Assembly (NCBI RefSeq): GCF_014651675.1
Contig: NZ_BMXI01000001.1
Location: 1 to 62,448 of the forward strand
DNA from: Roseibacillus persicicus
Lineage (GTDB): Bacteria > Verrucomicrobiota > Verrucomicrobiia > Verrucomicrobiales > Akkermansiaceae
Length of the DNA: 62,448 nt
Direction of reading: 5' to 3'
Shown: positions 1 to 62,448 of the stretch, piece after piece
Layout: every line of letters begins with the position of its first letter
How positions within the stretch are numbered: position 1 is the first letter of the stretch
The notes under the pieces: model-generated
Seen by the model: the letters and a program-made list of their open reading frames with translations, nothing else
Told to the model about the DNA's origin: nothing
Database searches by the model: none
Made by a program: the position numbers and the translations under genes

Positions 1-78
1 AAGGTTTTTCAATCCATCCGAGCGCTCCTCAAGGAACCTGATGTTCTTAAATCAGTCTGCAATCCTTACTCCGAATAA
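1..78 (+). CDS. C-terminal end of an unidentified protein (5'-truncated by window)
   Basis: Frame 1 is open from the first base and stops at TAA 76-78, giving 25 residues that end in SVCNPYSE. The fragment is too short to identify. It lies 36 bases upstream of the ATG of the next plus-strand gene, so the two may share a transcript. An open frame this short at a window edge could also be chance. Confidence 0.4.
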   Translation, partial: KVFQSIRALLKEPDVLKSVCNPYSE

Positions 79-114
79 CGGCAAGTTCATTTGAAAAACG
101 GTCTAAATAACCTG

Positions 115-936
115 ATGAAGAAGAATTTACCTTTGGTCAGCTCCATTCTCCTAATCGGATTCGGCAACCTTTCCGCCAATCCTATCTTTTTAGAAAAGAG
201 TGGCATCGTAGCCATCGAGGCAGAATCGACCTCTTCACGTCTGGGTGATTGGATCGAAAAGACCGACGTCGACGACTACATGGGGGAATGTCATCTCGAG
301 TTCACCGGCAATAAAGCGGAAAGCGGGCCTCCCGAATCCCCACTGAAGTATCAATTCCAAATCAAGAAAGAAGGCATCTACGAACTCACCTTGCGGGCGC
401 GAAAACGCTTGGAGTCCAAGAGAGCTGACATCTCCAATGATTGCTACGTGGCAGTCAAAGGAGACTTCGAATCAGGTGGCGAAGTCCCGCTCAAGGTCTT
501 GAAAGAAGACACCAAGATGTATGGGGGCAATCCGGATGGTTGGGGTTGGACCAGGCAACTGGATGTCTCCCACAAAAAGTATGCGGCCCAGTATCACTTC
601 AAAGAAGGAGAAGTCTACGAACTCATCATCCACGGCCGCTCGAAGAACTTCAACTTCGACCGCATTCTCTTCGTCCATAAAGACGTCGGTCTGCGGACAG
701 CTTGGAAAGACAACCCCAAGGAGAGTCCGAAAGCGGGAGCCGCCACCGGAGGAAGTAAGCTCAAGGCCCCGCCAGAGCGACTTCTAACAGACAAGGAGGG
801 CCGTACCCTTCTTGCAAAATTGATGGATAAGGACGGAGACAAACTGACGATTCTAGTCAAAGGCCGCAGCCACGAGATCCAGATCTCGGACCTCTCGGAG
901 GAGGACCAGAAGTTCCTCCTCGAATGGCAACCCTGA
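115..936 (+). CDS. Secreted protein with carbohydrate-binding-like N-terminal region and SHD1-like C-terminal domain
   Basis: A 273-residue protein starting at ATG 115. The frame extends upstream to a TTG at 91, but the ATG places the basic residues directly before a signal peptide (MKKN, then a hydrophobic run ending near NLSANP). After cleavage comes a beta-rich region beginning IVAIEAES, which resembles the opening of CBM6/35-like jelly-roll modules. A low-complexity Pro/Gly/Ala linker follows. The last 50 residues (LLTDKEGRTLLAKL to LSEEDQKFL) match the SHD1-type domain common in Verrucomicrobiota and Planctomycetota secreted proteins, whose hallmark is an L-S-x-E-D-Q-x-(F/Y)-L end. Export and the SHD1 call are fairly sure. 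A role in binding polysaccharide or matrix is inference. Confidence 0.75.
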   Translation: MKKNLPLVSSILLIGFGNLSANPIFLEKSGIVAIEAESTSSRLGDWIEKTDVDDYMGECHLEFTGNKAESGPPESPLKYQFQIKKEGIYELTLRARKRLESKRADISNDCYVAVKGDFESGGEVPLKVLKEDTKMYGGNPDGWGWTRQLDVSHKKYAAQYHFKEGEVYELIIHGRSKNFNFDRILFVHKDVGLRTAWKDNPKESPKAGAATGGSKLKAPPERLLTDKEGRTLLAKLMDKDGDKLTILVKGRSHEIQISDLSEEDQKFLLEWQP

Positions 937-954
937 CCGTCGGGTCACAAGCAC

Positions 955-985
955 CAAAAAGGCTGACTTCGAAGAGAAGTCAGCC
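955..985 (-). terminator. Rho-independent terminator of the RRM gene
   Basis: A perfect 10-bp stem (961-970 with 976-985) encloses a 5-base loop. Read on the minus strand it is followed by five T (956-960 on plus are A). It lies 35 bases past the stop of the minus-strand RRM gene. A T-tract is absent on the plus side, so it serves the minus strand. Confidence 0.8.
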
Positions 986-1019
986 TGCCAAAAAGAGATT
1001 AAACTAATCGGTAGAACGC

Positions 1020-1355
1020 TTACCAGCGATCACCACCACGGTCACGGCCACCGCCGCCACCACGGTTGTCGCGACCACCACGGCCGCCACCACCACCACC
1101 ACCACCGCGGTCTTCACGGGGCTTGGCTTCGTTCACACGGAGGTTACGGCCTCCGAATTCGGCACCATCAAGGTCCTTGATTGCGCTAATCATGGCTTCC
1201 TTGGAGTCCATTGTTACGAAGGCGAAACCACGGGGACGCCCGGATTCGCGGTCTTCAGGGATGTGGACGTCAGTGACGCCACCGAATTCGCCGAAGAGTT
1301 CTTTCAATTCGTCGTCCGTGGTCGAGAAGGGGAGATTCCCCACATACATTTTCAT
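1020..1355 (-). CDS. RRM-type RNA-binding protein with glycine-rich tail
   Basis: A 111-residue protein with one RNA-recognition motif. RNP2 is MYVGNL (residues 3-8) and RNP1 is RGFAFVTM (about 42-49), both with the aromatic residues that stack on RNA. From about residue 83 the tail is almost only Gly, Arg and Asp, RGG-like, ending GGDRW. This matches the small bacterial glycine-rich RRM proteins of cyanobacteria and Verrucomicrobiota, often cold-induced RNA chaperones. The frame runs 14 codons further upstream (to 1397), but the ATG at 1355 starts the RRM in the usual way. It is monocistronic, with its own terminator. A cytoplasmic RNA-chaperone role is inferred from the family. Confidence 0.92.
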
Positions 1356-1580
1356 AATATCAGTGCTCGCCCCACACCAGTGGTTCGACGGGACCACTTC
1401 TGCCCAAGATTGAGTGAAGAGACTCCGCCAGCTAATGCCTCACGACAAAATCTCCCTCATGGGTTAAACTACCTAGTCGGGGGCGACATAAGAAGAGGTG
1501 ACAGAATACCTTGGGAAAACAAGAGAATTCCTCAGGAAGAAAAAGCACTCATCCGCTGCGAAAGCCCCCCACTCTCAAAG

Positions 1581-1606
1581 AAAAAACCCGAAGGAATTCC
1601 TTCGGG
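1581..1606 (-). terminator. Rho-independent terminator of the desaturase gene
   Basis: A perfect 20-base palindrome (1587-1606, CCCGAAGGAA with its complement) is preceded on plus by six A, giving a T6 tract on the minus strand. It lies 33 bases beyond the stop of the minus-strand desaturase gene. Confidence 0.8.
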
Positions 1607-1638
1607 CCTTGAAATCAAACGTTTGTGCTCAGCTTCCT

Positions 1639-2745
1639 TTAGACTGGAAGTGGACGTAGTTGGGAAAGCCGGTCGAGAAGATTTTGGGTCTCCGCGCGCC
1701 AACGCACGATTGTCTCACGCGATGCTTCCGCACGTTGGGCGGCCTGAGCCTCCAATTCGTGATAAGCGGTGGTCAGCTTTTCCTGCATTTCCTTCACTGT
1801 CTTGAGAGTGGTCTCGCAAATCTTTGCGCCGGATGCCTCCAGGGACGCAAGCTTGTTTTCAGTGTGGCGACGGGCTTCAGCCATCTCTGCAAGTAGAATA
1901 CGGGTCTGGGAAACACGACGCAGGTTGGACGCCAGGCCCAGTTTGGTGAGAGTCCAGATCGCCCACTTGGTGGGGTCAAAGTTCCAAGGCTTCACCCCGT
2001 TGCGATAGTCGTGCTGAAACTCGTGGTGATAGTTGTGATAACCCTCGCCAAAAGTGAAAAGAGACATCAAGAAGCTATCGCGAGCACTGCACCGGCTGGA
2101 GTAAGGACGCTTGCCAACACAGTGGCAAAGACTGTTAATGAAAAACGTAGACTGCTGAACCACAAAGACGCGCAACGCGCCAACAACCAAAAAGCCACCG
2201 AGTGCCATTGTCCAGCCTCCAAGGAAGAACCCAACCACTGCGGGCAGAAGCAGACCAACTACTCCGGCAATCACCTTGTCGAATTTGTGCTGCCACATCA
2301 CCAGCTTGTCCTTGCGGAGGTCGGCTACGTTATCGAGAGGGGGCTCGGGATTTACTTTGAAAAGAATCCAACCCATGTGCGCCCAGAGGAAGCCGTTGTG
2401 GATATTGTAAGGATCATCATCATCATCAACGTGCTTGTGATGACGGCGGTGGTCGGATGCCCAATTGAGAACCGAGTTCTCAAAAGCGCAGGAGCCGAAA
2501 ACGAGTGTGAAAAGACGAACCGGCCACTTGGCCTTGAACGAAAGGTGGGAGAAAAGACGGTGATAACCAAGAGTGATGCTCATCCCCGTTGCTATGACGT
2601 AGAAGGAGAACATTGCCCAAAGCTGCCAGCTCAAATCGTGAGCGATGAGGTAGATAGGAGCTCCCACAACAGCCAAGAGACTGATGATGAGGAGGAAGAC
2701 TGTATTGACCCAATTGACCCGATGAAACGGTATATTCAATGCCAT
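1639..2745 (-). CDS. Membrane fatty-acid (acyl-CoA type, delta-9) desaturase with C-terminal coiled coil
   Basis: A 368-residue membrane di-iron desaturase. The three histidine boxes are present: HRLFSH (about 62-67), HRRHHKH (about 99-105) and HNYHH (about 237-241), with hydrophobic segments near 12-32, 40-58 and 160-190. It should introduce a cis double bond into acyl chains in the inner membrane, using O2 and an electron carrier not seen nearby. About 100 residues follow the last box; they are Glu/Ala/Arg-rich and predicted coiled coil, and most family members lack them. Transcribed alone, ending at the palindrome at 1587. The family is certain; the substrate form (acyl-CoA, ACP or lipid) is not. 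Confidence 0.93.
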   Translation of the reverse strand: MALNIPFHRVNWVNTVFLLIISLLAVVGAPIYLIAHDLSWQLWAMFSFYVIATGMSITLGYHRLFSHLSFKAKWPVRLFTLVFGSCAFENSVLNWASDHRRHHKHVDDDDDPYNIHNGFLWAHMGWILFKVNPEPPLDNVADLRKDKLVMWQHKFDKVIAGVVGLLLPAVVGFFLGGWTMALGGFLVVGALRVFVVQQSTFFINSLCHCVGKRPYSSRCSARDSFLMSLFTFGEGYHNYHHEFQHDYRNGVKPWNFDPTKWAIWTLTKLGLASNLRRVSQTRILLAEMAEARRHTENKLASLEASGAKICETTLKTVKEMQEKLTTAYHELEAQAAQRAEASRETIVRWRAETQNLLDRLSQLRPLPV

Positions 2746-2907
2746 GTTGATGGTAGTTGGTTAATGGCAGCCCAGGTGTGACTCACGCCCCTCTGCCAGA
2801 CAGTCAAACGAATGACTGTGTGGAAACCTTACTGCGAACTTTCCCAAATGCCAGCCCCAACTGAGACCTCTTTTTGCACTCAAAAATTAGAATCATTCCA
2901 CTTCAAG

Positions 2908-3888
2908 CTATTTTGGGCTGCTTTTTTGTAGGGAAAACTTAGCCTTTAATACTTTTTCACCATTTTCATCACAAACTGCCGCTTCAATCACGGGAAAATC
3001 CCCTCCCCAGCTCAAAGTGAGCATTCCAAAGTTGTTGCGCCCGAAATTTTCGCCCACTCGCAGACGATTTACCTCCTTGGAATTTCCGCCAAAGCTGGAA
3101 TTGAGGCTACTCGAGGTCACTTCATAGAGAGGATAGGAACTGCCCTGGTCTTTCAGGGAAATCTCCCCCAGATGCCGGTCACCCGACAAAATCAACACAG
3201 GCGGGACCTTTTCCTCCGCCAGCAGCGCCAACAGGCGGGCCTTCTCCTCTGGAAAGTCAGCCCACTTCTCGAAGCGATGCTCACTCGGCAAGACCTGAAT
3301 TGAGGAAACGAGCAAGTTCACCTCGGCAGGGCTCTCCCGCAGAGAGCGCTCCAACCAACGCCATTGTTCCTCGCCAAGAATGGTACCGTTGCTGCCAATC
3401 GCGTCTCGATGGTAACGCGTGTCCAAGAGAATAACACGCACTTGCCGACCCTGTGGTCCAAAGTCGTGCTTGGCGTAGACCCCTTCCCTCTTTCGACGGG
3501 GGCTGTCGGGAGCCACCTTCAGAAAATCAAGGAACTCCTGTTGGGATTCTCTCTTTTTCGCAAACTCACGACCGACGTCATTTTTGCCAAAATCATGATC
3601 GTCCCAAGTCCCTATCACCCGGGCACTGTCCTGAATCTTTACGTAGTCAGGATTGCTCGCCGCGACCTGATACTTCTTGCGGAGCACGGCCATATCTTCG
3701 CTATCCCCATAAATATTGTCTCCCATCCAGATGAAGACATCTGGCCGACTCCGGGCGATTTGCGCCATCGCGGGCGCTTTCTTTGATTCCTTGAAGCAAG
3801 AAACAAAGACCACCCTTTCAATCGGGCTTTCCCCTGACAGCGGTAGGAACGAAGAACAAAAAAGAAGTAGGATGAACGGCCGGAACAC
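2908..3888 (-). CDS. PhoD-like metallophosphatase, exported
   Basis: A 326-residue protein with an N-terminal signal peptide (MFRPFILLLFCSSFLPLSG). Metal-binding motifs of the PhoD/calcineurin-like superfamily appear in order: WMGDNIYGD (about 55-63), TWDDHDFG (about 93-100), LLDTRYHRD (about 154-162) and LSGDRHLGE (about 233-241). It probably hydrolyses phosphate mono- or diesters in the periplasm or outside the cell. It is short compared with classical PhoD (over 500 residues) and lacks the PhoD N-terminal domain, so it belongs to the minimal alkaline-phosphatase-D-like group. Natural substrate unknown. The rhodanese gene lies 68 bases upstream on the same strand. Confidence 0.88.
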   Translation of the reverse strand: MFRPFILLLFCSSFLPLSGESPIERVVFVSCFKESKKAPAMAQIARSRPDVFIWMGDNIYGDSEDMAVLRKKYQVAASNPDYVKIQDSARVIGTWDDHDFGKNDVGREFAKKRESQQEFLDFLKVAPDSPRRKREGVYAKHDFGPQGRQVRVILLDTRYHRDAIGSNGTILGEEQWRWLERSLRESPAEVNLLVSSIQVLPSEHRFEKWADFPEEKARLLALLAEEKVPPVLILSGDRHLGEISLKDQGSSYPLYEVTSSSLNSSFGGNSKEVNRLRVGENFGRNNFGMLTLSWGGDFPVIEAAVCDENGEKVLKAKFSLQKSSPK

Positions 3889-3956
3889 CTCTCATCAAGA
3901 GCGCAATTCAGCGATAATCACAAGCTGCGAAGTCGGTCAGGCAGTAGCGGGCCCCC

Positions 3957-4394
3957 TTATTGTCCCTCGACCACTTCGCCGCCGGCCTTCTTCCATCCCT
4001 GAATTCCTGAGTCCAGATGATAGAGTTTCTGGAAACCCAGCTCCTTCCAAATGGGCAAGGACTTGTTGCTGCGGCCTCCGCTGCGGCAGTGGAATAGGTA
4101 GGCTTTACTTTTATCTAATTTGGCAAGCTCATCCTTGAAACCCGCGGTCCCGAATTCAATCCGTTGGGCACCCTCAATGTGGCCCTCCTTGAACTCCTCA
4201 GCAGTGCGGATGTCGATGACAATGGGAGCATTCTCTCCCGTGACCAAGGACTTGGCCTCCGCTCCGGTGACAGCCTTCAGCACTGGCGTCGCAACCTTCC
4301 TAACCTCTTCCTTTGGCTTCTGCTCGTCCGCCATCAGAGCCGCAGTGGCTGTCAGGGCGAGGAGACAACTTGAAATGATTGTTACCAGATTCAT
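3957..4394 (-). CDS. Exported rhodanese-like domain protein
   Basis: A 145-residue protein: a signal peptide (MNLVTIISSCLLALTATAALMA) and one rhodanese domain. Family features are VIDIRTAEEFKEGHIEGA (about 58-75) and the active-site loop HCRSGGRS (about 101-108), with the Cys that carries the persulfide. It should be periplasmic and handle sulfane sulfur. The partner is unknown. It precedes the phosphatase on the minus strand and is nearly divergent with the DUF2721 gene. Confidence 0.9.
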   Translation of the reverse strand: MNLVTIISSCLLALTATAALMADEQKPKEEVRKVATPVLKAVTGAEAKSLVTGENAPIVIDIRTAEEFKEGHIEGAQRIEFGTAGFKDELAKLDKSKAYLFHCRSGGRSNKSLPIWKELGFQKLYHLDSGIQGWKKAGGEVVEGQ

Positions 4395-4466
4395 ACCTCA
4401 AGATTGCACCCTCTTGAAATTCTGCAATCGGATTCTAGTCTTCCCAACGCTAAACTCCCCTCCGCT

Positions 4467-4859
4467 ATGGCTCTCGAAATTTCTACCCCGGCACTGCTTT
4501 TCCCCGCGATCAGCTTGCTCTTTCTTTCCTACACCAACCGCTTTCTTCACCTCTCGGCCCTAGTGCGAAATTTGCATAGTTCTTGGAGCGAAAATAAAGA
4601 CGACCTTCTGTATGCCCAGATCACCAACCTCCGGCAGCGTTTGGTCTTGATCCGCTGGATGCAGCTTTTAGGAGCTATCAGCTTGTTCTTGTGCGTGGTA
4701 GCCATGCTCTCGATCATCGCCAGTCTGGCCGCGATAGGGAGCGTGGCGTTTATCGTCGCCCTGCTGCTCATGGCGGCCTCGTTGGCATGCCTCGCTCGCG
4801 AAATCACCATGAGCGGTGGCGCTCTGGAAATTATGCTGAAGGCAATGGAGGGAGATTGA
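4467..4859 (+). CDS. DUF2721 family membrane protein
   Basis: A 130-residue protein starting at ATG 4467 (MALEIS). The frame is open back to 4404, but the family begins with the TPALLFPAISLLFLSYTNRF segment found here at residues 7-26. A basic cytoplasmic stretch follows, then two transmembrane helices (about 65-85 and 90-113). Members are small inner-membrane proteins with no assigned function. No neighbour gives a clue: it is divergent from the rhodanese and convergent with the lipoprotein gene. Confidence 0.8.
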   Translation: MALEISTPALLFPAISLLFLSYTNRFLHLSALVRNLHSSWSENKDDLLYAQITNLRQRLVLIRWMQLLGAISLFLCVVAMLSIIASLAAIGSVAFIVALLLMAASLACLAREITMSGGALEIMLKAMEGD

Positions 4860-4966
4860 TCTTTCCGGTCAATCAGGCACGCCGTCCGCTCACGGACAGA
4901 CCAAGCGAGCAAAGTCTTGGCAACAATTTCGAGAGCGGCAGCAAGCCGTTCTGTCAGAACGCGCTC

Positions 4967-6139
4967 CTACCAACATTGCTCATCCATCATCCAGACCACG
5001 GAGGCGTGCTGGATCTCCTGACGGCGGAGATTGAAGATGGTTTGACGCTTGGCTACATTCGCCAAGCTGGCAAAGGACGCGGACTTCTCTTCGGCTTCCA
5101 ATTGTTCGGCTTTCTCCTGAGCTTCTTTCATCTCGCGCCAGTTTTGAATCAATTGACGAGCCTCATTCCTCACCGACTCATCATTCCGAACCAAACTGGA
5201 ATCATCCTCACCGGGCTTTAACATCGAGCTGATTCGATTGGTAACCAGACTGGTCCCCGGGAGGGCAGGCTTCTCCTTCTGGTGAAGCTTGGTGAGACTG
5301 GCGACCAGTTCCTTGGAGCGACTGAGCTGGCACCACCGCTCCCATTTGGATAGATCGGGTCGGTCCACATTTTGATAAGTAGGGAGACTCGAGCTATCTT
5401 TCACAAACTGCACGTCACCATACTCGGCGTTGAAGAAATTGCGGACCTGGTCCAGCCACTTGTTGCGCTCGGTCTTCAGATTCTGTTCCCACTTTTTCAC
5501 CGACTGAGCGACCTTGGGATCGGCGTCTTTGGGTAGCGGGGGCGCTTCCGCAAGCTTTTCAATTTCGTTGTCAATCAGCTCCCCAGTCCGCAAGAGACTC
5601 TGCAACTTGACCTTATTTTCGCGCATCTTGATCTCGGCATCTACAGAGACCGCGGTATGCTTCCATGCATCTGCCTCCGCATTATGTGAGATATCTTTTA
5701 TCTTACTCAACGAAGCCAGCTGCTTGGGGATTTGCGTAACCGGTTCATTTAACATTTTGAGCAATGACTGAGGCTTCAGAGCATCTCCTACAGACACCTT
5801 GACGGTCCCCTTCACATTCTGGGTCAACTGCTGAATCACCGGCTGCTCTTCGTTGGCTTTCTGATAGGCGGTTGAGGCCTTGCGGTAATCATTATTCCGC
5901 TCTTTCATCAGCTCTGCAGCTTCGCTCCAGCTCATCTCCACCGTATCGAACGGAGATTGGGCGGTCACTTCATCGGCATATCGCGCGCCCTCAACTATGG
6001 AGTGCTCAGTCACCGATTCCATAACATGTTGCTGAACACAACTCGTCATTAGCGCGACCACTAGCCCGAGGAGCATCATGGAGATTGTCTTCACAAGGGC
6101 ATTATACGAACCGGGTGAGAAACTCTTTCGCCTTTTCAA
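4967..6139 (-). CDS. Predicted lipoprotein, mostly alpha-helical, function unknown
   Basis: A 390-residue protein. After a 16-residue basic leader comes a hydrophobic segment and a lipobox LMTSC, so it is probably acylated on Cys34. A GTG inside the leader (VKTISMMLLG) would give a more usual short signal peptide and may be the true start. The mature part is helical and charged. The stretch MSWSEAAELMKERNNDYRKA recalls the opening of TolC-like outer-membrane efflux repeats, but no second repeat is clear. Monocistronic, with no recognisable partner. I cannot assign a function. Confidence 0.6.
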   Translation of the reverse strand: MKRRKSFSPGSYNALVKTISMMLLGLVVALMTSCVQQHVMESVTEHSIVEGARYADEVTAQSPFDTVEMSWSEAAELMKERNNDYRKASTAYQKANEEQPVIQQLTQNVKGTVKVSVGDALKPQSLLKMLNEPVTQIPKQLASLSKIKDISHNAEADAWKHTAVSVDAEIKMRENKVKLQSLLRTGELIDNEIEKLAEAPPLPKDADPKVAQSVKKWEQNLKTERNKWLDQVRNFFNAEYGDVQFVKDSSSLPTYQNVDRPDLSKWERWCQLSRSKELVASLTKLHQKEKPALPGTSLVTNRISSMLKPGEDDSSLVRNDESVRNEARQLIQNWREMKEAQEKAEQLEAEEKSASFASLANVAKRQTIFNLRRQEIQHASVVWMMDEQCW

Positions 6140-6241
6140 ACAAAACGAGTTCTACCTATTCTTCAACTCATAGGCGACAGATTAGCTCTTCCCAGAAAAC
6201 CATCACAATAGCCTAAATCAAAAGAAGATGAACAATAAACC

Positions 6242-7312
6242 TTATTCCTCTTCATCTACAGTCTCATCTCGCTGATAAATAGGTAGCTGTCGATGGGGTA
6301 CGGTGAAGGCCAGGACCATCATGGAAGTGCCGTAAATCCGGCCCGCGGTCTTACTGTCCCAAGAGCCCTCCGGTTGCTGTTTCCCAAGATAAGTTTCATA
6401 GAGCCAAGGCGCGAACTCATTCCAGTATTTCCCGCCGACTTGGAACAATCCTTGGGCGTTGTAGTAGATTCCGTAGAATTCGTACTGTCTGCCCGGAAGG
6501 TCGCGGTAGGTCTGAAGAACGTAATCTGCCGCCGCGATAGTAGCGGGAGAACCGTGGCGTCCGGTCAATTCCAGACACAGGAGCCCCATTCCAGTTAAAC
6601 TCTTGGCATGATCCTCCCGTCCGCTGTAACCAAAGGTCCCCTTTTCCGGATGTTGGTGACGCTCGAGGTAGGCCACCGCATCAGCAATCGCCTGATCCGG
6701 AACAGCCGCTCCATTCAGCTTGGCCGACCGTAAGGCCATCAAGGCCCACCCGCTGCACGAGGTATCGCTGTCGTGGGAATCGGGATGATAGCGCCACCCC
6801 CCCTGATTGCGCTCATCCTTCTTCACCTGCTGCGCCCGTAAAATCAGGGCAAGAGCCTTGGGTAGGACTTGGGAAATTTTCGCCTGTCGCTCGGGATCCA
6901 CCATCCCGCTGACCTCGGATAGAAAGAGAGTCGCAATATTGTGAGCATACATCGGCCCGTGGCCGGCGTCCCCATTGTCGAGCACACCCTGCTCATTCTG
7001 GTGACGAACAACCCAATCGATGCAAAGATTGATATTTTCCGCATAGGGACCCTCTGTAGGTAGATGTCCCCTTGAGAGAAAGGCCATCCCCGCAAGCGCC
7101 GGAATGCCCACCGAGCGCCCGTAATTGTGAGGGAACGAACCATCTTCATTCTGAGCGCGAGCCAGGTAGTCGAGACCTCGCCCCACTGCGGGGTCGACCT
7201 TTTCCTGCCACTTGGCAAAGACGGGATCGACGGGCCCCTGCGCTCGCACGGAAAGGGCGAACAAGAAGCTAAACCCAAAAATGGCAGAAAGGAATATAGG
7301 ACGGTGCATCAT
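6242..7312 (-). CDS. Secreted prenyltransferase/squalene-cyclase-type repeat protein
   Basis: A 356-residue protein starting at ATG 7312, which overlaps the TGA of the upstream DUF4175 gene (ATGA). The frame continues upstream to 7426, but the coupled ATG begins a clean signal peptide (MMHRPIFLSAIFGFSFLFALSVRAQG). The mature part is an alpha/alpha toroid of QW-like repeats: ALDYLARAQNEDGSFPH-like units near residues 45, 165 (GGWRYHPDSHDSDTSCSGWA), 230 (GTFGYSGR) and 325 (PEGSWDS). The DxDD motif of active triterpene cyclases is absent, and the protein is short and secreted, so it is more likely a structural or binding protein than an enzyme. It is co-expressed with the giant membrane protein. 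Confidence 0.8.
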   Translation of the reverse strand: MMHRPIFLSAIFGFSFLFALSVRAQGPVDPVFAKWQEKVDPAVGRGLDYLARAQNEDGSFPHNYGRSVGIPALAGMAFLSRGHLPTEGPYAENINLCIDWVVRHQNEQGVLDNGDAGHGPMYAHNIATLFLSEVSGMVDPERQAKISQVLPKALALILRAQQVKKDERNQGGWRYHPDSHDSDTSCSGWALMALRSAKLNGAAVPDQAIADAVAYLERHQHPEKGTFGYSGREDHAKSLTGMGLLCLELTGRHGSPATIAAADYVLQTYRDLPGRQYEFYGIYYNAQGLFQVGGKYWNEFAPWLYETYLGKQQPEGSWDSKTAGRIYGTSMMVLAFTVPHRQLPIYQRDETVDEEE

Positions 7313-10300
7313 TGTTCGCTCATGGTTTGGAAGTAGTCCTTCACCAACCCTCGATAGTCGGCGGGAACTTCGGGGTCGCCTTCTCCCCCGACATCCTTGT
7401 TGAGACTGTTCTGAATCTTCTCCCAATCTTCGGCATCGATTCCCAGCCTGGCCAGCTCAGGCGGTACTCCCCCGGCTTGCTCCTCTTGCCGCATGGGAAC
7501 GTCAGTCGCGTCCTCTCCGGGCATACCGGTGGGCTGGTCTCGCTGATCGGGCGCACTCGGTTGAGCAGGACTCCGCCCTTGCATCTGCTGTCGACTGGAC
7601 TGCGCGGCTTCGGCGAGTGCTTTCGCGGCTTGCGATGCTCGCTTGGCGGCCCCGGCTGCGCCCTCCTCCCTCGCAGCTTGTCCTGTCCTTTGAAAGGCCT
7701 CCGCCATTTCACCCACCGCAGTTGGAGCCAAGTGCTGGCGTTCCGGTTGTTGGGCCGCTTTCTGAGCTTGCTCCGCAAGTTGGCGGGCCGCTTTCTCCAG
7801 AGAAGAGGCTGTCTTTTCAAAAGACCGCTCCGCTTCCCCATGTTGTCTAACAGCCTGTCCCAAGTTTCCCTGCCCGGCCTCTTGGTAGGCTTGCTTTGCC
7901 TGCTGTTCTCCCCGTTGAGATTCATGCCCGGCTTGGCCGAGGGCAGAACCGTGCAACTGGGGTATCGATTGAATTTTCCCTCTTAGTGAGGAAGCCTCGG
8001 CCTGCGACAGCTCCTGCAATTGAGTCAATGCCTCCTTCATCTGGCCTGCAGACAAGGCTTGGGCAGCCTTCGCGACCTGTTCCTGACGTTCAGCCAGCTT
8101 GGAGAGCTCCTCTGTGGCAGCTGACGCTTTCACGGACCCGGACTTCGCCAGCTCTTGCGCTTTTGCTGCGGTGGTTTTCAGAGACTCGGCCGATTCACCC
8201 GCCTCCTCAGCTGCGGCTGGAAGCGATTTATTTTGAAAAGCCTCTTTCGCGTTCTGAGCACGAGCAGCCGCCTCGGACCATTCATTGGCGAGAGGGCTCA
8301 TTGCCTCGCGAGCTTGGGTCAACTGCTTCTGGATTTCTCCGGCGATAGAGCCTTGCTCTGTCTCCAGCAACTCTTCCAGCTTTTCGGCGCTTCGCTCCGA
8401 GCGAGCCTGCTGGGATTCAGCCAAGAGCTTGGCCGCCTTCATCGGATCGTCGTTCGCCAGAGCCTCCGCAGATAAAGCGAGCGCCTCTTGGCGGTCCGCA
8501 AGGTCGCTCAGCTCACTCGAGGAAGGCCGAGGATTGCCCGAGGCCTCGTTGCCTGCCGAAAGGTCGGACGCTTTTCGCAAGCTCCCCTCAGACCGTTCGG
8601 CTGATTGCATGGCTTGCTCATCTTTCTTTTGAGCAATTTGCCCAACCATTTCGCGAGCTTCCCGTGCAGCCTCTTTGAGAGACTCTTTGACTCCATCGAC
8701 TCGTTCGCCGTCGTGAGAAGCCTTCGAGATATCCTGAGCCAGACTCTGCTGAGCCTGCTTAATTTGCTCGCGAACGTCTTGCTCGCTCTCAGATTGAACA
8801 TCTTCTCCTTGTTCGATCGCTCCCGCCAATTCCGAAAGCGCTTTCTGCTCCGCGGCGATATCGCGGGACTTCTCCGCCAACTCACGAGCTTCTTCTGCCT
8901 GCTGCCCCAGGACCTCGGCCATCGCCTCGGGGCGATTCCAGAGTTGAGACTTCACTTCCTCGGCCACCGCCTTTTGTTTTTCCTGCCATTGCGTGAAGTC
9001 TTTTTCCTGTGGAAGTTTCTCAGCCTGCTTGTTCGCCTGCCGAGCCAACTCTCTTTGCTTTTGTGCGAGAGATTCGAGACGGGCCAAATCGTCGACCTTC
9101 GACTTATCTTGGTCGATCTGATTGCGAATCTGTTCCAGTTGCTTGATCGCTTCTCGAGTGTGAGTGAAAGCCTCCTCCATCTCCTTGTGGCGCTCGTCTC
9201 TACCATCCTGAAGGGGCACCTCCTCGAAGGACCGCAAAGCCTTGCTAACTTTCCCGGCAGCCTCGACAACCTCAGGAGCCTTGGCTGCGTGAATCCCCTG
9301 CTCCATCCGGGCAGCCAGCTCCTTCAATTCAGCTTGAGCCTCGCCCAACTTCTCTTGGGTTGCGGCGGTTAGCTTTTGAGAATGCTCGTTGCGTTCTCCT
9401 TTCACCAAGTGAGAACGGTTTTGCTGCATCTTCTGCTCCGCTTCCCGAGTCGCTCGAATGGCCTTCTCGATCCCGTCCCGAGCATCACGATGCTCGTCGG
9501 TTAGAACCCGTTGAGCCAACGATTGCGCGCCCTGATCGATGCGAATGACCAGCCAACCTGAGAAACCGCGACCCGGCCCTTGTAGTCTGGGCGGGCGCTT
9601 GTCCTCGGCTCGCAAGCGCACACGCACCTCACTGGTGCCTTGGAACCGTTCCATCAATTCGGCCACCCGCAGACTCTTCGAGCCCCTGTAGAGCTCGGAG
9701 CGCAGGGAACCGATTTTCAAAGGAAGTTCACATTCCACCTCTTCACGAACGGCCCCGCCCCCCTCGAGCTCCAACACCACGGATTTCAATCCAAAGTCCT
9801 CTTTCACCTCGTAGCCAAGGGGAATCTCATCACTGGGGTGAACCTTGATTTCCATTTGCTGGGGGCTGAGAAAAGTCACCTCGGGAGCTCTATCCTCAAG
9901 CGCACGGAGAGGAAAGCGCACCAGCTCCACCTCATTCCCCAGACGATGACTGCTTCTCAATATTGCCTCCCCCACCAATCCTCCAGTCATGAAGATAGAG
10001 CCGCTGACGGAAGCCCCTTCAGAAGAGTTCTCGATATGAAAAGGAAGCTCTTGGCCTGAGGGCAGCTCGATCCAAGTGGACTGCACTGGGGTGTTTAGCC
10101 GGGCGCTCAATGTCACCTCGGTCCCGATGACAGCCTCTACGCCCTCCACCACATCCCCTTCCTCATCTAACAAACCAGTGTATTTAGGGAAAACCCTCTT
10201 TAAAGTGCCCGCCAGGATTCGTGGCTGGGGATGAACGGTGGCGGAATATTGGTCACTCAGAGCCCGCCCTGCTCTCGCCCGATACAAAAAAGACTCCCGG

Positions 10301-11052
10301 GCCGGTTCCATACGATAGATCCATCCCTCTTTCTCCTTCCGGAAGGGCTGGGCGACTTGAGTCCCGTTGGCGAGGTCGAGAATGATCTCGGGCAGGTCTG
10401 CTCCCGAGTAATCGAGCCTGACCTCAATCGCTCCCCCAGCCATCACCTCCAAGTCCCCGGGCCGAAGAATCAACTGAAAGGCCCCGGCATTGCCCAAATT
10501 CGAAAAAGGAGCCACCGACCGGACAATCAGACGGCTGGCCACCCGAGGAGCGAAAACCAGAGTCAGCAACAGAATCAACGCCGCAGCCGACGCCATCCAG
10601 CGCCATCGCTTGGTTCCCCTCCCCGCGCGAACCTCATTATTAGCATCGAGAAGGAGGGCATCCTCTTCCGCGGCCTGAACCAAGGACTCAAGGAGCTCGG
10701 CCGAAGCGGCGTTTTGCCCGGAGAGTTCCAGCGCACTGCTAAGGCGCTCCTCCAACTCGGGATGTCGGTTCTCCAACCAGCGGGCGATTCGGATCAAACT
10801 CAGCTTTTGAAAAAACGGCGCAAACCCGACAAAACCAGCCCAGACCAGAACACCCATCCAAAGAAGAAAAATTGTCCAGCGCGCTCCCGCTGGCAACGGG
10901 GCAAAAATCCAGTCGGCGGCCATGGAGAGCAGGAGACCACCTAGAAAGACCGCCCCCATCAAGAGCCCTCCCCGCAACAACTGAACCCGCCTCACCCGCA
11001 GGCGAAGAGCCTGCAGCTGTCGCTCGATTTCGCGGGTAGGACGATCTTTCAT
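7309..11052 (-). CDS. DUF4175-type giant membrane-anchored coiled-coil protein
   Basis: A 1247-residue protein. Two transmembrane helices lie near residues 28-48 and 58-80 and a third near 150-170. A beta-rich region follows (about 185-500). Most of the second half (about 520-1180) is Gln/Glu/Ala/Lys-rich coiled coil, and the tail is Pro/Asp-rich (about 1185-1247). The architecture is that of the DUF4175 family found near MoxR/BatA-type operons in Planctomycetota, Verrucomicrobiota and Bacteroidota. No MoxR ATPase or vWA protein is present here. The TGA overlaps the ATG of the prenyltransferase-repeat gene, which indicates translational coupling. It probably acts as a periplasmic or envelope scaffold; the function is not known for the family. 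Confidence 0.8.
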   Translation of the reverse strand: MKDRPTREIERQLQALRLRVRRVQLLRGGLLMGAVFLGGLLLSMAADWIFAPLPAGARWTIFLLWMGVLVWAGFVGFAPFFQKLSLIRIARWLENRHPELEERLSSALELSGQNAASAELLESLVQAAEEDALLLDANNEVRAGRGTKRWRWMASAAALILLLTLVFAPRVASRLIVRSVAPFSNLGNAGAFQLILRPGDLEVMAGGAIEVRLDYSGADLPEIILDLANGTQVAQPFRKEKEGWIYRMEPARESFLYRARAGRALSDQYSATVHPQPRILAGTLKRVFPKYTGLLDEEGDVVEGVEAVIGTEVTLSARLNTPVQSTWIELPSGQELPFHIENSSEGASVSGSIFMTGGLVGEAILRSSHRLGNEVELVRFPLRALEDRAPEVTFLSPQQMEIKVHPSDEIPLGYEVKEDFGLKSVVLELEGGGAVREEVECELPLKIGSLRSELYRGSKSLRVAELMERFQGTSEVRVRLRAEDKRPPRLQGPGRGFSGWLVIRIDQGAQSLAQRVLTDEHRDARDGIEKAIRATREAEQKMQQNRSHLVKGERNEHSQKLTAATQEKLGEAQAELKELAARMEQGIHAAKAPEVVEAAGKVSKALRSFEEVPLQDGRDERHKEMEEAFTHTREAIKQLEQIRNQIDQDKSKVDDLARLESLAQKQRELARQANKQAEKLPQEKDFTQWQEKQKAVAEEVKSQLWNRPEAMAEVLGQQAEEARELAEKSRDIAAEQKALSELAGAIEQGEDVQSESEQDVREQIKQAQQSLAQDISKASHDGERVDGVKESLKEAAREAREMVGQIAQKKDEQAMQSAERSEGSLRKASDLSAGNEASGNPRPSSSELSDLADRQEALALSAEALANDDPMKAAKLLAESQQARSERSAEKLEELLETEQGSIAGEIQKQLTQAREAMSPLANEWSEAAARAQNAKEAFQNKSLPAAAEEAGESAESLKTTAAKAQELAKSGSVKASAATEELSKLAERQEQVAKAAQALSAGQMKEALTQLQELSQAEASSLRGKIQSIPQLHGSALGQAGHESQRGEQQAKQAYQEAGQGNLGQAVRQHGEAERSFEKTASSLEKAARQLAEQAQKAAQQPERQHLAPTAVGEMAEAFQRTGQAAREEGAAGAAKRASQAAKALAEAAQSSRQQMQGRSPAQPSAPDQRDQPTGMPGEDATDVPMRQEEQAGGVPPELARLGIDAEDWEKIQNSLNKDVGGEGDPEVPADYRGLVKDYFQTMSEQ

Positions 11053-11172
11053 GGGGGTCGCAGGATAGAAAACTGGCCATTCGGCGCAAGTTTATCAATC
11101 TGCGGAGAAGAATCCATCCTCTCGTCCCCGCCCCCAGCTCGGCCATTCCGGGCTGCCCGCTTTGCCCAAGAG

Positions 11173-12126
11173 CTACTTTTTCTGCCAAAGGTCACCCTTT
11201 TCCATCAGTGCCTCAGGGCCGTCCCCCTGCAACCACTCCATAGCTTCCTGCTCTCCCCGGAGAAAACTTTCCCAAAAGGCCGTGCTCAAAGCCTGAATCA
11301 CCCGATGATGATTGGGGTTGTCACTTTCCCCACCGTCCCTCGCATCAGAAAAAGCGTGATGTTCGGCGTCTTTCAGAACCAATTCGAACTTATTCCCCTT
11401 CGGTAAGGCGGGATAGACTTCACGGCGACTCGCCGGAGCGGTCCTCCCGATAGGGCTGCCATCCTTCGTTCCAGTCATCAGCATCATCGGCATTTTGATT
11501 CCTGAGAAAGCAGCCTCGGCCGAGCCCATCCTGGGAGCGCTGGGACTGAGGGCCAGAGCGGCATCAATCCGTTCGTCCGCGTAGCGGGCCCCGAGAGGGC
11601 CAAAACGCTGCCCCGCAATGGCCTGGGTCGTCACCGCTCCGTAGGAATGACCGCCCACTCCGATTCGTTCGAGATTCATTCGGCCTGAGAGGACGTGCCC
11701 TTTCTCGATCTGCCACTTCTCCAGCTGGTCCAAGGTGGCGGGGACATCCCTCATCCGGTCCTGAAAAGTCCTTCCATTCGCTGCCGTCATCATCGCATCC
11801 CGTCGCTTTCCCAATGGAGCGTCCTCCCAGACTGAGGTATCGCTGCCGATATGCTGCATGGCGACCACCAGAAATCCCCGCCCCGCCCAGTGCTGACCGA
11901 GATAATTCCCAACTTCGCGCGAGCCCCCCAGCCCGTGACTCAACAAGATGACCGGAGCGGGATTCGAGTCTTCCGGCAGATAAATTTTAAGCGGCACCTC
12001 GCGCCCTCCGTATCGAAAGCTCATCAACTTGGTTTCCACTTTTCCCTCTTTACTCAAGGGGTCGTAGTCTTCGGCCGCGAGAGGACAGAGCGATAGCAGA
12101 AGGAGGGAAAAGAGAATTGGGTTCAT
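11173..12126 (-). CDS. Secreted alpha/beta hydrolase (PAF-acetylhydrolase / dienelactone-hydrolase-like)
   Basis: A 317-residue exported esterase-type hydrolase with signal peptide MNPILFSLLLLSLCPLAAED. The oxyanion-hole region LLSHGLGGSR is at 61-70, the nucleophile elbow GGHSYGA has Ser161, the acid is likely Asp in TGTKDGSP (about 222), and the His is in AEHHAF (about 255). The arrangement fits the large PAF-AH-like and chlorophyllase-like hydrolase group. The substrate cannot be told from sequence. It precedes the DUF4175 gene by 120 bases on the same strand. Confidence 0.85.
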   Translation of the reverse strand: MNPILFSLLLLSLCPLAAEDYDPLSKEGKVETKLMSFRYGGREVPLKIYLPEDSNPAPVILLSHGLGGSREVGNYLGQHWAGRGFLVVAMQHIGSDTSVWEDAPLGKRRDAMMTAANGRTFQDRMRDVPATLDQLEKWQIEKGHVLSGRMNLERIGVGGHSYGAVTTQAIAGQRFGPLGARYADERIDAALALSPSAPRMGSAEAAFSGIKMPMMLMTGTKDGSPIGRTAPASRREVYPALPKGNKFELVLKDAEHHAFSDARDGGESDNPNHHRVIQALSTAFWESFLRGEQEAMEWLQGDGPEALMEKGDLWQKK

Positions 12127-12277
12127 TCCCCAATCAACCCCAAAACTCCGAAAAAGTTGCTTGGACGAAAGCCAAGATGAGCGAAACTAGGGCGAAAAGA
12201 GCTCCTTCCGATTATGACGGGCTCGCAGTCACACCCGAGGCTGGTTAGAAATTAAGAAAACCTTATAAAGCCGTCAC

Positions 12278-13135
12278 GTGAGAGAAGAGACAACCACCTT
12301 GCCCTATCTTTTGCGGTTGCTTGACGATGAGCAGCCTGATGTCCGACGCGAAGTCTTCGCCCAACTTGCCAACTTTGGCGGCGATTTGAGCGATCAGGTC
12401 GCAGGATTAGGCATCGACTTGTCAATCGCAGACCGCGAAGTTCTATCCGGACTGCTGCAACCTGCCAGGCGCGAAGCCTTGCGGGAAGCATGGTTCACCC
12501 CGACCCGTGCCCTCTTGGATCCTGACGGTGACTGGGATCTCTTTGAGGCCTTTCTGCGGATGATCTCCGACTACCTGCACGACGGAGTCACTCTTCGCCC
12601 TTCCATGTCCGATCTCTTGGACGATTTGGCAGACGAGTCAGCCGAGTTGGAGCTAAACGATCCCATTCCGCTGGCCAGCTGGCTCTTCGATGGAGAACGC
12701 CTGCAGGCCAACAAGAAGAACTACTACAGCCCCCGCAACTCCGACCTCGCGGCCGTGATCGAGCGCGGAGTGGGCAACCCCCTTTCTCTCTCCCTCATCC
12801 TCATTCTTATCGCCCAGCGCCGGAAGATTCCCGTCTATGGTTGCAACTACCCCGGGCACTTCCTCTGCTGGACCGACACCTCCTCCGGCCCCCTGGTCAT
12901 CGATCCCTACAACAAAGCCCGCACCCTCGCGGTCAAACAAATCATCGCCAACAACCCTGGCATCTCAACCACCAGTCGCGACGCCCTTTCCGCCCCCGCC
13001 CGCCAAATCGACATGCTGCGGAGAGTCCTTTCCAACCTGGCTCATGCCTACACCAAGAGCGACTCCGATGACGACTTGGTCTTGATCAAAGAGCTGACTG
13101 ACAGCCTCGATGAAGTCGAACTTGCCGCACTCTGA
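12278..13135 (+). CDS. SirB1-type transglutaminase-like family protein
   Basis: A 285-residue protein starting at GTG 12278. The N-terminal 60 residues read like HEAT-type helices (LDDEQPDVRREVFAQLANFG). The SirB1/transglutaminase-like core follows, with the family signature GVGNPLSLSLILI...GCNYPGHFL at about 164-196. The Cys of true transglutaminases is not conserved in this family, and catalysis is unproven. It is cytoplasmic. The last 26 bases overlap the start of the hydrolase gene downstream, so the two are co-translated. Confidence 0.8.
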   Translation: MREETTTLPYLLRLLDDEQPDVRREVFAQLANFGGDLSDQVAGLGIDLSIADREVLSGLLQPARREALREAWFTPTRALLDPDGDWDLFEAFLRMISDYLHDGVTLRPSMSDLLDDLADESAELELNDPIPLASWLFDGERLQANKKNYYSPRNSDLAAVIERGVGNPLSLSLILILIAQRRKIPVYGCNYPGHFLCWTDTSSGPLVIDPYNKARTLAVKQIIANNPGISTTSRDALSAPARQIDMLRRVLSNLAHAYTKSDSDDDLVLIKELTDSLDEVELAAL

Positions 13136-13958
13136 AGAAAAACAAGTCGGCGGACATAAGCTGACTTGGCACCAATGGCGCCCTGGGACAAGCGCTCTCC
13201 GGGGGGCCGTCTTCTTTCTCCACGGCCAAGGGGACTACGGCGAACGCTATCAAGAGATTGCGGAGCAATTCATCGCGGAAGGCATCGCCTTCACCACCTG
13301 CGACCTCCCCGGCCACGGGCGCTCACCCGGCAAGCGGGGCCATATTCCCTCTCTCCAGGTTGTCAAAGAAGCCAGCGAACTGGGCCTTCGCGAAGCTCGT
13401 GAATTGACGGGCGACAAGCCGGTAGGCTTTGGTGGACATTCCGTCGGAGGCCTCCTCGCGCTCTATCTTCTGGGTGAACTGCAGGCGCCGGACTTCAGCT
13501 GGATCAGCTCTCCTCTTCTCAAGGCGGAGGCCGGGCAGGCTCCCTGGAAACCTGTTCTGCTGCGTCCACTTTCACGCGTCCTGCCAACCATCACCCTTTC
13601 AACCGGAGTCACCGCTGACATGTGCCGCCAGTATCTCCCCGGGGAGTCGGCAAAGGACCACCTGCAGTTCCACAACCGCATCTCGCTCAGCTGGGGACGG
13701 GAGCTCATCGACCTTTCAAAGCTGGTACGCGAAAACCCCGACCGGCTTCCCAAGAAAACGCCTCTGCTAATCACCCAAGGTGGGCGCGACCGCATCTGCC
13801 CGCCCGAGTTTTGCCAACAGTTTGCGTCCGCGATCAATCGCGAGAACTTCGAATTCCGGTTCTATCCTGAGGCTCGCCATGAACCCTTTTCAGACGAACA
13901 GCGGGGGGAAGTCTTTCACAACCTTCGGCAGTGGCTCCGCCAAATCCTCTCGCAGTGA
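13110..13958 (+). CDS. Alpha/beta hydrolase, lysophospholipase / monoacylglycerol-lipase-like
   Basis: A 282-residue cytoplasmic alpha/beta hydrolase of the serine aminopeptidase S33 / PldB group. FFLHGQGDYGERY (35-47) forms the oxyanion hole, GHGRSPGKRGH is the family's second motif, GGHSVGG carries Ser111, QGGRDRICP the acid (about 230), and ARHEPFSDE the His (about 257). The start lies inside the SirB1-like gene (26-base overlap). menE begins 45 bases downstream, which raises the possibility of a menaquinone step (MenH is also an alpha/beta hydrolase), but the GHGRS plus GHSVGG pattern fits lipases better. Confidence 0.82.
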   Translation: MKSNLPHSEEKQVGGHKLTWHQWRPGTSALRGAVFFLHGQGDYGERYQEIAEQFIAEGIAFTTCDLPGHGRSPGKRGHIPSLQVVKEASELGLREARELTGDKPVGFGGHSVGGLLALYLLGELQAPDFSWISSPLLKAEAGQAPWKPVLLRPLSRVLPTITLSTGVTADMCRQYLPGESAKDHLQFHNRISLSWGRELIDLSKLVRENPDRLPKKTPLLITQGGRDRICPPEFCQQFASAINRENFEFRFYPEARHEPFSDEQRGEVFHNLRQWLRQILSQ

Positions 13959-14003
13959 CTGTCCCCTCTTGCGCGATCCTCCGAGCGGGCCCAAGTTGAA
14001 GCC

Positions 14004-15071
14004 ATGCTCAGCGTTTACTCCCCACCTCATCTTCGGGAAGATGGCGAGCGCTTGGCCGCCAAGCATCCGGAGCTGTCGGGCTACCTCTTTGCAACCAGCG
14101 GAACAACCGGAAGTCCCAAATGGATCCTCCATCGTAGGGAAGGCCTCGACATCTGCGCCGAAACAGTCAACACGCACTTCCACTGCACGGCCTCCGACAC
14201 CTGGGGTCTAGCTCTGCCGGAGTTCCATGTCGGCGGATTCTGCCTCACCCACCGCGCCCGACAGGCCGGCGGGCAGTTGGCGCGCTTCGAACAAAAGTGG
14301 GACGCAACCTCCTTTTCCCTTTGGGTTCGAGAAAACAAGGTCACCATCACCTCCCTCGTCCCCACCCAGGTTTTTGACCTCGTTAAAGAAAAACAAACCG
14401 CCCCACCCAAACTTCGCCTCGCCCTCATCGGCGGCGAACATCTAAACAATACTCTGCACGCAAAAGCAATCGCACTGGGCTGGCCACTGGTCACAAGTTA
14501 TGGAATGACCGAAACCGCGGGCCTCATCGCTGCCAGCAAAGTCGGCGATACTCACCTTCGCCCCTTACCCGGCTGGGTCTTGGCGAAGGGGCAGGAAGGA
14601 CAACTCACCATCGCCGGCCCCGGACTCTTTGCCGGATACCTAGCTGAGAGCGGACTCACCGAAACAGAAATACCCTTTTCTACTAAAGACCTAGTAGATT
14701 TCAAAGACGGCCTTCTCGAGGTCCGGGGACGCTGTGATGATCAGATTAAAATTCGCGGGGAACTCGTCGACCTCCACAACTTGCGCGCGGGCTTGGCCGA
14801 ACTGATTCCTTCCCGCCGCACGACAGTGATCGCTCTTCCCGAGGAGCGCTGTGGCTACCAACTCTTTCCCGTCATCGAAGGCCCCCAGGCATTTGACCAA
14901 GAGATTTCGCATTGGAACAATCAGCTCCCGGCCTTCTCCCGATGTCAGTCCGCCGTCTTTCTAACAGACTGGCCGAAAACCCCTTTGGGAAAGATCGATT
15001 TCCGCGCTCTCACCGAACAGATTTCAAGACGACAGGATTATCTGTTGCGCAAAGCGACCTCCCGAGACTAA
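14004..15071 (+). CDS. menE: o-Succinylbenzoate-CoA ligase-like AMP-forming enzyme
   Basis: A 355-residue member of the ANL adenylating family. It has the P-loop ATSGTTGSPKW (30-40), the A5 motif SYGMTETAG (about 166-174), the hinge motif GRCDDQIKIRGELVD (about 243-257) and the catalytic lysine in KTPLGKID (about 330). The protein is about 100-150 residues shorter than usual acyl-CoA synthetases, which is typical of the short MenE form in several phyla. The predicted role is activation of o-succinylbenzoate to its CoA thioester in menaquinone synthesis. No other men gene is in the window apart from the doubtful hydrolase upstream, so the substrate is inferred. Confidence 0.75.
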   Translation: MLSVYSPPHLREDGERLAAKHPELSGYLFATSGTTGSPKWILHRREGLDICAETVNTHFHCTASDTWGLALPEFHVGGFCLTHRARQAGGQLARFEQKWDATSFSLWVRENKVTITSLVPTQVFDLVKEKQTAPPKLRLALIGGEHLNNTLHAKAIALGWPLVTSYGMTETAGLIAASKVGDTHLRPLPGWVLAKGQEGQLTIAGPGLFAGYLAESGLTETEIPFSTKDLVDFKDGLLEVRGRCDDQIKIRGELVDLHNLRAGLAELIPSRRTTVIALPEERCGYQLFPVIEGPQAFDQEISHWNNQLPAFSRCQSAVFLTDWPKTPLGKIDFRALTEQISRRQDYLLRKATSRD

Positions 15072-15192
15072 TGTTATAGGTCTTGAAAATTTCAGGAAAG
15101 CAGTCCCGATTGGCACCCTCCTTGCTGGAGGGGTGTATGAGACTCGCTTTATCAGGACTCTCCCAATTTTATCCTTTGTCCGAGAACCGCTT

Positions 15193-16719
15193 ATGCAGAC
15201 CATTGACGGATCACAGATCCAAATTTTCGAAGAAGAAGTCCCACCCCGCTCCCCTTCTAACAAGGGCAAACCCCCAATCCTGACCAAGGCAAAAGCCAAA
15301 GAACTCGGGCTCGTCGCTCCGTCCACTTTAGGTAAGAACTTTGTTCTCGATACGAACGTCTTGCTCCACGATCCAGGATGCTTGGATCGATTCACGGATA
15401 ACCACATTTGCCTCCCCGCGGATGTGCTCTCCGAGCTTGACCGCTTCAAGAATGAGCAGAGCGAGCGCGGAGCCAACGCCCGTCAGGTTCACCGTACCCT
15501 AACCCAACTTTTCTCGAACGGACAGAGCCCTACCGCCGGGGTAACCACTGCCGGAGGCGGTTCGATTCGCCTGGTGGTTTTTGACCCCAATCTCTGTGGA
15601 AAGACCACGGAGAGCATGCAGCAGTTCTTCCGGGTCTTCCCCGACCGCACCCGGGTGGACCACCGAATCCTGGGAGCAGCTTTGTTAGTTGCCCAACACA
15701 ACAATCCACCGGTGATTGTGGTCACGAAGGACCTGAATATGCAGCTGAAGGCCAAGGCTGTCGGGATCGAGTGCGAGGACTACCTCAACGACAAAGTCGA
15801 CCCCAAGGAAATCTCTACCTACGACCTCCCAAGGGTCGAAGTCAGCCCCAGCGACCTTCAGGGCTTTGCCAGCAAAGGAATACTCTACAACGAAGAAGCC
15901 TCCGAGGGGCTCGTCGTCAACGAATACGTTCTCCTCAAAGCCGGTCCGAAGCAAACTATGCCGGCCCGGGTCAATAAGGAAGGCGAGTTCGTCCGGCTCG
16001 CTATTCCCGAGGCCATCCGCATCCCGAACGGAACCAGCCTGAAGCCGCTGAATCTGGGTCAGAAGTGCCTCATCGACGCCCTCCTCAATCCCGACATTTC
16101 TCTAGTGACTTGTTATGGCCAGGCGGGAACAGGAAAGACCCTCGTGGCGATTGCCGCCGCATTGAGCGAGGTCTTCGCCCGCAATTATAATGGCCTCACG
16201 GTGAGTCGACCCGTTGTCGCAATGGGCGAGGGAATCGGATTTCTTCCGGGAACACTTGATGAAAAGATGCGCCCTTGGTTGCAGCCAGTTTATGACGCCC
16301 TTGACCTCTTGATGGTCCCCCCCGCCACCAAAGGCCCCCGCCGCAAGCAAGGAAAGGCCAATGATTCCGCAGACACCGGCATCAAGCCTTACGACAAACT
16401 GATCGAGCAGGGCATCATCGAGGTGGAAGCCCTCTGCTACATCCGGGGACGCTCCATTCCCAACCGCTTCTTCGTCTTGGACGAAGCCCAACAACTCACT
16501 CCCCAGGAGGCAAAGACCATCGTCACCCGAATGTCCCGAGGCTCCAAACTGGTCCTCGTGGGCGACCCCGCGCAGATTGATAATCCCTATGTGGACAGCC
16601 GTTCCAACGGACTCGTCTACACTCGCAAACGCCTGAAGGGTCAGCCCTTTGTCGCTCACGTCTCCCTCAGCCGGGGAGAGCGCAGCCCCTTGGCCGAAGC
16701 GGGCGCACAGATGATGTGA
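15193..16719 (+). CDS. PIN-domain / PhoH-like ATPase fusion
   Basis: A 508-residue protein from ATG 15193 (MQTIDGS). The frame is open from 15133 but those residues are not family-like. The N-terminal PIN nuclease domain starts at KNFVLDTNVLLHD (about 51-63) and has further acidic residues in LDRFKNEQ and VVTKDLNMQ. The C-terminal PhoH P-loop ATPase/helicase domain has Walker A GQAGTGKT (about 309) and Walker B FFVLDEAQQL (about 430). The domain order is that of the YlaK/PhoH2 family, proposed to unwind and cleave RNA. It sits alone between menE and a lipoprotein gene and is not preceded by a small antitoxin gene. Confidence 0.92.
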   Translation: MQTIDGSQIQIFEEEVPPRSPSNKGKPPILTKAKAKELGLVAPSTLGKNFVLDTNVLLHDPGCLDRFTDNHICLPADVLSELDRFKNEQSERGANARQVHRTLTQLFSNGQSPTAGVTTAGGGSIRLVVFDPNLCGKTTESMQQFFRVFPDRTRVDHRILGAALLVAQHNNPPVIVVTKDLNMQLKAKAVGIECEDYLNDKVDPKEISTYDLPRVEVSPSDLQGFASKGILYNEEASEGLVVNEYVLLKAGPKQTMPARVNKEGEFVRLAIPEAIRIPNGTSLKPLNLGQKCLIDALLNPDISLVTCYGQAGTGKTLVAIAAALSEVFARNYNGLTVSRPVVAMGEGIGFLPGTLDEKMRPWLQPVYDALDLLMVPPATKGPRRKQGKANDSADTGIKPYDKLIEQGIIEVEALCYIRGRSIPNRFFVLDEAQQLTPQEAKTIVTRMSRGSKLVLVGDPAQIDNPYVDSRSNGLVYTRKRLKGQPFVAHVSLSRGERSPLAEAGAQMM

Positions 16720-16806
16720 TCGGTAACTCCTTCGCTTTTCCATAAGATGTAAGCCATTTCCGTGAATTGACTTTCTGAGGGATAACCCTACGTTCCTCCG
16801 TTGCTG

Positions 16807-17370
16807 ATGCGCGGTTCTCTTTTCATACTTCTCCTTTTTGCCTGCTTGGGCTTGCCGAGTTGCGGCCGTCATTCGGGCGTGGAGAGAGAAGACTTGGACC
16901 CGGGCTTGGTTCGCGAGATTCAGGCCCTTGGCAACCGCAACTGGATTGTCATCGCCGACCAGTCCTTTCCCCTCCATACCCGACGCGGAGTCAGGACCCT
17001 CATTGTTGATAAAGAGATTCCCGAAGTCCTTGGTGGCGTGCTGGACGTTTTGGAAAGCCAGCAACACGTGAGCCCCATCTTCTATCGGACCCGTGAACTG
17101 AACTTCGTGGAGAACGATGCCGCCCCCGGAATCGATAGCTACCGGACCGCCGTCGACGAGGCCCTACGAGGACATCATATCCGTGATTTCCAATATCGTT
17201 ATCTGTCTGTGGTGCTCGAGGATGATTCAAAGATTTTTGCCGTTCTTGTTATCAAGACCAAAACGGCGCTCCCCTACTCCTCCATCTTCATCGAGCTCGA
17301 TAGCGGCTTCTGGGACCAGAAGTCAGAGGAGCAATTGCGCAAGAAGATGGAGAGTTCCCCAGGCTCATGA
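16807..17370 (+). CDS. RbsD/FucU-like fold lipoprotein
   Basis: A 187-residue protein. ATG 16807 starts a signal peptide with lipobox LPSC (mature Cys near residue 19); a TTG lies two codons upstream. The mature part resembles the RbsD/FucU sugar pyranase-mutarotase fold: ALGNRNWIVIADQSFP aligns with the N-terminal 'LGHxDxLVVCDAGLP' element, IPEVLGGVLDVLE with 'VPSFLxVLxxVL', and VIKTKTALPYSSIFI with the C-terminal 'VIRTGECxPYANIIL' element. The catalytic His of RbsD (GHTD) is Asn here, so mutarotase activity is doubtful. Export of this fold is odd, since RbsD is cytoplasmic. The stop overlaps the next start (ATGA). Fold call by eye, moderate certainty. Confidence 0.6.
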   Translation: MRGSLFILLLFACLGLPSCGRHSGVEREDLDPGLVREIQALGNRNWIVIADQSFPLHTRRGVRTLIVDKEIPEVLGGVLDVLESQQHVSPIFYRTRELNFVENDAAPGIDSYRTAVDEALRGHHIRDFQYRYLSVVLEDDSKIFAVLVIKTKTALPYSSIFIELDSGFWDQKSEEQLRKKMESSPGS

Positions 17371-17690
17371 AAGTGGATGAAGTGGCTCTTACAAAAGAGC
17401 GAGAAGAAGCCTGGATAGGCGATGCCGTGCTCGCGCTCTATGTCCGCGAGTGGATTCTAGCTCGAGGCGAGGGCCTGGATGGCGAGGCTTTCATTCGCTT
17501 CACGTCCAATGATTTTTTGCGCCTCCATGGCAACCCGACTTCGGTGGAAGCCGAGATTGGGAGAGTCTATCAGGACAACGATCTGCAAGCGGGCTTCGAC
17601 TGGATCGAGACCAATCTCCTGCCCCGCTTCCTCAATCGCGAAAAGCAGTTGGCCGCCCGCGACAAGGCCGGCCGCAAGAAAAAGCGATAG
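17367..17690 (+). CDS. Mini-ribonuclease III-like protein
   Basis: A 107-residue protein, coupled to the RbsD-like gene by ATGA. EEAWIGDAVLALYVREWIL (about 12-30) matches the RNase III signature 'LEFLGDAVLxLxVxxxL', and VEAEIGRVYQDNDLQAGFDWI (about 57-77) aligns with the second helix 'FEALIGAIYLDGGLEAA'. There is no double-stranded-RNA-binding domain and the tail is basic (AGRKKKR). Length and layout suggest a single-domain enzyme of the Mini-III kind, which in Bacillus trims 23S rRNA ends. The Asp of the second acidic pair is not evident, so activity needs proof. Confidence 0.65.
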   Translation: MKVDEVALTKEREEAWIGDAVLALYVREWILARGEGLDGEAFIRFTSNDFLRLHGNPTSVEAEIGRVYQDNDLQAGFDWIETNLLPRFLNREKQLAARDKAGRKKKR

Positions 17691-17711
17691 GTAGATCTTC
17701 TGCGGACTCCC

Positions 17712-18077
17712 TCAGTTGCCAGCCAAGCCTCTCTCGAAGCGCGCTAGAAACTCTACCACCGGGCCAACCGAGTCGCTCAGACCCGCCAAGTTCATCACCA
17801 TCAGGGCGACCAGAACCACGCACATGGTGTAGGCACCCATCGCAGCTACCGGCATTCCTTTGGAAAGCAAGCGACCCAACATTCGGGTCGCCCGCTCTTC
17901 GCCGTGGAATAGATTGACGAGGACCGCAAAGAGAAGAGGACGCTTCTCCGCGAAATGCTCTTGGTAAGTCTCCGGCGAATCCTCGATCTTGCCACCCAGC
18001 TTCCAACCAAAAAGGCTCAGCGAACCCATTGCAAAAGCAATGAGCGCAAGCTCCAGGGCATGACCAAGATCCAACAT
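17712..18077 (-). CDS. Small membrane protein of unknown function
   Basis: A 121-residue protein with hydrophobic helices at about 5-25 and 75-97, separated by a charged segment (EDSPETYQEHFAEKRP). I recognise no family. It is convergent with the mini-RNase III-like gene (21-base gap) and divergent from the ThuA gene. Codon use is like that of its neighbours, so it is likely a real gene. Confidence 0.55.
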   Translation of the reverse strand: MLDLGHALELALIAFAMGSLSLFGWKLGGKIEDSPETYQEHFAEKRPLLFAVLVNLFHGEERATRMLGRLLSKGMPVAAMGAYTMCVVLVALMVMNLAGLSDSVGPVVEFLARFERGLAGN

Positions 18078-18230
18078 CGTCTCTCTTCGTTGAGTGCAAC
18101 TTATGCCTCATTGAAACACTCTCAACAGATATTTTCGCCCAACGAATTCTCCTGTCAGCCAAGTCGATTTCAGTAAAATCCCGAAAAATTCCTTTCCCGT
18201 CATTCGTTCCCTGATTGAATTCCAAAGAAC

Positions 18231-19199
18231 ATGAAGCCACTTCTCACTCTTACCCTCTTTTGCACCCTCGCTCTTCCCTCCGTCGCCGCGGACAAGCTCA
18301 AGGCCCTCATTGTCGACGGCCAGAACAACCACGCGGTCTGGCCCAAGTCGACGATCATGATGAAACAGTATCTCGAGGAGACTGGCCTCTTCGAGGTCGA
18401 GATCGAGCGGACCAAGTTTCTTTGGAAACACGAACGCGAGGAGAAGTGGCTCGAATACGCTGGCACGGGAGCTTGGGAAGGCCTGAAGCAGCCCAAAGCA
18501 GATCCCGACTTCAACCCCGACTTCTCGAAGTATGACCTCGTCGTCAGCAACTTCGGTTACAATGCCGCTGGTTGGCCCGAGCAGACCAAGCGCAACCTCG
18601 AGGAATACATGAAAAACGGCGGAGGCTTGTCCATCGTCCACGCCGCCAACAACAGCTGGGCTGATTGGCCTGAATTCAACAAAATGATCGGCCTCGGCGG
18701 TTGGGGTGGCCGCAACGAGGAGCACGGCCCCTATGTTTACTACGACTCCGACGGCAACATTGTGCGTGATGACAGCCCCGGCAAATGCGGACATCACGGA
18801 CCTCAAAGCGAGTTTCTCGTCACTATGCGCGTGAAGGATCACCCTATCACCAAGGGTCTCCCCGACTTCTGGCTCCATAGCAAGGACGAGTGCTACTCCA
18901 AGCTCCGTGGTCCAGCGGAGAACATGACGATTCTCGCCACCGCCTCCGACACCCCTGCCTTGCAAAAGGAAGGCCGCAACGAGCCCATGCTGATGACGAT
19001 CGACTACGGCAAGGGTCGCGTCTTTCACACCACCCTGGGACATGACACCGAGGCCTTCGAAGGCGTCGGCTTCATCGTCACCTTCAAGCGCGGTTCAGAG
19101 TGGGCTGCCACCGGCAAAGTCACACAGGAAATCCCAGCAGACTTCCCTGCCAAGGATAAAGCGAAAGGCCGCACCTTTGAGTATCAGGGCAAGAAGTAA
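18231..19199 (+). CDS. Exported ThuA-domain protein
   Basis: A 322-residue protein with signal peptide MKPLLTLTLFCTLALPSVAA. The ThuA domain (glutamine-amidotransferase-like fold) begins KALIVDGQNNHAVWPKST (about 24-41). Other family marks are YDLVVSNFGYNA (about 102-113), GGGLSIVHAANNSW (about 130-143), HPITKGLPDFWLHSKDE and GRVFHTTLGHD (about 264-274). ThuA proteins are abundant in Verrucomicrobiota and Planctomycetota and are linked with sugar use, but their reaction is unknown. Only 5 bases separate its stop from the larB start, so the two are likely in one operon. Confidence 0.9.
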   Translation: MKPLLTLTLFCTLALPSVAADKLKALIVDGQNNHAVWPKSTIMMKQYLEETGLFEVEIERTKFLWKHEREEKWLEYAGTGAWEGLKQPKADPDFNPDFSKYDLVVSNFGYNAAGWPEQTKRNLEEYMKNGGGLSIVHAANNSWADWPEFNKMIGLGGWGGRNEEHGPYVYYDSDGNIVRDDSPGKCGHHGPQSEFLVTMRVKDHPITKGLPDFWLHSKDECYSKLRGPAENMTILATASDTPALQKEGRNEPMLMTIDYGKGRVFHTTLGHDTEAFEGVGFIVTFKRGSEWAATGKVTQEIPADFPAKDKAKGRTFEYQGKK

Positions 19200-19204
19200 C
19201 ACCC

Positions 19205-19975
19205 ATGAACCGCGATTCAATCCAGCAACTTCTCGAACAAGTTGCTGGAGGAAAAATGGACATCGAGTCCGCGATGAGCGAACTCGTTCATCTTCCCTTT
19301 GCTGAACTCGCCCACTCGACCCTCGATCTCCATCGCGAGCTTCGCCAAGGGTCTCCTGAAATCATCTTCGGCGAGAACAAGACGCCGCAACAAATCAGCG
19401 ACAACCTCATCCGTATTCATGCTGCCCACGGTAAAGCTCTGGCGACCCGGGTCGGCGCGGATAAGGCTGCTGAAATTTTGGCCACTTGGTCCCCCGGGCT
19501 CCCCGCTCCCAGCTACCAACCCTCCGCCCGCTGCCTGACTCTCGGACTGGGACAAGCTGCCAGCCCTGCAGACGGTGAGCGATACGTCGCCGTGGTCACC
19601 GCAGGCACCTCCGATTTGGCCATCTCCGACGAAGCCGCGCTCACGCTTCAATTTTTGGGCCATCGCTTTGTCCAAATCAATGACGTTGGGGTCGCGGGTC
19701 TGCACCGCCTTTTTCCCCATCTGGAGGTATTGCAGAAGGCCACCTGCATCATTGCCATTGCCGGAATGGAAGGCGCCCTGCCCAGCGTACTCGGCGGACT
19801 TCTGCCCGGCCCTATTGTCGCCGTTCCTACCTCCACCGGATATGGAATCGCCCGCGACGGCGAGACCGCGCTCCACGCCATGCTCACCTCCTGCGCCTCG
19901 GGAATCTCGGTAGTCAATATCGACAACGGCTTCGGCGCCGCTCTCTTTGCCCACGCTCTCTTGCGGCAGTTTTAG
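19205..19975 (+). CDS. larB: Nickel-pincer cofactor biosynthesis protein LarB
   Basis: A 256-residue protein. The C-terminal half is the PurE-like domain of LarB: VVTAGTSDLAISDEAALTLQ (about 125-144), NDVGVAGLHRL (about 159-169), CIIAIAGMEGALPSVLGGL (about 180-198) and VPTSTGYGI. LarB carboxylates the pyridinium ring of nicotinic acid adenine dinucleotide and hydrolyses the phosphoanhydride, the first step toward the NPN cofactor of lactate racemase and other LarA-type enzymes. It follows thuA by 5 bases. larC is 3.4 kb downstream; larE and larA are not in the window. Confidence 0.93.
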   Translation: MNRDSIQQLLEQVAGGKMDIESAMSELVHLPFAELAHSTLDLHRELRQGSPEIIFGENKTPQQISDNLIRIHAAHGKALATRVGADKAAEILATWSPGLPAPSYQPSARCLTLGLGQAASPADGERYVAVVTAGTSDLAISDEAALTLQFLGHRFVQINDVGVAGLHRLFPHLEVLQKATCIIAIAGMEGALPSVLGGLLPGPIVAVPTSTGYGIARDGETALHAMLTSCASGISVVNIDNGFGAALFAHALLRQF

Positions 19976-20148
19976 CTTCATCCAGCGGGGAACAATTGGC
20001 TCCCTCCGCACATCATGATGTCATTCATTTAAGGGTTCATGACTTCTTAATCACTAGAAAGACCTCGGACTTGGGCCATATTTCGTTTGTTCCAACTTTA
20101 ACCCAGTTTTATCGCCTAACGACTACCTAACGAATACTTCCTACTACA

Positions 20149-21168
20149 GTGATCCACGAGAACTCTCTCTCGGCCCGCCCTACGCTCGACAATCTTTCGA
20201 GCGACTTCTTCGTCACACCCGGCAACAGCCCGCTGGAACCGACTGCACCCGAGCATTGGGATGGAAGTATCTTATCCGCAATTTCGGAAGTCACGACCCG
20301 CTATCAGCCTTTGGCCAAGATTGGAACCGGAGCTTCGGCGGAAGTGTTTCGCGCATTGGACACGCGCTTCAATCGCCACGTAGCCCTCAAGCGATTCAAC
20401 AAGGAGGCCCTCGAACGGAGTGATGCGGAGTCCGACTATCATTCCGAAGTCGCCGCCGTTTCCCGAATCTGTCATCCTAACGTGGTTCGCGCCTACGACC
20501 TCGATGATGACGAGGACGGCCCCTTCATTATCTTTGAACTGATTGAGGGAATGGACCTTGAGACCCGGCTCAAGGAGCGCGCTCTTACAGCTGATGAAGT
20601 CCGCCACTTCATCGTGCAAGCACTAGAGGCCCTCATTGCGGTACATCAGACTGGCTTGGCCCACCTCGACCTCAAGCCCGCCAACTTCATGTCGACCAGT
20701 TCCGCAAACGGCATCCCCCATTACACCCTCATTGACTTTGGGCGAGCCTGTGATTCGGAGCGGGAAAAAGACCGCCGCGAGAGCACCACCAAACAGAGTT
20801 TGCGTGGGTCGATTCATTACATGGCTCCCGAACAGTTCACAAAGGGCGTGCTCGATGCGCGCACCGACTTGTATGCTCTCGGAATTCTTGCCTACGAGCT
20901 TCTAACAGGACAGAAGCCTTTCGACGGCGACAATGCCATCCAGGTGATGTCCGCCCACCTGACGAGTCGGGTGACGCCAATTGACGAAATCCTCCCCGAC
21001 CTTCCCGCTGGAATGGCACCCTGGATCATGGCCCTCATCGCCAACAACCCTGACGCCCGGCCTCAGACTGCGCAGGAAGCTCTCCGCAGTTTCCTGAGCC
21101 TCTCGACCCTCCAATTTGCCTCCTTGGAAGTGACCGAGCCTTTCCCTGTTTTAGATAAAACAGCTTGA
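20149..21168 (+). CDS. Hanks-type Ser/Thr protein kinase, cytoplasmic, non-RD
   Basis: A 339-residue protein starting at GTG 20149. A 50-residue N-terminal extension precedes the kinase domain: glycine loop IGTGASAEVF (58-67), ATP lysine in VALKRF (K81), helix-C Glu100, catalytic loop HLDLKPANF (172-180), DFG 196-198, and GSIHYMAPEQ (220-229). The catalytic Asp and Asn are intact, but Leu replaces Arg before the Asp, so it is a non-RD kinase that may not need activation-loop phosphorylation. There is no transmembrane helix or PASTA/TPR sensor part. The downstream gene encodes a large membrane protein that could be partner or substrate (inference). Confidence 0.92.
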   Translation: MIHENSLSARPTLDNLSSDFFVTPGNSPLEPTAPEHWDGSILSAISEVTTRYQPLAKIGTGASAEVFRALDTRFNRHVALKRFNKEALERSDAESDYHSEVAAVSRICHPNVVRAYDLDDDEDGPFIIFELIEGMDLETRLKERALTADEVRHFIVQALEALIAVHQTGLAHLDLKPANFMSTSSANGIPHYTLIDFGRACDSEREKDRRESTTKQSLRGSIHYMAPEQFTKGVLDARTDLYALGILAYELLTGQKPFDGDNAIQVMSAHLTSRVTPIDEILPDLPAGMAPWIMALIANNPDARPQTAQEALRSFLSLSTLQFASLEVTEPFPVLDKTA

Positions 21169-21272
21169 TCGAGATCGGGACAAGGTGACAGCCATGGCTG
21201 GGCTCCCTTCGAAACTGAAAAGCAAGGAAGCTGGCGGACGACTTTTTGAAGGCTTCACCAAGTCAATAGCCC

Positions 21273-23312
21273 GTGAAGAACGACTCCGAATCAGCTCCCA
21301 AGAATCTCTCCGAAGCCCTCACCCGGGGCTTCCAAGGGAGTGAAGAGAAGAGGCTGCAATGGCAGGCCTATTGCGAGGGCGCATTGTCACAAGCGAATGA
21401 AAAAGCCCTTCAGGAGGCCGAAACCCGACTCGCTCAGTCCGCTCGGGAAAGTCCGCAGCGCAAACGGCTTGGGAAGTTTTTCTCGATCAGCCTCATCGCG
21501 CTGGCTCTCCTACTGCAAGCGCTCCTCACGAAAGTGCTGCTCAAAAACTACGATCTGGGCTACGTCGAGCTCACTGGAAAATACGGCTTCGTGCACGGCA
21601 ACTACGGGGGACCACTTCCGACCCCGGCCACTCGGAAAAGACTCAGCGAAGAAGAGCTTCTCCTACTGAGTTGTGGCTTCCGCCATGACGACGAGAAACC
21701 CGCCTACGTGACCCTGCGTGAGCGACATCCGGACAACATCGCCTATCTCTGCGAGTATCTCGTGTGGGCCGAGGACCCCCGCCTCAAGCACTTCGAGCGA
21801 GCCATGGAACTCGATCCGGACAACGGTTGGCTAGCCCTGTTTTATGCCGGCCACCTCGCAGATCGCAGCCTCGTCTCAAATCTCGCTTACTCCTCCCGCA
21901 AAAAGGATGTTCCGAGACGAAAAATCAAGGATCAGGAGCAGTTTGAAAAGGCGCTCATGCTGATGAAGCGCGCTAGTGAGATGACCAGGTTCGAGCGCTA
22001 CCCCAATGAGCTTCAGGTTAGACGTGCGAACTTATTACTCCCTCCGAAAAACATTGCCGAGGAGACCGAATATCTGGTCGCCCTCTATCCCTCCAGCGAC
22101 GACAGCATGCGGATCCTTTCGCTGGCAAGTGCGGTTGAAGTGCAAGCGCACCTTCACGTTGAAAACAACGACCCTCAGAGTTTTCAAGAACTCGTCGAGA
22201 CGGCCCTCTCCATCATTCCACCCCTCTCCTCAGAAATGCACGGGACCATCGGCTCCCTGACGATTCAGAACTTCATGCGAACGCTGGGCGGAAAGCTTGG
22301 TCCAATGGCCCGCCAACTCGGACTCGAGACCTTGGCCAATCGACTGGAAGACTTGGACAACGGAATCACCAAGCTACAGGACTGGAGCAAATCGAGCCCC
22401 CCTCCGAAGTTCCCAGTAGCCAAATATGGCTCGCCAATGACCGAATTGATTTCCTCTTACCATGAGAAAATGCCGGGGATGGTGCAACCCTCAGTAGAAG
22501 ACCTCGAGCCTGCCCGGATGAAATTTCTTCTCAAGATGGAGAGATCGGTTTTGTCCGTCGCTACCGGATTTCTAACAGTGGCTGCGCTTCTCACCTTTTT
22601 TGCCAGTTTCTTATCCGCCAAAACCACTCGTCTGGCGGCGCTCAGTTTGGAAAAAGCCCTTCCTCCCTATCGCTGGCTCCTCACTCTCGCCGCCTCCTTC
22701 CTACTCCCGATCGTTGGCTATCTGATCGTGACCCGGCTCACTCCCCTCGGCGGTCTCGACCGGTCGGTGACCTACCACGCGGGACAGCCCCACGCCTATC
22801 ACATCGCCAGCACCATCGCGCTCGCCTTCCTGTTGCCCGTGGCCCTCACGAGCTTCTTCACCCACCGTCAGCTCAGTCGCCTCGGGCTCTCCCGACCGGC
22901 GGGCTGGACGATTTGGGTGCCCTGTCTGCTGGTTCTTCTCACCCTTCTCTCCGCCGGATTGATTCGCTATCAGCCTCAATTCGCTACCGAGGTTTCGGGA
23001 GCGTTCGGCGCCTTTGGTCTGCTCTTCTTCCTTTGCCATGTGCTGATGCGCGTGTTTGGTCCGCAACGTAACGAACTGGCCCGCATCCTTTCCTTGCGGC
23101 AACTGGCCCCCACCTTCGCCGGTCTTTCCATTCTCTTTTCCTCACTTCATATTGCCATCACTCTGCGCGAGAACCACTGGGTCAGGCAGGAGGAGTTTTT
23201 CCCGCAAAAGGGAGATCGCTTTCACCCCTCTCCGATGGACGCTACTTTCAGCCGACTCTATAGCGAACGCCTCGACACCATCATCGCGGGCTCACCTTTA
23301 TTCACTGAGTAG
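21273..23312 (+). CDS. Large membrane protein with TPR-like central region, unknown function
   Basis: A 679-residue protein starting at GTG 21273. The cytoplasmic N-terminus is charged (1-65) and one transmembrane helix lies at about 68-90. A helical periplasmic region (about 95-430) contains TPR-like pieces such as LCEYLVWAEDPRLKHFERAMELDPDN. About six more transmembrane helices lie between 437 and 650. No family recognised. It lies 104 bases after the kinase gene on the same strand and before larC. A single TTCTAACA motif lies in the coding sequence at 22570. A sensor or transport role coupled to the kinase is conceivable but unsupported. Confidence 0.7.
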   Translation: MKNDSESAPKNLSEALTRGFQGSEEKRLQWQAYCEGALSQANEKALQEAETRLAQSARESPQRKRLGKFFSISLIALALLLQALLTKVLLKNYDLGYVELTGKYGFVHGNYGGPLPTPATRKRLSEEELLLLSCGFRHDDEKPAYVTLRERHPDNIAYLCEYLVWAEDPRLKHFERAMELDPDNGWLALFYAGHLADRSLVSNLAYSSRKKDVPRRKIKDQEQFEKALMLMKRASEMTRFERYPNELQVRRANLLLPPKNIAEETEYLVALYPSSDDSMRILSLASAVEVQAHLHVENNDPQSFQELVETALSIIPPLSSEMHGTIGSLTIQNFMRTLGGKLGPMARQLGLETLANRLEDLDNGITKLQDWSKSSPPPKFPVAKYGSPMTELISSYHEKMPGMVQPSVEDLEPARMKFLLKMERSVLSVATGFLTVAALLTFFASFLSAKTTRLAALSLEKALPPYRWLLTLAASFLLPIVGYLIVTRLTPLGGLDRSVTYHAGQPHAYHIASTIALAFLLPVALTSFFTHRQLSRLGLSRPAGWTIWVPCLLVLLTLLSAGLIRYQPQFATEVSGAFGAFGLLFFLCHVLMRVFGPQRNELARILSLRQLAPTFAGLSILFSSLHIAITLRENHWVRQEEFFPQKGDRFHPSPMDATFSRLYSERLDTIIAGSPLFTE

Positions 23313-23366
23313 GAAAGGGCAGATGGCCCCGCTATTGAAAAGAGGCCAATTGTTTGGAAAGGGGAA

Positions 23367-23400
23367 GCGGGCAAAAGGGCAGAATTGTCCTTTCGCCCGC
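23367..23400 (+). other. Hairpin in the larC leader
   Basis: An inverted repeat, GCGGGC-AAAAGG (23367-23378) against CCTTTC-GCCCGC (23389-23400), with a 10-base loop and a small internal mismatch. It ends 25 bases before the larC ATG. There is no T-tract, so it is not a classical terminator. It could shape larC translation or end the upstream transcript weakly. Confidence 0.4.
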
Positions 23401-23425
23401 GCCGAAATCGCCTAACAATCCGGCC

Positions 23426-24628
23426 ATGAAGACGGCCTATTTCGACCTCGTTTCCGGTGCCTCCGGGGACATGCTTCTGGGGGCTCTGGTGGATGCGGGC
23501 TTGCCCATTGGCCAGCTGGAGGACGAACTGCGCAAGCTGCACCTCGACGACTTTCGCCTCAGCAGCGAGAAGGTGCTGAAGAACTGCTTTTCCGCAACCA
23601 AGGTCGATGTTCACGTGAGCGACCACGCTCCGGAACGCTATTTGGCGGACCTGCAAAAGGTGGTCACCGAGTCCCACCTTTCGGATTCGGTGAAGGAGAA
23701 GGCCAACCGGATTTTCCACCGGATTTGCGAGGCCGAAGCGGCCATCCACAACTCGGAGGTCGACAAGGTTCACCTCCATGAGGTCGGCGGCGTCGATGCC
23801 ATCGTCGATGTCTGCGGAGTGCTCGCCGGCTTGGAAGCCCTGGGCATCGAGCGCGTGATCGTTTCGCCCTTTCCCCTGGGACGCGGCTTTGTCTTCGGAG
23901 CCCATGGCGAGATCCCCCTTCCCGCCCCCGCCGCGCTCTCGCTGCTGAAAGGCTGTCCCATCGTGGGCAGCCCCATCGACAAGGAACTGGTGACTCCCAC
24001 CGGAGCTGCCATTCTGTCGGAAGTCGCCGATGGCTATGGGCCCATTCCTCCCATGACGCTCGATTCGATTGGCTACGGAGCCGGCACCGCGAACTTCAAG
24101 TATCCCAATGTGCTGCGGCTGATTCTCGGGGAGAGCGAGCAAAGGTTCGGCCTCATCACCGAGACCCTCGTGCAGCTGGAGAGCAATCTGGACGATGAAT
24201 CCCCCGAGATCGTGGGCCACGTGTCCCGCCTGCTGATGGACCAAGGCGCGCTCGACGTGGCCTTGCTCCCCGCGCAGATGAAGAAGGACCGCCCCGGCGT
24301 CCAGATTCAGGTTTTGGCCAAGCCCGCTCATGCCGACCGCTTGCAGGACATCCTCCTTTCGCAAACCTCCACCCTCGGGGTCCGGCGGAGTGAAGTTCGG
24401 CGCGACTCCTTGCCCCGCCGCAACGAGACCATCGAGACCGAACACGGCCCCATTCGCGTCAAGGTCGCCCAAGTCCCCGGCCAAGCGGCCAAAGTGATTC
24501 CCGAATACGAAGACTGCCGTGCCGCAGCCGAGAAGTCGGGCCTCCCGCTGGGAGAGCTTTACTACCGCGTCCGGCACGAGGCCGCCCACGCCCTCAACCT
24601 GCCCCACGACCACGAACCCTTTCTCTAA
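23426..24628 (+). CDS. larC: Nickel-pincer cofactor biosynthesis protein LarC (nickel insertase)
   Basis: A 400-residue protein from ATG 23426 (MKTAYFDLVSGASGDM); the open frame reaches 23354 but those residues are not LarC-like. The typical N-terminal motif FDxxSGASGDMxLGAL is followed by VHLHEVGGVDAIVDVCG (about 113-129), VTPTGAAIL (about 190-198) and the C-terminal half starting LVQLESNLDDESPE (about 247-260). LarC is a CTP-dependent cyclometallase that inserts nickel into the pincer. In lactobacilli larC is split and joined by programmed frameshifting; here it is one continuous frame. DUF5069 follows after 15 bases. Confidence 0.94.
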   Translation: MKTAYFDLVSGASGDMLLGALVDAGLPIGQLEDELRKLHLDDFRLSSEKVLKNCFSATKVDVHVSDHAPERYLADLQKVVTESHLSDSVKEKANRIFHRICEAEAAIHNSEVDKVHLHEVGGVDAIVDVCGVLAGLEALGIERVIVSPFPLGRGFVFGAHGEIPLPAPAALSLLKGCPIVGSPIDKELVTPTGAAILSEVADGYGPIPPMTLDSIGYGAGTANFKYPNVLRLILGESEQRFGLITETLVQLESNLDDESPEIVGHVSRLLMDQGALDVALLPAQMKKDRPGVQIQVLAKPAHADRLQDILLSQTSTLGVRRSEVRRDSLPRRNETIETEHGPIRVKVAQVPGQAAKVIPEYEDCRAAAEKSGLPLGELYYRVRHEAAHALNLPHDHEPFL

Positions 24629-24643
24629 CAACAAAACTACAAC

Positions 24644-25078
24644 ATGAGCAAAACCGTACCAACAATCAGCTCCGGCACCGCCGGTCCTCTCGGCGTCAAG
24701 CACCTCCCCCGCCTCTGGCAAAAAGCCTCCTTGGCCGCCGTGGACAAACTCCATGACGAGTATCCCGCCGCAGGTGCTGGCTATGACCAGATGACCCTCG
24801 ACGCCCTCAAGATCGACCGCGACACCTTCCTCAACTACATCAACAGCGAGAAGCCCAGCTACATTCAGCTCGAGGCTTGGGTAAAAGAAAATGGCACCAT
24901 CGACGCCGACGCCATTGCGGCCCACAACGCGGGCGTGGATGGCTACATCCACAGCGACGAAGTTCGCGCTGAGATCCTGGCAGGAGCCGGATTGGCTGAC
25001 GATGGCTCCATCAAGGATGCCGTCAACCTCAACAACCTCGACGACTGGGCCCTCTTCCACAAGGGAGAGATCGCCTAA
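24644..25078 (+). CDS. DUF5069 family protein
   Basis: A 144-residue protein. GPLGVKHLPRLWQKASL (about 14-30) is the family's opening signature, and the C-terminal half (about 85-140) has repeated short Asp/Gly-rich turns and the end LNNLDDWALFHKGE. Cytoplasmic; function unknown. It is the last gene before a strong terminator, 15 bases after larC, so probably the distal gene of the larC transcript. Confidence 0.8.
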   Translation: MSKTVPTISSGTAGPLGVKHLPRLWQKASLAAVDKLHDEYPAAGAGYDQMTLDALKIDRDTFLNYINSEKPSYIQLEAWVKENGTIDADAIAAHNAGVDGYIHSDEVRAEILAGAGLADDGSIKDAVNLNNLDDWALFHKGEIA

Positions 25079-25100
25079 GCTCGCGATAAAGCTCAGCTTC

Positions 25101-25134
25101 AACCACAGCGACGAACCCGTCGCTGTGGTTTTTT
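25101..25134 (+). terminator. Rho-independent terminator after DUF5069
   Basis: A perfect 13-bp stem (25101-25113 with 25118-25130) with an AACC loop is followed by six T (25129-25134). It is 22 bases past the DUF5069 stop and separates the lar region from the protease operon. Confidence 0.93.
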
Positions 25135-25239
25135 CGTCTCGGGGCCCCTCGCATTAATCAAGGCGCGCCCTTCCATTAGACCAGGTGTAAAGATGAACTA
25201 CGGTGAAGAGGTTTAAGTTAGAACCTACCTAAGCCCACA

Positions 25240-28122
25240 ATGTTACGCCTTTCCCTCATCCTTGCAGCCCTCACGGCGGGCACCCAGATGTCGAACGCTC
25301 TCGTGATTCGACACGATACCCCGACGCTCAGCTACGAGAACTACGCCCGCGAATCCCAATTCAATGCCTCCACCGTCATCGTGCGGGCCACTGATGCGGA
25401 ATATGGCTTGGCGGGGGCCACTGCCATCGACAGCCGCTGGGGAGTACACGCGCGTCACACCCTACGGTCGGTAAGCAATCACTTGGAAGATGGCAACCAA
25501 GCCCGCCTGCGTGGCAGCAAATGGAACGGCTACAACAATCAAGGCATGGCCGCCACCAACGTTCTGCAGGTGATTCACTTCGACGACGATTTCACTCGCT
25601 TTGCCAATGCCATCGACATCGCTTTGGTGCAGGGAGGGGCAGCGTCCTCCACCCTGCGCGTGGCACCGCTTTACAACAGTTGGGATGAAGTGGGCAAAGT
25701 AGGTTCCGGGGCCAGCGCGGCGAACAACCGGCAGGATGGAAATGGAAACAGTCGCAAAACTGAAGCCCAGAACACCACAAACTCCGGCCGCTGGTATGAG
25801 ATCCGATGGGCCGGGAAGAACGACGTCAATCAGGTCAACACCCAGTCCTTGGGCTCTCCTGCCAACGCCCTTCTCAAGTGCGACCTCGATCACCCGACCG
25901 ACACTTCCAAAAGCGTCATGGGCGGCAACTTGGCCATCGACCTCGAGTATGGAAGCATGAACGGAGATAGCGGCTCCCCCATCTATTTGGAAAAAAACGG
26001 GCTGCATGGACAAGTCGCCGGAGTGCTCAGTGGTGGCTCGGGCAACGTCTATGGCTCGACCGTGGTCTATGTCCGCACGCGCCCCTATAAGACCTGGATC
26101 ACTGACACCATTCTCGCAAATCCCGACAACCGCTCCCTGATAATCGACAGTCTGGCGGACCAAGTCCTCGCAGTGGGCAGTGAACTCGCGTTGACCGCGA
26201 CCTCCGCCAGCACGGAGGGGCCGCTCACGCCCATTTACTCGTTCACCACCGCCCCCACCGGGGCCAGTATCGACTCCGCCACGGGTGCCATCAGCTGGGC
26301 TCCCCTTCCCACCCAATCCGCCGCGAGCCACGACTTTGTGGTCAAGGTTACCGAAGACGGCAGCTACGCCAATGCAAGCACCACCTCCTTTCAGGTGACG
26401 GTCACCGGCAGCAACCTCGTCGACTTCTGGAGTTGGTCCGCAGCACCTCCCAGCTGGGGTTCGCTCACGGTTTCGAGCGGGGCTCCCTATGGTCAAGCGA
26501 GCGCGGCTTTCCCTTATCTACAGGGTGACACTGGCAACACCCTTCATCAACAAATCACTGGCACTATCCCAGCGAATGCAAACGTGGTGATCACTTTCAA
26601 GGCCGCTGATTTCAATCAAACCTGGTCTCAGGGTGGCCCAATCGAATTCGGACTCCGCAGCGAAGCTCCCACGGCGGAAAACACGATGGAGCCCTTCCTC
26701 CACTCCGCCACCGCCGAGGTGCCGAATTACAATGGCGATGCCTTGGCCGACGGCTTGGGCAACACGGGCGGCAACGTCGACTACTCCCTCACCTTCTCAA
26801 CCGAAACCGAAATCGTGAACCCTTGGTTCGTGGTTCGAAAAAACGAAGACGGCGACCGCTTCGGCATCGATGATGTGGTCATCAGCTACTACTTCGACGA
26901 TGCCGACAGCGACGGACTTCCCGACCAGGAGGAAGAACTCCTTGGAACCAATCCCGACCTCGCCGATACCGATGGCGATGGATGTGACGATGGCTACGAG
27001 GTCGACGCCGGTCTCGATCCCCTTCTCGCCGACAGTGATGGTGACGGCTTTGGCGACCATTACGAAATCACGACCACCTTGTCCGATCCGCTCGACCCCA
27101 ACGATCCGGCATTGGAAAATCATCCCGGAATCGCAATCAACTTTGTCTCCGCCCAAGGCCCCGGTTCAAACCGACTAATGTCCCCCTTCGTCACCGCCGG
27201 GGTCGCCGAAGTCCAGCAACGCAATTGGAACCAGGCCGGCCCAGCCAACGGAGGCAATGGCGGTCTCGGACGGATTACGGCTCCGGTCGCGGGAACCCTC
27301 GTCGATAGCGAAGGGCTCACCACCGACGTTACTTTTTCCTTCACCGGCTCCAATACTTGGAGTGCTGCGAGCGAAGAGCTCACCCCCTACGGCCCCCTGA
27401 TGGCAGGCTATTTGGATTCCAATGCCAACAACGACGCCACCGTCACCCTGACCCAAATTCCCTATCCCCTCTATGAGGTCTATGTCTATGTGGGCTCCGA
27501 CAGAGACAACCGCACAGGCACCATCTCGGATGGCACCACGACCTACTCCCTCGCCACAGCCTCGGCCAGTCCCAATGAAGCGGGTAGCTTCGTTCAGACC
27601 GTCAATACCGGCACCGGAAACCCTCCTGCCAACTACGCGGTCTTTTCTAACAAAAGCTCCAGCTCCCTCACCCTGACCTACAGCAGAGGCAGTGGAAACG
27701 GCGGCATTCACGGCCTTCAGATCATACCCCTCGAGGTTCCCAATTCCTACGAAACCTGGGCGACGAACAATGGGCTGGACCCAAGTGCGGAGGATGGCCC
27801 TTACGCGGACTCCGATGGTGACGGCGAAGCGAATATTCTCGAGTTCGCACTCAACGCCAGCCCGCTGACGGGAGCCAGTCGCGTGGAGCTGACCCCAGTG
27901 AGGACCGAGTCCGAATTCTCCCTGCAATTTACTCAACTGAAAGCCGCAGACGATCTCACCATCACCGCCGAATGGTCTTCCGATCTGGAGAACTGGTCCG
28001 ACGAAGATGTCGTTCTCATCCCCGGCACCGAAGATGACACCACCCGCCAGATGGTGGCCCAAAAGCCCGTCGTCTCCGGAGAGACCGAAGGGTTCCTGCG
28101 GATTCGGGTAGTAGCCCCATGA
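25240..28122 (+). CDS. Secreted trypsin-like serine protease with Ig-like and thrombospondin-3-type repeats
   Basis: A 960-residue exported protein with signal peptide MLRLSLILAALTAGTQMSNA. Protease domain about 22-290: His73 in HARHT, Asp126 in AIDIAL and Ser244 in NGDSGSP form a chymotrypsin-type triad. An Ig-like (He_PIG) module follows (about 297-390), then a jelly-roll-like module (about 395-545). Calcium-binding TSP3-type Asp repeats come next (DSDGLPDQEEEL, DTDGDGCDDGYE, DSDGDGFGDHYE, about 550-605), a second beta module (about 620-830), and a tail with another DSDGDGEANILEF turn and a beta domain. First gene of a three-gene operon: its stop overlaps the next start (ATGA). Targets are unknown. 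Confidence 0.88.
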   Translation: MLRLSLILAALTAGTQMSNALVIRHDTPTLSYENYARESQFNASTVIVRATDAEYGLAGATAIDSRWGVHARHTLRSVSNHLEDGNQARLRGSKWNGYNNQGMAATNVLQVIHFDDDFTRFANAIDIALVQGGAASSTLRVAPLYNSWDEVGKVGSGASAANNRQDGNGNSRKTEAQNTTNSGRWYEIRWAGKNDVNQVNTQSLGSPANALLKCDLDHPTDTSKSVMGGNLAIDLEYGSMNGDSGSPIYLEKNGLHGQVAGVLSGGSGNVYGSTVVYVRTRPYKTWITDTILANPDNRSLIIDSLADQVLAVGSELALTATSASTEGPLTPIYSFTTAPTGASIDSATGAISWAPLPTQSAASHDFVVKVTEDGSYANASTTSFQVTVTGSNLVDFWSWSAAPPSWGSLTVSSGAPYGQASAAFPYLQGDTGNTLHQQITGTIPANANVVITFKAADFNQTWSQGGPIEFGLRSEAPTAENTMEPFLHSATAEVPNYNGDALADGLGNTGGNVDYSLTFSTETEIVNPWFVVRKNEDGDRFGIDDVVISYYFDDADSDGLPDQEEELLGTNPDLADTDGDGCDDGYEVDAGLDPLLADSDGDGFGDHYEITTTLSDPLDPNDPALENHPGIAINFVSAQGPGSNRLMSPFVTAGVAEVQQRNWNQAGPANGGNGGLGRITAPVAGTLVDSEGLTTDVTFSFTGSNTWSAASEELTPYGPLMAGYLDSNANNDATVTLTQIPYPLYEVYVYVGSDRDNRTGTISDGTTTYSLATASASPNEAGSFVQTVNTGTGNPPANYAVFSNKSSSSLTLTYSRGSGNGGIHGLQIIPLEVPNSYETWATNNGLDPSAEDGPYADSDGDGEANILEFALNASPLTGASRVELTPVRTESEFSLQFTQLKAADDLTITAEWSSDLENWSDEDVVLIPGTEDDTTRQMVAQKPVVSGETEGFLRIRVVAP

Positions 28123-29291
28123 AAAAACGCACGCTCATTGCCACAGCCTGGCTAACAGGTCTTGTCATCGCCTTCGAATTGGGTCGCGGCCTTCCGTTCG
28201 CGATCTCGGAGGAGACTCAATCCCTCTCCACAAAAAGCACTCCACCTGCCAATCGCGACCGCTCAACAAGCCCGGGACTCCAAGCCACGCGCTCGTTTGC
28301 AGAGTCTCTCCAAGCCTTGCAAAAATCGGAAGATTTTCAGGCCCTCTTCGGAGTGCTGCAGCCTTCGTTTGAAAATCCGGAAACGCATGACTCCCTGCTC
28401 CTTCTCGCCGATGAGTGGTCCGCCCGGCATCCGGAGGCAGCGAGTGAATGGCTTCACAAACAGGCTTTCGACGACCCGCGCAACCCCTTCCTCTTCGCCG
28501 CTCTCAGCCAATGGGCAGCCGCCGACGGGGATGCCGCTTTGAAGTGGCTGGTAGCAAACTATCCGAAAGCCTCTTCCACTCGGGACTACCTCTTTGCCTC
28601 CTTCATCCGAGGAGTTGCGCAGAAGGCCCCTGAACGAGCTTGGGCGATATTGAACAGTCTGCCTGCAGGGCCCGAACGCTCTGGCTCACTTGACTTTGTG
28701 CTCAACGGCTGGCTCAGCCAAGGCCTCCCGACCGCCCTTGGAAAACTTGAAAATCTGCCAGCGACGGATTCCCCCTTACAAATCGAAGCTACCCAAAATC
28801 TCCTCGCCAACTTGCCTCTTGCCGAACTGGCAGAAGCTCGCGAATGGGCAGCTCGGCTTTCTAACGACGAACAAAGAAAGTCCGCTCAAGTCGCCATCGC
28901 CGCCAACTGGGCTCAGCACAATCAAGGGGCGGCCTTGGAGTGGGCGGGCGAACTCTCAGACGAAATCCGCCCCCGGGCCTTGGCCGAGGTCGCGACCCGC
29001 TGGGCACGCGACTCTCCCAACGAGGCAGCCGACTGGCTGAAGCAGACCGGACCTGCCAGCGAACGGGATCTATCCAATCGCGCCATCAGTTGGAGTCTCG
29101 TCGGACTCGATCCCGAGGCAGCCTTCACCCAAATCGCCAGCATCACCAACCCCCTCTTGCGCGACGAAACCTTTGAGCAAGTCGGCCGTCTCTGGATGAG
29201 CAGTGCTCCTCAACAAGCTTATCAATATCTCCAGAACGAGAACCCCTTGCCCTCCGAGGTGAGAGAACTTCTTTTGCAAAGCTACCGATGA
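28119..29291 (+). CDS. Membrane-anchored 'WA'-repeat helical protein (first paralogue)
   Basis: A 390-residue protein coupled to the protease gene by ATGA. One N-terminal transmembrane anchor (TLIATAWLTGLVIAFELG). From about residue 75 the rest is tandem helical repeats of about 33-37 residues built around a Trp-Ala core: ALSQWAAADGDAALKWL, IAANWAQHNQGAALEWAGEL, VATRWARDSPNEAADWL. Such repeats are frequent in Verrucomicrobiota and have no assigned function; they should form a superhelix for protein binding. With the anchor inside the membrane and repeats in the periplasm, it may hold or regulate the protease (inference). Codon use matches the neighbours. Confidence 0.7.
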   Translation: MKKRTLIATAWLTGLVIAFELGRGLPFAISEETQSLSTKSTPPANRDRSTSPGLQATRSFAESLQALQKSEDFQALFGVLQPSFENPETHDSLLLLADEWSARHPEAASEWLHKQAFDDPRNPFLFAALSQWAAADGDAALKWLVANYPKASSTRDYLFASFIRGVAQKAPERAWAILNSLPAGPERSGSLDFVLNGWLSQGLPTALGKLENLPATDSPLQIEATQNLLANLPLAELAEAREWAARLSNDEQRKSAQVAIAANWAQHNQGAALEWAGELSDEIRPRALAEVATRWARDSPNEAADWLKQTGPASERDLSNRAISWSLVGLDPEAAFTQIASITNPLLRDETFEQVGRLWMSSAPQQAYQYLQNENPLPSEVRELLLQSYR

Positions 29292-30445
29292 ACACCCCCA
29301 GCCTCAGCCCCCCCATTCTCTCCGGAGTGGCTTTGGCCAGTCTGGTCGCAGCCTACTTCCTGGGCACTGCTTTTTCTAACAAGTCGCCCTCGAAGGCTGG
29401 AGCACCTGCGCAAGAACAACTCTCAGCACGCCCCACCTCTTCGCTCAATCGCAGTGTCTTTCGCACAGAGCGTAACCAGACGATCGCCGACCGAGTGTTA
29501 GCAACCATTGCCAAACTGGAAAGGCTCCGAACCCCTGCCGAATTTCGCCAGGCCTTGGGCGAGATTCTGAGCTACGCCGATAAGACCGAAAAAGAACGGC
29601 TCGTCTCGCTGCTCTTCGCTTCTTGGCTGGATCGGGATCCCGAGGCCGCCTTTGCGGAGGCGCGACGGGTAGAGTTCCTCCGCTACCACGCTGGGCGCAC
29701 GAGTCGCAGCTTTTCACAGTGGGCGGAAACCAACCCGATCGCGGCCGCCAGTCTTCTCGAGCAAACCCTCGATGGCCGCCAATTGACCACCGACCCGCGC
29801 CCTCCCTATCTCGATGGAGTCGATCCGCCGGAGTTTCTTCTTTCTCTCGTCAACGGTCTCGCGCAAACCGATCCCCGCCTCGCCGCCGACACCTTGGCTG
29901 CCGCTCAATCGAGTCCCATACAAGTCCATGCCCTCGAAGTGCTCATGCAGACTTGGTTTCCCGCGGACAGTGAGGAAGTCTTTGCTTGGACATCCTCGCT
30001 TTCCAATCCGGAAGTCCGCTCGCAAAGCCTTGCCATCGTCGCAACCAAGGCGGGACAACTCGACGACCCATCCGCGGGGCTAAGCTGGGCGCAGAACCTG
30101 AAGGATTCCGGAGAACAAACCCTCGCGCTGGGAAACCTCGTCAGCCAATGGAGCCAGCGCTATTCGCAAGACGCTTTCAACTGGATCGCAGCGCTGTCAG
30201 ACAGCAACTTGAAGTTCCAGCTCATGCCTCCGGCGCTCCGACAGCTCACCCTCATCAATCCCGGAGCGGCGGCAGACTGGCTCAATCAATACGAGGCCTC
30301 CCCGCAGATGGATGCCAGCATCGCAGCCTATGTGAAGTCGATTCAAACCGTGAATCCCGAGGCCGCCAGAGGGAGCGCCAGCGCCATCACCGACCCCCAT
30401 TTGCGAGAGCAAATTCTGCAGGAACTCGCGCAAGCCGCACCTTAG
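29288..30445 (+). CDS. Membrane-anchored 'WA'-repeat helical protein (second paralogue)
   Basis: A 385-residue protein, again ATGA-coupled. The N-terminal helix (ILSGVALASLVAAYFLG) is followed by a Ser/Pro-rich linker and repeats with the same core as the preceding gene: FASWLDRDPEAAFAEA, FSQWAETNPIAAASLLE, LVSQWSQRYSQDAFNWI, AADWLNQYEASPQMD. Overall order, anchor and length match its neighbour, so the two arose by tandem duplication, now much diverged. Last gene of the operon; cobA-hemD starts 50 bases later. Confidence 0.7.
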   Translation: MNTPSLSPPILSGVALASLVAAYFLGTAFSNKSPSKAGAPAQEQLSARPTSSLNRSVFRTERNQTIADRVLATIAKLERLRTPAEFRQALGEILSYADKTEKERLVSLLFASWLDRDPEAAFAEARRVEFLRYHAGRTSRSFSQWAETNPIAAASLLEQTLDGRQLTTDPRPPYLDGVDPPEFLLSLVNGLAQTDPRLAADTLAAAQSSPIQVHALEVLMQTWFPADSEEVFAWTSSLSNPEVRSQSLAIVATKAGQLDDPSAGLSWAQNLKDSGEQTLALGNLVSQWSQRYSQDAFNWIAALSDSNLKFQLMPPALRQLTLINPGAAADWLNQYEASPQMDASIAAYVKSIQTVNPEAARGSASAITDPHLREQILQELAQAAP

Positions 30446-30494
30446 ACCGTTTCTGTTGAAACCTCGGCGCTTCTGTGCCAGCGTCCGCCCTCAC

Positions 30495-31997
30495 ATGAAA
30501 GGAATTTGCTATCTCGTCGGTGCCGGCCCCGGTGACATCGGACTCACCACCATCAAGGCCAAGGAATGCATCGAGACCTGTGATGTCCTCGTTTACGACG
30601 CGCTCAGCAGCCCCGAACTTCTCAACTGGACCAAACCCGGGTGCGAAAAAATCTTTGCGGGCAAGCGCGCCAAAGACCACGCCATTCCCCAAGAGGGCAT
30701 CAACGCCCTCATCGTGGAAAAATCCCTCGAAGGAAAGTCCGTCTGCCGGCTCAAGGGCGGCGACCCGATGATCTTTGGACGGGGCGGTGAAGAAGCGGCT
30801 GAACTCGCGGCAGCGGGAGTTCCTTTCGAGATCGTGCCCGGTATTTCCTCCACAATCGGCGGACCAGCCTACGCCGGCATCCCAGTCACCCACCGCGCCC
30901 ACAATACCCAGCTCACTATCTTTACCGGTCACGAAGACCCCACCAAGGAGGAGTCTTCCTTCGACTACGAACAACTGGCCAAGGCCCCCGGCACCAAGGT
31001 CTTCGTCATGGGGGTCTCCCGCCTGCGCGAAATCACCGCCAAGTTTATCGAACATGGCGCTGAACCTAATACGCCCATCGCCCTCACCCGTTGGGCCACC
31101 ACCGGCCAGCACCGCACCATCACCGGCACCCTCGCCGATATCGCCGACACCGCCGAGCGGGAAAACTTCAAGTCCCCCGCGGTCGCCGTAATCGGCACCG
31201 TGGTCAATGAGCGGGAAAAGATCAACTGGTTCGAGAGCAAACCCCTCTTTGGCAAGCGCGTGGTAGTGACCCGCACTCGCGAACAGGCCGGCAAGCTCTC
31301 CAAGCAGCTCAGCGCTCTGGGCGCCGACGTGGTCGAGCTCCCCACCATCCGAATCGAAAATCCCGACGATACCCGCGGCTTCGCGGAATCGGTGCGCGAT
31401 GCCCACACCTACGACTGGTTGGTCTTCACCAGCCCGAACGGAGTGGAACGCTTTTTCGAGGGCTTTTACTCCATCTATAAGGACGCCCGCAGTCTGGGTG
31501 GCCCCAAAATCGCGGCCATCGGACCTGCCACCGTGGCGAAAATCAACGAGTATCGCTTCACCGTCGACCTGGTGCCTGAACAGCACGTCGCGGAAGGACT
31601 TTTGGACGCATTCAAGGACCAGTTCATCGACAGCCAAACCATGCTCTGGGTCAAAGCCGACGAGACCCGCATGGTCATTGCCGACGGCCTCAATGCCCTC
31701 AACGCCATCGTCGACATCTGCGTCGCCTACAAGACCGTCCCCGAAACCGAGGACCCCACCGGAGCACGCGCTTTGTTAGAAAAAGAAGGAGCCGACTACA
31801 TCACCTTCACCAGTGGCAGCACGGCGGAACACTTCTTTGCCATGGGCATCGACCTCCCCGAACGCTGCCGCCTCGCCTCCATTGGCCCGGTCACCAGCAA
31901 GACCTTGATGAAGCTGAATCATCCTCCCCATGTCGAGGCCAAGAGCTACGACATTCCGGGCTTGATTGGAGCCATCCTGGAAGATGTCGCAGGGTGA
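30495..31997 (+). CDS. cobA-hemD: Uroporphyrinogen-III C-methyltransferase / uroporphyrinogen-III synthase fusion
   Basis: A 500-residue bifunctional enzyme from ATG 30495 (MKGICYLVGAG). The N-terminal SUMT domain (1-240) has YLVGAGPGDIGLTTIKA, GGDPMIFGRGGEE (about 85-97) and PVTHRAHN. The C-terminal HemD domain (about 255-495) has VVVTRTREQAGKLSKQL, DWLVFTSPNGVERFF and IAAIGPATVAKI, plus the late motif ITFTSGSTAEHFF. Together they close hydroxymethylbilane to uroporphyrinogen III and methylate it to precorrin-2, for siroheme or cobalamin. The fusion is common in several phyla. No other hem gene is adjacent. Confidence 0.96.
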   Translation: MKGICYLVGAGPGDIGLTTIKAKECIETCDVLVYDALSSPELLNWTKPGCEKIFAGKRAKDHAIPQEGINALIVEKSLEGKSVCRLKGGDPMIFGRGGEEAAELAAAGVPFEIVPGISSTIGGPAYAGIPVTHRAHNTQLTIFTGHEDPTKEESSFDYEQLAKAPGTKVFVMGVSRLREITAKFIEHGAEPNTPIALTRWATTGQHRTITGTLADIADTAERENFKSPAVAVIGTVVNEREKINWFESKPLFGKRVVVTRTREQAGKLSKQLSALGADVVELPTIRIENPDDTRGFAESVRDAHTYDWLVFTSPNGVERFFEGFYSIYKDARSLGGPKIAAIGPATVAKINEYRFTVDLVPEQHVAEGLLDAFKDQFIDSQTMLWVKADETRMVIADGLNALNAIVDICVAYKTVPETEDPTGARALLEKEGADYITFTSGSTAEHFFAMGIDLPERCRLASIGPVTSKTLMKLNHPPHVEAKSYDIPGLIGAILEDVAG

Positions 31998-32100
31998 AGA
32001 GCCGCTCTTTTCCGCATCTCGACGAAGCGGAAGCTGACCGAATCCTCCCTTATCGAAAGCAATTCCGTCCCTTAGCCTCGCTGCTAGCAACAACAGCCAC

Positions 32101-34428
32101 ATGGCGAAAAAGAAAACCAACAGACGGCGGCCCGCAAAGAAGGCCAAGCAGAAGAAAGCCCCCCGCAGGGTCGGGTTCTTTGGCTGGCTTCTTTTTTGGC
32201 CCTATCACCTCGTCGCCCTGATCGTAAAAGGCTGGCCTACAATCTTCCGCATCCCGGCCAAATTGGCCGCTGCTGGAGCTGCCGCTGGGTTCTTCGCCTT
32301 TCTCGGGATGGCAGTCTTTTACGGCATTCGGGCCATGCCCTACGACCTTACCGAAGTCCGCGAGATGCCCGAACGCACCACGGTGCTGGATCGAACGGGA
32401 AAAGAAATTGCGCGCCTTCATGGCGAAAACCGCAAGATTGTCCCCCTCTCCCAAATCGCGCCTGAATTCGAAGATGCCCTCCTTGCTCGCGAAGACAGCA
32501 GATTTCGCCGACACCTTGGCGTCGACCCGATGGGAATCGCGCGCTCAATTATCCAGAACGTCAAGCGTCGCAGCCTCGCCCAAGGAAGCTCGACCTTAAC
32601 GATGCAGTTGGCCCGCAACACCTTCAATTTGCAAAACCCGACCCTCATCAAGATGAAGGCTCCCGGGCCTCTCATTGAGCTTGATCGAAAATTCCTCGAG
32701 ATCGCGGTCACCTTCCGTATTGAGAAAAAGTATTCCAAAGACGAGATCCTCGAGGCCTATGTGAACCGCATTTTCTGGGGTCATTCCTATCGCGGCATCG
32801 AGTCCGCCTCGCAAAACTATTTCGGAAAGTCCGCAGCTGAGCTGACGCTCTCCGAGTCCGCCATGCTCGCGGGCATTATCCGCGGGCCCAATGCCTTCAC
32901 CCCCCACCGTTATCCCGAGCGTGCCAAACGCGAACGCGACACCACCTTGGATTCCATGGTGCGGGAGAAATTCCTCGCTCCAGAGGAAGCGGAGAAAGCC
33001 AAAAAAGAGCCTCTCCTGATTAAGGAAACCGCCGCCGTGAAGAGCGGTTGGTCGCTCAATATCATCGAGCGCGAATTGAACGAGATTCTCGCCCGCAAAA
33101 GCATCAAGCAAGGAGGCCTCACGGTCACCACCACCTTGGACAACACGCTTCAAACCGTGGCTGAGGATGCGGTGGAAAATCAATTGCGGAGCATCGAGTC
33201 CCGCTCGGGTTACCGTCATCCCACCCGCGCCGCCTGGCAGCGGAATCCGACCTCCACCCCCAATTATTTGCAAGCCGCAGTCGTGATGCTCGATACCCAG
33301 ACTGGCGCGGTGCGAACTATCATTGGAGGCCGCGATGTTTCGGAATCAGCCTATGACCGGGCCCAGTGGTCGAATCGATCCGCGGGCTCACTCTTCAAGC
33401 CCTTTGTCTATCTGGCGGCTTATGAAAAAGGGATGCTGCCCGAAACCTGGGTCGCCGATACCCCGATGCGCAGTGGAGAAGTCGAAGGCGCCCCCGCCGG
33501 ATGGCCCGCAAACTCCGATGGCAAGTATTACGATAATTTGCGCACCAGCGACGGACTCATCCTGTCACGCAATGCTTCCACCGTGCGGGTCGGGAGCTTT
33601 GCGGGAATGGATGAGGTCATTGATGTCGCCAAGGCGGCCGGACTGCTCCGCAAGCCCGTGCGGGATGCCACACTCTACTTGGGAAATTCGCCCGCCTCAC
33701 CTTGGGAAATCGCGGCGGCCTACACCACTTTTCCGAATAAGGGAGCTCGCGTGATTCCCTATCTGATAGACAAGATCGAGAACTCCGAGGGTCAAGTTCT
33801 CTACCAATCCAGCCCCTTGAAAGCCGTGGTCTCGCGGCCCGAGACAGCGGGACTGGTCAACAATCTCTTGCGCGAGGTCACGGCCAGCGGAACCGCCCGC
33901 TCCCTGCGCAGCGTGCACGGCTACTCCCTTCCTGCTGCGGGAAAGACTGGCACAACCAACGATTATCACGACGCCTGGTATGCGGGCTACACCAGTTCCC
34001 TAACCGCTTGCGTCTGGGTGGGGCTGGATACCCCCGCCACCATCGTGGACGGCGGTTATGGCGGCTCTCTCGCCCTGCCCATCTGGGCCAACATTTACCG
34101 AAAGGCCTCCTCACTGCGCGATCCCGATGGACGGGCCCGGTATCCCGCCGGCGACCTGGATCCTCACCTCACCTACGAGAACGCCCGCCTCTGCCGCCAT
34201 TCGGCCAAACGGGTGACCCCGGGCTGTGAAGCGGCCGGCACGGCCTATCAAGACAAAGTACCCAAAGCGCTCCTCCCCCCCGCCAACGATTACTGCACCA
34301 TCCACCCCCTCCGAGCCCTTCGGGCCCCCCAATCGGAAGCGCCGGTGCTTGTTCGCCCCAATACCCAGCCCCAGCGAGCTCTTCCTGTTCCAGAAGACAG
34401 GCCAATGCGAGCCTTGCCAATTGAGTAA
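32101..34428 (+). CDS. Class A penicillin-binding protein (transglycosylase/transpeptidase, PBP1A-like)
   Basis: A 775-residue bifunctional peptidoglycan synthase. The cytoplasmic N-terminus is very basic (first 24 residues), and a membrane helix lies at about 54-76. Glycosyltransferase domain: DALLAREDSRF (catalytic Glu131), RRSLAQGSSTLTMQLARN and ILEAYVNRIFWGHSYRG. Transpeptidase domain: SLFK with Ser430, SRN (about 495) and KTGT (about 633). The C-terminal 100 residues are Pro/Ala-rich and poorly conserved. It polymerises and cross-links glycan strands in the inner membrane. Read as monocistronic, convergent with the methyltransferase gene. Confidence 0.95.
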   Translation: MAKKKTNRRRPAKKAKQKKAPRRVGFFGWLLFWPYHLVALIVKGWPTIFRIPAKLAAAGAAAGFFAFLGMAVFYGIRAMPYDLTEVREMPERTTVLDRTGKEIARLHGENRKIVPLSQIAPEFEDALLAREDSRFRRHLGVDPMGIARSIIQNVKRRSLAQGSSTLTMQLARNTFNLQNPTLIKMKAPGPLIELDRKFLEIAVTFRIEKKYSKDEILEAYVNRIFWGHSYRGIESASQNYFGKSAAELTLSESAMLAGIIRGPNAFTPHRYPERAKRERDTTLDSMVREKFLAPEEAEKAKKEPLLIKETAAVKSGWSLNIIERELNEILARKSIKQGGLTVTTTLDNTLQTVAEDAVENQLRSIESRSGYRHPTRAAWQRNPTSTPNYLQAAVVMLDTQTGAVRTIIGGRDVSESAYDRAQWSNRSAGSLFKPFVYLAAYEKGMLPETWVADTPMRSGEVEGAPAGWPANSDGKYYDNLRTSDGLILSRNASTVRVGSFAGMDEVIDVAKAAGLLRKPVRDATLYLGNSPASPWEIAAAYTTFPNKGARVIPYLIDKIENSEGQVLYQSSPLKAVVSRPETAGLVNNLLREVTASGTARSLRSVHGYSLPAAGKTGTTNDYHDAWYAGYTSSLTACVWVGLDTPATIVDGGYGGSLALPIWANIYRKASSLRDPDGRARYPAGDLDPHLTYENARLCRHSAKRVTPGCEAAGTAYQDKVPKALLPPANDYCTIHPLRALRAPQSEAPVLVRPNTQPQRALPVPEDRPMRALPIE

Positions 34429-34446
34429 AGCCGGCGAGCGAGCCGT

Positions 34447-35040
34447 CTAGGTCACGTCCCCCGATTTCGCCCGTCTGCGCAGGACTCGAATCATTTCACG
34501 GCCTTCGCGCCCGGGATAAGCCAGCTCGGGAAGCCACTCTTCCACCAGCTCAAAGTTCTCTCCAAACAACCCGTCGAGCTCCTCCAAAGTGCAACCATGC
34601 GGCGGACCTCCTTCATGGTCGGGATTGAGGAAAAAAATGGCGACCAGATGGCCTCCGGGTGACAGCCACTTCGCTGCGGACTCCACGTAGCGCTGACGTT
34701 GGGAAGGATCAATCGCGCAGAAACAAGTGTGCTCGAAGATCGCGCTCACAGAATCACCCCGGGGCTCGAAAAAATCTCCTAGCGCAAAGCGGGGATTCGC
34801 CCCCTCAGTCCGGGCCCTCGCGCCTTCAACCGCCAATTCCGCAACGTCCAGTCCCTCCACGACCACCCCTTGGGCGGCAATATAGCGGGCATCATGGCCA
34901 AATCCACAACCGGGCACCAGCACCGGTCCTTCCCCCCAAACCGCGACGCCCAACTTGGCTGAAATTTCTTCCAGCGGCGGTGCATGCGTCCCTTTTTCCC
35001 ATGGGGTCTCCCCTTCCAAATATCGTTCGTTCCAGTCCAT
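34447..35040 (-). CDS. TPMT-family SAM-dependent methyltransferase
   Basis: A 197-residue cytoplasmic protein. WNERYLEGETPWEKG (about 3-17) is the thiopurine-methyltransferase-type N-terminus, VLVPGCGFGHDARYIA (about 40-55) the SAM motif I, VVEGLDVAELAV motif II and FEHTCFCAIDP (about 103-113) the TPMT signature. Family members methylate thiol, selenide or halide groups. The substrate here is unknown. It is downstream of the TPM pair on the same strand, with a 24-base gap. Confidence 0.9.
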   Translation of the reverse strand: MDWNERYLEGETPWEKGTHAPPLEEISAKLGVAVWGEGPVLVPGCGFGHDARYIAAQGVVVEGLDVAELAVEGARARTEGANPRFALGDFFEPRGDSVSAIFEHTCFCAIDPSQRQRYVESAAKWLSPGGHLVAIFFLNPDHEGGPPHGCTLEELDGLFGENFELVEEWLPELAYPGREGREMIRVLRRRAKSGDVT

Positions 35041-35064
35041 TCCGTTGATGTTGGACCAAGACTA

Positions 35065-36171
35065 CTACATTTTCCGGAGATAGTCTGGCACTTGTTCCTT
35101 CTGAACCGACGGCGGCAAAGTGGCATTGGCAAAGTGAATGACCGCTCCGACCCCCGCCGCATGGGGTGCCGACAGGAGCGGCTTGACCTCGACCTCCGGA
35201 AACAGGTGGATCTTCTTGCGCTGGGCCTTGCGGTGGGCCAGCCACAATCCCACGACCAGAACCGCAAATGACAGCAGACCGAAAATCGCTAAGGCCTTGG
35301 TCTCGCGCGCCACGGACGCGACAACCTCTTCGTCAGCCTTGACCACGATGAGCTCATCTTGGGAGGCGTCAGAGAGCAGCGCTCCATTGCCAGAGGCCTC
35401 CGCCAGCTCCCGCTCCATCCAGTAAAGGCGAATGGAAAGTCCGGTGGAAAAGCTCTCCAGCTGGGAAGCAGGTTCGCTCTTGGTTTGGGCCTGTTGCTTG
35501 GCGTAGATGAGCGCTCCCTTGACGGCCGTGCTCGGGACCACGGAATACACCTGGGGGCTCATCACCATCGTGGAGCGGCTCGGATCACCCATGTAGTAGT
35601 AGACGAGCGCGCTCAATCCGCTTCCCCGTTGATAATGACGCTTGAAGATGGCCTCCATTTCTCCCTCCGGCGGCACCACCTGCTTCTCATCGAAGAGGTA
35701 AATGTAGAGGTCGATCTGTGAATCACCGGCATGATACTCGAGGAAGCTCTGCCGGTCCTTTTGCTCCTGCATCGAGAGCATACCTTGCGGATCCACCAGA
35801 TATCCTGCCGGACGGCCGGCAAAGTAAGGAGCGAGAAACTCTTCCCCGATTACAATGGGGTATTCATCCTCCAGTGGAATCTCCGGAATATTCTCTGGCT
35901 CCGGCAATGGGTCGAACAAGTCGGCGTAGCTAACCCCTCCGACGTCTTCGCGAAACAAATCCGTCCCCAGCTCCAACTCGCCACTGCGAATGAGCTCCAG
36001 TTCCTCAATCGACCAAGTGGGCAAAGCCGGCCAGTTGGAGAGATCGGGGATGACCTCCCCCTCCTCCTCGGCCAATGACGGCTCTTGGGCCCAAAGACCG
36101 GACGACCAAACCACCAGGGCGGCGACGCAAGCAAGCCGTCGGCCCACCCTCTGACTTTTCCGAAAATTCAC
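35065..36171 (-). CDS. Exported, C-terminally membrane-anchored protein with TPM-like region
   Basis: A 368-residue protein with an N-terminal signal peptide (VGRRLACVAALVVWSSGLWA), an acidic Pro/Glu-rich segment (about 30-110) and a central alpha/beta domain beginning GYLVDPQGMLSMQEQKDRQSFL (about 124-145). That segment resembles the opening of TPM domains ('VvDxagxLsxxexxxL'). A transmembrane helix lies at about 296-316 (ALAIFGLLSFAVLVVGLWLA), followed by a short basic cytoplasmic tail. Its start overlaps the upstream zinc-ribbon TPM gene (ATGA). A function in envelope maintenance is only a guess from other TPM proteins. Confidence 0.6.
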   Translation of the reverse strand: MNFRKSQRVGRRLACVAALVVWSSGLWAQEPSLAEEEGEVIPDLSNWPALPTWSIEELELIRSGELELGTDLFREDVGGVSYADLFDPLPEPENIPEIPLEDEYPIVIGEEFLAPYFAGRPAGYLVDPQGMLSMQEQKDRQSFLEYHAGDSQIDLYIYLFDEKQVVPPEGEMEAIFKRHYQRGSGLSALVYYYMGDPSRSTMVMSPQVYSVVPSTAVKGALIYAKQQAQTKSEPASQLESFSTGLSIRLYWMERELAEASGNGALLSDASQDELIVVKADEEVVASVARETKALAIFGLLSFAVLVVGLWLAHRKAQRKKIHLFPEVEVKPLLSAPHAAGVGAVIHFANATLPPSVQKEQVPDYLRKM

Positions 36172-36806
36172 AACTTTCTGGCCTTCTGTTGGTGGCGCGA
36201 CCGGATCCGTTCCAGCAACTCTCCCGTTGCTTCCGAAGCCTCTTCCTCTTGAAATCGTGACGGATCCTTGCGTGCTCTCTTGGAACGGCGAATCAAGGTC
36301 CCCTCCAACTTCTTCATCACGATTTCAATCCCCTTGAAATACTGTCCTTGTAGGAAAAAGGGGTGCCCGGCGGAGAGCGCGGCAAACGTGTCATCCTCTT
36401 CCAAAAAAGAGTGCAGCGAATACCCATAGGTCAATCCCGCGGCCTTTCCTGCCACATCCAACGAAAGCAAAATCCCGCAAGCATTTGGCCGCGAGACCTC
36501 CACATCGACGAAAGCACCACGATTCAGGAGCCAAAATCCAAACTGGCGCAGATGGGACACTTCCTCAAACGCCCCGATATAAACTGCGAAAAAGAGCTGG
36601 GGGAAGCGGTGCTCGAACTCGTTCATCAGGAGCCGCATTTCCTTACGTTCCTTGGCTCGCAGGGCCCCTGCGGCGTCGGAAAGAGCCGCCACCCGGACAT
36701 CTTCGGAGCCAAAAAGGTCATCCACATCCTTCATCCCAAACCCACAATGCGGACATCCAGCCGCGGAACGGTGGATTCTTTGGACGCATCTGGGACACTT
36801 GCTCAT
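36168..36806 (-). CDS. Zinc-ribbon protein with TPM domain
   Basis: A 212-residue cytoplasmic protein. The N-terminal zinc ribbon has CPRC (4-7) and CPHC (18-21). A TPM-type domain (about 35-165) follows: VAALSDAAGALRAKERKEM, then FAVYIGAF, LSLDVAGKAAGLTYGYSLHSF and a helix HPFFLQGQYFKGIEIVMKKL. No signal peptide is seen, whereas most TPM proteins face the periplasm. The C-terminal 50 residues are Arg/Glu-rich. The stop overlaps the start of the membrane-anchored TPM-like gene (ATGA), so the two are made together. Confidence 0.65.
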   Translation of the reverse strand: MSKCPRCVQRIHRSAAGCPHCGFGMKDVDDLFGSEDVRVAALSDAAGALRAKERKEMRLLMNEFEHRFPQLFFAVYIGAFEEVSHLRQFGFWLLNRGAFVDVEVSRPNACGILLSLDVAGKAAGLTYGYSLHSFLEEDDTFAALSAGHPFFLQGQYFKGIEIVMKKLEGTLIRRSKRARKDPSRFQEEEASEATGELLERIRSRHQQKARKL

Positions 36807-36875
36807 GGTGGGGACGAGAAAAAGCTAGAGGTGAAGCCCTATCGAGGTCAAAACCCCAGCCCGTCACCCGCGCTC

Positions 36876-37757
36876 ATGCAGAGTGCTTGCCAAATTTTGC
36901 CCCGATTCCTCCAGCTCAATCTTCTGGTCCTTCTCTGGAGCCTCACCGGCATCCTGGGGGAGTATCTTTCCTTGGAGCCTGCAGCCTTGGTTTTCTGGCG
37001 GACGGCGATCGCATCCGGGATGTTTTATTTCTTCTGCCGACTGAAGGAGCCTCACCTGCTGCGAATCTCTCGCAAAAATCTTTTCACCGCCCTCATCGCT
37101 GGATTCCTACTAGGCGTGCACTGGCTCTGCTTCTTTGGAGCAATCGCAGTCTCCAATGTTTCCATCGGACTCGCCGGCTTTGCCTCCACCGCGCTCTTTA
37201 CCGCCCTGCTTGAACCCCTCATTGAAAAGCGACGCCCCAATCCGAGTCACTTGACCTTGGCGGCAGTGGTGGTGCTTGGAATCGCCCTCATCGGGGGCGC
37301 GAAAACTTCGGTTCCCAATTCGGTGCTGGGGCTCTCCATCGCGCTTGTGGGAGCAGCACTGGCCGCGGCTTACAGCATTCTCAGCAAAAACCTCGTGGTT
37401 GCAGCCGTCCCCGGCCCCACCATGATGGCATACCAAATTCCCGCCGCCTGCCTGACGTCCCTTTTGGCAATTTTGGTGATACCAGCCTTCGACTTTCAGC
37501 TGCCGCAAAGCACGGATTGGATTCCACTTCTCATTCTTGCGCTGGCCTGCACTTTCGGGGCCTATCTCTGGTTTGCCCGGCTGTTGAAGCACCTCTCCGC
37601 ATACACCATCAATCTCGCCATCAACTTCGAGCCAGTCTACGGCTTCCTAATGGCTGCCGCGCTGTTTCACGAGCACCAAGCACTCACCCCGACGTTCTAC
37701 CTCGGAGCGGTGGTGATTGTGATCGCCAATGTGCTGCACTCGCGGCAACCCCAATAG
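36876..37757 (+). CDS. DMT-superfamily (EamA) transporter
   Basis: A 293-residue protein from ATG 36876; the frame is open much further upstream, opposite the zinc-ribbon gene, but only the part from MQSACQ is membrane-protein-like. There are ten hydrophobic helices in two EamA repeats (about 8-140 and 150-288). Family marks are LLWSLTGILGEYLS...FWRTAIASG and, in the second half, LGLSIALVGAALAAAYSIL and YTINLAINFEPVYGFLMA. Probably an inner-membrane exporter of amino acids or metabolites; substrate unknown. Convergent with the dehydrogenase gene, only 7 bases apart. Confidence 0.88.
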   Translation: MQSACQILPRFLQLNLLVLLWSLTGILGEYLSLEPAALVFWRTAIASGMFYFFCRLKEPHLLRISRKNLFTALIAGFLLGVHWLCFFGAIAVSNVSIGLAGFASTALFTALLEPLIEKRRPNPSHLTLAAVVVLGIALIGGAKTSVPNSVLGLSIALVGAALAAAYSILSKNLVVAAVPGPTMMAYQIPAACLTSLLAILVIPAFDFQLPQSTDWIPLLILALACTFGAYLWFARLLKHLSAYTINLAINFEPVYGFLMAAALFHEHQALTPTFYLGAVVIVIANVLHSRQPQ

Positions 37758-37764
37758 AGACGCC

Positions 37765-39135
37765 TTAGTCCGCCCTATGATGGATGAGCTTCTTATTCAC
37801 AAACTCGAGGATCCCGAGGCGAGAGAGCTCGCGCCCGTAGCCGGAGTTTTTAGTCCCGCCAAAGGGCAGTTCGGCCTGCGAGTTTGTTGGTTGGTTGATA
37901 AAGACCATTCCGGTATCGATTTGCTCGGCCACTCGCTTGGCCCGCTCGATGTCCTTCGTGTAAACCGACCCGCCCAAACCAAAAGAGGAGTTGTTTGCCA
38001 AGGAGATGGCCTCCTCCTCGTCTTTTACTCGATAAATGGTGGCCACTGGACCGAAAAGCTCTTGGTCAAAGGTTGGATCGCCAGGCGAAATATCAGTCAG
38101 GATGGTAGGATTGAACCAAGCCCCCGCCCGCTCGGGACGGTTGCCGCCCAGTAAAACGGTAGCACCCGCGTTGACGGCCTCTTGCACTTGGGAGTCCAAT
38201 CGCTGAGCCGCGTCCTCTGAAGACAGCGGTCCCAGATCGGTCTCTTCATCCATTGGATCCCCGAGCTTCATCCCCGCCAGCTGCTCCTTGAAAGCCTGCA
38301 CAAATTCCTCCGCAACATCCTCGACAACAATGAAGCGCTTGGACGCCACACAGGATTGTCCCGTGTTGACCATCCTGCCCTTCACCGCCATTGCCACCGC
38401 GTTCTCCAAATCGGCGTCTTCCAGCACAATGAACGGGTCATTGCCACCCAGCTCGAGAACCGATCTTTTCAGATTTTTTCCGGCTTGAGCTGCCACCGCC
38501 GCGCCCGCCTTTTCGCTCCCCGTCAGCGAGGCACCCGCGATGCGGTTGTCAGCGATAATCGTATCAACGAACTCACTGGGAATGATTAGGTTGGTAAAGA
38601 CCCCTTCCGGCAATCCGCTGTCGCGAAAGAGCTGCTCAATCCGCTCGGCACAACCTGCGACGATACTCGCATGCTTCACGAGCACCGTGTTTCCGGCCAT
38701 AATATTGGGAGCCGCAAAGCGTATGACCTGATAGAAAGGAAAGTTCCAAGGCATCACGCCCATGAGCGCCCCAATCGGCGCGTATTGAATGTAGGCTTCG
38801 GCATCCTCGACCTCCATCTCGTGATCGGAAAGAAACTCAGACGCCCCGTTCGCGTAAAATTCAACAATCTCGGCGCAAAACGTGATTTCGCCGCGAGCCT
38901 CGCTAATGCGCTTGCCCATCTCCGTCGTGATCAACTTCGCGAATTCATCCGTCTTTGCGCGCAACTCGGAGGCAACCTTCAGCATGAGCTCCTTCCGGTG
39001 CTCCAGCGAGGTTTGCCTCCAGTCCGAAAAGGCCTCGTCGGCTCGCCCAATGGCGTCGAAAACCTCTTCGCGGGTGAGCGGCTGGTAGGTGCGGAGTTCT
39101 TGATCGTTGGCAGGATTGATGGTGGTTACAGACAT
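37765..39135 (-). CDS. gabD: NAD(P)-dependent succinate-semialdehyde dehydrogenase
   Basis: A 456-residue aldehyde dehydrogenase of the succinate-semialdehyde group. It has MPWNFPFYQVIRFAAPNIMAGN (Rossmann entry, about 127-148), LELGGNDPFIVLEDAD with the general-base Glu (about 232), NTGQSCVASKR with the catalytic Cys (about 265), and the C-terminal PFGGTKNSGYGRELSRLG. This form (about 455 residues, GxNDPFIVL) matches GabD-like enzymes that oxidise succinate semialdehyde to succinate. No gabT or transporter is adjacent, so the physiological pathway is not shown. Confidence 0.9.
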   Translation of the reverse strand: MSVTTINPANDQELRTYQPLTREEVFDAIGRADEAFSDWRQTSLEHRKELMLKVASELRAKTDEFAKLITTEMGKRISEARGEITFCAEIVEFYANGASEFLSDHEMEVEDAEAYIQYAPIGALMGVMPWNFPFYQVIRFAAPNIMAGNTVLVKHASIVAGCAERIEQLFRDSGLPEGVFTNLIIPSEFVDTIIADNRIAGASLTGSEKAGAAVAAQAGKNLKRSVLELGGNDPFIVLEDADLENAVAMAVKGRMVNTGQSCVASKRFIVVEDVAEEFVQAFKEQLAGMKLGDPMDEETDLGPLSSEDAAQRLDSQVQEAVNAGATVLLGGNRPERAGAWFNPTILTDISPGDPTFDQELFGPVATIYRVKDEEEAISLANNSSFGLGGSVYTKDIERAKRVAEQIDTGMVFINQPTNSQAELPFGGTKNSGYGRELSRLGILEFVNKKLIHHRAD

Positions 39136-39556
39136 TTGTTCGAGGGTTTCTTTTTGATTCTCAGAGCTTGATTCAGGTAATACCGGAGCATTTGGTTGAA
39201 AATGAGCATCGTTGATAGTGGGTTCGGCTCACTCTTGCAGAAGCGAGGCCAGTCCTTCCCCCGCGACGGATTGGTGGCGGCCTCCAGCCTCCCTTCCCGC
39301 CGCCGAAGCCCTTTAAACAGGCGATTCCCAGAGTTCATCCGCTCTCCTATCACCGCAGCTACCGACCTATTCAAACGATCCTGCGAGGCCTGACGAACCT
39401 TGCGATTTCGCAAACCCACCGGACTTTTTGCAATCTATCGACAAGCCCTGAAACTTCCTTGGAAAATTGCAGGGCGAACCTTGCACAATCGCTCCATCAC
39501 CTTCAATCTCCGCCCGCGGGAGAGTCACCCAAGCTCACCCGAGCTATTCGTCCACC
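39136..39556. other. 421-base intergenic region between gabD and thiH (divergent promoters)
   Basis: No convincing gene on either strand; the one longer frame here (minus, to 39419) overlaps the gabD start and has no protein-like features. It must hold the promoters of gabD and thiH. I looked for the TPP-riboswitch conserved core before thiH and did not find it. The part nearest gabD is more A/T-rich than the coding DNA. Confidence 0.5.
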
Positions 39557-40699
39557 ATGTCCTTTGTTCCAGTTTTCAATGACTTTCCGGAAAAGCGCTC
39601 TCCACTCCTGCGCCGCTTCGAGAACTTAATCGCTCCAGCCGACGACCCCCAGTTGGAGTCTCTTGCCCGCCAATCCGCGCAAATTACCCGCCGGAATTTC
39701 GGCAAAACCATGCGCCTCTTTGCTCCGCTCTATCTATCCAACGAGTGCGTCAACAACTGCTCTTACTGCGGATTCTCGCGCGACAATCCCATCCTCCGCA
39801 CCACCTTGACCGCGGAACAGGTTCTGCGCGAAGCGCGCTTTCTCCACGACCAGGGCTTCCGCAATATCCTTCTTGTCGCGGGCGAGCATCCCAAATTCGT
39901 ATCCGATGGCTACCTGCAAGACATCGTGCGCCAACTCGCCCCGCTCTTCCCCACCATTGGAATCGAGGTCGGCCCCATGGAAGATCACCAGTATGCCGAG
40001 CTCGTCAAAGCCGGTGCCGAAGGGCTCATTGTCTATCAGGAGACCTACCACCGCGATACCTACAAGACCTTACACACCGCTGGACCCAAGAAAAACTTCG
40101 ACTGGCGCCTGGAGTGCCCGGAGCGAGCCTACCGTGGCGGATTCCGCCGCATCGGGATCGGGGCGCTCTTTGGGTTGGCCGACTGGCGCACCGAAGCGCT
40201 CGCGCTCGCCGCGCATCTGGAATATCTGCACAAGCATTGCTGGAAAGCCCAGTTTAGCGTGGCCTTCCCCCGCATGCGGCCCTACGCCGGAAACTATCAA
40301 TACACCCCCGACCCAAACCGCTATCTGACCGACCGCCAACTGGTCCAGCTCATCGCGGCCACCCGCATCTGCTTCCCCACCACCGGCATCGTGGTCTCTA
40401 CCCGCGAGCCCGCCCAATTGCGCGACAATCTGATGACGCTGGGACCGACCTCCATGTCAGCTGGCAGCGCCACCGATCCCGGCGGCTACACCGGCGCGGG
40501 CTGCGACGACCTCCACCGAACCCAGAAGGGGCGCCGAGTCGAAGTCGCGGCCGAGGAAAAACCCGCTGGAACCCGCGCCACCGAACAATTCACCATCGAC
40601 GACCAACGATCTCCGGCAGACTTTGCCAAGACCATCGAGTCCCACGGGTTGGAACCCGTTTGGAAGGATTGGGACGAAGCCATTCTGACCAACAGCTAA
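39557..40699 (+). CDS. thiH: 2-iminoacetate synthase (radical SAM tyrosine lyase)
   Basis: A 380-residue protein from ATG 39557 (MSFVPVFNDF); the open frame upstream to 39467 is not ThiH-like. The radical SAM cluster motif is CVNNCSYC (Cys64, 68, 71). LLVAGEHPKFV, GPMEDHQYAELVKAGAEGL and QETYHRDTYKTLHTAGPKK are characteristic of ThiH. It cleaves tyrosine to dehydroglycine and p-cresol, supplying the thiazole of thiamin in anaerobes and many other bacteria. thiS follows 88 bases later; thiG, thiC, thiE and thiF are not in the window. Confidence 0.95.
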   Translation: MSFVPVFNDFPEKRSPLLRRFENLIAPADDPQLESLARQSAQITRRNFGKTMRLFAPLYLSNECVNNCSYCGFSRDNPILRTTLTAEQVLREARFLHDQGFRNILLVAGEHPKFVSDGYLQDIVRQLAPLFPTIGIEVGPMEDHQYAELVKAGAEGLIVYQETYHRDTYKTLHTAGPKKNFDWRLECPERAYRGGFRRIGIGALFGLADWRTEALALAAHLEYLHKHCWKAQFSVAFPRMRPYAGNYQYTPDPNRYLTDRQLVQLIAATRICFPTTGIVVSTREPAQLRDNLMTLGPTSMSAGSATDPGGYTGAGCDDLHRTQKGRRVEVAAEEKPAGTRATEQFTIDDQRSPADFAKTIESHGLEPVWKDWDEAILTNS

Positions 40700-40787
40700 G
40701 CTCACCTCAAACAAAACACCCTTTTTCCGAACTTCAGGAAGACCGAAGAGAGAGCAAACTCTCGCTCGAAAGTATCAACCTCAGCCC

Positions 40788-40985
40788 ATGACCATCATCC
40801 TCAACGGAGCCCCCGCCCAGACTTCCGCCTCCACGGTGAGCGAACTGCTCGATGAACTTGGCCTCGCGGACAAACCTGTAATCGTCGAACACAATCAGGC
40901 AGCCCTTCTGAAGACCGAACATCAGTCTGCCAGCATCACCGAGAACGACCAACTGGAAGTCATCACGCTCGCCGCCGGCGGTTAG
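40788..40985 (+). CDS. thiS: Sulfur carrier protein ThiS
   Basis: A 65-residue ubiquitin-like protein ending in the diagnostic Gly-Gly (VITLAAGG). The N-terminal MTIILNGAP and the middle motif VIVEHNQAALLKTEH fit ThiS. The C-terminal Gly is adenylated and thiocarboxylated to give sulfur to the thiazole synthase ThiG. The last 23 bases overlap the 3' end of the convergent PEP-CTERM gene. Confidence 0.93.
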   Translation: MTIILNGAPAQTSASTVSELLDELGLADKPVIVEHNQAALLKTEHQSASITENDQLEVITLAAGG

Positions 40986-41601
40986 CCCACAGTACCAGAC
41001 TCCCTGCTAAAGTGAGAAACACCGACGAGGGCTCGGGAACGGTATTGGTCCCCCCGAGGGAAATGGGCTGTCCGGAATCCTCATAGGCGAAAGCGATGAT
41101 AACGGCTTGGCTGGAGTCAGAGAATGCACTCCCCAACTGGAACTGGAGCCAGCCATAGATCGGACTCGCATTCTGGTCGGGGTCCCCTGTCATCGAAAAC
41201 CCCACATAATTATCCGACGAATTGATAGTGGCTCCGTTGGCACCCGTCTCCCCGTTCAAAACAGTTAGAGAGGTTGTTGACGGGGAGAGCCCCAATCCCA
41301 CGAAATCCGTTGGTGAAGGCGAAGAGTAAACCGTCGTATCCAGCAATACCGTGGATCCCGAAAACGGAACATCGCTCAGAAACATTTCACTGCTCGCGAA
41401 GTCAGGAAGAATATAGACGTCTCCCGAACCATCTGAAGAGTTCGGAGGGGGCGTGAGGTCGAGCGCAGTGTAAGCCGATGCGGAAGCGGTGGAATAAACG
41501 ACCGCTGATTCCAAGGAAGTGCTTGAGAGAGAAAGAATCACTGCAATACTAACCAGGGGGAAAGGCCAAGACGCCTTCTCAGTAACTTTTTGATATTTCA
41601 T
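40963..41601 (-). CDS. PEP-CTERM sorted extracellular protein
   Basis: A 212-residue protein from ATG 41601 (MKYQKVTEK); ten further codons are open upstream. A signal peptide at about 14-32 (LVSIAVILSLSSTSLES) is followed by a Ser/Thr-rich beta-type region and a PEP-CTERM tail: VPEPSSVFL, hydrophobic helix, RRRR. Such proteins are processed by exosortase and sent to the surface or biofilm matrix. The mature function is unknown. The 3' end overlaps thiS on the other strand by 23 bases. Confidence 0.82.
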   Translation of the reverse strand: MKYQKVTEKASWPFPLVSIAVILSLSSTSLESAVVYSTASASAYTALDLTPPPNSSDGSGDVYILPDFASSEMFLSDVPFSGSTVLLDTTVYSSPSPTDFVGLGLSPSTTSLTVLNGETGANGATINSSDNYVGFSMTGDPDQNASPIYGWLQFQLGSAFSDSSQAVIIAFAYEDSGQPISLGGTNTVPEPSSVFLTLAGSLVLWANRRRRA

Positions 41602-41685
41602 GGATAGAAGGGGGATATCACTCTTTACCACCGAAAGATATACCTACAACCATCCCTAAACCAATGCTTCTTTTGTCACCGCCTC

Positions 41686-42528
41686 ATGCCTGAACTTGCC
41701 GAAGTCGAACTTGCCCGCCGCATTTGGTCTCCTGGGATCGGGAAAAATGTGCTCACCGTTCAGACCCATCCCAAGACCCGCGTCTATCGCGACACCCCTG
41801 CGGCGGCGATACAGGACGCATTGACCGGGTCCTCCCTCACTGCGAGTCGTACGCATGGGAAACGGATGCTTTTCACCTTTGAAAAGAACGGGGAAATTTT
41901 TCCGCTTGAAGTTCACCTCGGCATGTCCGGACGCCTCGCAGTGGCCCCGTCAGACCATGTCGAGCACAAGCATGATCACCTACTCATCCGGTTGCCTGAG
42001 CTCACTCTCATCTACAACGACTATCGACAGTTTGGCCGCGCCCATTTGCATCACGAAGCCGACCCTTGGGCGCAATTGCCCCCGGAGATCTTGTCGCGAA
42101 AGTTTACGCTCGCCCACGTCCAGTCTCTGCTGACCCGCCGTCCCCGCACCAGCTTGAAAGCCCTCACCTTGGACCAGAGCTCTTTCCCCGGAATCGGGAA
42201 TTGGATGGCCGACGAAATCTGTTGGCGCATGAACCTTCACCCCGCCACTATCACAAGGAACGTGGATGCCGCCGCCCTGCGAAAGGAAACCCAATTTGTC
42301 ACCCGCGGAGCCCTCAAGCACGTCGCGGACAAGAACGAAGGTCTTCTCTCCGACCCATCAAAGGGCTTTGCCGCAGGCGGCTACGTCTCCCAAGTCCCGC
42401 CCAAAAGTTGGCTCTTTCAACATCGTTGGAAGGCGGGTGGACAATGCCCGCGTTGTGGAACCGATCTCGCTCGAGGAACGATTGCCACCCGGACAACGGC
42501 CTGGTGCCCCTCCTGCCAGCCCGGCTAG
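41686..42528 (+). CDS. mutM: Formamidopyrimidine-DNA glycosylase family protein (Fpg/Nei)
   Basis: A 280-residue DNA repair glycosylase/AP lyase. The N-terminus MPELAEVE gives the catalytic Pro2 and Glu3. Also present are the HGKRMLF lysine (about 59), LGMSGRLAV (about 77-85), the DNA-minor-groove/helix-two-turn-helix region SFPGIGNWMADEICWRMNLHP (about 166-186) and the C-terminal zinc finger CPRCG...CPSC (about 258-277). FPGIGNWMADE differs from the GIGNIYADE of classical Fpg, so it may be a Fpg/Nei variant with different lesion preference. Convergent with rmlA, overlapping by 4 bases. Confidence 0.88.
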   Translation: MPELAEVELARRIWSPGIGKNVLTVQTHPKTRVYRDTPAAAIQDALTGSSLTASRTHGKRMLFTFEKNGEIFPLEVHLGMSGRLAVAPSDHVEHKHDHLLIRLPELTLIYNDYRQFGRAHLHHEADPWAQLPPEILSRKFTLAHVQSLLTRRPRTSLKALTLDQSSFPGIGNWMADEICWRMNLHPATITRNVDAAALRKETQFVTRGALKHVADKNEGLLSDPSKGFAAGGYVSQVPPKSWLFQHRWKAGGQCPRCGTDLARGTIATRTTAWCPSCQPG

Positions 42529-43391
42529 GGCTGAAGAAGCCCCTCGAGATACTCGCGACGAACCTTGCTCACTTGCTTCTTTGCCAGAGAAGCGAGCTCC
42601 GCATCAGTGAGCCAGCCCTCGCGCCAGGCGATCTCTTCCAAACACGCTACCTCGAAACCAGTCCGGTGAGCCATGGTTGCGACAAAGTTTCCGGCCTCCA
42701 GCAATCCCTCAACCGTGCCCGCATCCAGCCAAACAAAGCCCCGTCCGAGCCGCCGGCATTCGAGAAGCCCTTCCCGCCGATAACTTTCCATCAAATCGCA
42801 GATCTCGGTCTCGCCACGGGAAGAAGGCTGGAGGGAACCCGCTCGCCAGGCCGCTGAACCGTCGAAGAGATAGACCCCCGGAATCGCGAGATCACTCTTG
42901 GGTTCCACCGGCTTTTCCTCCACGGAAAGAACTTTCCCCTCAGGGCCTAGTTCCACGATTCCAAACCGCTGCGGCTCTCGGGTGGGCACCGCAAAGATAC
43001 AGGCTCCCCCCGTCAAGCTCATGGCCTGACGAAGAGGGTCCAAATTGCCGAAAAAGAGGTTGTCGCCAAGGATGAAGCAGCAGCCTTCCCCCGCGAGCCA
43101 ATCACGCGCCACCACAAGCCCATCGGGAACCCCCACCGGATTCTCCTGGATCGCATAGTCGATGGTCATTCCCAAGGCAGCCCCATCCCCCAACAACCTT
43201 CGATAACTCGGTAGCCAATCCCGCGAGGTGACCAGCAGAACCTCCCGAATCCCGCAGCGCATCAGGAGCGCCAAGGGATAGAAGATCATTGGCTTATCAT
43301 AGACAGGCAGAAGCTGCTTCGACACCACGCGCGTCAAGGGATCGAGTCGAGTTCCCTGCCCTCCCGCCAAAATCACCCCTTTTGAAATCAT
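42525..43391 (-). CDS. rmlA: Glucose-1-phosphate thymidylyltransferase
   Basis: A 288-residue nucleotidyltransferase from ATG 43391 (MISKGVILAGGQGTRL); the open frame extends to 43475 without family similarity. Marks: GGQGTRLDPLTRVVSKQLLP (9-28), YDKPMIFYPL, ILGDNLFFG (about 109-117), VEEKPVEPKSD and VYLFDG. It makes dTDP-glucose for deoxysugar and surface polysaccharide synthesis. rmlB, rmlC and rmlD are not adjacent, so it is an isolated copy. Confidence 0.93.
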   Translation of the reverse strand: MISKGVILAGGQGTRLDPLTRVVSKQLLPVYDKPMIFYPLALLMRCGIREVLLVTSRDWLPSYRRLLGDGAALGMTIDYAIQENPVGVPDGLVVARDWLAGEGCCFILGDNLFFGNLDPLRQAMSLTGGACIFAVPTREPQRFGIVELGPEGKVLSVEEKPVEPKSDLAIPGVYLFDGSAAWRAGSLQPSSRGETEICDLMESYRREGLLECRRLGRGFVWLDAGTVEGLLEAGNFVATMAHRTGFEVACLEEIAWREGWLTDAELASLAKKQVSKVRREYLEGLLQP

Positions 43392-43594
43392 CGTTTCCGA
43401 GAAAAGATACCAGCTGGAATGCAACTCGGAACGCAAAAAAGAAACAGGCCTAACCCATTGAAATTCAGCCCTCAATTAGTCCTTCCCTGAATTTTTTGAG
43501 AAGAAACCGTTTAAAAAATGTAACAGGCGGGACTTGAGCACGGTTGGAACTTGAATTAACGCTCATGCCGTACACATTTGCTCCCCCTTCCAAG

Positions 43595-44263
43595 ATGTCC
43601 TTTTCCAAAATTGCTCTCCTTTTGGCCCTGCCTGTTGTTTTAGCGAGTTGTGGGTCGAAAGACCTCATCAGCTCAGACCAGCCCGCAGCCCCGACTCTGC
43701 CGACCGTCCCTAGCGAACCCGAGTTCGTGAATCCTTTTCCCGAAGGCACCTACGACCACTTCAAGGCGGAGCCAAATTACAAGAAGACCTACAACGTCTA
43801 TCGCAACCACTATCTCCTTTCTTCCATGACGCCGGATAGTGCCAGCCTGGTGATCAATCTGGGAACCCAGCGGGCCCAGTTGCTGCACGATGGCCAAGTT
43901 GCCATGGACTATCCCGTCGCTACCGGAAAGTCCTCCCACCCCACCCCTCCTGGTGAATACAAAATCTTGGAAAAGATTAAGGACAAGCGCTCCAACACCT
44001 ACGGCCGCATTCTCAATGCCAGTGGCGGCGTGGTAAATAGTGATGCGGATGCCCGGAAGGACAAGATCCCCGCCGGCGGCAAATTCCTCGGAGCTTCCAT
44101 GCCCTATTGGATGCGCTTCACTTGGACCGGAATTGGGCACCACGTCGGCAACGTCCCACGCTACCCCGCGTCACATGGTTGCATTCGCGGCAAACGCTCC
44201 ACCATGCCGGAAGTCTATTCCAAGGTGAAGGTGGGCACCCCGGTTTCCATCGTGGAATACTAG
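43595..44263 (+). CDS. L,D-transpeptidase (YkuD domain) lipoprotein
   Basis: A 222-residue lipoprotein from ATG 43595 (MSFSKIALLL); another in-frame ATG lies at 43565. The lipobox is LASC. A Pro-rich spacer leads to the YkuD domain: LVINLGTQRAQLLHDGQ (about 84-100), ATGKSSHPTPPGEYKI (about 108-123) and the active-site segment HHVGNVPRYPASHGCIRG (about 185-202), with catalytic Cys and the paired His. It makes 3-3 cross-links or attaches lipoprotein to peptidoglycan in the periplasm. Ends at a strong terminator. Confidence 0.92.
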   Translation: MSFSKIALLLALPVVLASCGSKDLISSDQPAAPTLPTVPSEPEFVNPFPEGTYDHFKAEPNYKKTYNVYRNHYLLSSMTPDSASLVINLGTQRAQLLHDGQVAMDYPVATGKSSHPTPPGEYKILEKIKDKRSNTYGRILNASGGVVNSDADARKDKIPAGGKFLGASMPYWMRFTWTGIGHHVGNVPRYPASHGCIRGKRSTMPEVYSKVKVGTPVSIVEY

Positions 44264-44290
44264 GACTCTACCAAACAACCATTTCTGCCG

Positions 44291-44335
44291 AGGCTCGGGT
44301 CGACCTGTCCAAAGGTCATCACCCGGGCCTTTTTC
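44291..44335 (+). terminator. Rho-independent terminator after the L,D-transpeptidase gene
   Basis: Outer stem AGGCTCGGGT (44291-44300) pairs with ACCCGGGCCT (44321-44330, one G-U pair). An inner stem GACCT/AGGTC is followed by five T (44330-44334). Its 3' end reaches the stop codon of the convergent acpS gene. Confidence 0.85.
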
Positions 44336-44720
44336 AGTCCCGCACGAGAATGACCGCATTGGCTGCCGCGTAGTGCTGGGCGTGCGTCAGGCTGATCTTG
44401 ATGTCGCCGACCTTGTTCTTTTCAGCAAAAGCAAGAGCTGCACCGCTCAGCACCACCCCAGGTTCCCCCGACGGCTTGCGAACAATCTGGAGATCCAACC
44501 ATCCCACGTCCTTGCCGATCCCCGTGCCGAAGGCTTTGGAGATCGCTTCCTTGGCCGCGAACCGGGCGGCATAGTGAATCGCGCACCGCTTTTGGCGCTG
44601 GCAGTATTCTTGTTCTTCTTCGGTAAAGATGCGATTGAGAAACTTCGCACCGAATTCCTCGATGGAAGCCTCGATTCTCGAAACCTCGACCACGTCGATA
44701 CCGATTCCGAACAGATGCAT
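44334..44720 (-). CDS. acpS: Holo-[acyl-carrier-protein] synthase
   Basis: A 128-residue phosphopantetheinyl transferase. FGIGIDVVEVSRIE (4-17) and AARFAAKEAISKAFG (about 51-65) are the two AcpS signatures with the Mg-binding Asp and Glu; SLTHAQHYAAANAV is near the C-terminus. It transfers 4'-phosphopantetheine from CoA to ACP. The ATG shares its A with the pdxJ stop (TGATG), so it is translationally coupled. Confidence 0.96.
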   Translation of the reverse strand: MHLFGIGIDVVEVSRIEASIEEFGAKFLNRIFTEEEQEYCQRQKRCAIHYAARFAAKEAISKAFGTGIGKDVGWLDLQIVRKPSGEPGVVLSGAALAFAEKNKVGDIKISLTHAQHYAAANAVILVRD

Positions 44721-45469
44721 CAGGCCTCCGGGTAACGGCCCATCAAGGCCCTCATCTCGCGCACCGCACTTTCGAATCCAACCAGAATCGAACGCGCAAC
44801 AATGCTGTGTCCGATATTCAACTCAGTCAGATGGGGCACCTCAAGAAACTGGGTCAGATTTTCGTAATTCAAGCCATGCCCCGCATTCACCTGCAGGTTC
44901 GCTCCATGTCCCGCGATCGCCGCCTCTTTGATACGGGTCAGCTCCGCAATCTTCCCTTCCCCATCCGCATTGGCAAAGGCTCCCGTGTGCAACTCGATCA
45001 TTTCGGCTCCGGTCTTCGAAGCCGCTTCCACCTGAGGGAGGTCAGGATCGATGAAGAGACTGATCCGAATACCGGCCTCTTGCAGCGCTGTGACGGTAGC
45101 GCGAGTTTCCTCAAAAAATTCTGCTACATCGAGGCCACCCTCGGTTGTCACCTCTTCCCGCGTCTCAGGCACCATGCAAACAAAGTCTGGCTTCAACTTC
45201 AGCGCCAACGCCAGCATCTCGGGGGTATTTCCCATCTCCAGATTCAAGGGCAGAGAACATTTCTCACGAATCTCGAAGGCGTCCCGCTCCTGCATGTGTC
45301 GCCGGTCACCCCGAACGTGGATGGTGATGGAATCTGCCCCGCCCGCTTTTGCCGCCTGACAAGCTTCCAACGGACTGGGCTCCGCATTGGGAGAATCAGG
45401 AAGCAAGGCATAGCGGGACTGACGCAAGGTAGCGACATGGTCGACATTGACACCGAGGAGCAAACTCAT
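44720..45469 (-). CDS. pdxJ: Pyridoxine 5'-phosphate synthase
   Basis: A 249-residue TIM-barrel enzyme. LLLGVNVDHVATLRQSR (3-19), ITIHVRGDRRHMQERD (about 48-63), LNLEMGNTPEM, SLFIDPDL and the glycine-rich VNAGHGLNYEN (about 192-202) are PdxJ landmarks. It condenses 1-deoxy-xylulose 5-phosphate with aminoacetone 3-phosphate to pyridoxine phosphate. The pdxJ-acpS order is widespread in Gram-negative bacteria. Confidence 0.96.
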   Translation of the reverse strand: MSLLLGVNVDHVATLRQSRYALLPDSPNAEPSPLEACQAAKAGGADSITIHVRGDRRHMQERDAFEIREKCSLPLNLEMGNTPEMLALALKLKPDFVCMVPETREEVTTEGGLDVAEFFEETRATVTALQEAGIRISLFIDPDLPQVEAASKTGAEMIELHTGAFANADGEGKIAELTRIKEAAIAGHGANLQVNAGHGLNYENLTQFLEVPHLTELNIGHSIVARSILVGFESAVREMRALMGRYPEA

Positions 45470-45502
45470 GGAAATAGAAGGGGTTGTGCCGCGACAACCG
45501 CC

Positions 45503-45519
45503 CTTGAAACACTTTCAAG
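45503..45519. other. Small inverted repeat between pdxJ and the TPR gene
   Basis: A 7-bp perfect stem CTTGAAA/TTTCAAG with a 3-base loop, 46 bases past the stop of the minus-strand TPR gene and in the leader of pdxJ. There is no T-tract, so a terminator role is weak; it could be an operator-like site. Confidence 0.3.
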
Positions 45520-45564
45520 TCGCGATGCCGTAAGCTGATTTGATTCGAGATAAAAGAAAGTGAG

Positions 45565-46374
45565 CTATTCGTTGCCGATCTCTTCCTCTTCCCCGCCATA
45601 GAAGCTCTTCACGTATCCGAACTCGATGAGAGTGTCCTGCCAGTTGGCGACCGCGTTCAATCCACCGAAGACCCGCACCGCCGACATGATCCACTGGTTC
45701 GCGGCCTCATCGTCATTCTCGTGGTAGGCTAGAGCAGCTTTGGAGTAATAGGTGAAGGGAGTATCGTCCCAGTCTTCCCAATTGGCCTCGGCCAATTCAC
45801 GGGCTTCCGCATCCTGACCCAATTTCAAGTGGGCGAGGAGGGTTTTGAAGAGCGCGAGATGATGCAGGTTGAGGGTGGGCTCGTCCATCTCGCCGTCGGC
45901 GTTCTCCTCCAGACGCTTGGCCAGAGTTTGCATCTTCTCGATGCACGCCTTCCACTCTTTGGTCACGAAGTCCATCTCGGCGAGGTTGAACAGGATACCC
46001 GTGTTTTTCTCATCGATTGCCAAAGCCCGCTGGAAAGCCTCACGAGCCTTGTTGAACGAACGGAACTCCACATGGCAAGACCCCTTGAGGTTCCAGAGGC
46101 CTGGATCTTCGTCGAAGATTGCCACGGCTTGATAGATCTCATCCAGAGCCTCGAATGTGCGCTTCTGGCGGAAAAACTGCTCAGCCTTCAACTTGTGCTG
46201 CCCATATGCTTGGCGCTTGGCCTCCGTCAAATTGCTAAACCGGTTCATGTAGCCCGGCATCTCGACCTTCTTGAGTGCTTCTTCCTGTTCCAAAGCCTCA
46301 TCCTGCGCAAGGACCGGGCCCTGAATGGCTCCCAGAAGGGTCAGCGAAAGAAAGAGATTGCGAGTCATTGTCAT
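45565..46374 (-). CDS. Exported TPR-repeat protein
   Basis: A 269-residue protein from ATG 46374 (MTMTRNLFL); the frame is open to 46668, where it runs antisense inside nadD. Signal peptide to about GPVLAQ. Tetratricopeptide-like units follow: AEQFFRQKRTFEALDEIYQAV (about 65-85), GLWNLKGSCHVEFRSFNKAREAFQRAL (about 93-119) and ILFNLAEMDFVTKEWKACIE (about 127-146), then a C-terminal helical region. Acidic tail. A periplasmic or surface scaffold is likely; no partner is evident. The nadD stop is 40 bases upstream, so it may belong to the scpA-nadD transcript. Confidence 0.75.
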   Translation of the reverse strand: MTMTRNLFLSLTLLGAIQGPVLAQDEALEQEEALKKVEMPGYMNRFSNLTEAKRQAYGQHKLKAEQFFRQKRTFEALDEIYQAVAIFDEDPGLWNLKGSCHVEFRSFNKAREAFQRALAIDEKNTGILFNLAEMDFVTKEWKACIEKMQTLAKRLEENADGEMDEPTLNLHHLALFKTLLAHLKLGQDAEARELAEANWEDWDDTPFTYYSKAALAYHENDDEAANQWIMSAVRVFGGLNAVANWQDTLIEFGYVKSFYGGEEEEIGNE

Positions 46375-46414
46375 ACCAGAATTAATGAAACGGCAAAGCC
46401 TCTCTGGCAAGCTC

Positions 46415-47029
46415 TCATTGCCGATAGGGACGATTCCGATCCAAATATTGCTCAACCTGCGCCTCCAGCCAGCCAGCGGGCACAGGCTCACCCTGAACCA
46501 GCATTCCGCGAATGGCGGAGGACGATGCGGGGTGATTACCGGACACAAATTCCACCCGGGCACCCTCGTGAAGAATGGCAGTAGGCTCCCCCTCGACCTC
46601 GCGGGCATGCACGATGAATTCCACGAGCTCCGCCAGATAGGAAAAGCGGTTCCATGTCGGCAGAACAACCCACTGGTCCCAACCCATGAGCCAGGAAAGC
46701 TTGGCTCCCGCGAACTGCTCTTGAAACGCCTCCGCAGTCCGCCAGGAAAAAGAGGGAATCGGTTGGTGATACTCCCAGTCGCTGACCTCCGCCCAAGGAA
46801 GGTCTCGCGTCGCCAGGCGCAGCATCTCCAGCCTCTGGGCTTCGCTCGCGCCGGCGGCTGCTTCCTTGTGAGGAGATTGCCGACAGGGCAAAAAAATCAC
46901 CCGGTCGAGCGACAAGGCCTCCACCGCGCGGGCCGCAACCTCGATGTGCCCCTCATGCACGGGGTCAAAGGTTCCACCAAAGAGCGCAATGCGCGGCCTT
47001 TCCTGCTCAGACTGTTGCTCGGCGCTCAA
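46415..47029 (-). CDS. nadD: Nicotinate-nucleotide adenylyltransferase
   Basis: A 204-residue protein starting at TTG 47029. The start is supported by a GGAG on the minus strand about 8 bases upstream, inside scpA. LFGGTFDPVHEGHIEVA (about 15-31) holds the HxGH nucleotidyltransferase motif, SWLMGWDQW is the dinucleotide region, and SSSAIRGML (about 178-186) is the ISSTxIR-like motif. It adenylates nicotinate mononucleotide to deamido-NAD. Overlaps the end of scpA by 23 bases. Confidence 0.95.
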   Translation of the reverse strand: MSAEQQSEQERPRIALFGGTFDPVHEGHIEVAARAVEALSLDRVIFLPCRQSPHKEAAAGASEAQRLEMLRLATRDLPWAEVSDWEYHQPIPSFSWRTAEAFQEQFAGAKLSWLMGWDQWVVLPTWNRFSYLAELVEFIVHAREVEGEPTAILHEGARVEFVSGNHPASSSAIRGMLVQGEPVPAGWLEAQVEQYLDRNRPYRQ

Positions 47030-47741
47030 TTTCGATATCTCCTAACAATAGATCCTGCCTCACTCGGAACTGATTCATCTTCATCAGCTCTAGAACGGCC
47101 AAAAAGGTGACGATCACTTCCGACTTGGTCGTCGCATTTTCGAAAAGGGACTGGAAGCGCCGACTCTGGCCCGGTCGCATCTCCGCCAGCAAGTATTCCA
47201 CCTTATCCGAGACCGTATACCTGTCATCGACAATCTGGCCGAAATCATGGGCGGCCTCGAAGCGCTTGAGGACTTTCTGAAAAGCTTGAATCAGGTCAAA
47301 GATGGACAACTCTCCCACCGGGTCGGTCTCCACGGGCGGTAGCTCCGGCTTTTCGGGACTATGGGGGAAATAATCCTCCTGCTCCTGTTCGCGAATGGAG
47401 AGGTAACTCGCCGCATCCTTGAACTTCTTGTATTCGATGAGCTGGCGAATCAACTCCCAGCGAGGATCATCTTCATCAATATCTTCCTCGGGGGGGCGCT
47501 CCTGCTTGGGCAAGAGAGTCCGGCTCTTGAGATAAATGAGGTTCGCCGCCATCACGATGAACTCCGAGGCCAGATCGATATTGAGCATTCGGAAGGTCTC
47601 GATATAATCGAGATACTGCCGGGTGATCTTCTCGATCGAAACCTCGGTAATATCGAGCTCCTCCCTTTTAATCAGGTAAAGCAAGAGGTCCAGCGGACCC
47701 TCGAAGATGTCCAGCTTGACCTTATATTCGGTCTCTTCCAC
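47007..47741 (-). CDS. scpA: Segregation and condensation protein A
   Basis: A 244-residue kleisin starting at GTG 47741. VKLDIFEGPLDLLLYLIKRE (8-27) is the ScpA N-terminal motif that binds the SMC neck; AANLIYLKSRTLLPK (about 70-84) follows, and the C-terminal winged helix (about 175-240) ends VTFLAVLELMKMNQFRVRQ. It bridges SMC heads together with ScpB during chromosome condensation. Neither scpB nor smc is in the window. Confidence 0.94.
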   Translation of the reverse strand: MEETEYKVKLDIFEGPLDLLLYLIKREELDITEVSIEKITRQYLDYIETFRMLNIDLASEFIVMAANLIYLKSRTLLPKQERPPEEDIDEDDPRWELIRQLIEYKKFKDAASYLSIREQEQEDYFPHSPEKPELPPVETDPVGELSIFDLIQAFQKVLKRFEAAHDFGQIVDDRYTVSDKVEYLLAEMRPGQSRRFQSLFENATTKSEVIVTFLAVLELMKMNQFRVRQDLLLGDIEIERRATV

Positions 47742-47857
47742 GGCGCTTTGGTAAAGGAGGTCACGCTGGGGTGCGAGGGAAATTCGACAGAAGACGTCGA
47801 TAATTTGCTTGTTGGCATTTAGGCCGTGGAAGGCTATCGCCTCACCCGCAGTAGCGT

Positions 47858-49537
47858 ATGAAACTTTCAGAGGAGAGATTGGCAGAATTCAATGGCCGCA
47901 TGAATGATTGGATTTCCAAGCAGGGCTTGCTCTTCCAGCTAACTCACGGAGGGACAGGGCTTGGGGGACGCCCCCCAATCGTCGGTTCAATCGTGCGAAG
48001 CCTGATTTCCATCGTGGTGTTGCTCGTGGTTGCGGTGCTCGGTTACGGCGGTTTCCTCTTCTGGAAAGCCTCGGGCGATGAGCTGCCCAAACAATTCGAC
48101 AAGGGGATCGCGGCCGGTCTGGGCCTGGGGGCTGAGGACGAGATCGCGGCTCTGGGTTTCGATCGCGACATGAGCTCTGGCTCCTACAAATCCCTTCTCG
48201 CCAAGGGCAATGACACCTCCTTCTTCACAGGATTGGAGGCTCGTGGAATCAGCTTTCCGATGGGCTTGACGAGCGGCCTTTTCGGAGAATGGAACGTCGA
48301 CACCATCACCATCGATAGCCTGAGTGTTGGGCTAAAAGCAGGTGAAGCGGACGACGAGAGATCGTCCCAATCCTGGCAATCCCTCTTCCACACTCGGCCC
48401 GACTTTAATTTCACGAAAATTGACGCCAAAGAAGCCAATTTCACCTGGGGTTACAGTGCCCCCGCAACCTGGGGTTCCCTGCTGAATACCAAGATGCACG
48501 CTACCCGGACGAGTGAGGGCTGGACTCTACAGTTCCGCGGCGGAACCTTTTCGCAAGGCATTTTCCGTCACTTTCAGGTCGAGGAAATGACCGTCATGTT
48601 GGATCGCACCGGCGGACTCAAGGTTCCTGCCGCCCTCATGTCCTACGATGGAGGTGCCCTGACTTGGAGCGGAGAAATGGCCTCGGGAGGAGCCAGCCCG
48701 GAATTTGCCATCCGGGGAGAACTCAACAACATTCCCGTTCACGCCTTCCTTCCCCGCGGCTTACTCGCTTTGGCCAACGGTAATATTTCTGGCAAGTTGA
48801 CCGCCAGTGGCTCGACCAATTCGTCGGACGGAATCTGCTACCAAATCGAAGCCCGCCCCGAAGGAGCGGAGGGCATTCATATCACCAAGGAGCTGCCTTT
48901 GCTCAGAATGCTCAGCCACCTCGACCCCCGGCGTTCCTATCGCAAGCTCCCCTTCAATCGGGGTGCTTTCACGATCGAAACCAAAGGCGACACAATCTGG
49001 TTCAAGGAGATTGAACTGACTTCAACTGAGGAGGAAAGCACCCAGACCTTTGCCCGCCTCAGAGGCTCCTTCAAAGCCAGCCCGACAACCGCCAAAGAAC
49101 TCGCGGAGGAATCGACCATCTTCAAGGCGGCCGCAGAAAACGCCACAACGGGAACCATCGGAGCCTCTCCCGAGCCGGAAATCGGTGAGGATATTGGGGA
49201 AAAAATTCTGAACAACTTCCGCCTACTCCAGTTCAGCAACCCGCACAGGGAGTTGCTCTACATGACCAAGGACGATGAAGACAAGGAACTGCTCAGGCAT
49301 CGTCTCGAGCTAATCAACCGCCGGAAGTTCCGCTTTCCTTTCGTATTGGACGGAGAGGTCAGTCTGGCGGTGCCAAAGAGTGCTTTCGAAAAGGTGGGAC
49401 CACTCCCTGAAGTGACCGAGGACCCAAGCGACGCCGACCTCCGCTGGATTCGCATTCCTCTGCGCAACATCATCTCCCGTTCGACCGAGGACCTGAGCGC
49501 AGCTTGGGAACAGGCAATGGAAGAAGCGGGGCAATAA
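47858..49537 (+). CDS. Membrane-anchored AsmA-like protein (tentative)
   Basis: A 559-residue protein with one transmembrane helix (about 46-68, LISIVVLLVVAVLGYGGFLF), then a large beta-rich region. Stretches such as LPRGLLALANGNISGKLTASGST (split over 303-325) recall the AsmA/TamB 'G-x-(V/I)-x-G-x-(L/I)-x-(A/G)-x-G' pattern, but the full AsmA domain is not clear. The C-terminal 130 residues are acidic and helical. Divergent from scpA. A role in envelope lipid transport would be expected if the AsmA link holds; it is inference. Confidence 0.6.
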   Translation: MKLSEERLAEFNGRMNDWISKQGLLFQLTHGGTGLGGRPPIVGSIVRSLISIVVLLVVAVLGYGGFLFWKASGDELPKQFDKGIAAGLGLGAEDEIAALGFDRDMSSGSYKSLLAKGNDTSFFTGLEARGISFPMGLTSGLFGEWNVDTITIDSLSVGLKAGEADDERSSQSWQSLFHTRPDFNFTKIDAKEANFTWGYSAPATWGSLLNTKMHATRTSEGWTLQFRGGTFSQGIFRHFQVEEMTVMLDRTGGLKVPAALMSYDGGALTWSGEMASGGASPEFAIRGELNNIPVHAFLPRGLLALANGNISGKLTASGSTNSSDGICYQIEARPEGAEGIHITKELPLLRMLSHLDPRRSYRKLPFNRGAFTIETKGDTIWFKEIELTSTEEESTQTFARLRGSFKASPTTAKELAEESTIFKAAAENATTGTIGASPEPEIGEDIGEKILNNFRLLQFSNPHRELLYMTKDDEDKELLRHRLELINRRKFRFPFVLDGEVSLAVPKSAFEKVGPLPEVTEDPSDADLRWIRIPLRNIISRSTEDLSAAWEQAMEEAGQ

Positions 49538-49549
49538 TCCCCGCTTCCC

Positions 49550-50428
49550 TTACAGAGCCAACCGCTCAACCACCTCACTCGTCGCTCGCCCTTTGTTCAA
49601 GGTATAGAAGTGAATCCCCGGGATTCCTTCCTTAATCAGCTCTTCGCACTGGCTGGTGGCAAAGTCGATCCCGAGAGCAGTGACATCATCTTCGAAGCTG
49701 TCTTTGAGCAGTCGCTGCAACTTGGCCGGGAAACGAGCGCCAGCCGCCAGCTCAGCCATACGCACCATACTCTTGCGCGATGTCACGGGCATCACCCCAG
49801 CGATGATGGGAATATTGATCCCAGCCAGTTCACAGCGATCGCGGAAGTCGAAAAGGTCGTGATTGTCGAAAAAGAGCTGGGTGCAGATGTAGTCAGCGCC
49901 CTCATCCACTTTCGCCTTAAGGTAATCCATCTCCATCAACCGGTTGGGAGTCTCCGGGTGCCCTTCAGGGAATCCCGCCACCCCAATTCCAAAGTCAGGG
50001 CTCGTCGAATCTCGGTTGAAATTCGCAATGAACCTCACCAAGTCCCCCGCATAGGGAAAGTCGTCATCCATCCGGTTGTATTCCGGCATATTGCGCGGCG
50101 GATCACCTCTCAGTGCCAGAATGTTGCCTACCCCCGCATCCGCATAGCGACTCAGGATCTGAGCGATTTCTTCCTTGCTGTGCAACACGCAGGTCAGATG
50201 CGGCACGGCGGGAATCTCGGTCTCCTCCAGAATACGAATCACGAGATCGTGAGTCAGGTCCCGGGTCGTTCCTCCCGCACCGTAGGTCACACTCACGAAG
50301 GACGGCTTCTTGGAAGCCAACTCCCTCACCACCTCGAAAAGCGAATCGGCCCCTGCAGCCGTTTTGGGCGGAAAAAATTCAAAGGATATAGAAGGTTGAT
50401 TGGCAGCCAGGAGGTCACGAATATGCAC
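49550..50428 (-). CDS. metF: 5,10-Methylenetetrahydrofolate reductase
   Basis: A 292-residue flavoprotein TIM barrel. SFEFFPPKTAAG (14-25), SVTYGAGGTTRD (about 46-57), HLTCVLHSKEEI (about 77-88), ILALRGDPP (about 103-111) and FIVTQLFFDN-like YICTQLFFDNHDLF (about 179-192) are MetF motifs. It reduces methylene-THF to methyl-THF for methionine synthesis. Divergent from the EF-hand gene; no SAM riboswitch is seen in the 87-base leader. Confidence 0.95.
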   Translation of the reverse strand: MHIRDLLAANQPSISFEFFPPKTAAGADSLFEVVRELASKKPSFVSVTYGAGGTTRDLTHDLVIRILEETEIPAVPHLTCVLHSKEEIAQILSRYADAGVGNILALRGDPPRNMPEYNRMDDDFPYAGDLVRFIANFNRDSTSPDFGIGVAGFPEGHPETPNRLMEMDYLKAKVDEGADYICTQLFFDNHDLFDFRDRCELAGINIPIIAGVMPVTSRKSMVRMAELAAGARFPAKLQRLLKDSFEDDVTALGIDFATSQCEELIKEGIPGIHFYTLNKGRATSEVVERLAL

Positions 50429-50515
50429 GGCCAGATTAACGGCAAATTTCGTTTGATTGACAACTATTAAGAAAACTGCGCGACTTTTGAGACAACCAAT
50501 TGTTAAATCGCTGTA

Positions 50516-51277
50516 ATGAAAAGACTGATTGCCAGTTCATCCCTCGCTCTCCTCCTTGGCACCCAAGCCATGGCCGAACAGGAGGGCCAGAAGCGACCGG
50601 ATCGAAATCGAGGCGAACGAACCTCTGATTTCGCGGACAGGTTTTTCAAACAACTCGATGTCAATGAGGATGGCAATGTTGATGCTGAGGAATTCAATGC
50701 CAATCCCCGGCTCGAAAACGCTACTCCCGAGCAACGCGAAGTCTTGTTCAAACGCATCGACAAGAATGGGGACGGCCTCATTCAGCGCCATGAAATGAAG
50801 CCTCCAAAAGGCCATGGCCGCAATGAGCGGCCCAATTGGCTGGCAGAAGGCCCCGTGAGCTACGAAAAGTTTGCCAAGAGCCCTCGGGTAGAGCGCCTTT
50901 CTGAGGAAATGCGGCGCAAGCTGTTCGATCGCATGGATAAGAACGGAGACGGTGTTCTAAGCGCCGAGGACATGCCCCGACGAGGACGCGGAGAAGGCGA
51001 TCGGCGGGAAAATGGAGGGCGCCGCCCGGAACGCCCCATCTCCCATATGGACCTCGACACCGACGAGGACGGTAAAATCTCATTCCCCGAGTTCCAGGAA
51101 GCCCCGTTTAACCGAGGCCTTGGCGAAGACGAAGCGGAAGACCGCTTCGAAGCTCACGACCAGGATGGCGACGGCTTCCTTTCCCCGGACGAAATCGCCA
51201 CCAAGCCCGATCGCCCCGAACGCCCCGAGAGGCAAATGAAGCCCGAAAGACCGGAACCATCTTCTCCCAAAAAGTAG
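50516..51277 (+). CDS. Secreted EF-hand calcium-binding protein with five loops
   Basis: A 253-residue protein with signal peptide MKRLIASSSLALLLGTQAMA. Five canonical 12-residue EF-hand loops: residues 48-59 (DVNEDGNVDAEE), 82-93 (DKNGDGLIQRHE), 141-152 (DKNGDGVLSAED), 181-192 (DTDEDGKISFPE) and 215-226 (DQDGDGFLSPDE). The spacers are Arg/Pro/Glu-rich, giving low complexity at about 155-175 and 230-253. It probably binds Ca2+ in the periplasm or outside the cell. Secreted EF-hand proteins are common in Verrucomicrobiota and Planctomycetota; their roles are unknown. Confidence 0.87.
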   Translation: MKRLIASSSLALLLGTQAMAEQEGQKRPDRNRGERTSDFADRFFKQLDVNEDGNVDAEEFNANPRLENATPEQREVLFKRIDKNGDGLIQRHEMKPPKGHGRNERPNWLAEGPVSYEKFAKSPRVERLSEEMRRKLFDRMDKNGDGVLSAEDMPRRGRGEGDRRENGGRRPERPISHMDLDTDEDGKISFPEFQEAPFNRGLGEDEAEDRFEAHDQDGDGFLSPDEIATKPDRPERPERQMKPERPEPSSPKK

Positions 51278-51311
51278 GAGCCGTTCGCGAGTAAAACTTC
51301 AATAGGTTAAA

Positions 51312-51653
51312 ATGATCGAAACCCTGGTCGGGCTGCACGTGGTGGATGCCGAAGTTTATGCGGAGTACCGCCGAAGAATGACACCCTTGCTCCAGTCGGT
51401 TGGGGGTGGATTCCGGTATGATTTTGAAATCTCGCAAACACTGAAGGCTGAAACGCCAGAGACGATCAACCGGCTGTTCATCATCACGTTTCCCAACCCG
51501 AAAGCGAGAGAAGAGTTCTTCAAAGATTCCACCTATCTCGAAATCAAACAGGCTCTTTTTGAACGTGGAGTGGCAGCAACTACAATCATTGCGGAGTATT
51601 CCCGTGGCTCCGAGAACCAATCCGAAGAAGAGGCAAACTCCACCAGATCCTAA
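51312..51653 (+). CDS. DUF1330-like dimeric alpha/beta-barrel protein
   Basis: A 113-residue protein. GLHVVDAEVYAEYRRRMTPL (7-26), GGGFRYDFE (about 31-39), NRLFIITFPNPKAREEFF (about 53-70) and STYLEIKQAL follow the DUF1330 pattern of a ferredoxin-like fold. Activity is unknown. The C-terminal 20 residues are polar and disordered. The stop codon TAA is part of a CCTAACA motif copy. Confidence 0.7.
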   Translation: MIETLVGLHVVDAEVYAEYRRRMTPLLQSVGGGFRYDFEISQTLKAETPETINRLFIITFPNPKAREEFFKDSTYLEIKQALFERGVAATTIIAEYSRGSENQSEEEANSTRS

Positions 51654-51737
51654 CAAGTCAAAACACTCAAACTCCGACCGCGCCAGCGAGTTTGAGGTAG
51701 GTCCCGCAGAATCAACCGAACGAGTTTCGCTATCAAT

Positions 51738-52193
51738 TTAAAGCTCAACTCCCATTCGCTCGAGAGCCTTGGGGGGCACTTCGAAGCGCACGTATTGGGT
51801 CAACGTATCCAACACTTTTTCCCCCGCCTTGTCGGCAAGAAGCTCCACTTTGACAGGGTAGGATTCGTGGTAACTCATCCCCTTGAGCGCCCCGGACCGG
51901 CCCTCATAGCTTTCTGCCGACCCTAGCGGAATCACTTTGAATTCCGAAAACTCCTTACTATCTCCGCTGGGAAAACTGAATCGCAGAAAGCGCGCTCCGG
52001 CGGGTGGGCCGGAGAGCTCGACTTCCACGGAAAGGACGATCGTCTTTTGACTCGGAAACAGAACGAAACCAGCATTGACCACCTCCATGATTTTGGAACT
52101 CTGCGCCCTCGGAGGCAATAGGCCCGCTTGCTCAAAGGAAGAGCACGAACAAACCAACAGACCAAAAAATGGAACCAACCAAGCCAATTTCAT
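51738..52193 (-). CDS. Hypothetical lipoprotein
   Basis: A 151-residue protein from ATG 52193 (MKLAWLVPFFGLLVCSC); upstream codons to 52247 overlap the pgi end and are not signal-like. Lipobox LVCSC. The mature part is a small beta domain (KTIVLSVEVELSGPPAGARFLRF). It starts 20 bases after the pgi stop and is probably transcribed with pgi. No family recognised. Confidence 0.65.
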   Translation of the reverse strand: MKLAWLVPFFGLLVCSCSSFEQAGLLPPRAQSSKIMEVVNAGFVLFPSQKTIVLSVEVELSGPPAGARFLRFSFPSGDSKEFSEFKVIPLGSAESYEGRSGALKGMSYHESYPVKVELLADKAGEKVLDTLTQYVRFEVPPKALERMGVEL

Positions 52194-52212
52194 CTGAATT
52201 CCACAGCCCTTT

Positions 52213-53757
52213 CTACTTCGCAAACTGATCTTGTGCCGCAGTTGCACCCATCACCTGACGGGCCCGACCACTCGCGGCCAAATGGGTGAGACAGTGATAG
52301 ACCGCCTCGGCATCGCCACCGGTCTTACCGGCAATCTCGCTTGCACTCATCGGCTCGTCAGCCAAGGCTCCACTCACCTTTTTAAGAAGATCGAGGAAGA
52401 CTCCGGCAGCGGCCTTGCCCGCTTCCACGCCCGGCTGATGATAGGCGTTGATGTTGACCAGGGAGGCATAAAAGCTCACCGCCCGCTCGAAGAGTGCAAT
52501 CAGCTGACCCACGGTATGAGGAGTGACTTCAGGGATGGAAATAGTCACCGAGTGGCGGCCATTTTCATAAAGTGCAGACCGGGTCCCACGAAGAAATCCT
52601 TGTAGAAAGTCTCCTGAGGTCACCCCTTCTTCCACCTCAATGGACTCGCCCGAGCGCGGCTTGCGCACTTCGATGAAGGTCGCGAAGAAGTTGTGCACCC
52701 CATCACGCAGTTGTTGAACGTAGGCGTGCTGATCTGTCGATCCCTTGTTGCCGTAAACCGCAATACCTTGGTGAACAACGTTTCCGTCCAAGTCCAACTC
52801 TTTGCCCAGCGATTCCATTACAAGCTGCTGCAGATACTTGGACATGAGTAGCAAGGAGTCCTTGTAGGGCAGAACCACCATGTCCTTCTCGCCCTTGCCA
52901 TTGCCTTCGTGATACCAGGCCAGAGCCAGCTCCATCGCCGCATTGTTAGACTCCTGACGTGTCAGCTCATCCATTGCCGCCGCGCCTCCTAACAACTCAT
53001 CGACATCAATATCTTGCAAGGCCATGGGCACCAAACCCACAGTCGACATTACTGAAGTCCGGCCTCCAACCCAGTCTTCCATGGGAAAGATTTCCACGAA
53101 ACCTTCGGACTTGGCGAAGTTGAAAAGCTTGGAATCCTCGCCGGTAATCGCGACCGCATGCTGGGCAAAATTGAGTCCATGGCTTTCGTAGGCCGCTTTT
53201 GCTTCCAACATTCCATTTCGCGTTTCCGGCGTTCCACCAGACTTGGAAATCACCAGCACCAGAGTTTTGTCGAGGTCTGTCCCGATTTCCTCCAAGGTCC
53301 GGTCCATCCCCGCTGGGTCCGTATTGTCGAAGAAGTAGGTCGCGACTGGTGAAGCCGACCCTAGCGCTTCCACGATAAACTGTGGGCCCAGCGCAGAGCC
53401 CCCGATACCCACGATCAGGAGATTCTGAAAGTGTGAACCTCCCGGAGCCTTGATTTCGCCCGCATGCACCTGGCTCGCAAATTCTTTGAGAGCCGCGAGA
53501 GGCTCGGTGATTTCTTTACGCAGCTGCTCATTGGGAGCCAGCGCAGGATTCCGCAACCAATAATGACCGACCATTCGGCCCTCGTCTGGATTGGCAATCT
53601 CCCCCGCTTCCAGCGCTTTGATATCGGCAAAAGCCTTCGCCACTTTACCACTCATTTCCTCGCGAAAGGACGGAGCGATGTCCATGCGGGAGAGGTCGAG
53701 ACTGAACCCCAACTCGGGGTAACGGAGAAGGTTTTCGCTATAACTTTCGAATGACAT
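52213..53757 (-). CDS. pgi: Glucose-6-phosphate isomerase
   Basis: A 514-residue protein from ATG 53757 (MSFESYSEN); the open frame to 53832 runs into apt. Two SIS domains: [16 protein letters not shown] (about 122-137) and [15 protein letters not shown] (about 181-195) bind the phosphosugar, and [16 protein letters not shown] comes later. It interconverts glucose 6-phosphate and fructose 6-phosphate. The downstream 80 residues (from about 435) include an extra helical domain ([22 protein letters not shown]-like), also seen in cyanobacterial-type enzymes. apt is 4 bases upstream. Confidence 0.93.
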
Positions 53758-53761
53758 AATC

Positions 53762-54286
53762 TTAGTATTTGAGAAGAGAATAAACGGGCTCAATGCCCAA
53801 CTTTTCGCGCCCGTTGAGAGCTTCAAGCTCAATCAGGAAGGACACCGCGACAATATCGGCTTCCAGGGCTCGCAACAATTTGATGGCCGCTGCCGCAGTG
53901 CCACCAGTCGCCAGGAGATCGTCAACGAGGAGAATCTTCTCCCCCGGTTTCACCGCATCCTGATGAATCTCGACCACGCTTTCGCCATACTCGAGGGTGT
54001 AAGCCATCTTGTGGGTGGTCCAAGGCAACTTGCCGGCCTTGCGCACGGGCACAAAACCCGCATCGAGATTCTGGGCAACTCCCGCCGCAAAGATGAAGCC
54101 GCGGGCATCAATACCGACGACTTTGTCAATCTTTTGGCCTCCAGCAGTTTCCGCCAACAACTCCATGCAGCCCTTAAACAGAGTGGGATCAGCCAAGACC
54201 GGAGTGATATCCTTGAAAAGAATTCCCGGCTTGGGAAAATCCGGAACGTCGCGCACTGCGGCCTCAATCTGAGTCAAATCTGCCAT
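53762..54286 (-). CDS. apt: Adenine phosphoribosyltransferase
   Basis: A 174-residue enzyme from ATG 54286 ([21 protein letters not shown]). [16 protein letters not shown] (about 56-71), ALHEKP-like [12 protein letters not shown] (about 81-92) and the PRPP loop [14 protein letters not shown] (about 120-133) define Apt. It salvages adenine to AMP. Four bases separate it from pgi, so the order apt-pgi-lipoprotein is likely one transcript. Confidence 0.95.
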
Positions 54287-54464
54287 GCCCAAAGAAAACA
54301 CAGCCGGCCCTCAATTGGCACTCAAATTCCGCTCATTTCTAGCCCCGACCTCGCTCATAACTGCTTAAGGTCGTGAAAACCAGCCGCCAATTCCACCCGC
54401 CCACCGCCGTCACTAAACCGCTTTCTTGTTTTCAACGGGCTAGTCCGTCACTAGTCATAGCAAG

Positions 54465-54703
54465 ATGAGATACGGAATCGCGGCCATTCTGTGTTTTCTG
54501 TCTTTCGGACTTGGGTGGTGAAGCAAACCGGCCGAAACAAAACTGGTTGAGGTTCTGGCGAAGAAGAGCTCGCGGAGCTTGAGCACTTCCAAACTATCCA
54601 CTGCGCAATCACTGCTGCAAGCGAAGTCCTCAACTACCTCATCCAGGAGCAAGCAGCGAAATTGGAAACTCTCTTGAAGGAAAACAAAGACGGAACAAAG
54701 TAG
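54465..54703 (+). pseudogene. Possible remnant of a small secreted protein gene
   Basis: ATG 54465 opens a good signal-peptide-like frame (MRYGIAAILCFLSFGLGW) that meets TGA at 54519-54521. In another frame a protein-like stretch runs to TAG 54701-54703 (GSGEEELAELEHF, then a long helix ending KENKDGTK), with a TGA just before it. Joining them needs one frameshift and one read-through. It lies in a 453-base gap between apt and the epimerase gene that otherwise holds nothing. Either a decayed gene or chance; no family recognised. Confidence 0.3.
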
Positions 54704-54739
54704 CGTTGAATCCCACCGGTCGAACGCTAAAAGGTCCAC

Positions 54740-55633
54740 ATGCCCATCACCCTTCCCAACGGAATCACCGCCATCGAACTCGCGGATGACTATCCTGCGC
54801 TCCAAATCGAAACCGCCGATTGCAGTGCGACTCTGGCGCTGAACGGTGCGCATTTGACCCACTGGCAGCCGTCGCATACCGCCCACCCCGTCATCTACTT
54901 GTCGCCCACAGCCATCCTGCAACAGGGCAAAGCTATCCGTGGTGGGGTGCCTCTTTGCTGGCCATGGTTCAACGCCCATCCAACTGACCCCGACTCCCAC
55001 CCCTCCCACGGAGTCGCGCGAATCGAAAGGTGGGATCTCATTTCCGCTACTGTCGAAGATGGCTCCGCGATCATTGAACTGGAATTGAAAGCTTCTCCCG
55101 TAATCGAGGCCCACGTGCCCTTCCCCTTTCAGCTCAAAGCCCTCTTCAATCTGGGGCAAACCTGCTCCATCGTGCTCGAGACAACCAACCTCGCGAAAGA
55201 AAACATTGCGGTCGGAGGCGCCTTACACAGCTACTTTTCCCTTTCCCATATCGACAACGCCACCGTCACCGGGCTTCAACACACTCCCTACCTCGACACT
55301 GCTGCTCGACCCGAGAAATCAGCCGTTCAGACCGAAGGAGAACTTCGATTCCAAGCCGAGACCGACCGAATCTACTACGGGAGCGACCTTCCTGCCCGCA
55401 TTCACGATGCAGAATGGAAACGCTCCATCGTGGTCGAAAAGGCGGGCTCCCTCACCTCAGTGGTGTGGAACCCTTGGATAGAAAAAGCCGCTTCTCTGGG
55501 CGATCTCCCCGATGCCGACTACCAACGCTTCCTATGCATCGAGGCCGCCAACGCCCGTCACGACACCCGCATTCTAGCCCCGGGTTCCACCCATCGACTG
55601 GAAACCCGCTTTATCGTCGAGAACCTTTCCTAG
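54740..55633 (+). CDS. D-hexose-6-phosphate mutarotase (glucose-6-phosphate 1-epimerase, YeaD-like)
   Basis: A 297-residue beta-sandwich of the aldose 1-epimerase superfamily. ALNGAHLTHWQP (about 33-44), GGVPLCWPWFNAHP (about 68-81), SHGVAR with His (about 93), GALHSYFSLS with the catalytic His (about 157) and RFLCIEAAN with the catalytic Glu (about 264) fit the YeaD subgroup. It equilibrates alpha and beta forms of hexose 6-phosphates, fitting next to pgi on the other strand (about 1 kb away). Confidence 0.92.
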   Translation: MPITLPNGITAIELADDYPALQIETADCSATLALNGAHLTHWQPSHTAHPVIYLSPTAILQQGKAIRGGVPLCWPWFNAHPTDPDSHPSHGVARIERWDLISATVEDGSAIIELELKASPVIEAHVPFPFQLKALFNLGQTCSIVLETTNLAKENIAVGGALHSYFSLSHIDNATVTGLQHTPYLDTAARPEKSAVQTEGELRFQAETDRIYYGSDLPARIHDAEWKRSIVVEKAGSLTSVVWNPWIEKAASLGDLPDADYQRFLCIEAANARHDTRILAPGSTHRLETRFIVENLS

Positions 55634-55774
55634 AAGCTTGCAAACGAGCAAAAGCCCAAGAGATGCCGTCACGCCACGCTTTTTAAGTGACTTCCTCCCC
55701 CACTTTGCTTTTCCTATATAAGTCGAGTTCAGGTGATCTCATCGGCACCATCATATTACTAACCCCTCAAAATT

Positions 55775-56101
55775 ATGTTTGAAGTATTCCAGAGCGAAAG
55801 CACGGGCAAATTCTATTTCCGGCTGAAAGCCGGCAATGGTGAAGTCATCCTCCAAAGCCAAGCCTACAAAGATAAATCCGGCGCGCTCAATGGCGTTGAA
55901 TCCGTAAAGAAAAACGGAGCCTCGGAAGACAACTTTGAAACCAAAGAAGCCGCCAATGGCAAAGGCTACTTTCTCCTAAAAGCCGGCAACGGGCAAACCA
56001 TCGGTCAAAGCCAACAATACAAGACCGCCTCCGGCCTCAAGAACGGCATCCAGTCCATCATCAAGAATTCTGGCGGAGAGGTCAAAGACCTCACAGCCTG
56101 A
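55775..56101 (+). CDS. YegP-like protein with two DUF1508 repeats
   Basis: A 108-residue protein made of two copies of the DUF1508 unit: residues 1-50 (KFYFRLKAGNGEVILQSQAY) and 53-102 (KGYFLLKAGNGQTIGQSQQY), each with the F-x-L-K-A-x-N-G core and a following NG(V/I)xSxxKN helix. The paired form is the usual YegP layout. Function unknown; E. coli YegP is a small soluble protein. It has its own terminator. Confidence 0.92.
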   Translation: MFEVFQSESTGKFYFRLKAGNGEVILQSQAYKDKSGALNGVESVKKNGASEDNFETKEAANGKGYFLLKAGNGQTIGQSQQYKTASGLKNGIQSIIKNSGGEVKDLTA

Positions 56102-56132
56102 CTCGCTTTCCCTCAAAAAAACCCAACCCCCG

Positions 56133-56165
56133 ACCCGTGCACTCCCCTGGAGTCACGGGTTTTTC
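56133..56165 (+). terminator. Rho-independent terminator after the DUF1508 gene
   Basis: Outer stem ACCCGTG (56133-56139) pairs with CACGGGT (56154-56160), inner stem ACTCC/GGAGT, 3-base loop, then a T-rich end (56160-56164). It lies 32 bases past the stop. Confidence 0.85.
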
Positions 56166-56168
56166 TGC

Positions 56169-56176
56169 TTCTAACA
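56169..56176 (+). repeat. Intergenic copy of the recurrent octamer TTCTAACA
   Basis: One of nine exact copies in the window. Others on plus start at 782, 14959, 15255, 20900, 22570, 27645 and 29374; one on minus spans 31774-31781. TCTAACA with a different first base also occurs at 7846, 10166, 24624 and 57244 (plus) and 52944-52950 (minus). By base composition about one octamer would be expected. See the finding on this motif. Confidence 0.6.
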
Positions 56177-56194
56177 ACAGCGTCGATATCTCCT

Positions 56195-56227
56195 GTGCGC
56201 ATGCGCACGGGCCACCGGGATGGCCCG
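56195..56227. repeat. Two adjacent inverted repeats between the DUF1508 gene and ftsZ
   Basis: A 14-bp perfect palindrome GTGCGCATGCGCAC (56195-56208) directly abuts a hairpin CGGGCCA-CCGGGA-TGGCCCG (56208-56227). The pair sits 14 bases beyond the ftsZ stop (minus strand) and past the plus-strand terminator. Only three T follow on plus and none on minus. It may be a factor-dependent terminator, a protein-binding site or a REP-like element. Confidence 0.45.
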
Positions 56228-56240
56228 TTTCTGCAAGAGC

Positions 56241-58007
56241 TCACTTGGCCCGCTTCCGCAAGTAAGGAGGCACGTCAAGATCCTCGCCGTCGACCAAGTT
56301 CGGACTTTCTCCCTCGAAGCGGCCACGGGGTCCACCGTCGAGCTCAAGCTCGGCTTGGCCTGCCGAAGGTCGCTTCTTGGCCTCTCCAGTCTCGTCCTTG
56401 CGGGAGGATTTCGGCTTATGCACAGTCGCCCAATCGTCATCCTCCAGCTCCCCAAGCTCGTCCGCTTTTGGCTCGGACTTGCTCTTGTCCGCCCCGGAGG
56501 TCAGACGAACGACTTCACCGTCATCTGAATCTTCATCATCATTTGCATCTTCGTCCTCCAGGTCGTCATCTTCTTTTAAGGCGACCTCTTCCTGTGCGGA
56601 ATCTTCGTCTTCGACTAAGTCTTCCTCCTCATCTTCATCATCTAGAAATGGGCTTTCCACTTTTCCTCGAGCAGGAATCTCCTCGTCCTCTTCCTCGTCC
56701 CACTCATCTTCTTCAAATCCCTCGATGACTGGCTCTGGTTCCGGCTCTGGTTCCGGCTCTGGTTCGGGCTCCGGCTTGGACTTGGGCTTTTCTCTTCTCG
56801 GAGGAAGGATGGTCCGCTTCGGGGCCGACTTCTCCTTCTTTTCAGGAACAGGCTCTGGTTCCGGCTCTTCTTCCAGCTCATCCTCGACTTCAGGTTCTGG
56901 TTCCGACTTTTTAAAGCTCACCGCAGGGACAAAGGTCCCCCCCGGATCGACTTCTTCGTCGTCATCATCATCCTCGACCGCCTCAAAAATTGAATCTGCT
57001 GCCCCTTCAGTCTTTCCCGGCATGGTCGCCGTGAGCTTGTTCTCAGGGAGGGCGCTGATGACGGTCACACTCAGGGAGTCTCCCATCGCTTCGTCGATCG
57101 CCGCGCCGAACAGGATGTGAGCCGACTCCGGAACATGCTTGGTCAAGCCTTGCATCAGCAGCTCGACCTCGTAGAGAGTCATTTCCGAACCACCACTCAC
57201 ATGGACCAACACCGACTCCGCATCATGCAAAAGGCTACCACGGTCTAACAGTGGGCTTGAAAGAGCATTTTTGAGCGCGGTCTGGGCCCGGTTTTTGCCC
57301 TTGGCGATGCCAGAACCGAAGAGACAACGCGAGCGATTAGTCTTCAACGCAGTCATCAAATCATCGAGCCCAACGTTGACGAGTCCCGGCTTGATGACCA
57401 ATCGGGTAACAGCCTTGATACTTTCCGAAATCATCCGATCCGCAGCCGAAAACGCTTCGTGAATCCCCTGTTTGGCAAGAACCAGCTCTCCCATCCGGCC
57501 ATTGTCGAAAGTCACCAGGGCATTGGAGAGCACTGCCAGCTCGTTCAGCGCGGTCTCGGCCTGGTCGCGGCGGCGCTGCCCCTCAAAGCCAAAAGGCATG
57601 GTGGCAAAAACCACAACAAAGGCCCCTTCCTCGCGAGCCAAACGCGTGACGATGGGAGCGGCTCCGGAACCCGTGCCCCCCCCCAGTCCAACACACAGAA
57701 AAACGATGCTACGGCCTTTTACCGCATCACGAACTTGCGCTTCCACCTCCAATACGGCCTGCTTGCCGAGCTCAGGATCGCCTCCGGCCCCAAGCCCCTT
57801 GGTCAGATTGGGACCCAACTGCAGCTTTTCCCCCGCCACCGATTGCGCCAGGGTCCGCATGTCGGTATTGAGCGCCAAGAGCTCCGCCCCCTCCATTCCA
57901 TCAAGAGCAGCACGGTCCAACATATTGGCTCCCGCTCCTCCGAGGCCAATCACTTTGAGAGAGGAGGAAGGAATGGTCTGCTGGCGGTTTCGTTCGAATG
58001 GAATCAT
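56241..58007 (-). CDS. ftsZ: Cell division protein FtsZ with long acidic linker
   Basis: A 588-residue tubulin homologue. The GTPase domain (about 15-325) has the tubulin signature GGGTGSG (109-115) and SSPLLDRGSL. The T7 loop reads PGLVNVGLDDLMTAL (207-221): the Asp of E. coli NVDFAD position 209 is Gly213, while Asp216 matches the essential Asp212. Residues about 335-560 are a very long disordered linker, Asp/Glu-rich, with a run of alternating Glu-Pro near 420. The C-terminal peptide is LDVPPYLRKRAK, typical of FtsZ that binds FtsA/ZipA-like partners. It forms the division ring. No ftsA, ftsQ or mur gene is adjacent, so it is outside a dcw cluster. Confidence 0.95.
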   Translation of the reverse strand: MIPFERNRQQTIPSSSLKVIGLGGAGANMLDRAALDGMEGAELLALNTDMRTLAQSVAGEKLQLGPNLTKGLGAGGDPELGKQAVLEVEAQVRDAVKGRSIVFLCVGLGGGTGSGAAPIVTRLAREEGAFVVVFATMPFGFEGQRRRDQAETALNELAVLSNALVTFDNGRMGELVLAKQGIHEAFSAADRMISESIKAVTRLVIKPGLVNVGLDDLMTALKTNRSRCLFGSGIAKGKNRAQTALKNALSSPLLDRGSLLHDAESVLVHVSGGSEMTLYEVELLMQGLTKHVPESAHILFGAAIDEAMGDSLSVTVISALPENKLTATMPGKTEGAADSIFEAVEDDDDDEEVDPGGTFVPAVSFKKSEPEPEVEDELEEEPEPEPVPEKKEKSAPKRTILPPRREKPKSKPEPEPEPEPEPEPEPVIEGFEEDEWDEEEDEEIPARGKVESPFLDDEDEEEDLVEDEDSAQEEVALKEDDDLEDEDANDDEDSDDGEVVRLTSGADKSKSEPKADELGELEDDDWATVHKPKSSRKDETGEAKKRPSAGQAELELDGGPRGRFEGESPNLVDGEDLDVPPYLRKRAK

Positions 58008-58069
58008 AAATCGGTAAAGTTTCGGACAGGCTTATCATTTAGCAATCCGTAATGGCCAGCTCGAACCCG

Positions 58070-58100
58070 AAAAAGCGTGGCTGTAAAACCACAAGCTTTC
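58070..58100 (-). terminator. Probable terminator of the flavin oxidase gene
   Basis: On the minus strand, AAAGC and GTGG (separated by two bulged T) pair across an 8-base loop with CCAC and GCTTT, ending in five T. It is about 10-40 bases past the stop of the minus-strand oxidase gene. Confidence 0.5.
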
Positions 58101-58109
58101 TGCTCCCCC

Positions 58110-59483
58110 TTATCTCGCTCCAGCCGAGGGTCGAACCGACTGCGAATGCCGGAACAGATCGTCCGGATCATAGCGTTGCTTGAGCTCCTGAAGCTTCGGA
58201 TAAGATTCCCCATAGTAAGCCGTTTCCCAATTCTTCAAGGTCGGATCCGGATAGTTGCGATAATGTGCTGCGGACCCAATCTCACCCTGGACAGCATTCA
58301 CCGCCGCGACCAGCCTCTCCCGCTGCGAGTCCCTCTGCCAATAAGCCTGAATTTCACCAAGAAACGGATACGAACGATGCGGGTAAGCCGATTCCGGCCC
58401 CCGGGCAATCGCCCCTCCCAAGGTATTCACCTGAAAGATGAGCCCCGGCGTGGACAAAACTTTCTGGCTCACAAAGTCGCAACTCGAAGCCAAATCGTCG
58501 AAGGATCGATAGTATCCTCCAGAGAGGTTGTAAAAAGGCAAGGGATCCGGGCGACCATAGTATCGCTTGAGAGCCTTGGCGGTGGGAGAGTTGCTTGCCC
58601 CCTTCGTGCTCAGACCCAGCTGGAGAAGCGCCTTCGTAGTCGCCTGAAACGCCTTTCCACTGCTCGGATAAGAAGAAGTGAGAAGAATGGAAATCTGATT
58701 GCCATTTAAGACAAAGGCCGAAAACAAAGGCTCAGCTAAATCCTCGCAAATACCAAACCACCCCTCCATCAACTTCCCAACCTTCGCTGAGTTCAAGCCC
58801 TTCGCCAAAAACCGCTGGGCAGCAAAAGTCTTCGGAGCGGCCCGGGTATTGAATTCCATCGAGATGATCGCTCCGAAGTTCCCATTACCTCCGCCCCGGC
58901 AAGCCCAGAGCAAATCCTCATCTTGTTCCGAGTCGATCTCCCGCCCCCTTCCACCCACCATCTTCACCCTTGTCAAATGATCGCAGGTCAATCCCCATTG
59001 CCGGGCAAAGAGCCCGTAGCCACCCCCCAAGGTCAACCCTCCCAACCCCACCCCCGAACAAGACCCTGCAGGCAAAAGACGCCCCTGGGGCAAGAGGGTA
59101 TCGTAAAGACTTCCCAGCTTCACCCCGGGCCCCGCTACTAACTTCCGGGAGTCCGGCAGGTAGGCCCGCTGACTCAATACTCCCAGATCAATCGCCAGAC
59201 TGCCATTCGCCATCGAAGAGCCGATGAAACAATGCCCACCCGACTTGACCGAAACAGCCAACCCCTCTTCCCGCGCAAAGCGAATTGCCTTTGCGACCTC
59301 AACCCCATCCCGACAACGAGCGATATACGTAGGCCTCATGTCCAGGTCTGAATTGAACAAGCCTCTTGCCACATCGTATTCAGGACTATCAGGCGTCAGA
59401 TAGGAGCCTTTAACCGGCTCTGCCCGGCTGACGAATGGGAGACCTGCTAGAGCCGTGGTCGTTAAAAATCGTCGTCGCTCCAT
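58110..59483 (-). CDS. FAD-linked oxidase, BBE-like, probably bicovalently flavinylated and Tat-exported
   Basis: A 457-residue protein from ATG 59483 (MERRRFLTTTALAGLPFVSR), a Tat-type signal with RRRFL. The FAD-binding PCMH domain (about 50-225) contains KSGGHCFIG with His84 and GSCSGVGLGG with Cys142, the two residues that carry flavin covalently in berberine-bridge-type oxidases, plus GLTLGGGYG. The C-terminal end (NYPDPTLKNWETAYYGESYPKL, split; then RYDPDDLFRHSQS) is the BBE domain. It probably oxidises a sugar, alcohol or phenolic compound with O2 outside the cytoplasm. Divergent from the PEP-CTERM gene; not linked to a pathway here. Confidence 0.92.
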   Translation of the reverse strand: MERRRFLTTTALAGLPFVSRAEPVKGSYLTPDSPEYDVARGLFNSDLDMRPTYIARCRDGVEVAKAIRFAREEGLAVSVKSGGHCFIGSSMANGSLAIDLGVLSQRAYLPDSRKLVAGPGVKLGSLYDTLLPQGRLLPAGSCSGVGLGGLTLGGGYGLFARQWGLTCDHLTRVKMVGGRGREIDSEQDEDLLWACRGGGNGNFGAIISMEFNTRAAPKTFAAQRFLAKGLNSAKVGKLMEGWFGICEDLAEPLFSAFVLNGNQISILLTSSYPSSGKAFQATTKALLQLGLSTKGASNSPTAKALKRYYGRPDPLPFYNLSGGYYRSFDDLASSCDFVSQKVLSTPGLIFQVNTLGGAIARGPESAYPHRSYPFLGEIQAYWQRDSQRERLVAAVNAVQGEIGSAAHYRNYPDPTLKNWETAYYGESYPKLQELKQRYDPDDLFRHSQSVRPSAGAR

Positions 59484-59614
59484 TGCCCCCTCTGATGGGA
59501 AATCTCGCTCCCGCCAGCCAGAAAAAAATTCAGCTCCAGCACCCATTCGACGAACCAGGCCTCGTCATCTTTGATATTGCTAACCCATTGCAGTTATGGT
59601 GGAATCGAGGATCC

Positions 59615-60334
59615 ATGAAACCCAAACAACTAAAATCATTCCTGACTACAGCGGTTGCCGTTGTAGTCTTTTCCAACTCCACACAGGCAGTCACTGTGAC
59701 ACTGAATGCCGACGATCCTCTCATTGGATTTATGAACGTTTTCGAACTGCCGGCCAATGGTGGAGGATTTGTCTTCGGATCCGGGTGGGGAATATCCGAT
59801 CTGACGGCAACCACCGATTCCGGCGCCAATAGCATCACGATTTCTCCCAACACAATAGGCGACCCCAATGAATTCTGGTATCAGAACACGAGCGGAACGG
59901 CCCCAGATCCTGCCAATCCGGGTGGTCCGGGCCAAGCCGGTAACAAACTGATGGAGGCCAACATTTTTGCTCAAGAGACAGGCACCTTTGCCGGTCAAAC
60001 CGTCACCTTCGACTTTGAAGTTCTGGCTGATTCTCTTACAGGGGCTCACCAAGCGAGGGCGTTCATCCGTGATTTTGCACCAGATTTCTCCTCATCGTTC
60101 GATATCTTTCTTCCCCTCAATGGACTGAGTGGTCCGCAATCAATTAGCCTCAGCACAATCAATGATCCCGGGCGCCATATCCAATATGGCTATCAGCTTT
60201 TAGGTGAAAACGTTTGGGTGACCGATACCGCTCCTTTCGGCTCCATCACTTTGGGGGCGGTCCCCGAGCCCAGCACCACTTTTTTGGGAGCGCTCGGATT
60301 GACCGGCCTTGTCGGACTCCGACGCCGGAAATAG
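59615..60334 (+). CDS. PEP-CTERM sorted extracellular protein
   Basis: A 239-residue protein from ATG 59615 (MKPKQLKSF), with a GAGG about 5 bases upstream; the frame is open to 59435 but overlaps the oxidase leader. Signal peptide to about QAVTVTL. The mature domain is beta-rich (TFDFEVLADSLTGAHQARAFIRDF). Tail: VPEPSTTFL, hydrophobic helix, LRRRK, the exosortase sorting signal. Function unknown. Confidence 0.85.
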   Translation: MKPKQLKSFLTTAVAVVVFSNSTQAVTVTLNADDPLIGFMNVFELPANGGGFVFGSGWGISDLTATTDSGANSITISPNTIGDPNEFWYQNTSGTAPDPANPGGPGQAGNKLMEANIFAQETGTFAGQTVTFDFEVLADSLTGAHQARAFIRDFAPDFSSSFDIFLPLNGLSGPQSISLSTINDPGRHIQYGYQLLGENVWVTDTAPFGSITLGAVPEPSTTFLGALGLTGLVGLRRRK

Positions 60335-60357
60335 GACACCACGTTCAACACTCTCAG

Positions 60358-60394
60358 AAAGCAGCGTCCTTCTTCACCGAAGACGCTGCTTTTC
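60358..60394 (+). terminator. Rho-independent terminator after the PEP-CTERM gene
   Basis: An 11-bp perfect stem AAAGCAGCGTC (60358-60368) pairs with GACGCTGCTTT (60382-60392); loop 13 bases, then T-rich. It is 24 bases past the stop. Confidence 0.85.
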
Positions 60395-60510
60395 TGTTGG
60401 CTTCATCAAGCCGGAGACCCTCTGGGCGACTAGAAATAACCCCAGCTCTTCGTAGAGGTGGGATTGCCCAAAGAACCCGCATAAAAGCAGAAATGCTCGA
60501 CCTATATATC

Positions 60511-61341
60511 CTAACGACGGCGCCTGAAGATGCCGAGACCGGCAAGTCCTACGAGGAAGACAGCAGAAGGTTCTGGAATTGGTGCTCCAGTGATAGCAAA
60601 GTTGTCGAGGTTGATGCTAGAAATATTGGTTGCGTTCTCGAGGGTTCCACCAACATCATTCCAGCCGGTAGAAAATCCTCCGTAAAGCGTGGTTCCTGAA
60701 GGCACTCCAGTGTCCCAGCTTGTTGAAGTGAAAGACCCACCAGCACGGACATATATGGCCTGAGCGTCGATTGTGGTGCCATTGTCGGTCAGAACCCAAG
60801 AAAGGTTGATGTTGGAACTCGTGCCTCCCGCATTCGGATCAACGCCCATGGAGGAGTGTGTAGCCCATCCCTCAATGAAAGGGGCCCCAGAAACATTGTT
60901 CCCAATCGCGCCACCCCGGTTGGCAATGGTGAAGGTATTGGAGGAACCACTCCACCACTGTGGCTGGTCGGAAATCAGTGCGCCGAAGAACGCTTTATTG
61001 ACTCCAGTAGCCGGGTTTCCTCCGCCATTGTGAGTGTAGTTGAAATCAAAAGAAATGGTCACACTGGAGAAGCCCGTTCCACCGACAACGAAACCAGTTT
61101 GATTCAAGGCGTGATAATTGACCTCGGCAACCGACATGTCCAAGTTCACTCCCCCTGATCCATCCCCCTTGTAGAGATTTTGTTGCGTCGTTCCTGTCGT
61201 CCACTTCGCATTCCAGTCCGCACTTGCATCCATTGCAGCCCCGGCAGCCAAGCCATCAAAGTTGTCAGACACAATACTTACTCCTTCTGCGACACCAACA
61301 GCTGCCACCGTGCTCAAAGCGATTATCAGATTATTTTTCAT
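60511..61341 (-). CDS. PEP-CTERM sorted extracellular protein
   Basis: A 276-residue protein from ATG 61341 (MKNNLIIALS). Signal peptide to about GVAEG. The domain starts SIVSDNFDGLAAGAAMDASA, a pattern common at the start of LamG-like PEP-CTERM proteins, with FDFNYTHNGGG and GWNDVGGTLENAT later. Tail: PIPEPSAVFL, helix, RRRR. Convergent with the preceding PEP-CTERM gene (176 bases between stops). Its upstream region is A/T-rich and long. Function unknown. Confidence 0.85.
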   Translation of the reverse strand: MKNNLIIALSTVAAVGVAEGVSIVSDNFDGLAAGAAMDASADWNAKWTTGTTQQNLYKGDGSGGVNLDMSVAEVNYHALNQTGFVVGGTGFSSVTISFDFNYTHNGGGNPATGVNKAFFGALISDQPQWWSGSSNTFTIANRGGAIGNNVSGAPFIEGWATHSSMGVDPNAGGTSSNINLSWVLTDNGTTIDAQAIYVRAGGSFTSTSWDTGVPSGTTLYGGFSTGWNDVGGTLENATNISSINLDNFAITGAPIPEPSAVFLVGLAGLGIFRRRR

Positions 61342-61785
61342 GGGTTTATGGGTTCTTCCAGGAATAGGGAATGTTCCGCACCTCATTTCTCTGCAAAATA
61401 TTCTAAAAAAAGACCAGAAACCCTGAAAACACCAAGGATGAAAGAACCGAAATCGACATTCAAAACGTCCTCAATCCCGAACAAGTCAAACGGCCGTTCG
61501 ATGTCAATTCATCCTTATTGATTATCAAACCGAGAGCCCAACTTCACCGGTGGACAACCATCACCCTCATAACTTCCCTCGCAAAAGACAAGAGGCTCGG
61601 AGAAACAAAACGAATTGAGTGTTTCACCCGAAAACCTTCAACTTCGTGACGCGAGAAACCCACTAAAAGTAGACACATTACCCTGACATCAAAAACCAAT
61701 AGAAAACGCTTAAAATAAGCCAAACTTCCATCATCACACAATGGCATCCAAGCCAGTATTCATCCGGTCGCTCACCTGAATAAGC
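61342..61785. other. 444-base intergenic region, A/T-rich
   Basis: I see no convincing gene: the frames here are short and lack family-like features. The part near 61390-61420 is A/T-rich on plus and probably carries the promoter of the minus-strand PEP-CTERM gene. I found no REP palindrome array or terminator. Confidence 0.45.
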
Positions 61786-62448
61786 TCAACTCACAACATC
61801 CTTCTGAAGCTGCCTCAAGTTATAGATTCTCTGCCGGATTGGAGCCAACTCGAGCCCCTTCAAGGGACGCGCACCATCCTTGCGTTTGGGGGAAAAGTGA
61901 TCTCGGGCAGACTGAAAAACTTCTTCCACAAAGGATTTGGAGCCTAGGGCTGCCCCATCGCTGAAGTACCGGACTCGGCAGCGAAGATAATCACTCTGCT
62001 TCAGCCGCCCTCCCTCCTTCATCACTTCGAGTGCCTTTTCACGCGAGATTCTCGCTCGGAATACATGAGCCTTCCCTCCTTGCTTCTCTTTGTAAAGCTC
62101 CTCCTCGCGAGCCCTCTCGTTAAAAGGCACCCCGAACAAATAGCAGCGCCACCTTTCGAGTGCTACTTTCTGAGAAACAGCTTGGGAAGCAACTGCCGCA
62201 TCTGAATTCGCTGAGCCCTCGACTCCACCCAAACTGTCGACGCGAAAACTTTGAAGCCACTGCAAGGCCTTTTGCGCCAGTTTGCCCCCCGCCACGGCTT
62301 CGCCGTAGCTACACCAGCGATAATCTTTGGGATCCTGGCAGATGCCCGCCCGCACAGGATTGAGGTCGATGTAGGCGGCCATGGTCTTGATGGCGGCCCC
62401 TTTCCCTTCCACCAAAACCGAGCGAAAACGGTCTTCCCAGAGAGTGCC
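61786..62448 (-). CDS. REP-associated tyrosine (Y1/IS200-like) transposase, 5'-truncated by window
   Basis: The C-terminal 220 residues of a Y1-type transposase; the frame continues off the right end. GTLWEDRFRSVLVEGKGA at the edge and TMAAYIDLNPVRAGI (about 24-38 of the visible part) are the diagnostic RAYT segment, followed by DYRWCSYGEAVAG. The catalytic HUH motif and Tyr should lie in the missing part or close to the edge. The remaining basic C-terminal extension (about 100-220) is typical of the large Verrucomicrobiota forms. These are chromosomal single-copy relatives of IS200 transposases. Codon use is like the neighbours, so no sign of recent entry. Confidence 0.88.
   Translation of the reverse strand, partial: GTLWEDRFRSVLVEGKGAAIKTMAAYIDLNPVRAGICQDPKDYRWCSYGEAVAGGKLAQKALQWLQSFRVDSLGGVEGSANSDAAVASQAVSQKVALERWRCYLFGVPFNERAREEELYKEKQGGKAHVFRARISREKALEVMKEGGRLKQSDYLRCRVRYFSDGAALGSKSFVEEVFQSARDHFSPKRKDGARPLKGLELAPIRQRIYNLRQLQKDVVS

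Follow-up and report, generated by a model that had tools for sequence, protein, structure and literature searches.

A conserved three-gene module encoding a predicted exported S1 protease and two predicted membrane-anchored WA-repeat proteins in Roseibacillus persicicus and relatives

Three overlapping genes of Roseibacillus persicicus encode a predicted secreted protease and two Trp-Ala (WA) repeat proteins, WA1 and WA2. The question raised by this locus is whether the two repeat proteins have a functional link with the protease and, if so, of what kind. The window, which is the whole analyzed stretch of 62,448 nucleotides (NZ_BMXI01000001.1, positions 1 to 62,448), contains the following features of the module.

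25240..28122, + strand, protease ORF, 960 aa (ORF calling)
28119..29291, + strand, WA1 ORF, 390 aa (ORF calling)
29288..30445, + strand, WA2 ORF, 385 aa (ORF calling), paralogue of WA1 with an N-terminal hydrophobic segment and repeats
28119..28122, + strand, ATGA start/stop overlap of protease and WA1 (sequence)
29288..29291, + strand, ATGA start/stop overlap of WA1 and WA2 (sequence)
25101..25130, + strand, terminator-like hairpin of 13 pairs with a T tail, in the interval that separates the module from the upstream gene

Both ATGA overlaps reported in the preliminary description are present. The fixed ratio of products that it had derived from them was not retained, since all that a 4-base overlap suggests is translational coupling. 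An exact -4 overlap was found in 3 of the 26 same-strand adjacent ORF pairs of the window, two of them being the module junctions. The hairpin has the longest stem of the six terminator-like sites in the region, a number not in excess of the shuffle mean (6.4), and suggests that the module may have its own transcript start. A sigma-70 promoter scan of the region returned 0 sites. We infer that the three genes are co-transcribed.

Orthologues of the protease were detected in 5 of the 260 genomes of the family, belonging to 4 of 16 genera. WA2 orthologues were found in those same five genomes, and all five also encode WA1. The adjacency of S1 protease and WA-repeat genes, which the preliminary description had proposed to look for in related genomes, was kept in every protease-bearing genome (5/5), with protease, WA1 and WA2 consecutive and in equal order and strand. 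The link between the three genes is therefore not confined to coupling in one genome. A contig scan with two short exact peptide patterns recovered at least three loci. The protease/WA1 junction displayed the same ATGA-type overlap in Haloferula rosea and G590, a 1-base overlap in JB025 and a 32-base gap without overlap in JB023. At the WA1/WA2 junction, JB023, H. rosea and JB025 have the -4 overlap and G590 has GTGA. Thus, eight of the ten junctions of the five modules have a 4-base overlap and another has a 1-base overlap.

The flanks of the five loci were mostly different. The window and H. rosea loci had no gene in a corresponding place in common with other loci; the only match, a weak one (24% identity), linked a protein-kinase gene on one side of the window module with one on the other side of the JB023 module. 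In the JB023 flanks, three genes recur in G590 (74-79% identity) and a single one recurs in JB025 (30%). A distant S1 relative (L079) was found in G349, and no WA repeat gene was seen in its 1.5-kb flanks.

In a quick tree of 68 rows, which left out 6 of the 64 non-module WA rows (each >520 aa), WA1 and WA2 formed separate clades (SH-aLRT 99 and 100) that grouped together (94), which fits a single founding duplication whose products stayed together. A tree of the concatenated module separated the window and JB023, which belong to one genus, from the rest with a bootstrap of 78. Horizontal transfer of the module was rejected as a firm claim, since the gene trees disagree only weakly and the concatenated tree pairs these congeners. 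The orthologues of WA1 and WA2 were 36-54% identical. The catalytic domains of the protease were 67% and 81% identical to the window copy in two genomes, 79% in JB025 and 64% in G590 (138 residues at hand).

The protease was divided as follows, with domain limits taken partly from sequence reading and from partial matches within its own genome.

Residues about 1-20, putative signal peptide (sequence reading)
Residues about 21-297, catalytic domain
Residues about 298-550, beta domains
Residues about 553-624, TSP3-like calcium repeats
Residues about 630-833, further beta domain
Residues 834-960, C-terminal domain
25297..26133, + strand, catalytic segment ALVIRHD...PDNR, with its start at A20/L21, the likely signal peptidase site
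25456-25458, + strand, codon of triad residue His73
25615-25617, + strand, codon of triad residue Asp126
25969-25971, + strand, codon of triad residue Ser244

The A20/L21 site was placed by the sequence and by the start of conservation in four copies. His73 is located in ARHT, Asp126 in AIDIAL and Ser244 in GDSGSP, and none of these residues varies among the window copy and three fully aligned orthologues; the G590 protease, split over two contig pieces, has ARHT, VIDIAL and GDSGSP. Motifs, conserved triad and putative signal peptide agree with the earlier claim of an exported chymotrypsin-family (S1) protease using these residues. As in other secreted S1 proteases, the His-Asp-Ser order and the motifs are accompanied by a match of the catalytic domain to Pfam Trypsin (PF00089). 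The domain alone scored 23.1 bits (E 7.5e-5; 22.4 bits in the genome search), over the cut-off of 20.6, and the full-length protein 19.4 bits, just under it. The term trypsin-like is appropriate for the family and not for the specificity. Unlike trypsin, the protease has Gly238 instead of Asp in the S1 pocket (counted from GDSG in the sequence only), at what we take to be position 189 in chymotrypsin numbering. Its catalytic domain has a single cysteine and, because it begins at the likely signal-peptide cleavage site, no N-terminal propeptide is apparent; none was seen in the sequence or the alignment of four copies. Unlike in other secreted S1 proteases, the catalytic domain is predicted to be followed by beta domains and calcium-type repeats that together span about 660 residues. 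The calcium-type repeats noted earlier are readable as three D-rich blocks, with weak profile support (PF18884, TSP3, 14.7 bits against a cut-off of 25). The MtsD and CglD profiles gave partial matches far under cut-off. S1 peptidases have a double beta-barrel fold; the structure model of the protease, from four aligned sequences, reached a pLDDT of 43.

WA1 and WA2 are indeed diverged paralogues (27% identity, E 5.5e-9), and the single membrane helix attributed to each agrees with the one hydrophobic N-terminal segment predicted in either protein. The AlphaFold2 model of WA1 (pLDDT 91.6) was all helical and consisted of three parts.

Residues 2-23, N-terminal hydrophobic helix (AlphaFold2 model)
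Residues about 24-51, linker of low confidence (AlphaFold2 model)
Residues 52-389, alpha-solenoid (AlphaFold2 model)

On this model, WA1 can confidently be predicted to be a tethered alpha-solenoid, and the helical repeats claimed earlier hold for WA1. Like HEAT/PPR/TPR-type alpha-solenoids, WA1 was modelled as stacked helical hairpins. Its structural neighbours were generic solenoids (Foldseek best E 3.7e-3), and the best VIA match had an rmsd of 18.3 over 343 residues and a Z of 11.8, within the range of common helical arrangements. Among the families in the Foldseek and VIA lists, placement of WA1 in a named solenoid family was rejected, with no Foldseek match at E <= 0.001 and 11.8 as maximum VIA Z. 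The best-conserved patch of WA2 comprises residues 329-348, ADWLNQYEASPQMDASIAAY, with 14 of 20 positions invariant over five orthologues (reached in 2 of 5000 shuffles). A weaker patch was found in WA1 at residues 121-140 (63 of 5000 shuffles).

WA proteins were detected in 59 of the 288 genomes of the phylum at E <= 1e-20. No clear Pfam or NCBIfam family matched them, and no description of such a family was found among the literature titles and abstract openings listed, in Pfam or in NCBIfam. Of 54 members, three gave a weak HEAT_2 match (best E 6e-4); WA1 gave none. These 54 rows form alignment A5, drawn from 72 called WA rows; the 18 omitted included seven of >500 aa, and the others were left aside deliberately as near-copies or as truncated, long or very diverged rows. 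The JB025 WA1 row is the open piece past its in-frame stop.

We surveyed the 60 best-scoring regions outside the module and its own genome, down to E 8.9e-11 and without G013:C108, together with the WA loci of the own genome. In 7 of the 60 (L104, L105, L111, L112, L128, L130 and L137) the WA gene was lost by the ORF caller, and their neighbours are outside the following count. None of the 230 distinct neighbours within two ORFs of 64 non-module WA genes carried the S1 motif GDSG.P, and a general WA-protease rule was therefore rejected. The preliminary description had made the link depend on WA genes elsewhere being associated with proteases; this association is absent in the family at large and present in the module clade. 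Among all ORFs called in the surveyed loci outside the module, two looked S1-like: L091, with a Trypsin_2 match, on the opposite strand and two small ORFs from the WA gene, and L123, with a GDSGSA motif only. Three more GDSG matches were read as chance. In H. rosea, the gene of an HtrA-like S1 protease lies about 2 kb away from a WA gene; the two are on opposite strands, and two small ORFs were called in the interval.

An S10 carboxypeptidase-like gene directly follows the WA gene at L034, L096 and L130, in three genera, L130 having been inspected separately from the survey count. Three single ORFs (L119, L135 and L198) are fusions of sigma-70 regions, a hydrophobic stretch and WA repeats. Since the sigma regions precede the hydrophobic stretch and the repeats follow it, this order suggests that WA solenoids may lie outside the cytoplasm.

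Lif foldases are mostly helical, as is the WA1 model. The gene of a Lif foldase (LipB/LipH) is described as located beside the lipase gene, its product having an N-terminal anchor, a linker and a periplasmic client-binding domain (PMC13381987; PMC4713064). WA1 and WA2 are likewise encoded beside an exported enzyme, with a predicted N-terminal anchor followed by a linker in the WA1 model. Unlike Lif, their client would be a protease, the predicted solenoid is long and repetitive, and there are two paralogues; neither protein was matched by a lipase chaperone profile of Pfam or NCBIfam at E <= 1. Membrane-anchored chaperones needed for secretion are reported beside secreted protease as well as lipase genes (PMC4713064; PMC13381987). 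In Acinetobacter, the gene of CpaB, with an N-terminal helix and a periplasmic remainder, directly follows that of the secreted protease CpaA and is needed for its secretion; CpaA is a metallopeptidase and CpaB is reported with an SRPBCC domain (PMC4713064). WA1 and WA2 also directly follow a secreted-protease gene and have one predicted N-terminal helix each. However, the protease here is of the S1 type, two paralogues replace one chaperone, and no SRPBCC-type domain was matched in them at E <= 1 (Pfam, NCBIfam). Membrane-bound type II secretion chaperones are defined as adjacent to and co-regulated with the effector, with an N-terminal transmembrane helix and a periplasmic C-terminal part, and as needed for secretion (PMC4713064). 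WA1 and WA2 are adjacent to the protease, a candidate effector, in 5/5 genomes, may be co-regulated with it, and have the predicted helix (residues 2-23 in WA1; hydrophobic segments). The sigma-WA fusions suggest that their solenoids may lie in the periplasm.

Our preferred reading, a tentative one, is a cohesive export unit of three genes in which WA1 and WA2, held in the membrane, escort or restrain the protease in the periplasm. They would work in the manner of the Lif and CpaB chaperones, neither of whose families they match. The protease would pass the inner membrane and lose its signal peptide, seemingly having no N-terminal propeptide to aid its folding or silence it. Translated from the same message right after it, WA1 and WA2 would remain attached to the inner membrane, extend their alpha-solenoids into the periplasm, and there bind either the newly made enzyme or the tail formed by its beta domains. 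Until its passage across the outer membrane, perhaps via type II-like machinery, they might retain it, assist its folding or keep it in check. We infer this binding, escort or restraint and the export route because protease and WA2 orthologues occur in the same five genomes, membrane-anchored chaperones of secreted enzymes offer a precedent, the trio is kept while the flanks mostly change, the WA1 model shows helix, linker and solenoid, the sigma-WA fusions suggest extracytoplasmic solenoids, three other WA genes directly precede S10-like genes, and WA2 and, more weakly, WA1 have conserved patches. Several observations count against it. WA1 and WA2 are less conserved than the catalytic domain, which is not the pattern that a rigid interface alone predicts; WA1 of JB025 carries the in-frame stop; JB023 has the gap between protease and WA1; across the WA family as a whole there is no tie to S1 proteases; and two of the three sigma-WA fusions lack a sharp hydrophobic stretch (mean hydropathy at most about 1.5). 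GspD-like matches in all five module genomes count for type II-like machinery, and their scores, under the profile cut-off in each, count against it.

Alternatively, WA1 and WA2 could be membrane-held inhibitors, or immunity proteins, that shield the envelope of the producer against the protease it makes and have no part in the folding or exit of that enzyme. The absence of a visible propeptide, the overlap of their genes directly behind that of the protease, and the chance for two solenoids to cap one enzyme would agree with this, but no inhibitor family was matched (Pfam, NCBIfam) and the surveyed relatives of WA1 and WA2 have no neighbouring S1 protease, so that we consider it unlikely. A signalling or sensing unit, with the linkers or solenoids as substrates of the protease or with solenoids that sense the products of its activity, appears rather improbable: no domain, just a few residues, precedes the helix in either protein and the module includes no sigma or anti-sigma gene, even though the WA domains of the three sigma-WA fusions presumably sense something outside the cytoplasm, an ECF sigma gene lies 22 bases upstream of the WA gene at L109, and the WA1 linker was modelled at low confidence.

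The size of the WA family, the G-R/K pair with which its N-terminal helices often end and the varied neighbours of its genes could also indicate a general periplasmic scaffold that plugs into a common inner-membrane machine, with the protease as one of many clients. This is more improbable still, given that WA1 and WA2 form clades of their own and WA2 orthologues occur only where the protease does. Least probable is that the trio has no functional relation and is held together by descent and transcription only. Only five genomes are involved and the concatenated tree is compatible with vertical inheritance, but the trio stayed intact across four genera with changing flanks, and nearly all its junctions overlap.

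Extended to the family, the escort or restraint reading would make WA proteins uncatalogued inner-membrane-tethered periplasmic alpha-solenoids of Verrucomicrobiota that act as client-specific handlers, with one branch for the S1 protease (an obligatory WA1-WA2 pair), one for S10 peptidases and one of sigma fusions reporting client state to transcription; we regard this extension as doubtful though conceivable. The sigma-WA fusions offer a second, independent route to what WA solenoids bind. If WA1 and WA2 do handle the protease, a solenoid-type, two-component class would join the few dedicated membrane-bound secretion chaperones such as Lif and CpaB, and the large WA family would gain its first testable function.

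The protease and the two Trp-Ala (WA) helical-repeat proteins of the preliminary description are encoded in the window as a three-gene unit with overlapping junctions, as had been claimed:

25240-28122, plus strand: gene 1, exported S1-family protease, 960 aa
28119-28122, plus strand: start/stop overlap ATGA
gene 2, plus strand: WA1, 390 aa
29288-29291, plus strand: start/stop overlap ATGA
gene 3, plus strand: WA2, 385 aa

Orthologues of the protease were identified in five of 260 genomes of the window's family, and those of WA2 in an identical set of five. These were the window's own genome, JB023 from the same genus, Haloferula rosea, JB025 and G590, and they span 4 of the 16 genera. When 384 genomes of the class were drawn evenly, three of the five came up again, together with one weak, distant S1 match with no WA gene in its short flanks. 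The order protease, WA1, WA2 on a single strand was kept in all five genomes, with the protease start of G590 on a separate contig. The junctions were ATGA/ATGA in the window and H. rosea, ATGA/GTGA in G590, a 1-base then a 4-base overlap in JB025, and a 32-base gap then a 4-base overlap in JB023. The flanks were mostly dissimilar among the five. Three flanking genes of JB023 recur, rearranged, in G590 and one in JB025; between JB023 and the window, the only resemblance was a weak protein-kinase match at non-corresponding places. The functional link, drawn previously from coupling only, now has the support of a strict co-occurrence of the genes and of their conserved order.

In a tree of 68 WA family rows, made by a quick method and with some long branches among the other rows, WA1 (99) and WA2 (100) each formed a clade and the two were joined (94). 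The simplest reading is a single founding duplication whose two products were then inherited together; gene trees inside the module were weakly resolved. The WA1 gene in the JB025 assembly (L074:9794-10963, plus strand) contains one in-frame stop codon, indicating either a pseudogene or an assembly error.

The assignment of gene 1 to exported proteases of the S1 (chymotrypsin-type) family was upheld. Its catalytic domain alone matched Pfam Trypsin with 23.1 bits (cut-off 20.6), the full-length protein scoring 19.4 bits, just under the cut-off, and His73, Asp126 and Ser244 were invariant across four aligned copies. The protease appears to have no visible propeptide, because the catalytic domain, whose start was judged from sequence and from the point where conservation sets in, begins with ALVIRHD, where signal peptidase probably cuts. 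By position, Gly238 replaces the pocket Asp of trypsin, so the enzyme need not share trypsin's specificity. The last ~125 residues (window 27739-28119) recur at about a dozen places in the genome, and in four checked large proteins (L021, L023, L029 and L031) they form the very C-terminus. They are likely a sorting or anchoring domain, to which no family search here gave a name.

No Pfam or NCBIfam family matched WA1 or WA2 over cut-off, and among 54 scanned WA family members any one family matched at most three, none clearly. The predicted structure of WA1, built with 53 relatives (mean pLDDT 91.6), comprises one helix (2-23), a low-confidence linker (~24-51) and helical hairpins (52-389), modelling it as an alpha-solenoid not assignable to any particular known family; WA2 would by paralogy share this fold. 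A conserved patch of WA2 (329-348) and weaker ones of WA1 (121-140, 347-366) are candidate contact sites. Both proteins diverge faster than the protease catalytic domain, which a tolerant handler or a role in binding the protease tail would explain more readily than a rigid inhibitor.

WA proteins are common: WA1 was matched in 33 of 58 relatives (E <= 1e-5) and the family profile in 59 of 288 genomes of the phylum (E <= 1e-20). The expected adjacency of S1 protease and WA genes held within the module, but the motif GDSG.P was found in none of the 230 distinct neighbours lying within two ORFs of 64 WA genes outside it. The window's own genome contains 10 S1-family matches and six further WA places; seven of the matches lie on contigs without any listed WA gene, and, the module protease apart, every S1 match sharing a contig with a WA gene is more than 100 kb away from it. 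In H. rosea, a WA gene has an HtrA-like S1 protease gene ~2 kb away, on the opposite strand. WA repeats as general S1-protease partners were therefore rejected.

Three WA genes were fused to sigma factors:

L119 (genome G061), 5955-7904, minus strand: sigma-WA fusion ORF
L135 (genome G061), 4843-6909, plus strand: sigma-WA fusion ORF
L198 (genome G009), 1099-3048, plus strand: sigma-WA fusion ORF

Each single ORF combines sigma-70 regions 2 and 4 with a hydrophobic stretch and, after it, WA repeats. The L135 match to region 2 falls slightly under the cut-off; the hydrophobic stretch stands out best in L198 and is poorly defined in the other two. We read the sigma parts as probable ECF type from the two-region layout. 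The fusions look like sigma factors held in the membrane that use WA repeats as a sensor domain, and they suggest that the repeats lie outside the cytoplasm. A separate ECF sigma gene (PF07638) precedes a WA gene by 22 bases (L109:4708-6703, plus strand). In three genera, the next gene after a WA gene, on the same strand, encodes an S10 carboxypeptidase-like protein:

L034:3291-6196, minus strand: WA and S10-like pair
L096:1-2503, plus strand: WA and S10-like pair
L130:4659-6448, plus strand: WA and S10-like pair

The gaps are 122, 52 and 131 bases (contig C4 of the window's genome, G028 and G022, respectively). All three S10-like genes have a signal-peptide-like start and are 53-74% identical over the main aligned parts; two matched PF00450, and the remaining one, truncated by the end of its contig, was named by similarity.

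Long WA arrays of ~645-855 aa occur in other Verrucomicrobiota (L181, L182, L184-L186, L188-L196, L199), and that of L188 matched the ELYS nuclear-pore model (40.9 bits, cut-off 28.8). Another pair with a 4-base overlap in the window's genome (L036:4775-7449, minus strand) encodes two very diverged WA-like proteins, one only at E 4.6e-9, beside MoxR/DUF58-like genes (named from reading) and no protease. In three genomes of one genus (L084, L101, L122), a WA gene directly precedes a lipoprotein gene, presumably peptide methionine sulfoxide reductase-like from its GGGCYWC motif.

We infer a mechanism in which the protease would be captured in the periplasm by WA1 and WA2, which would hold it, fold it or keep it in check before handing it over to an outer-membrane step. 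Since the GspD-like matches in all five module genomes were under the curated cut-off, exceeded by the same profile in 2 of 14 control genomes, a type II export route is rated only as possible. The clearest precedents are Lif/LipH and CpaB, which two reports describe as having a single N-terminal anchor, being encoded beside a secreted enzyme and being needed for its secretion (PMC4713064, PMC13381987). In predicted architecture WA1 and WA2 have much in common with these chaperones, and they may have a similar role, but they match neither family in sequence (Pfam, NCBIfam). In its action the module would most resemble the known membrane-bound chaperones of secretion, and, differing from them in fold and number of components, would represent a new variant.
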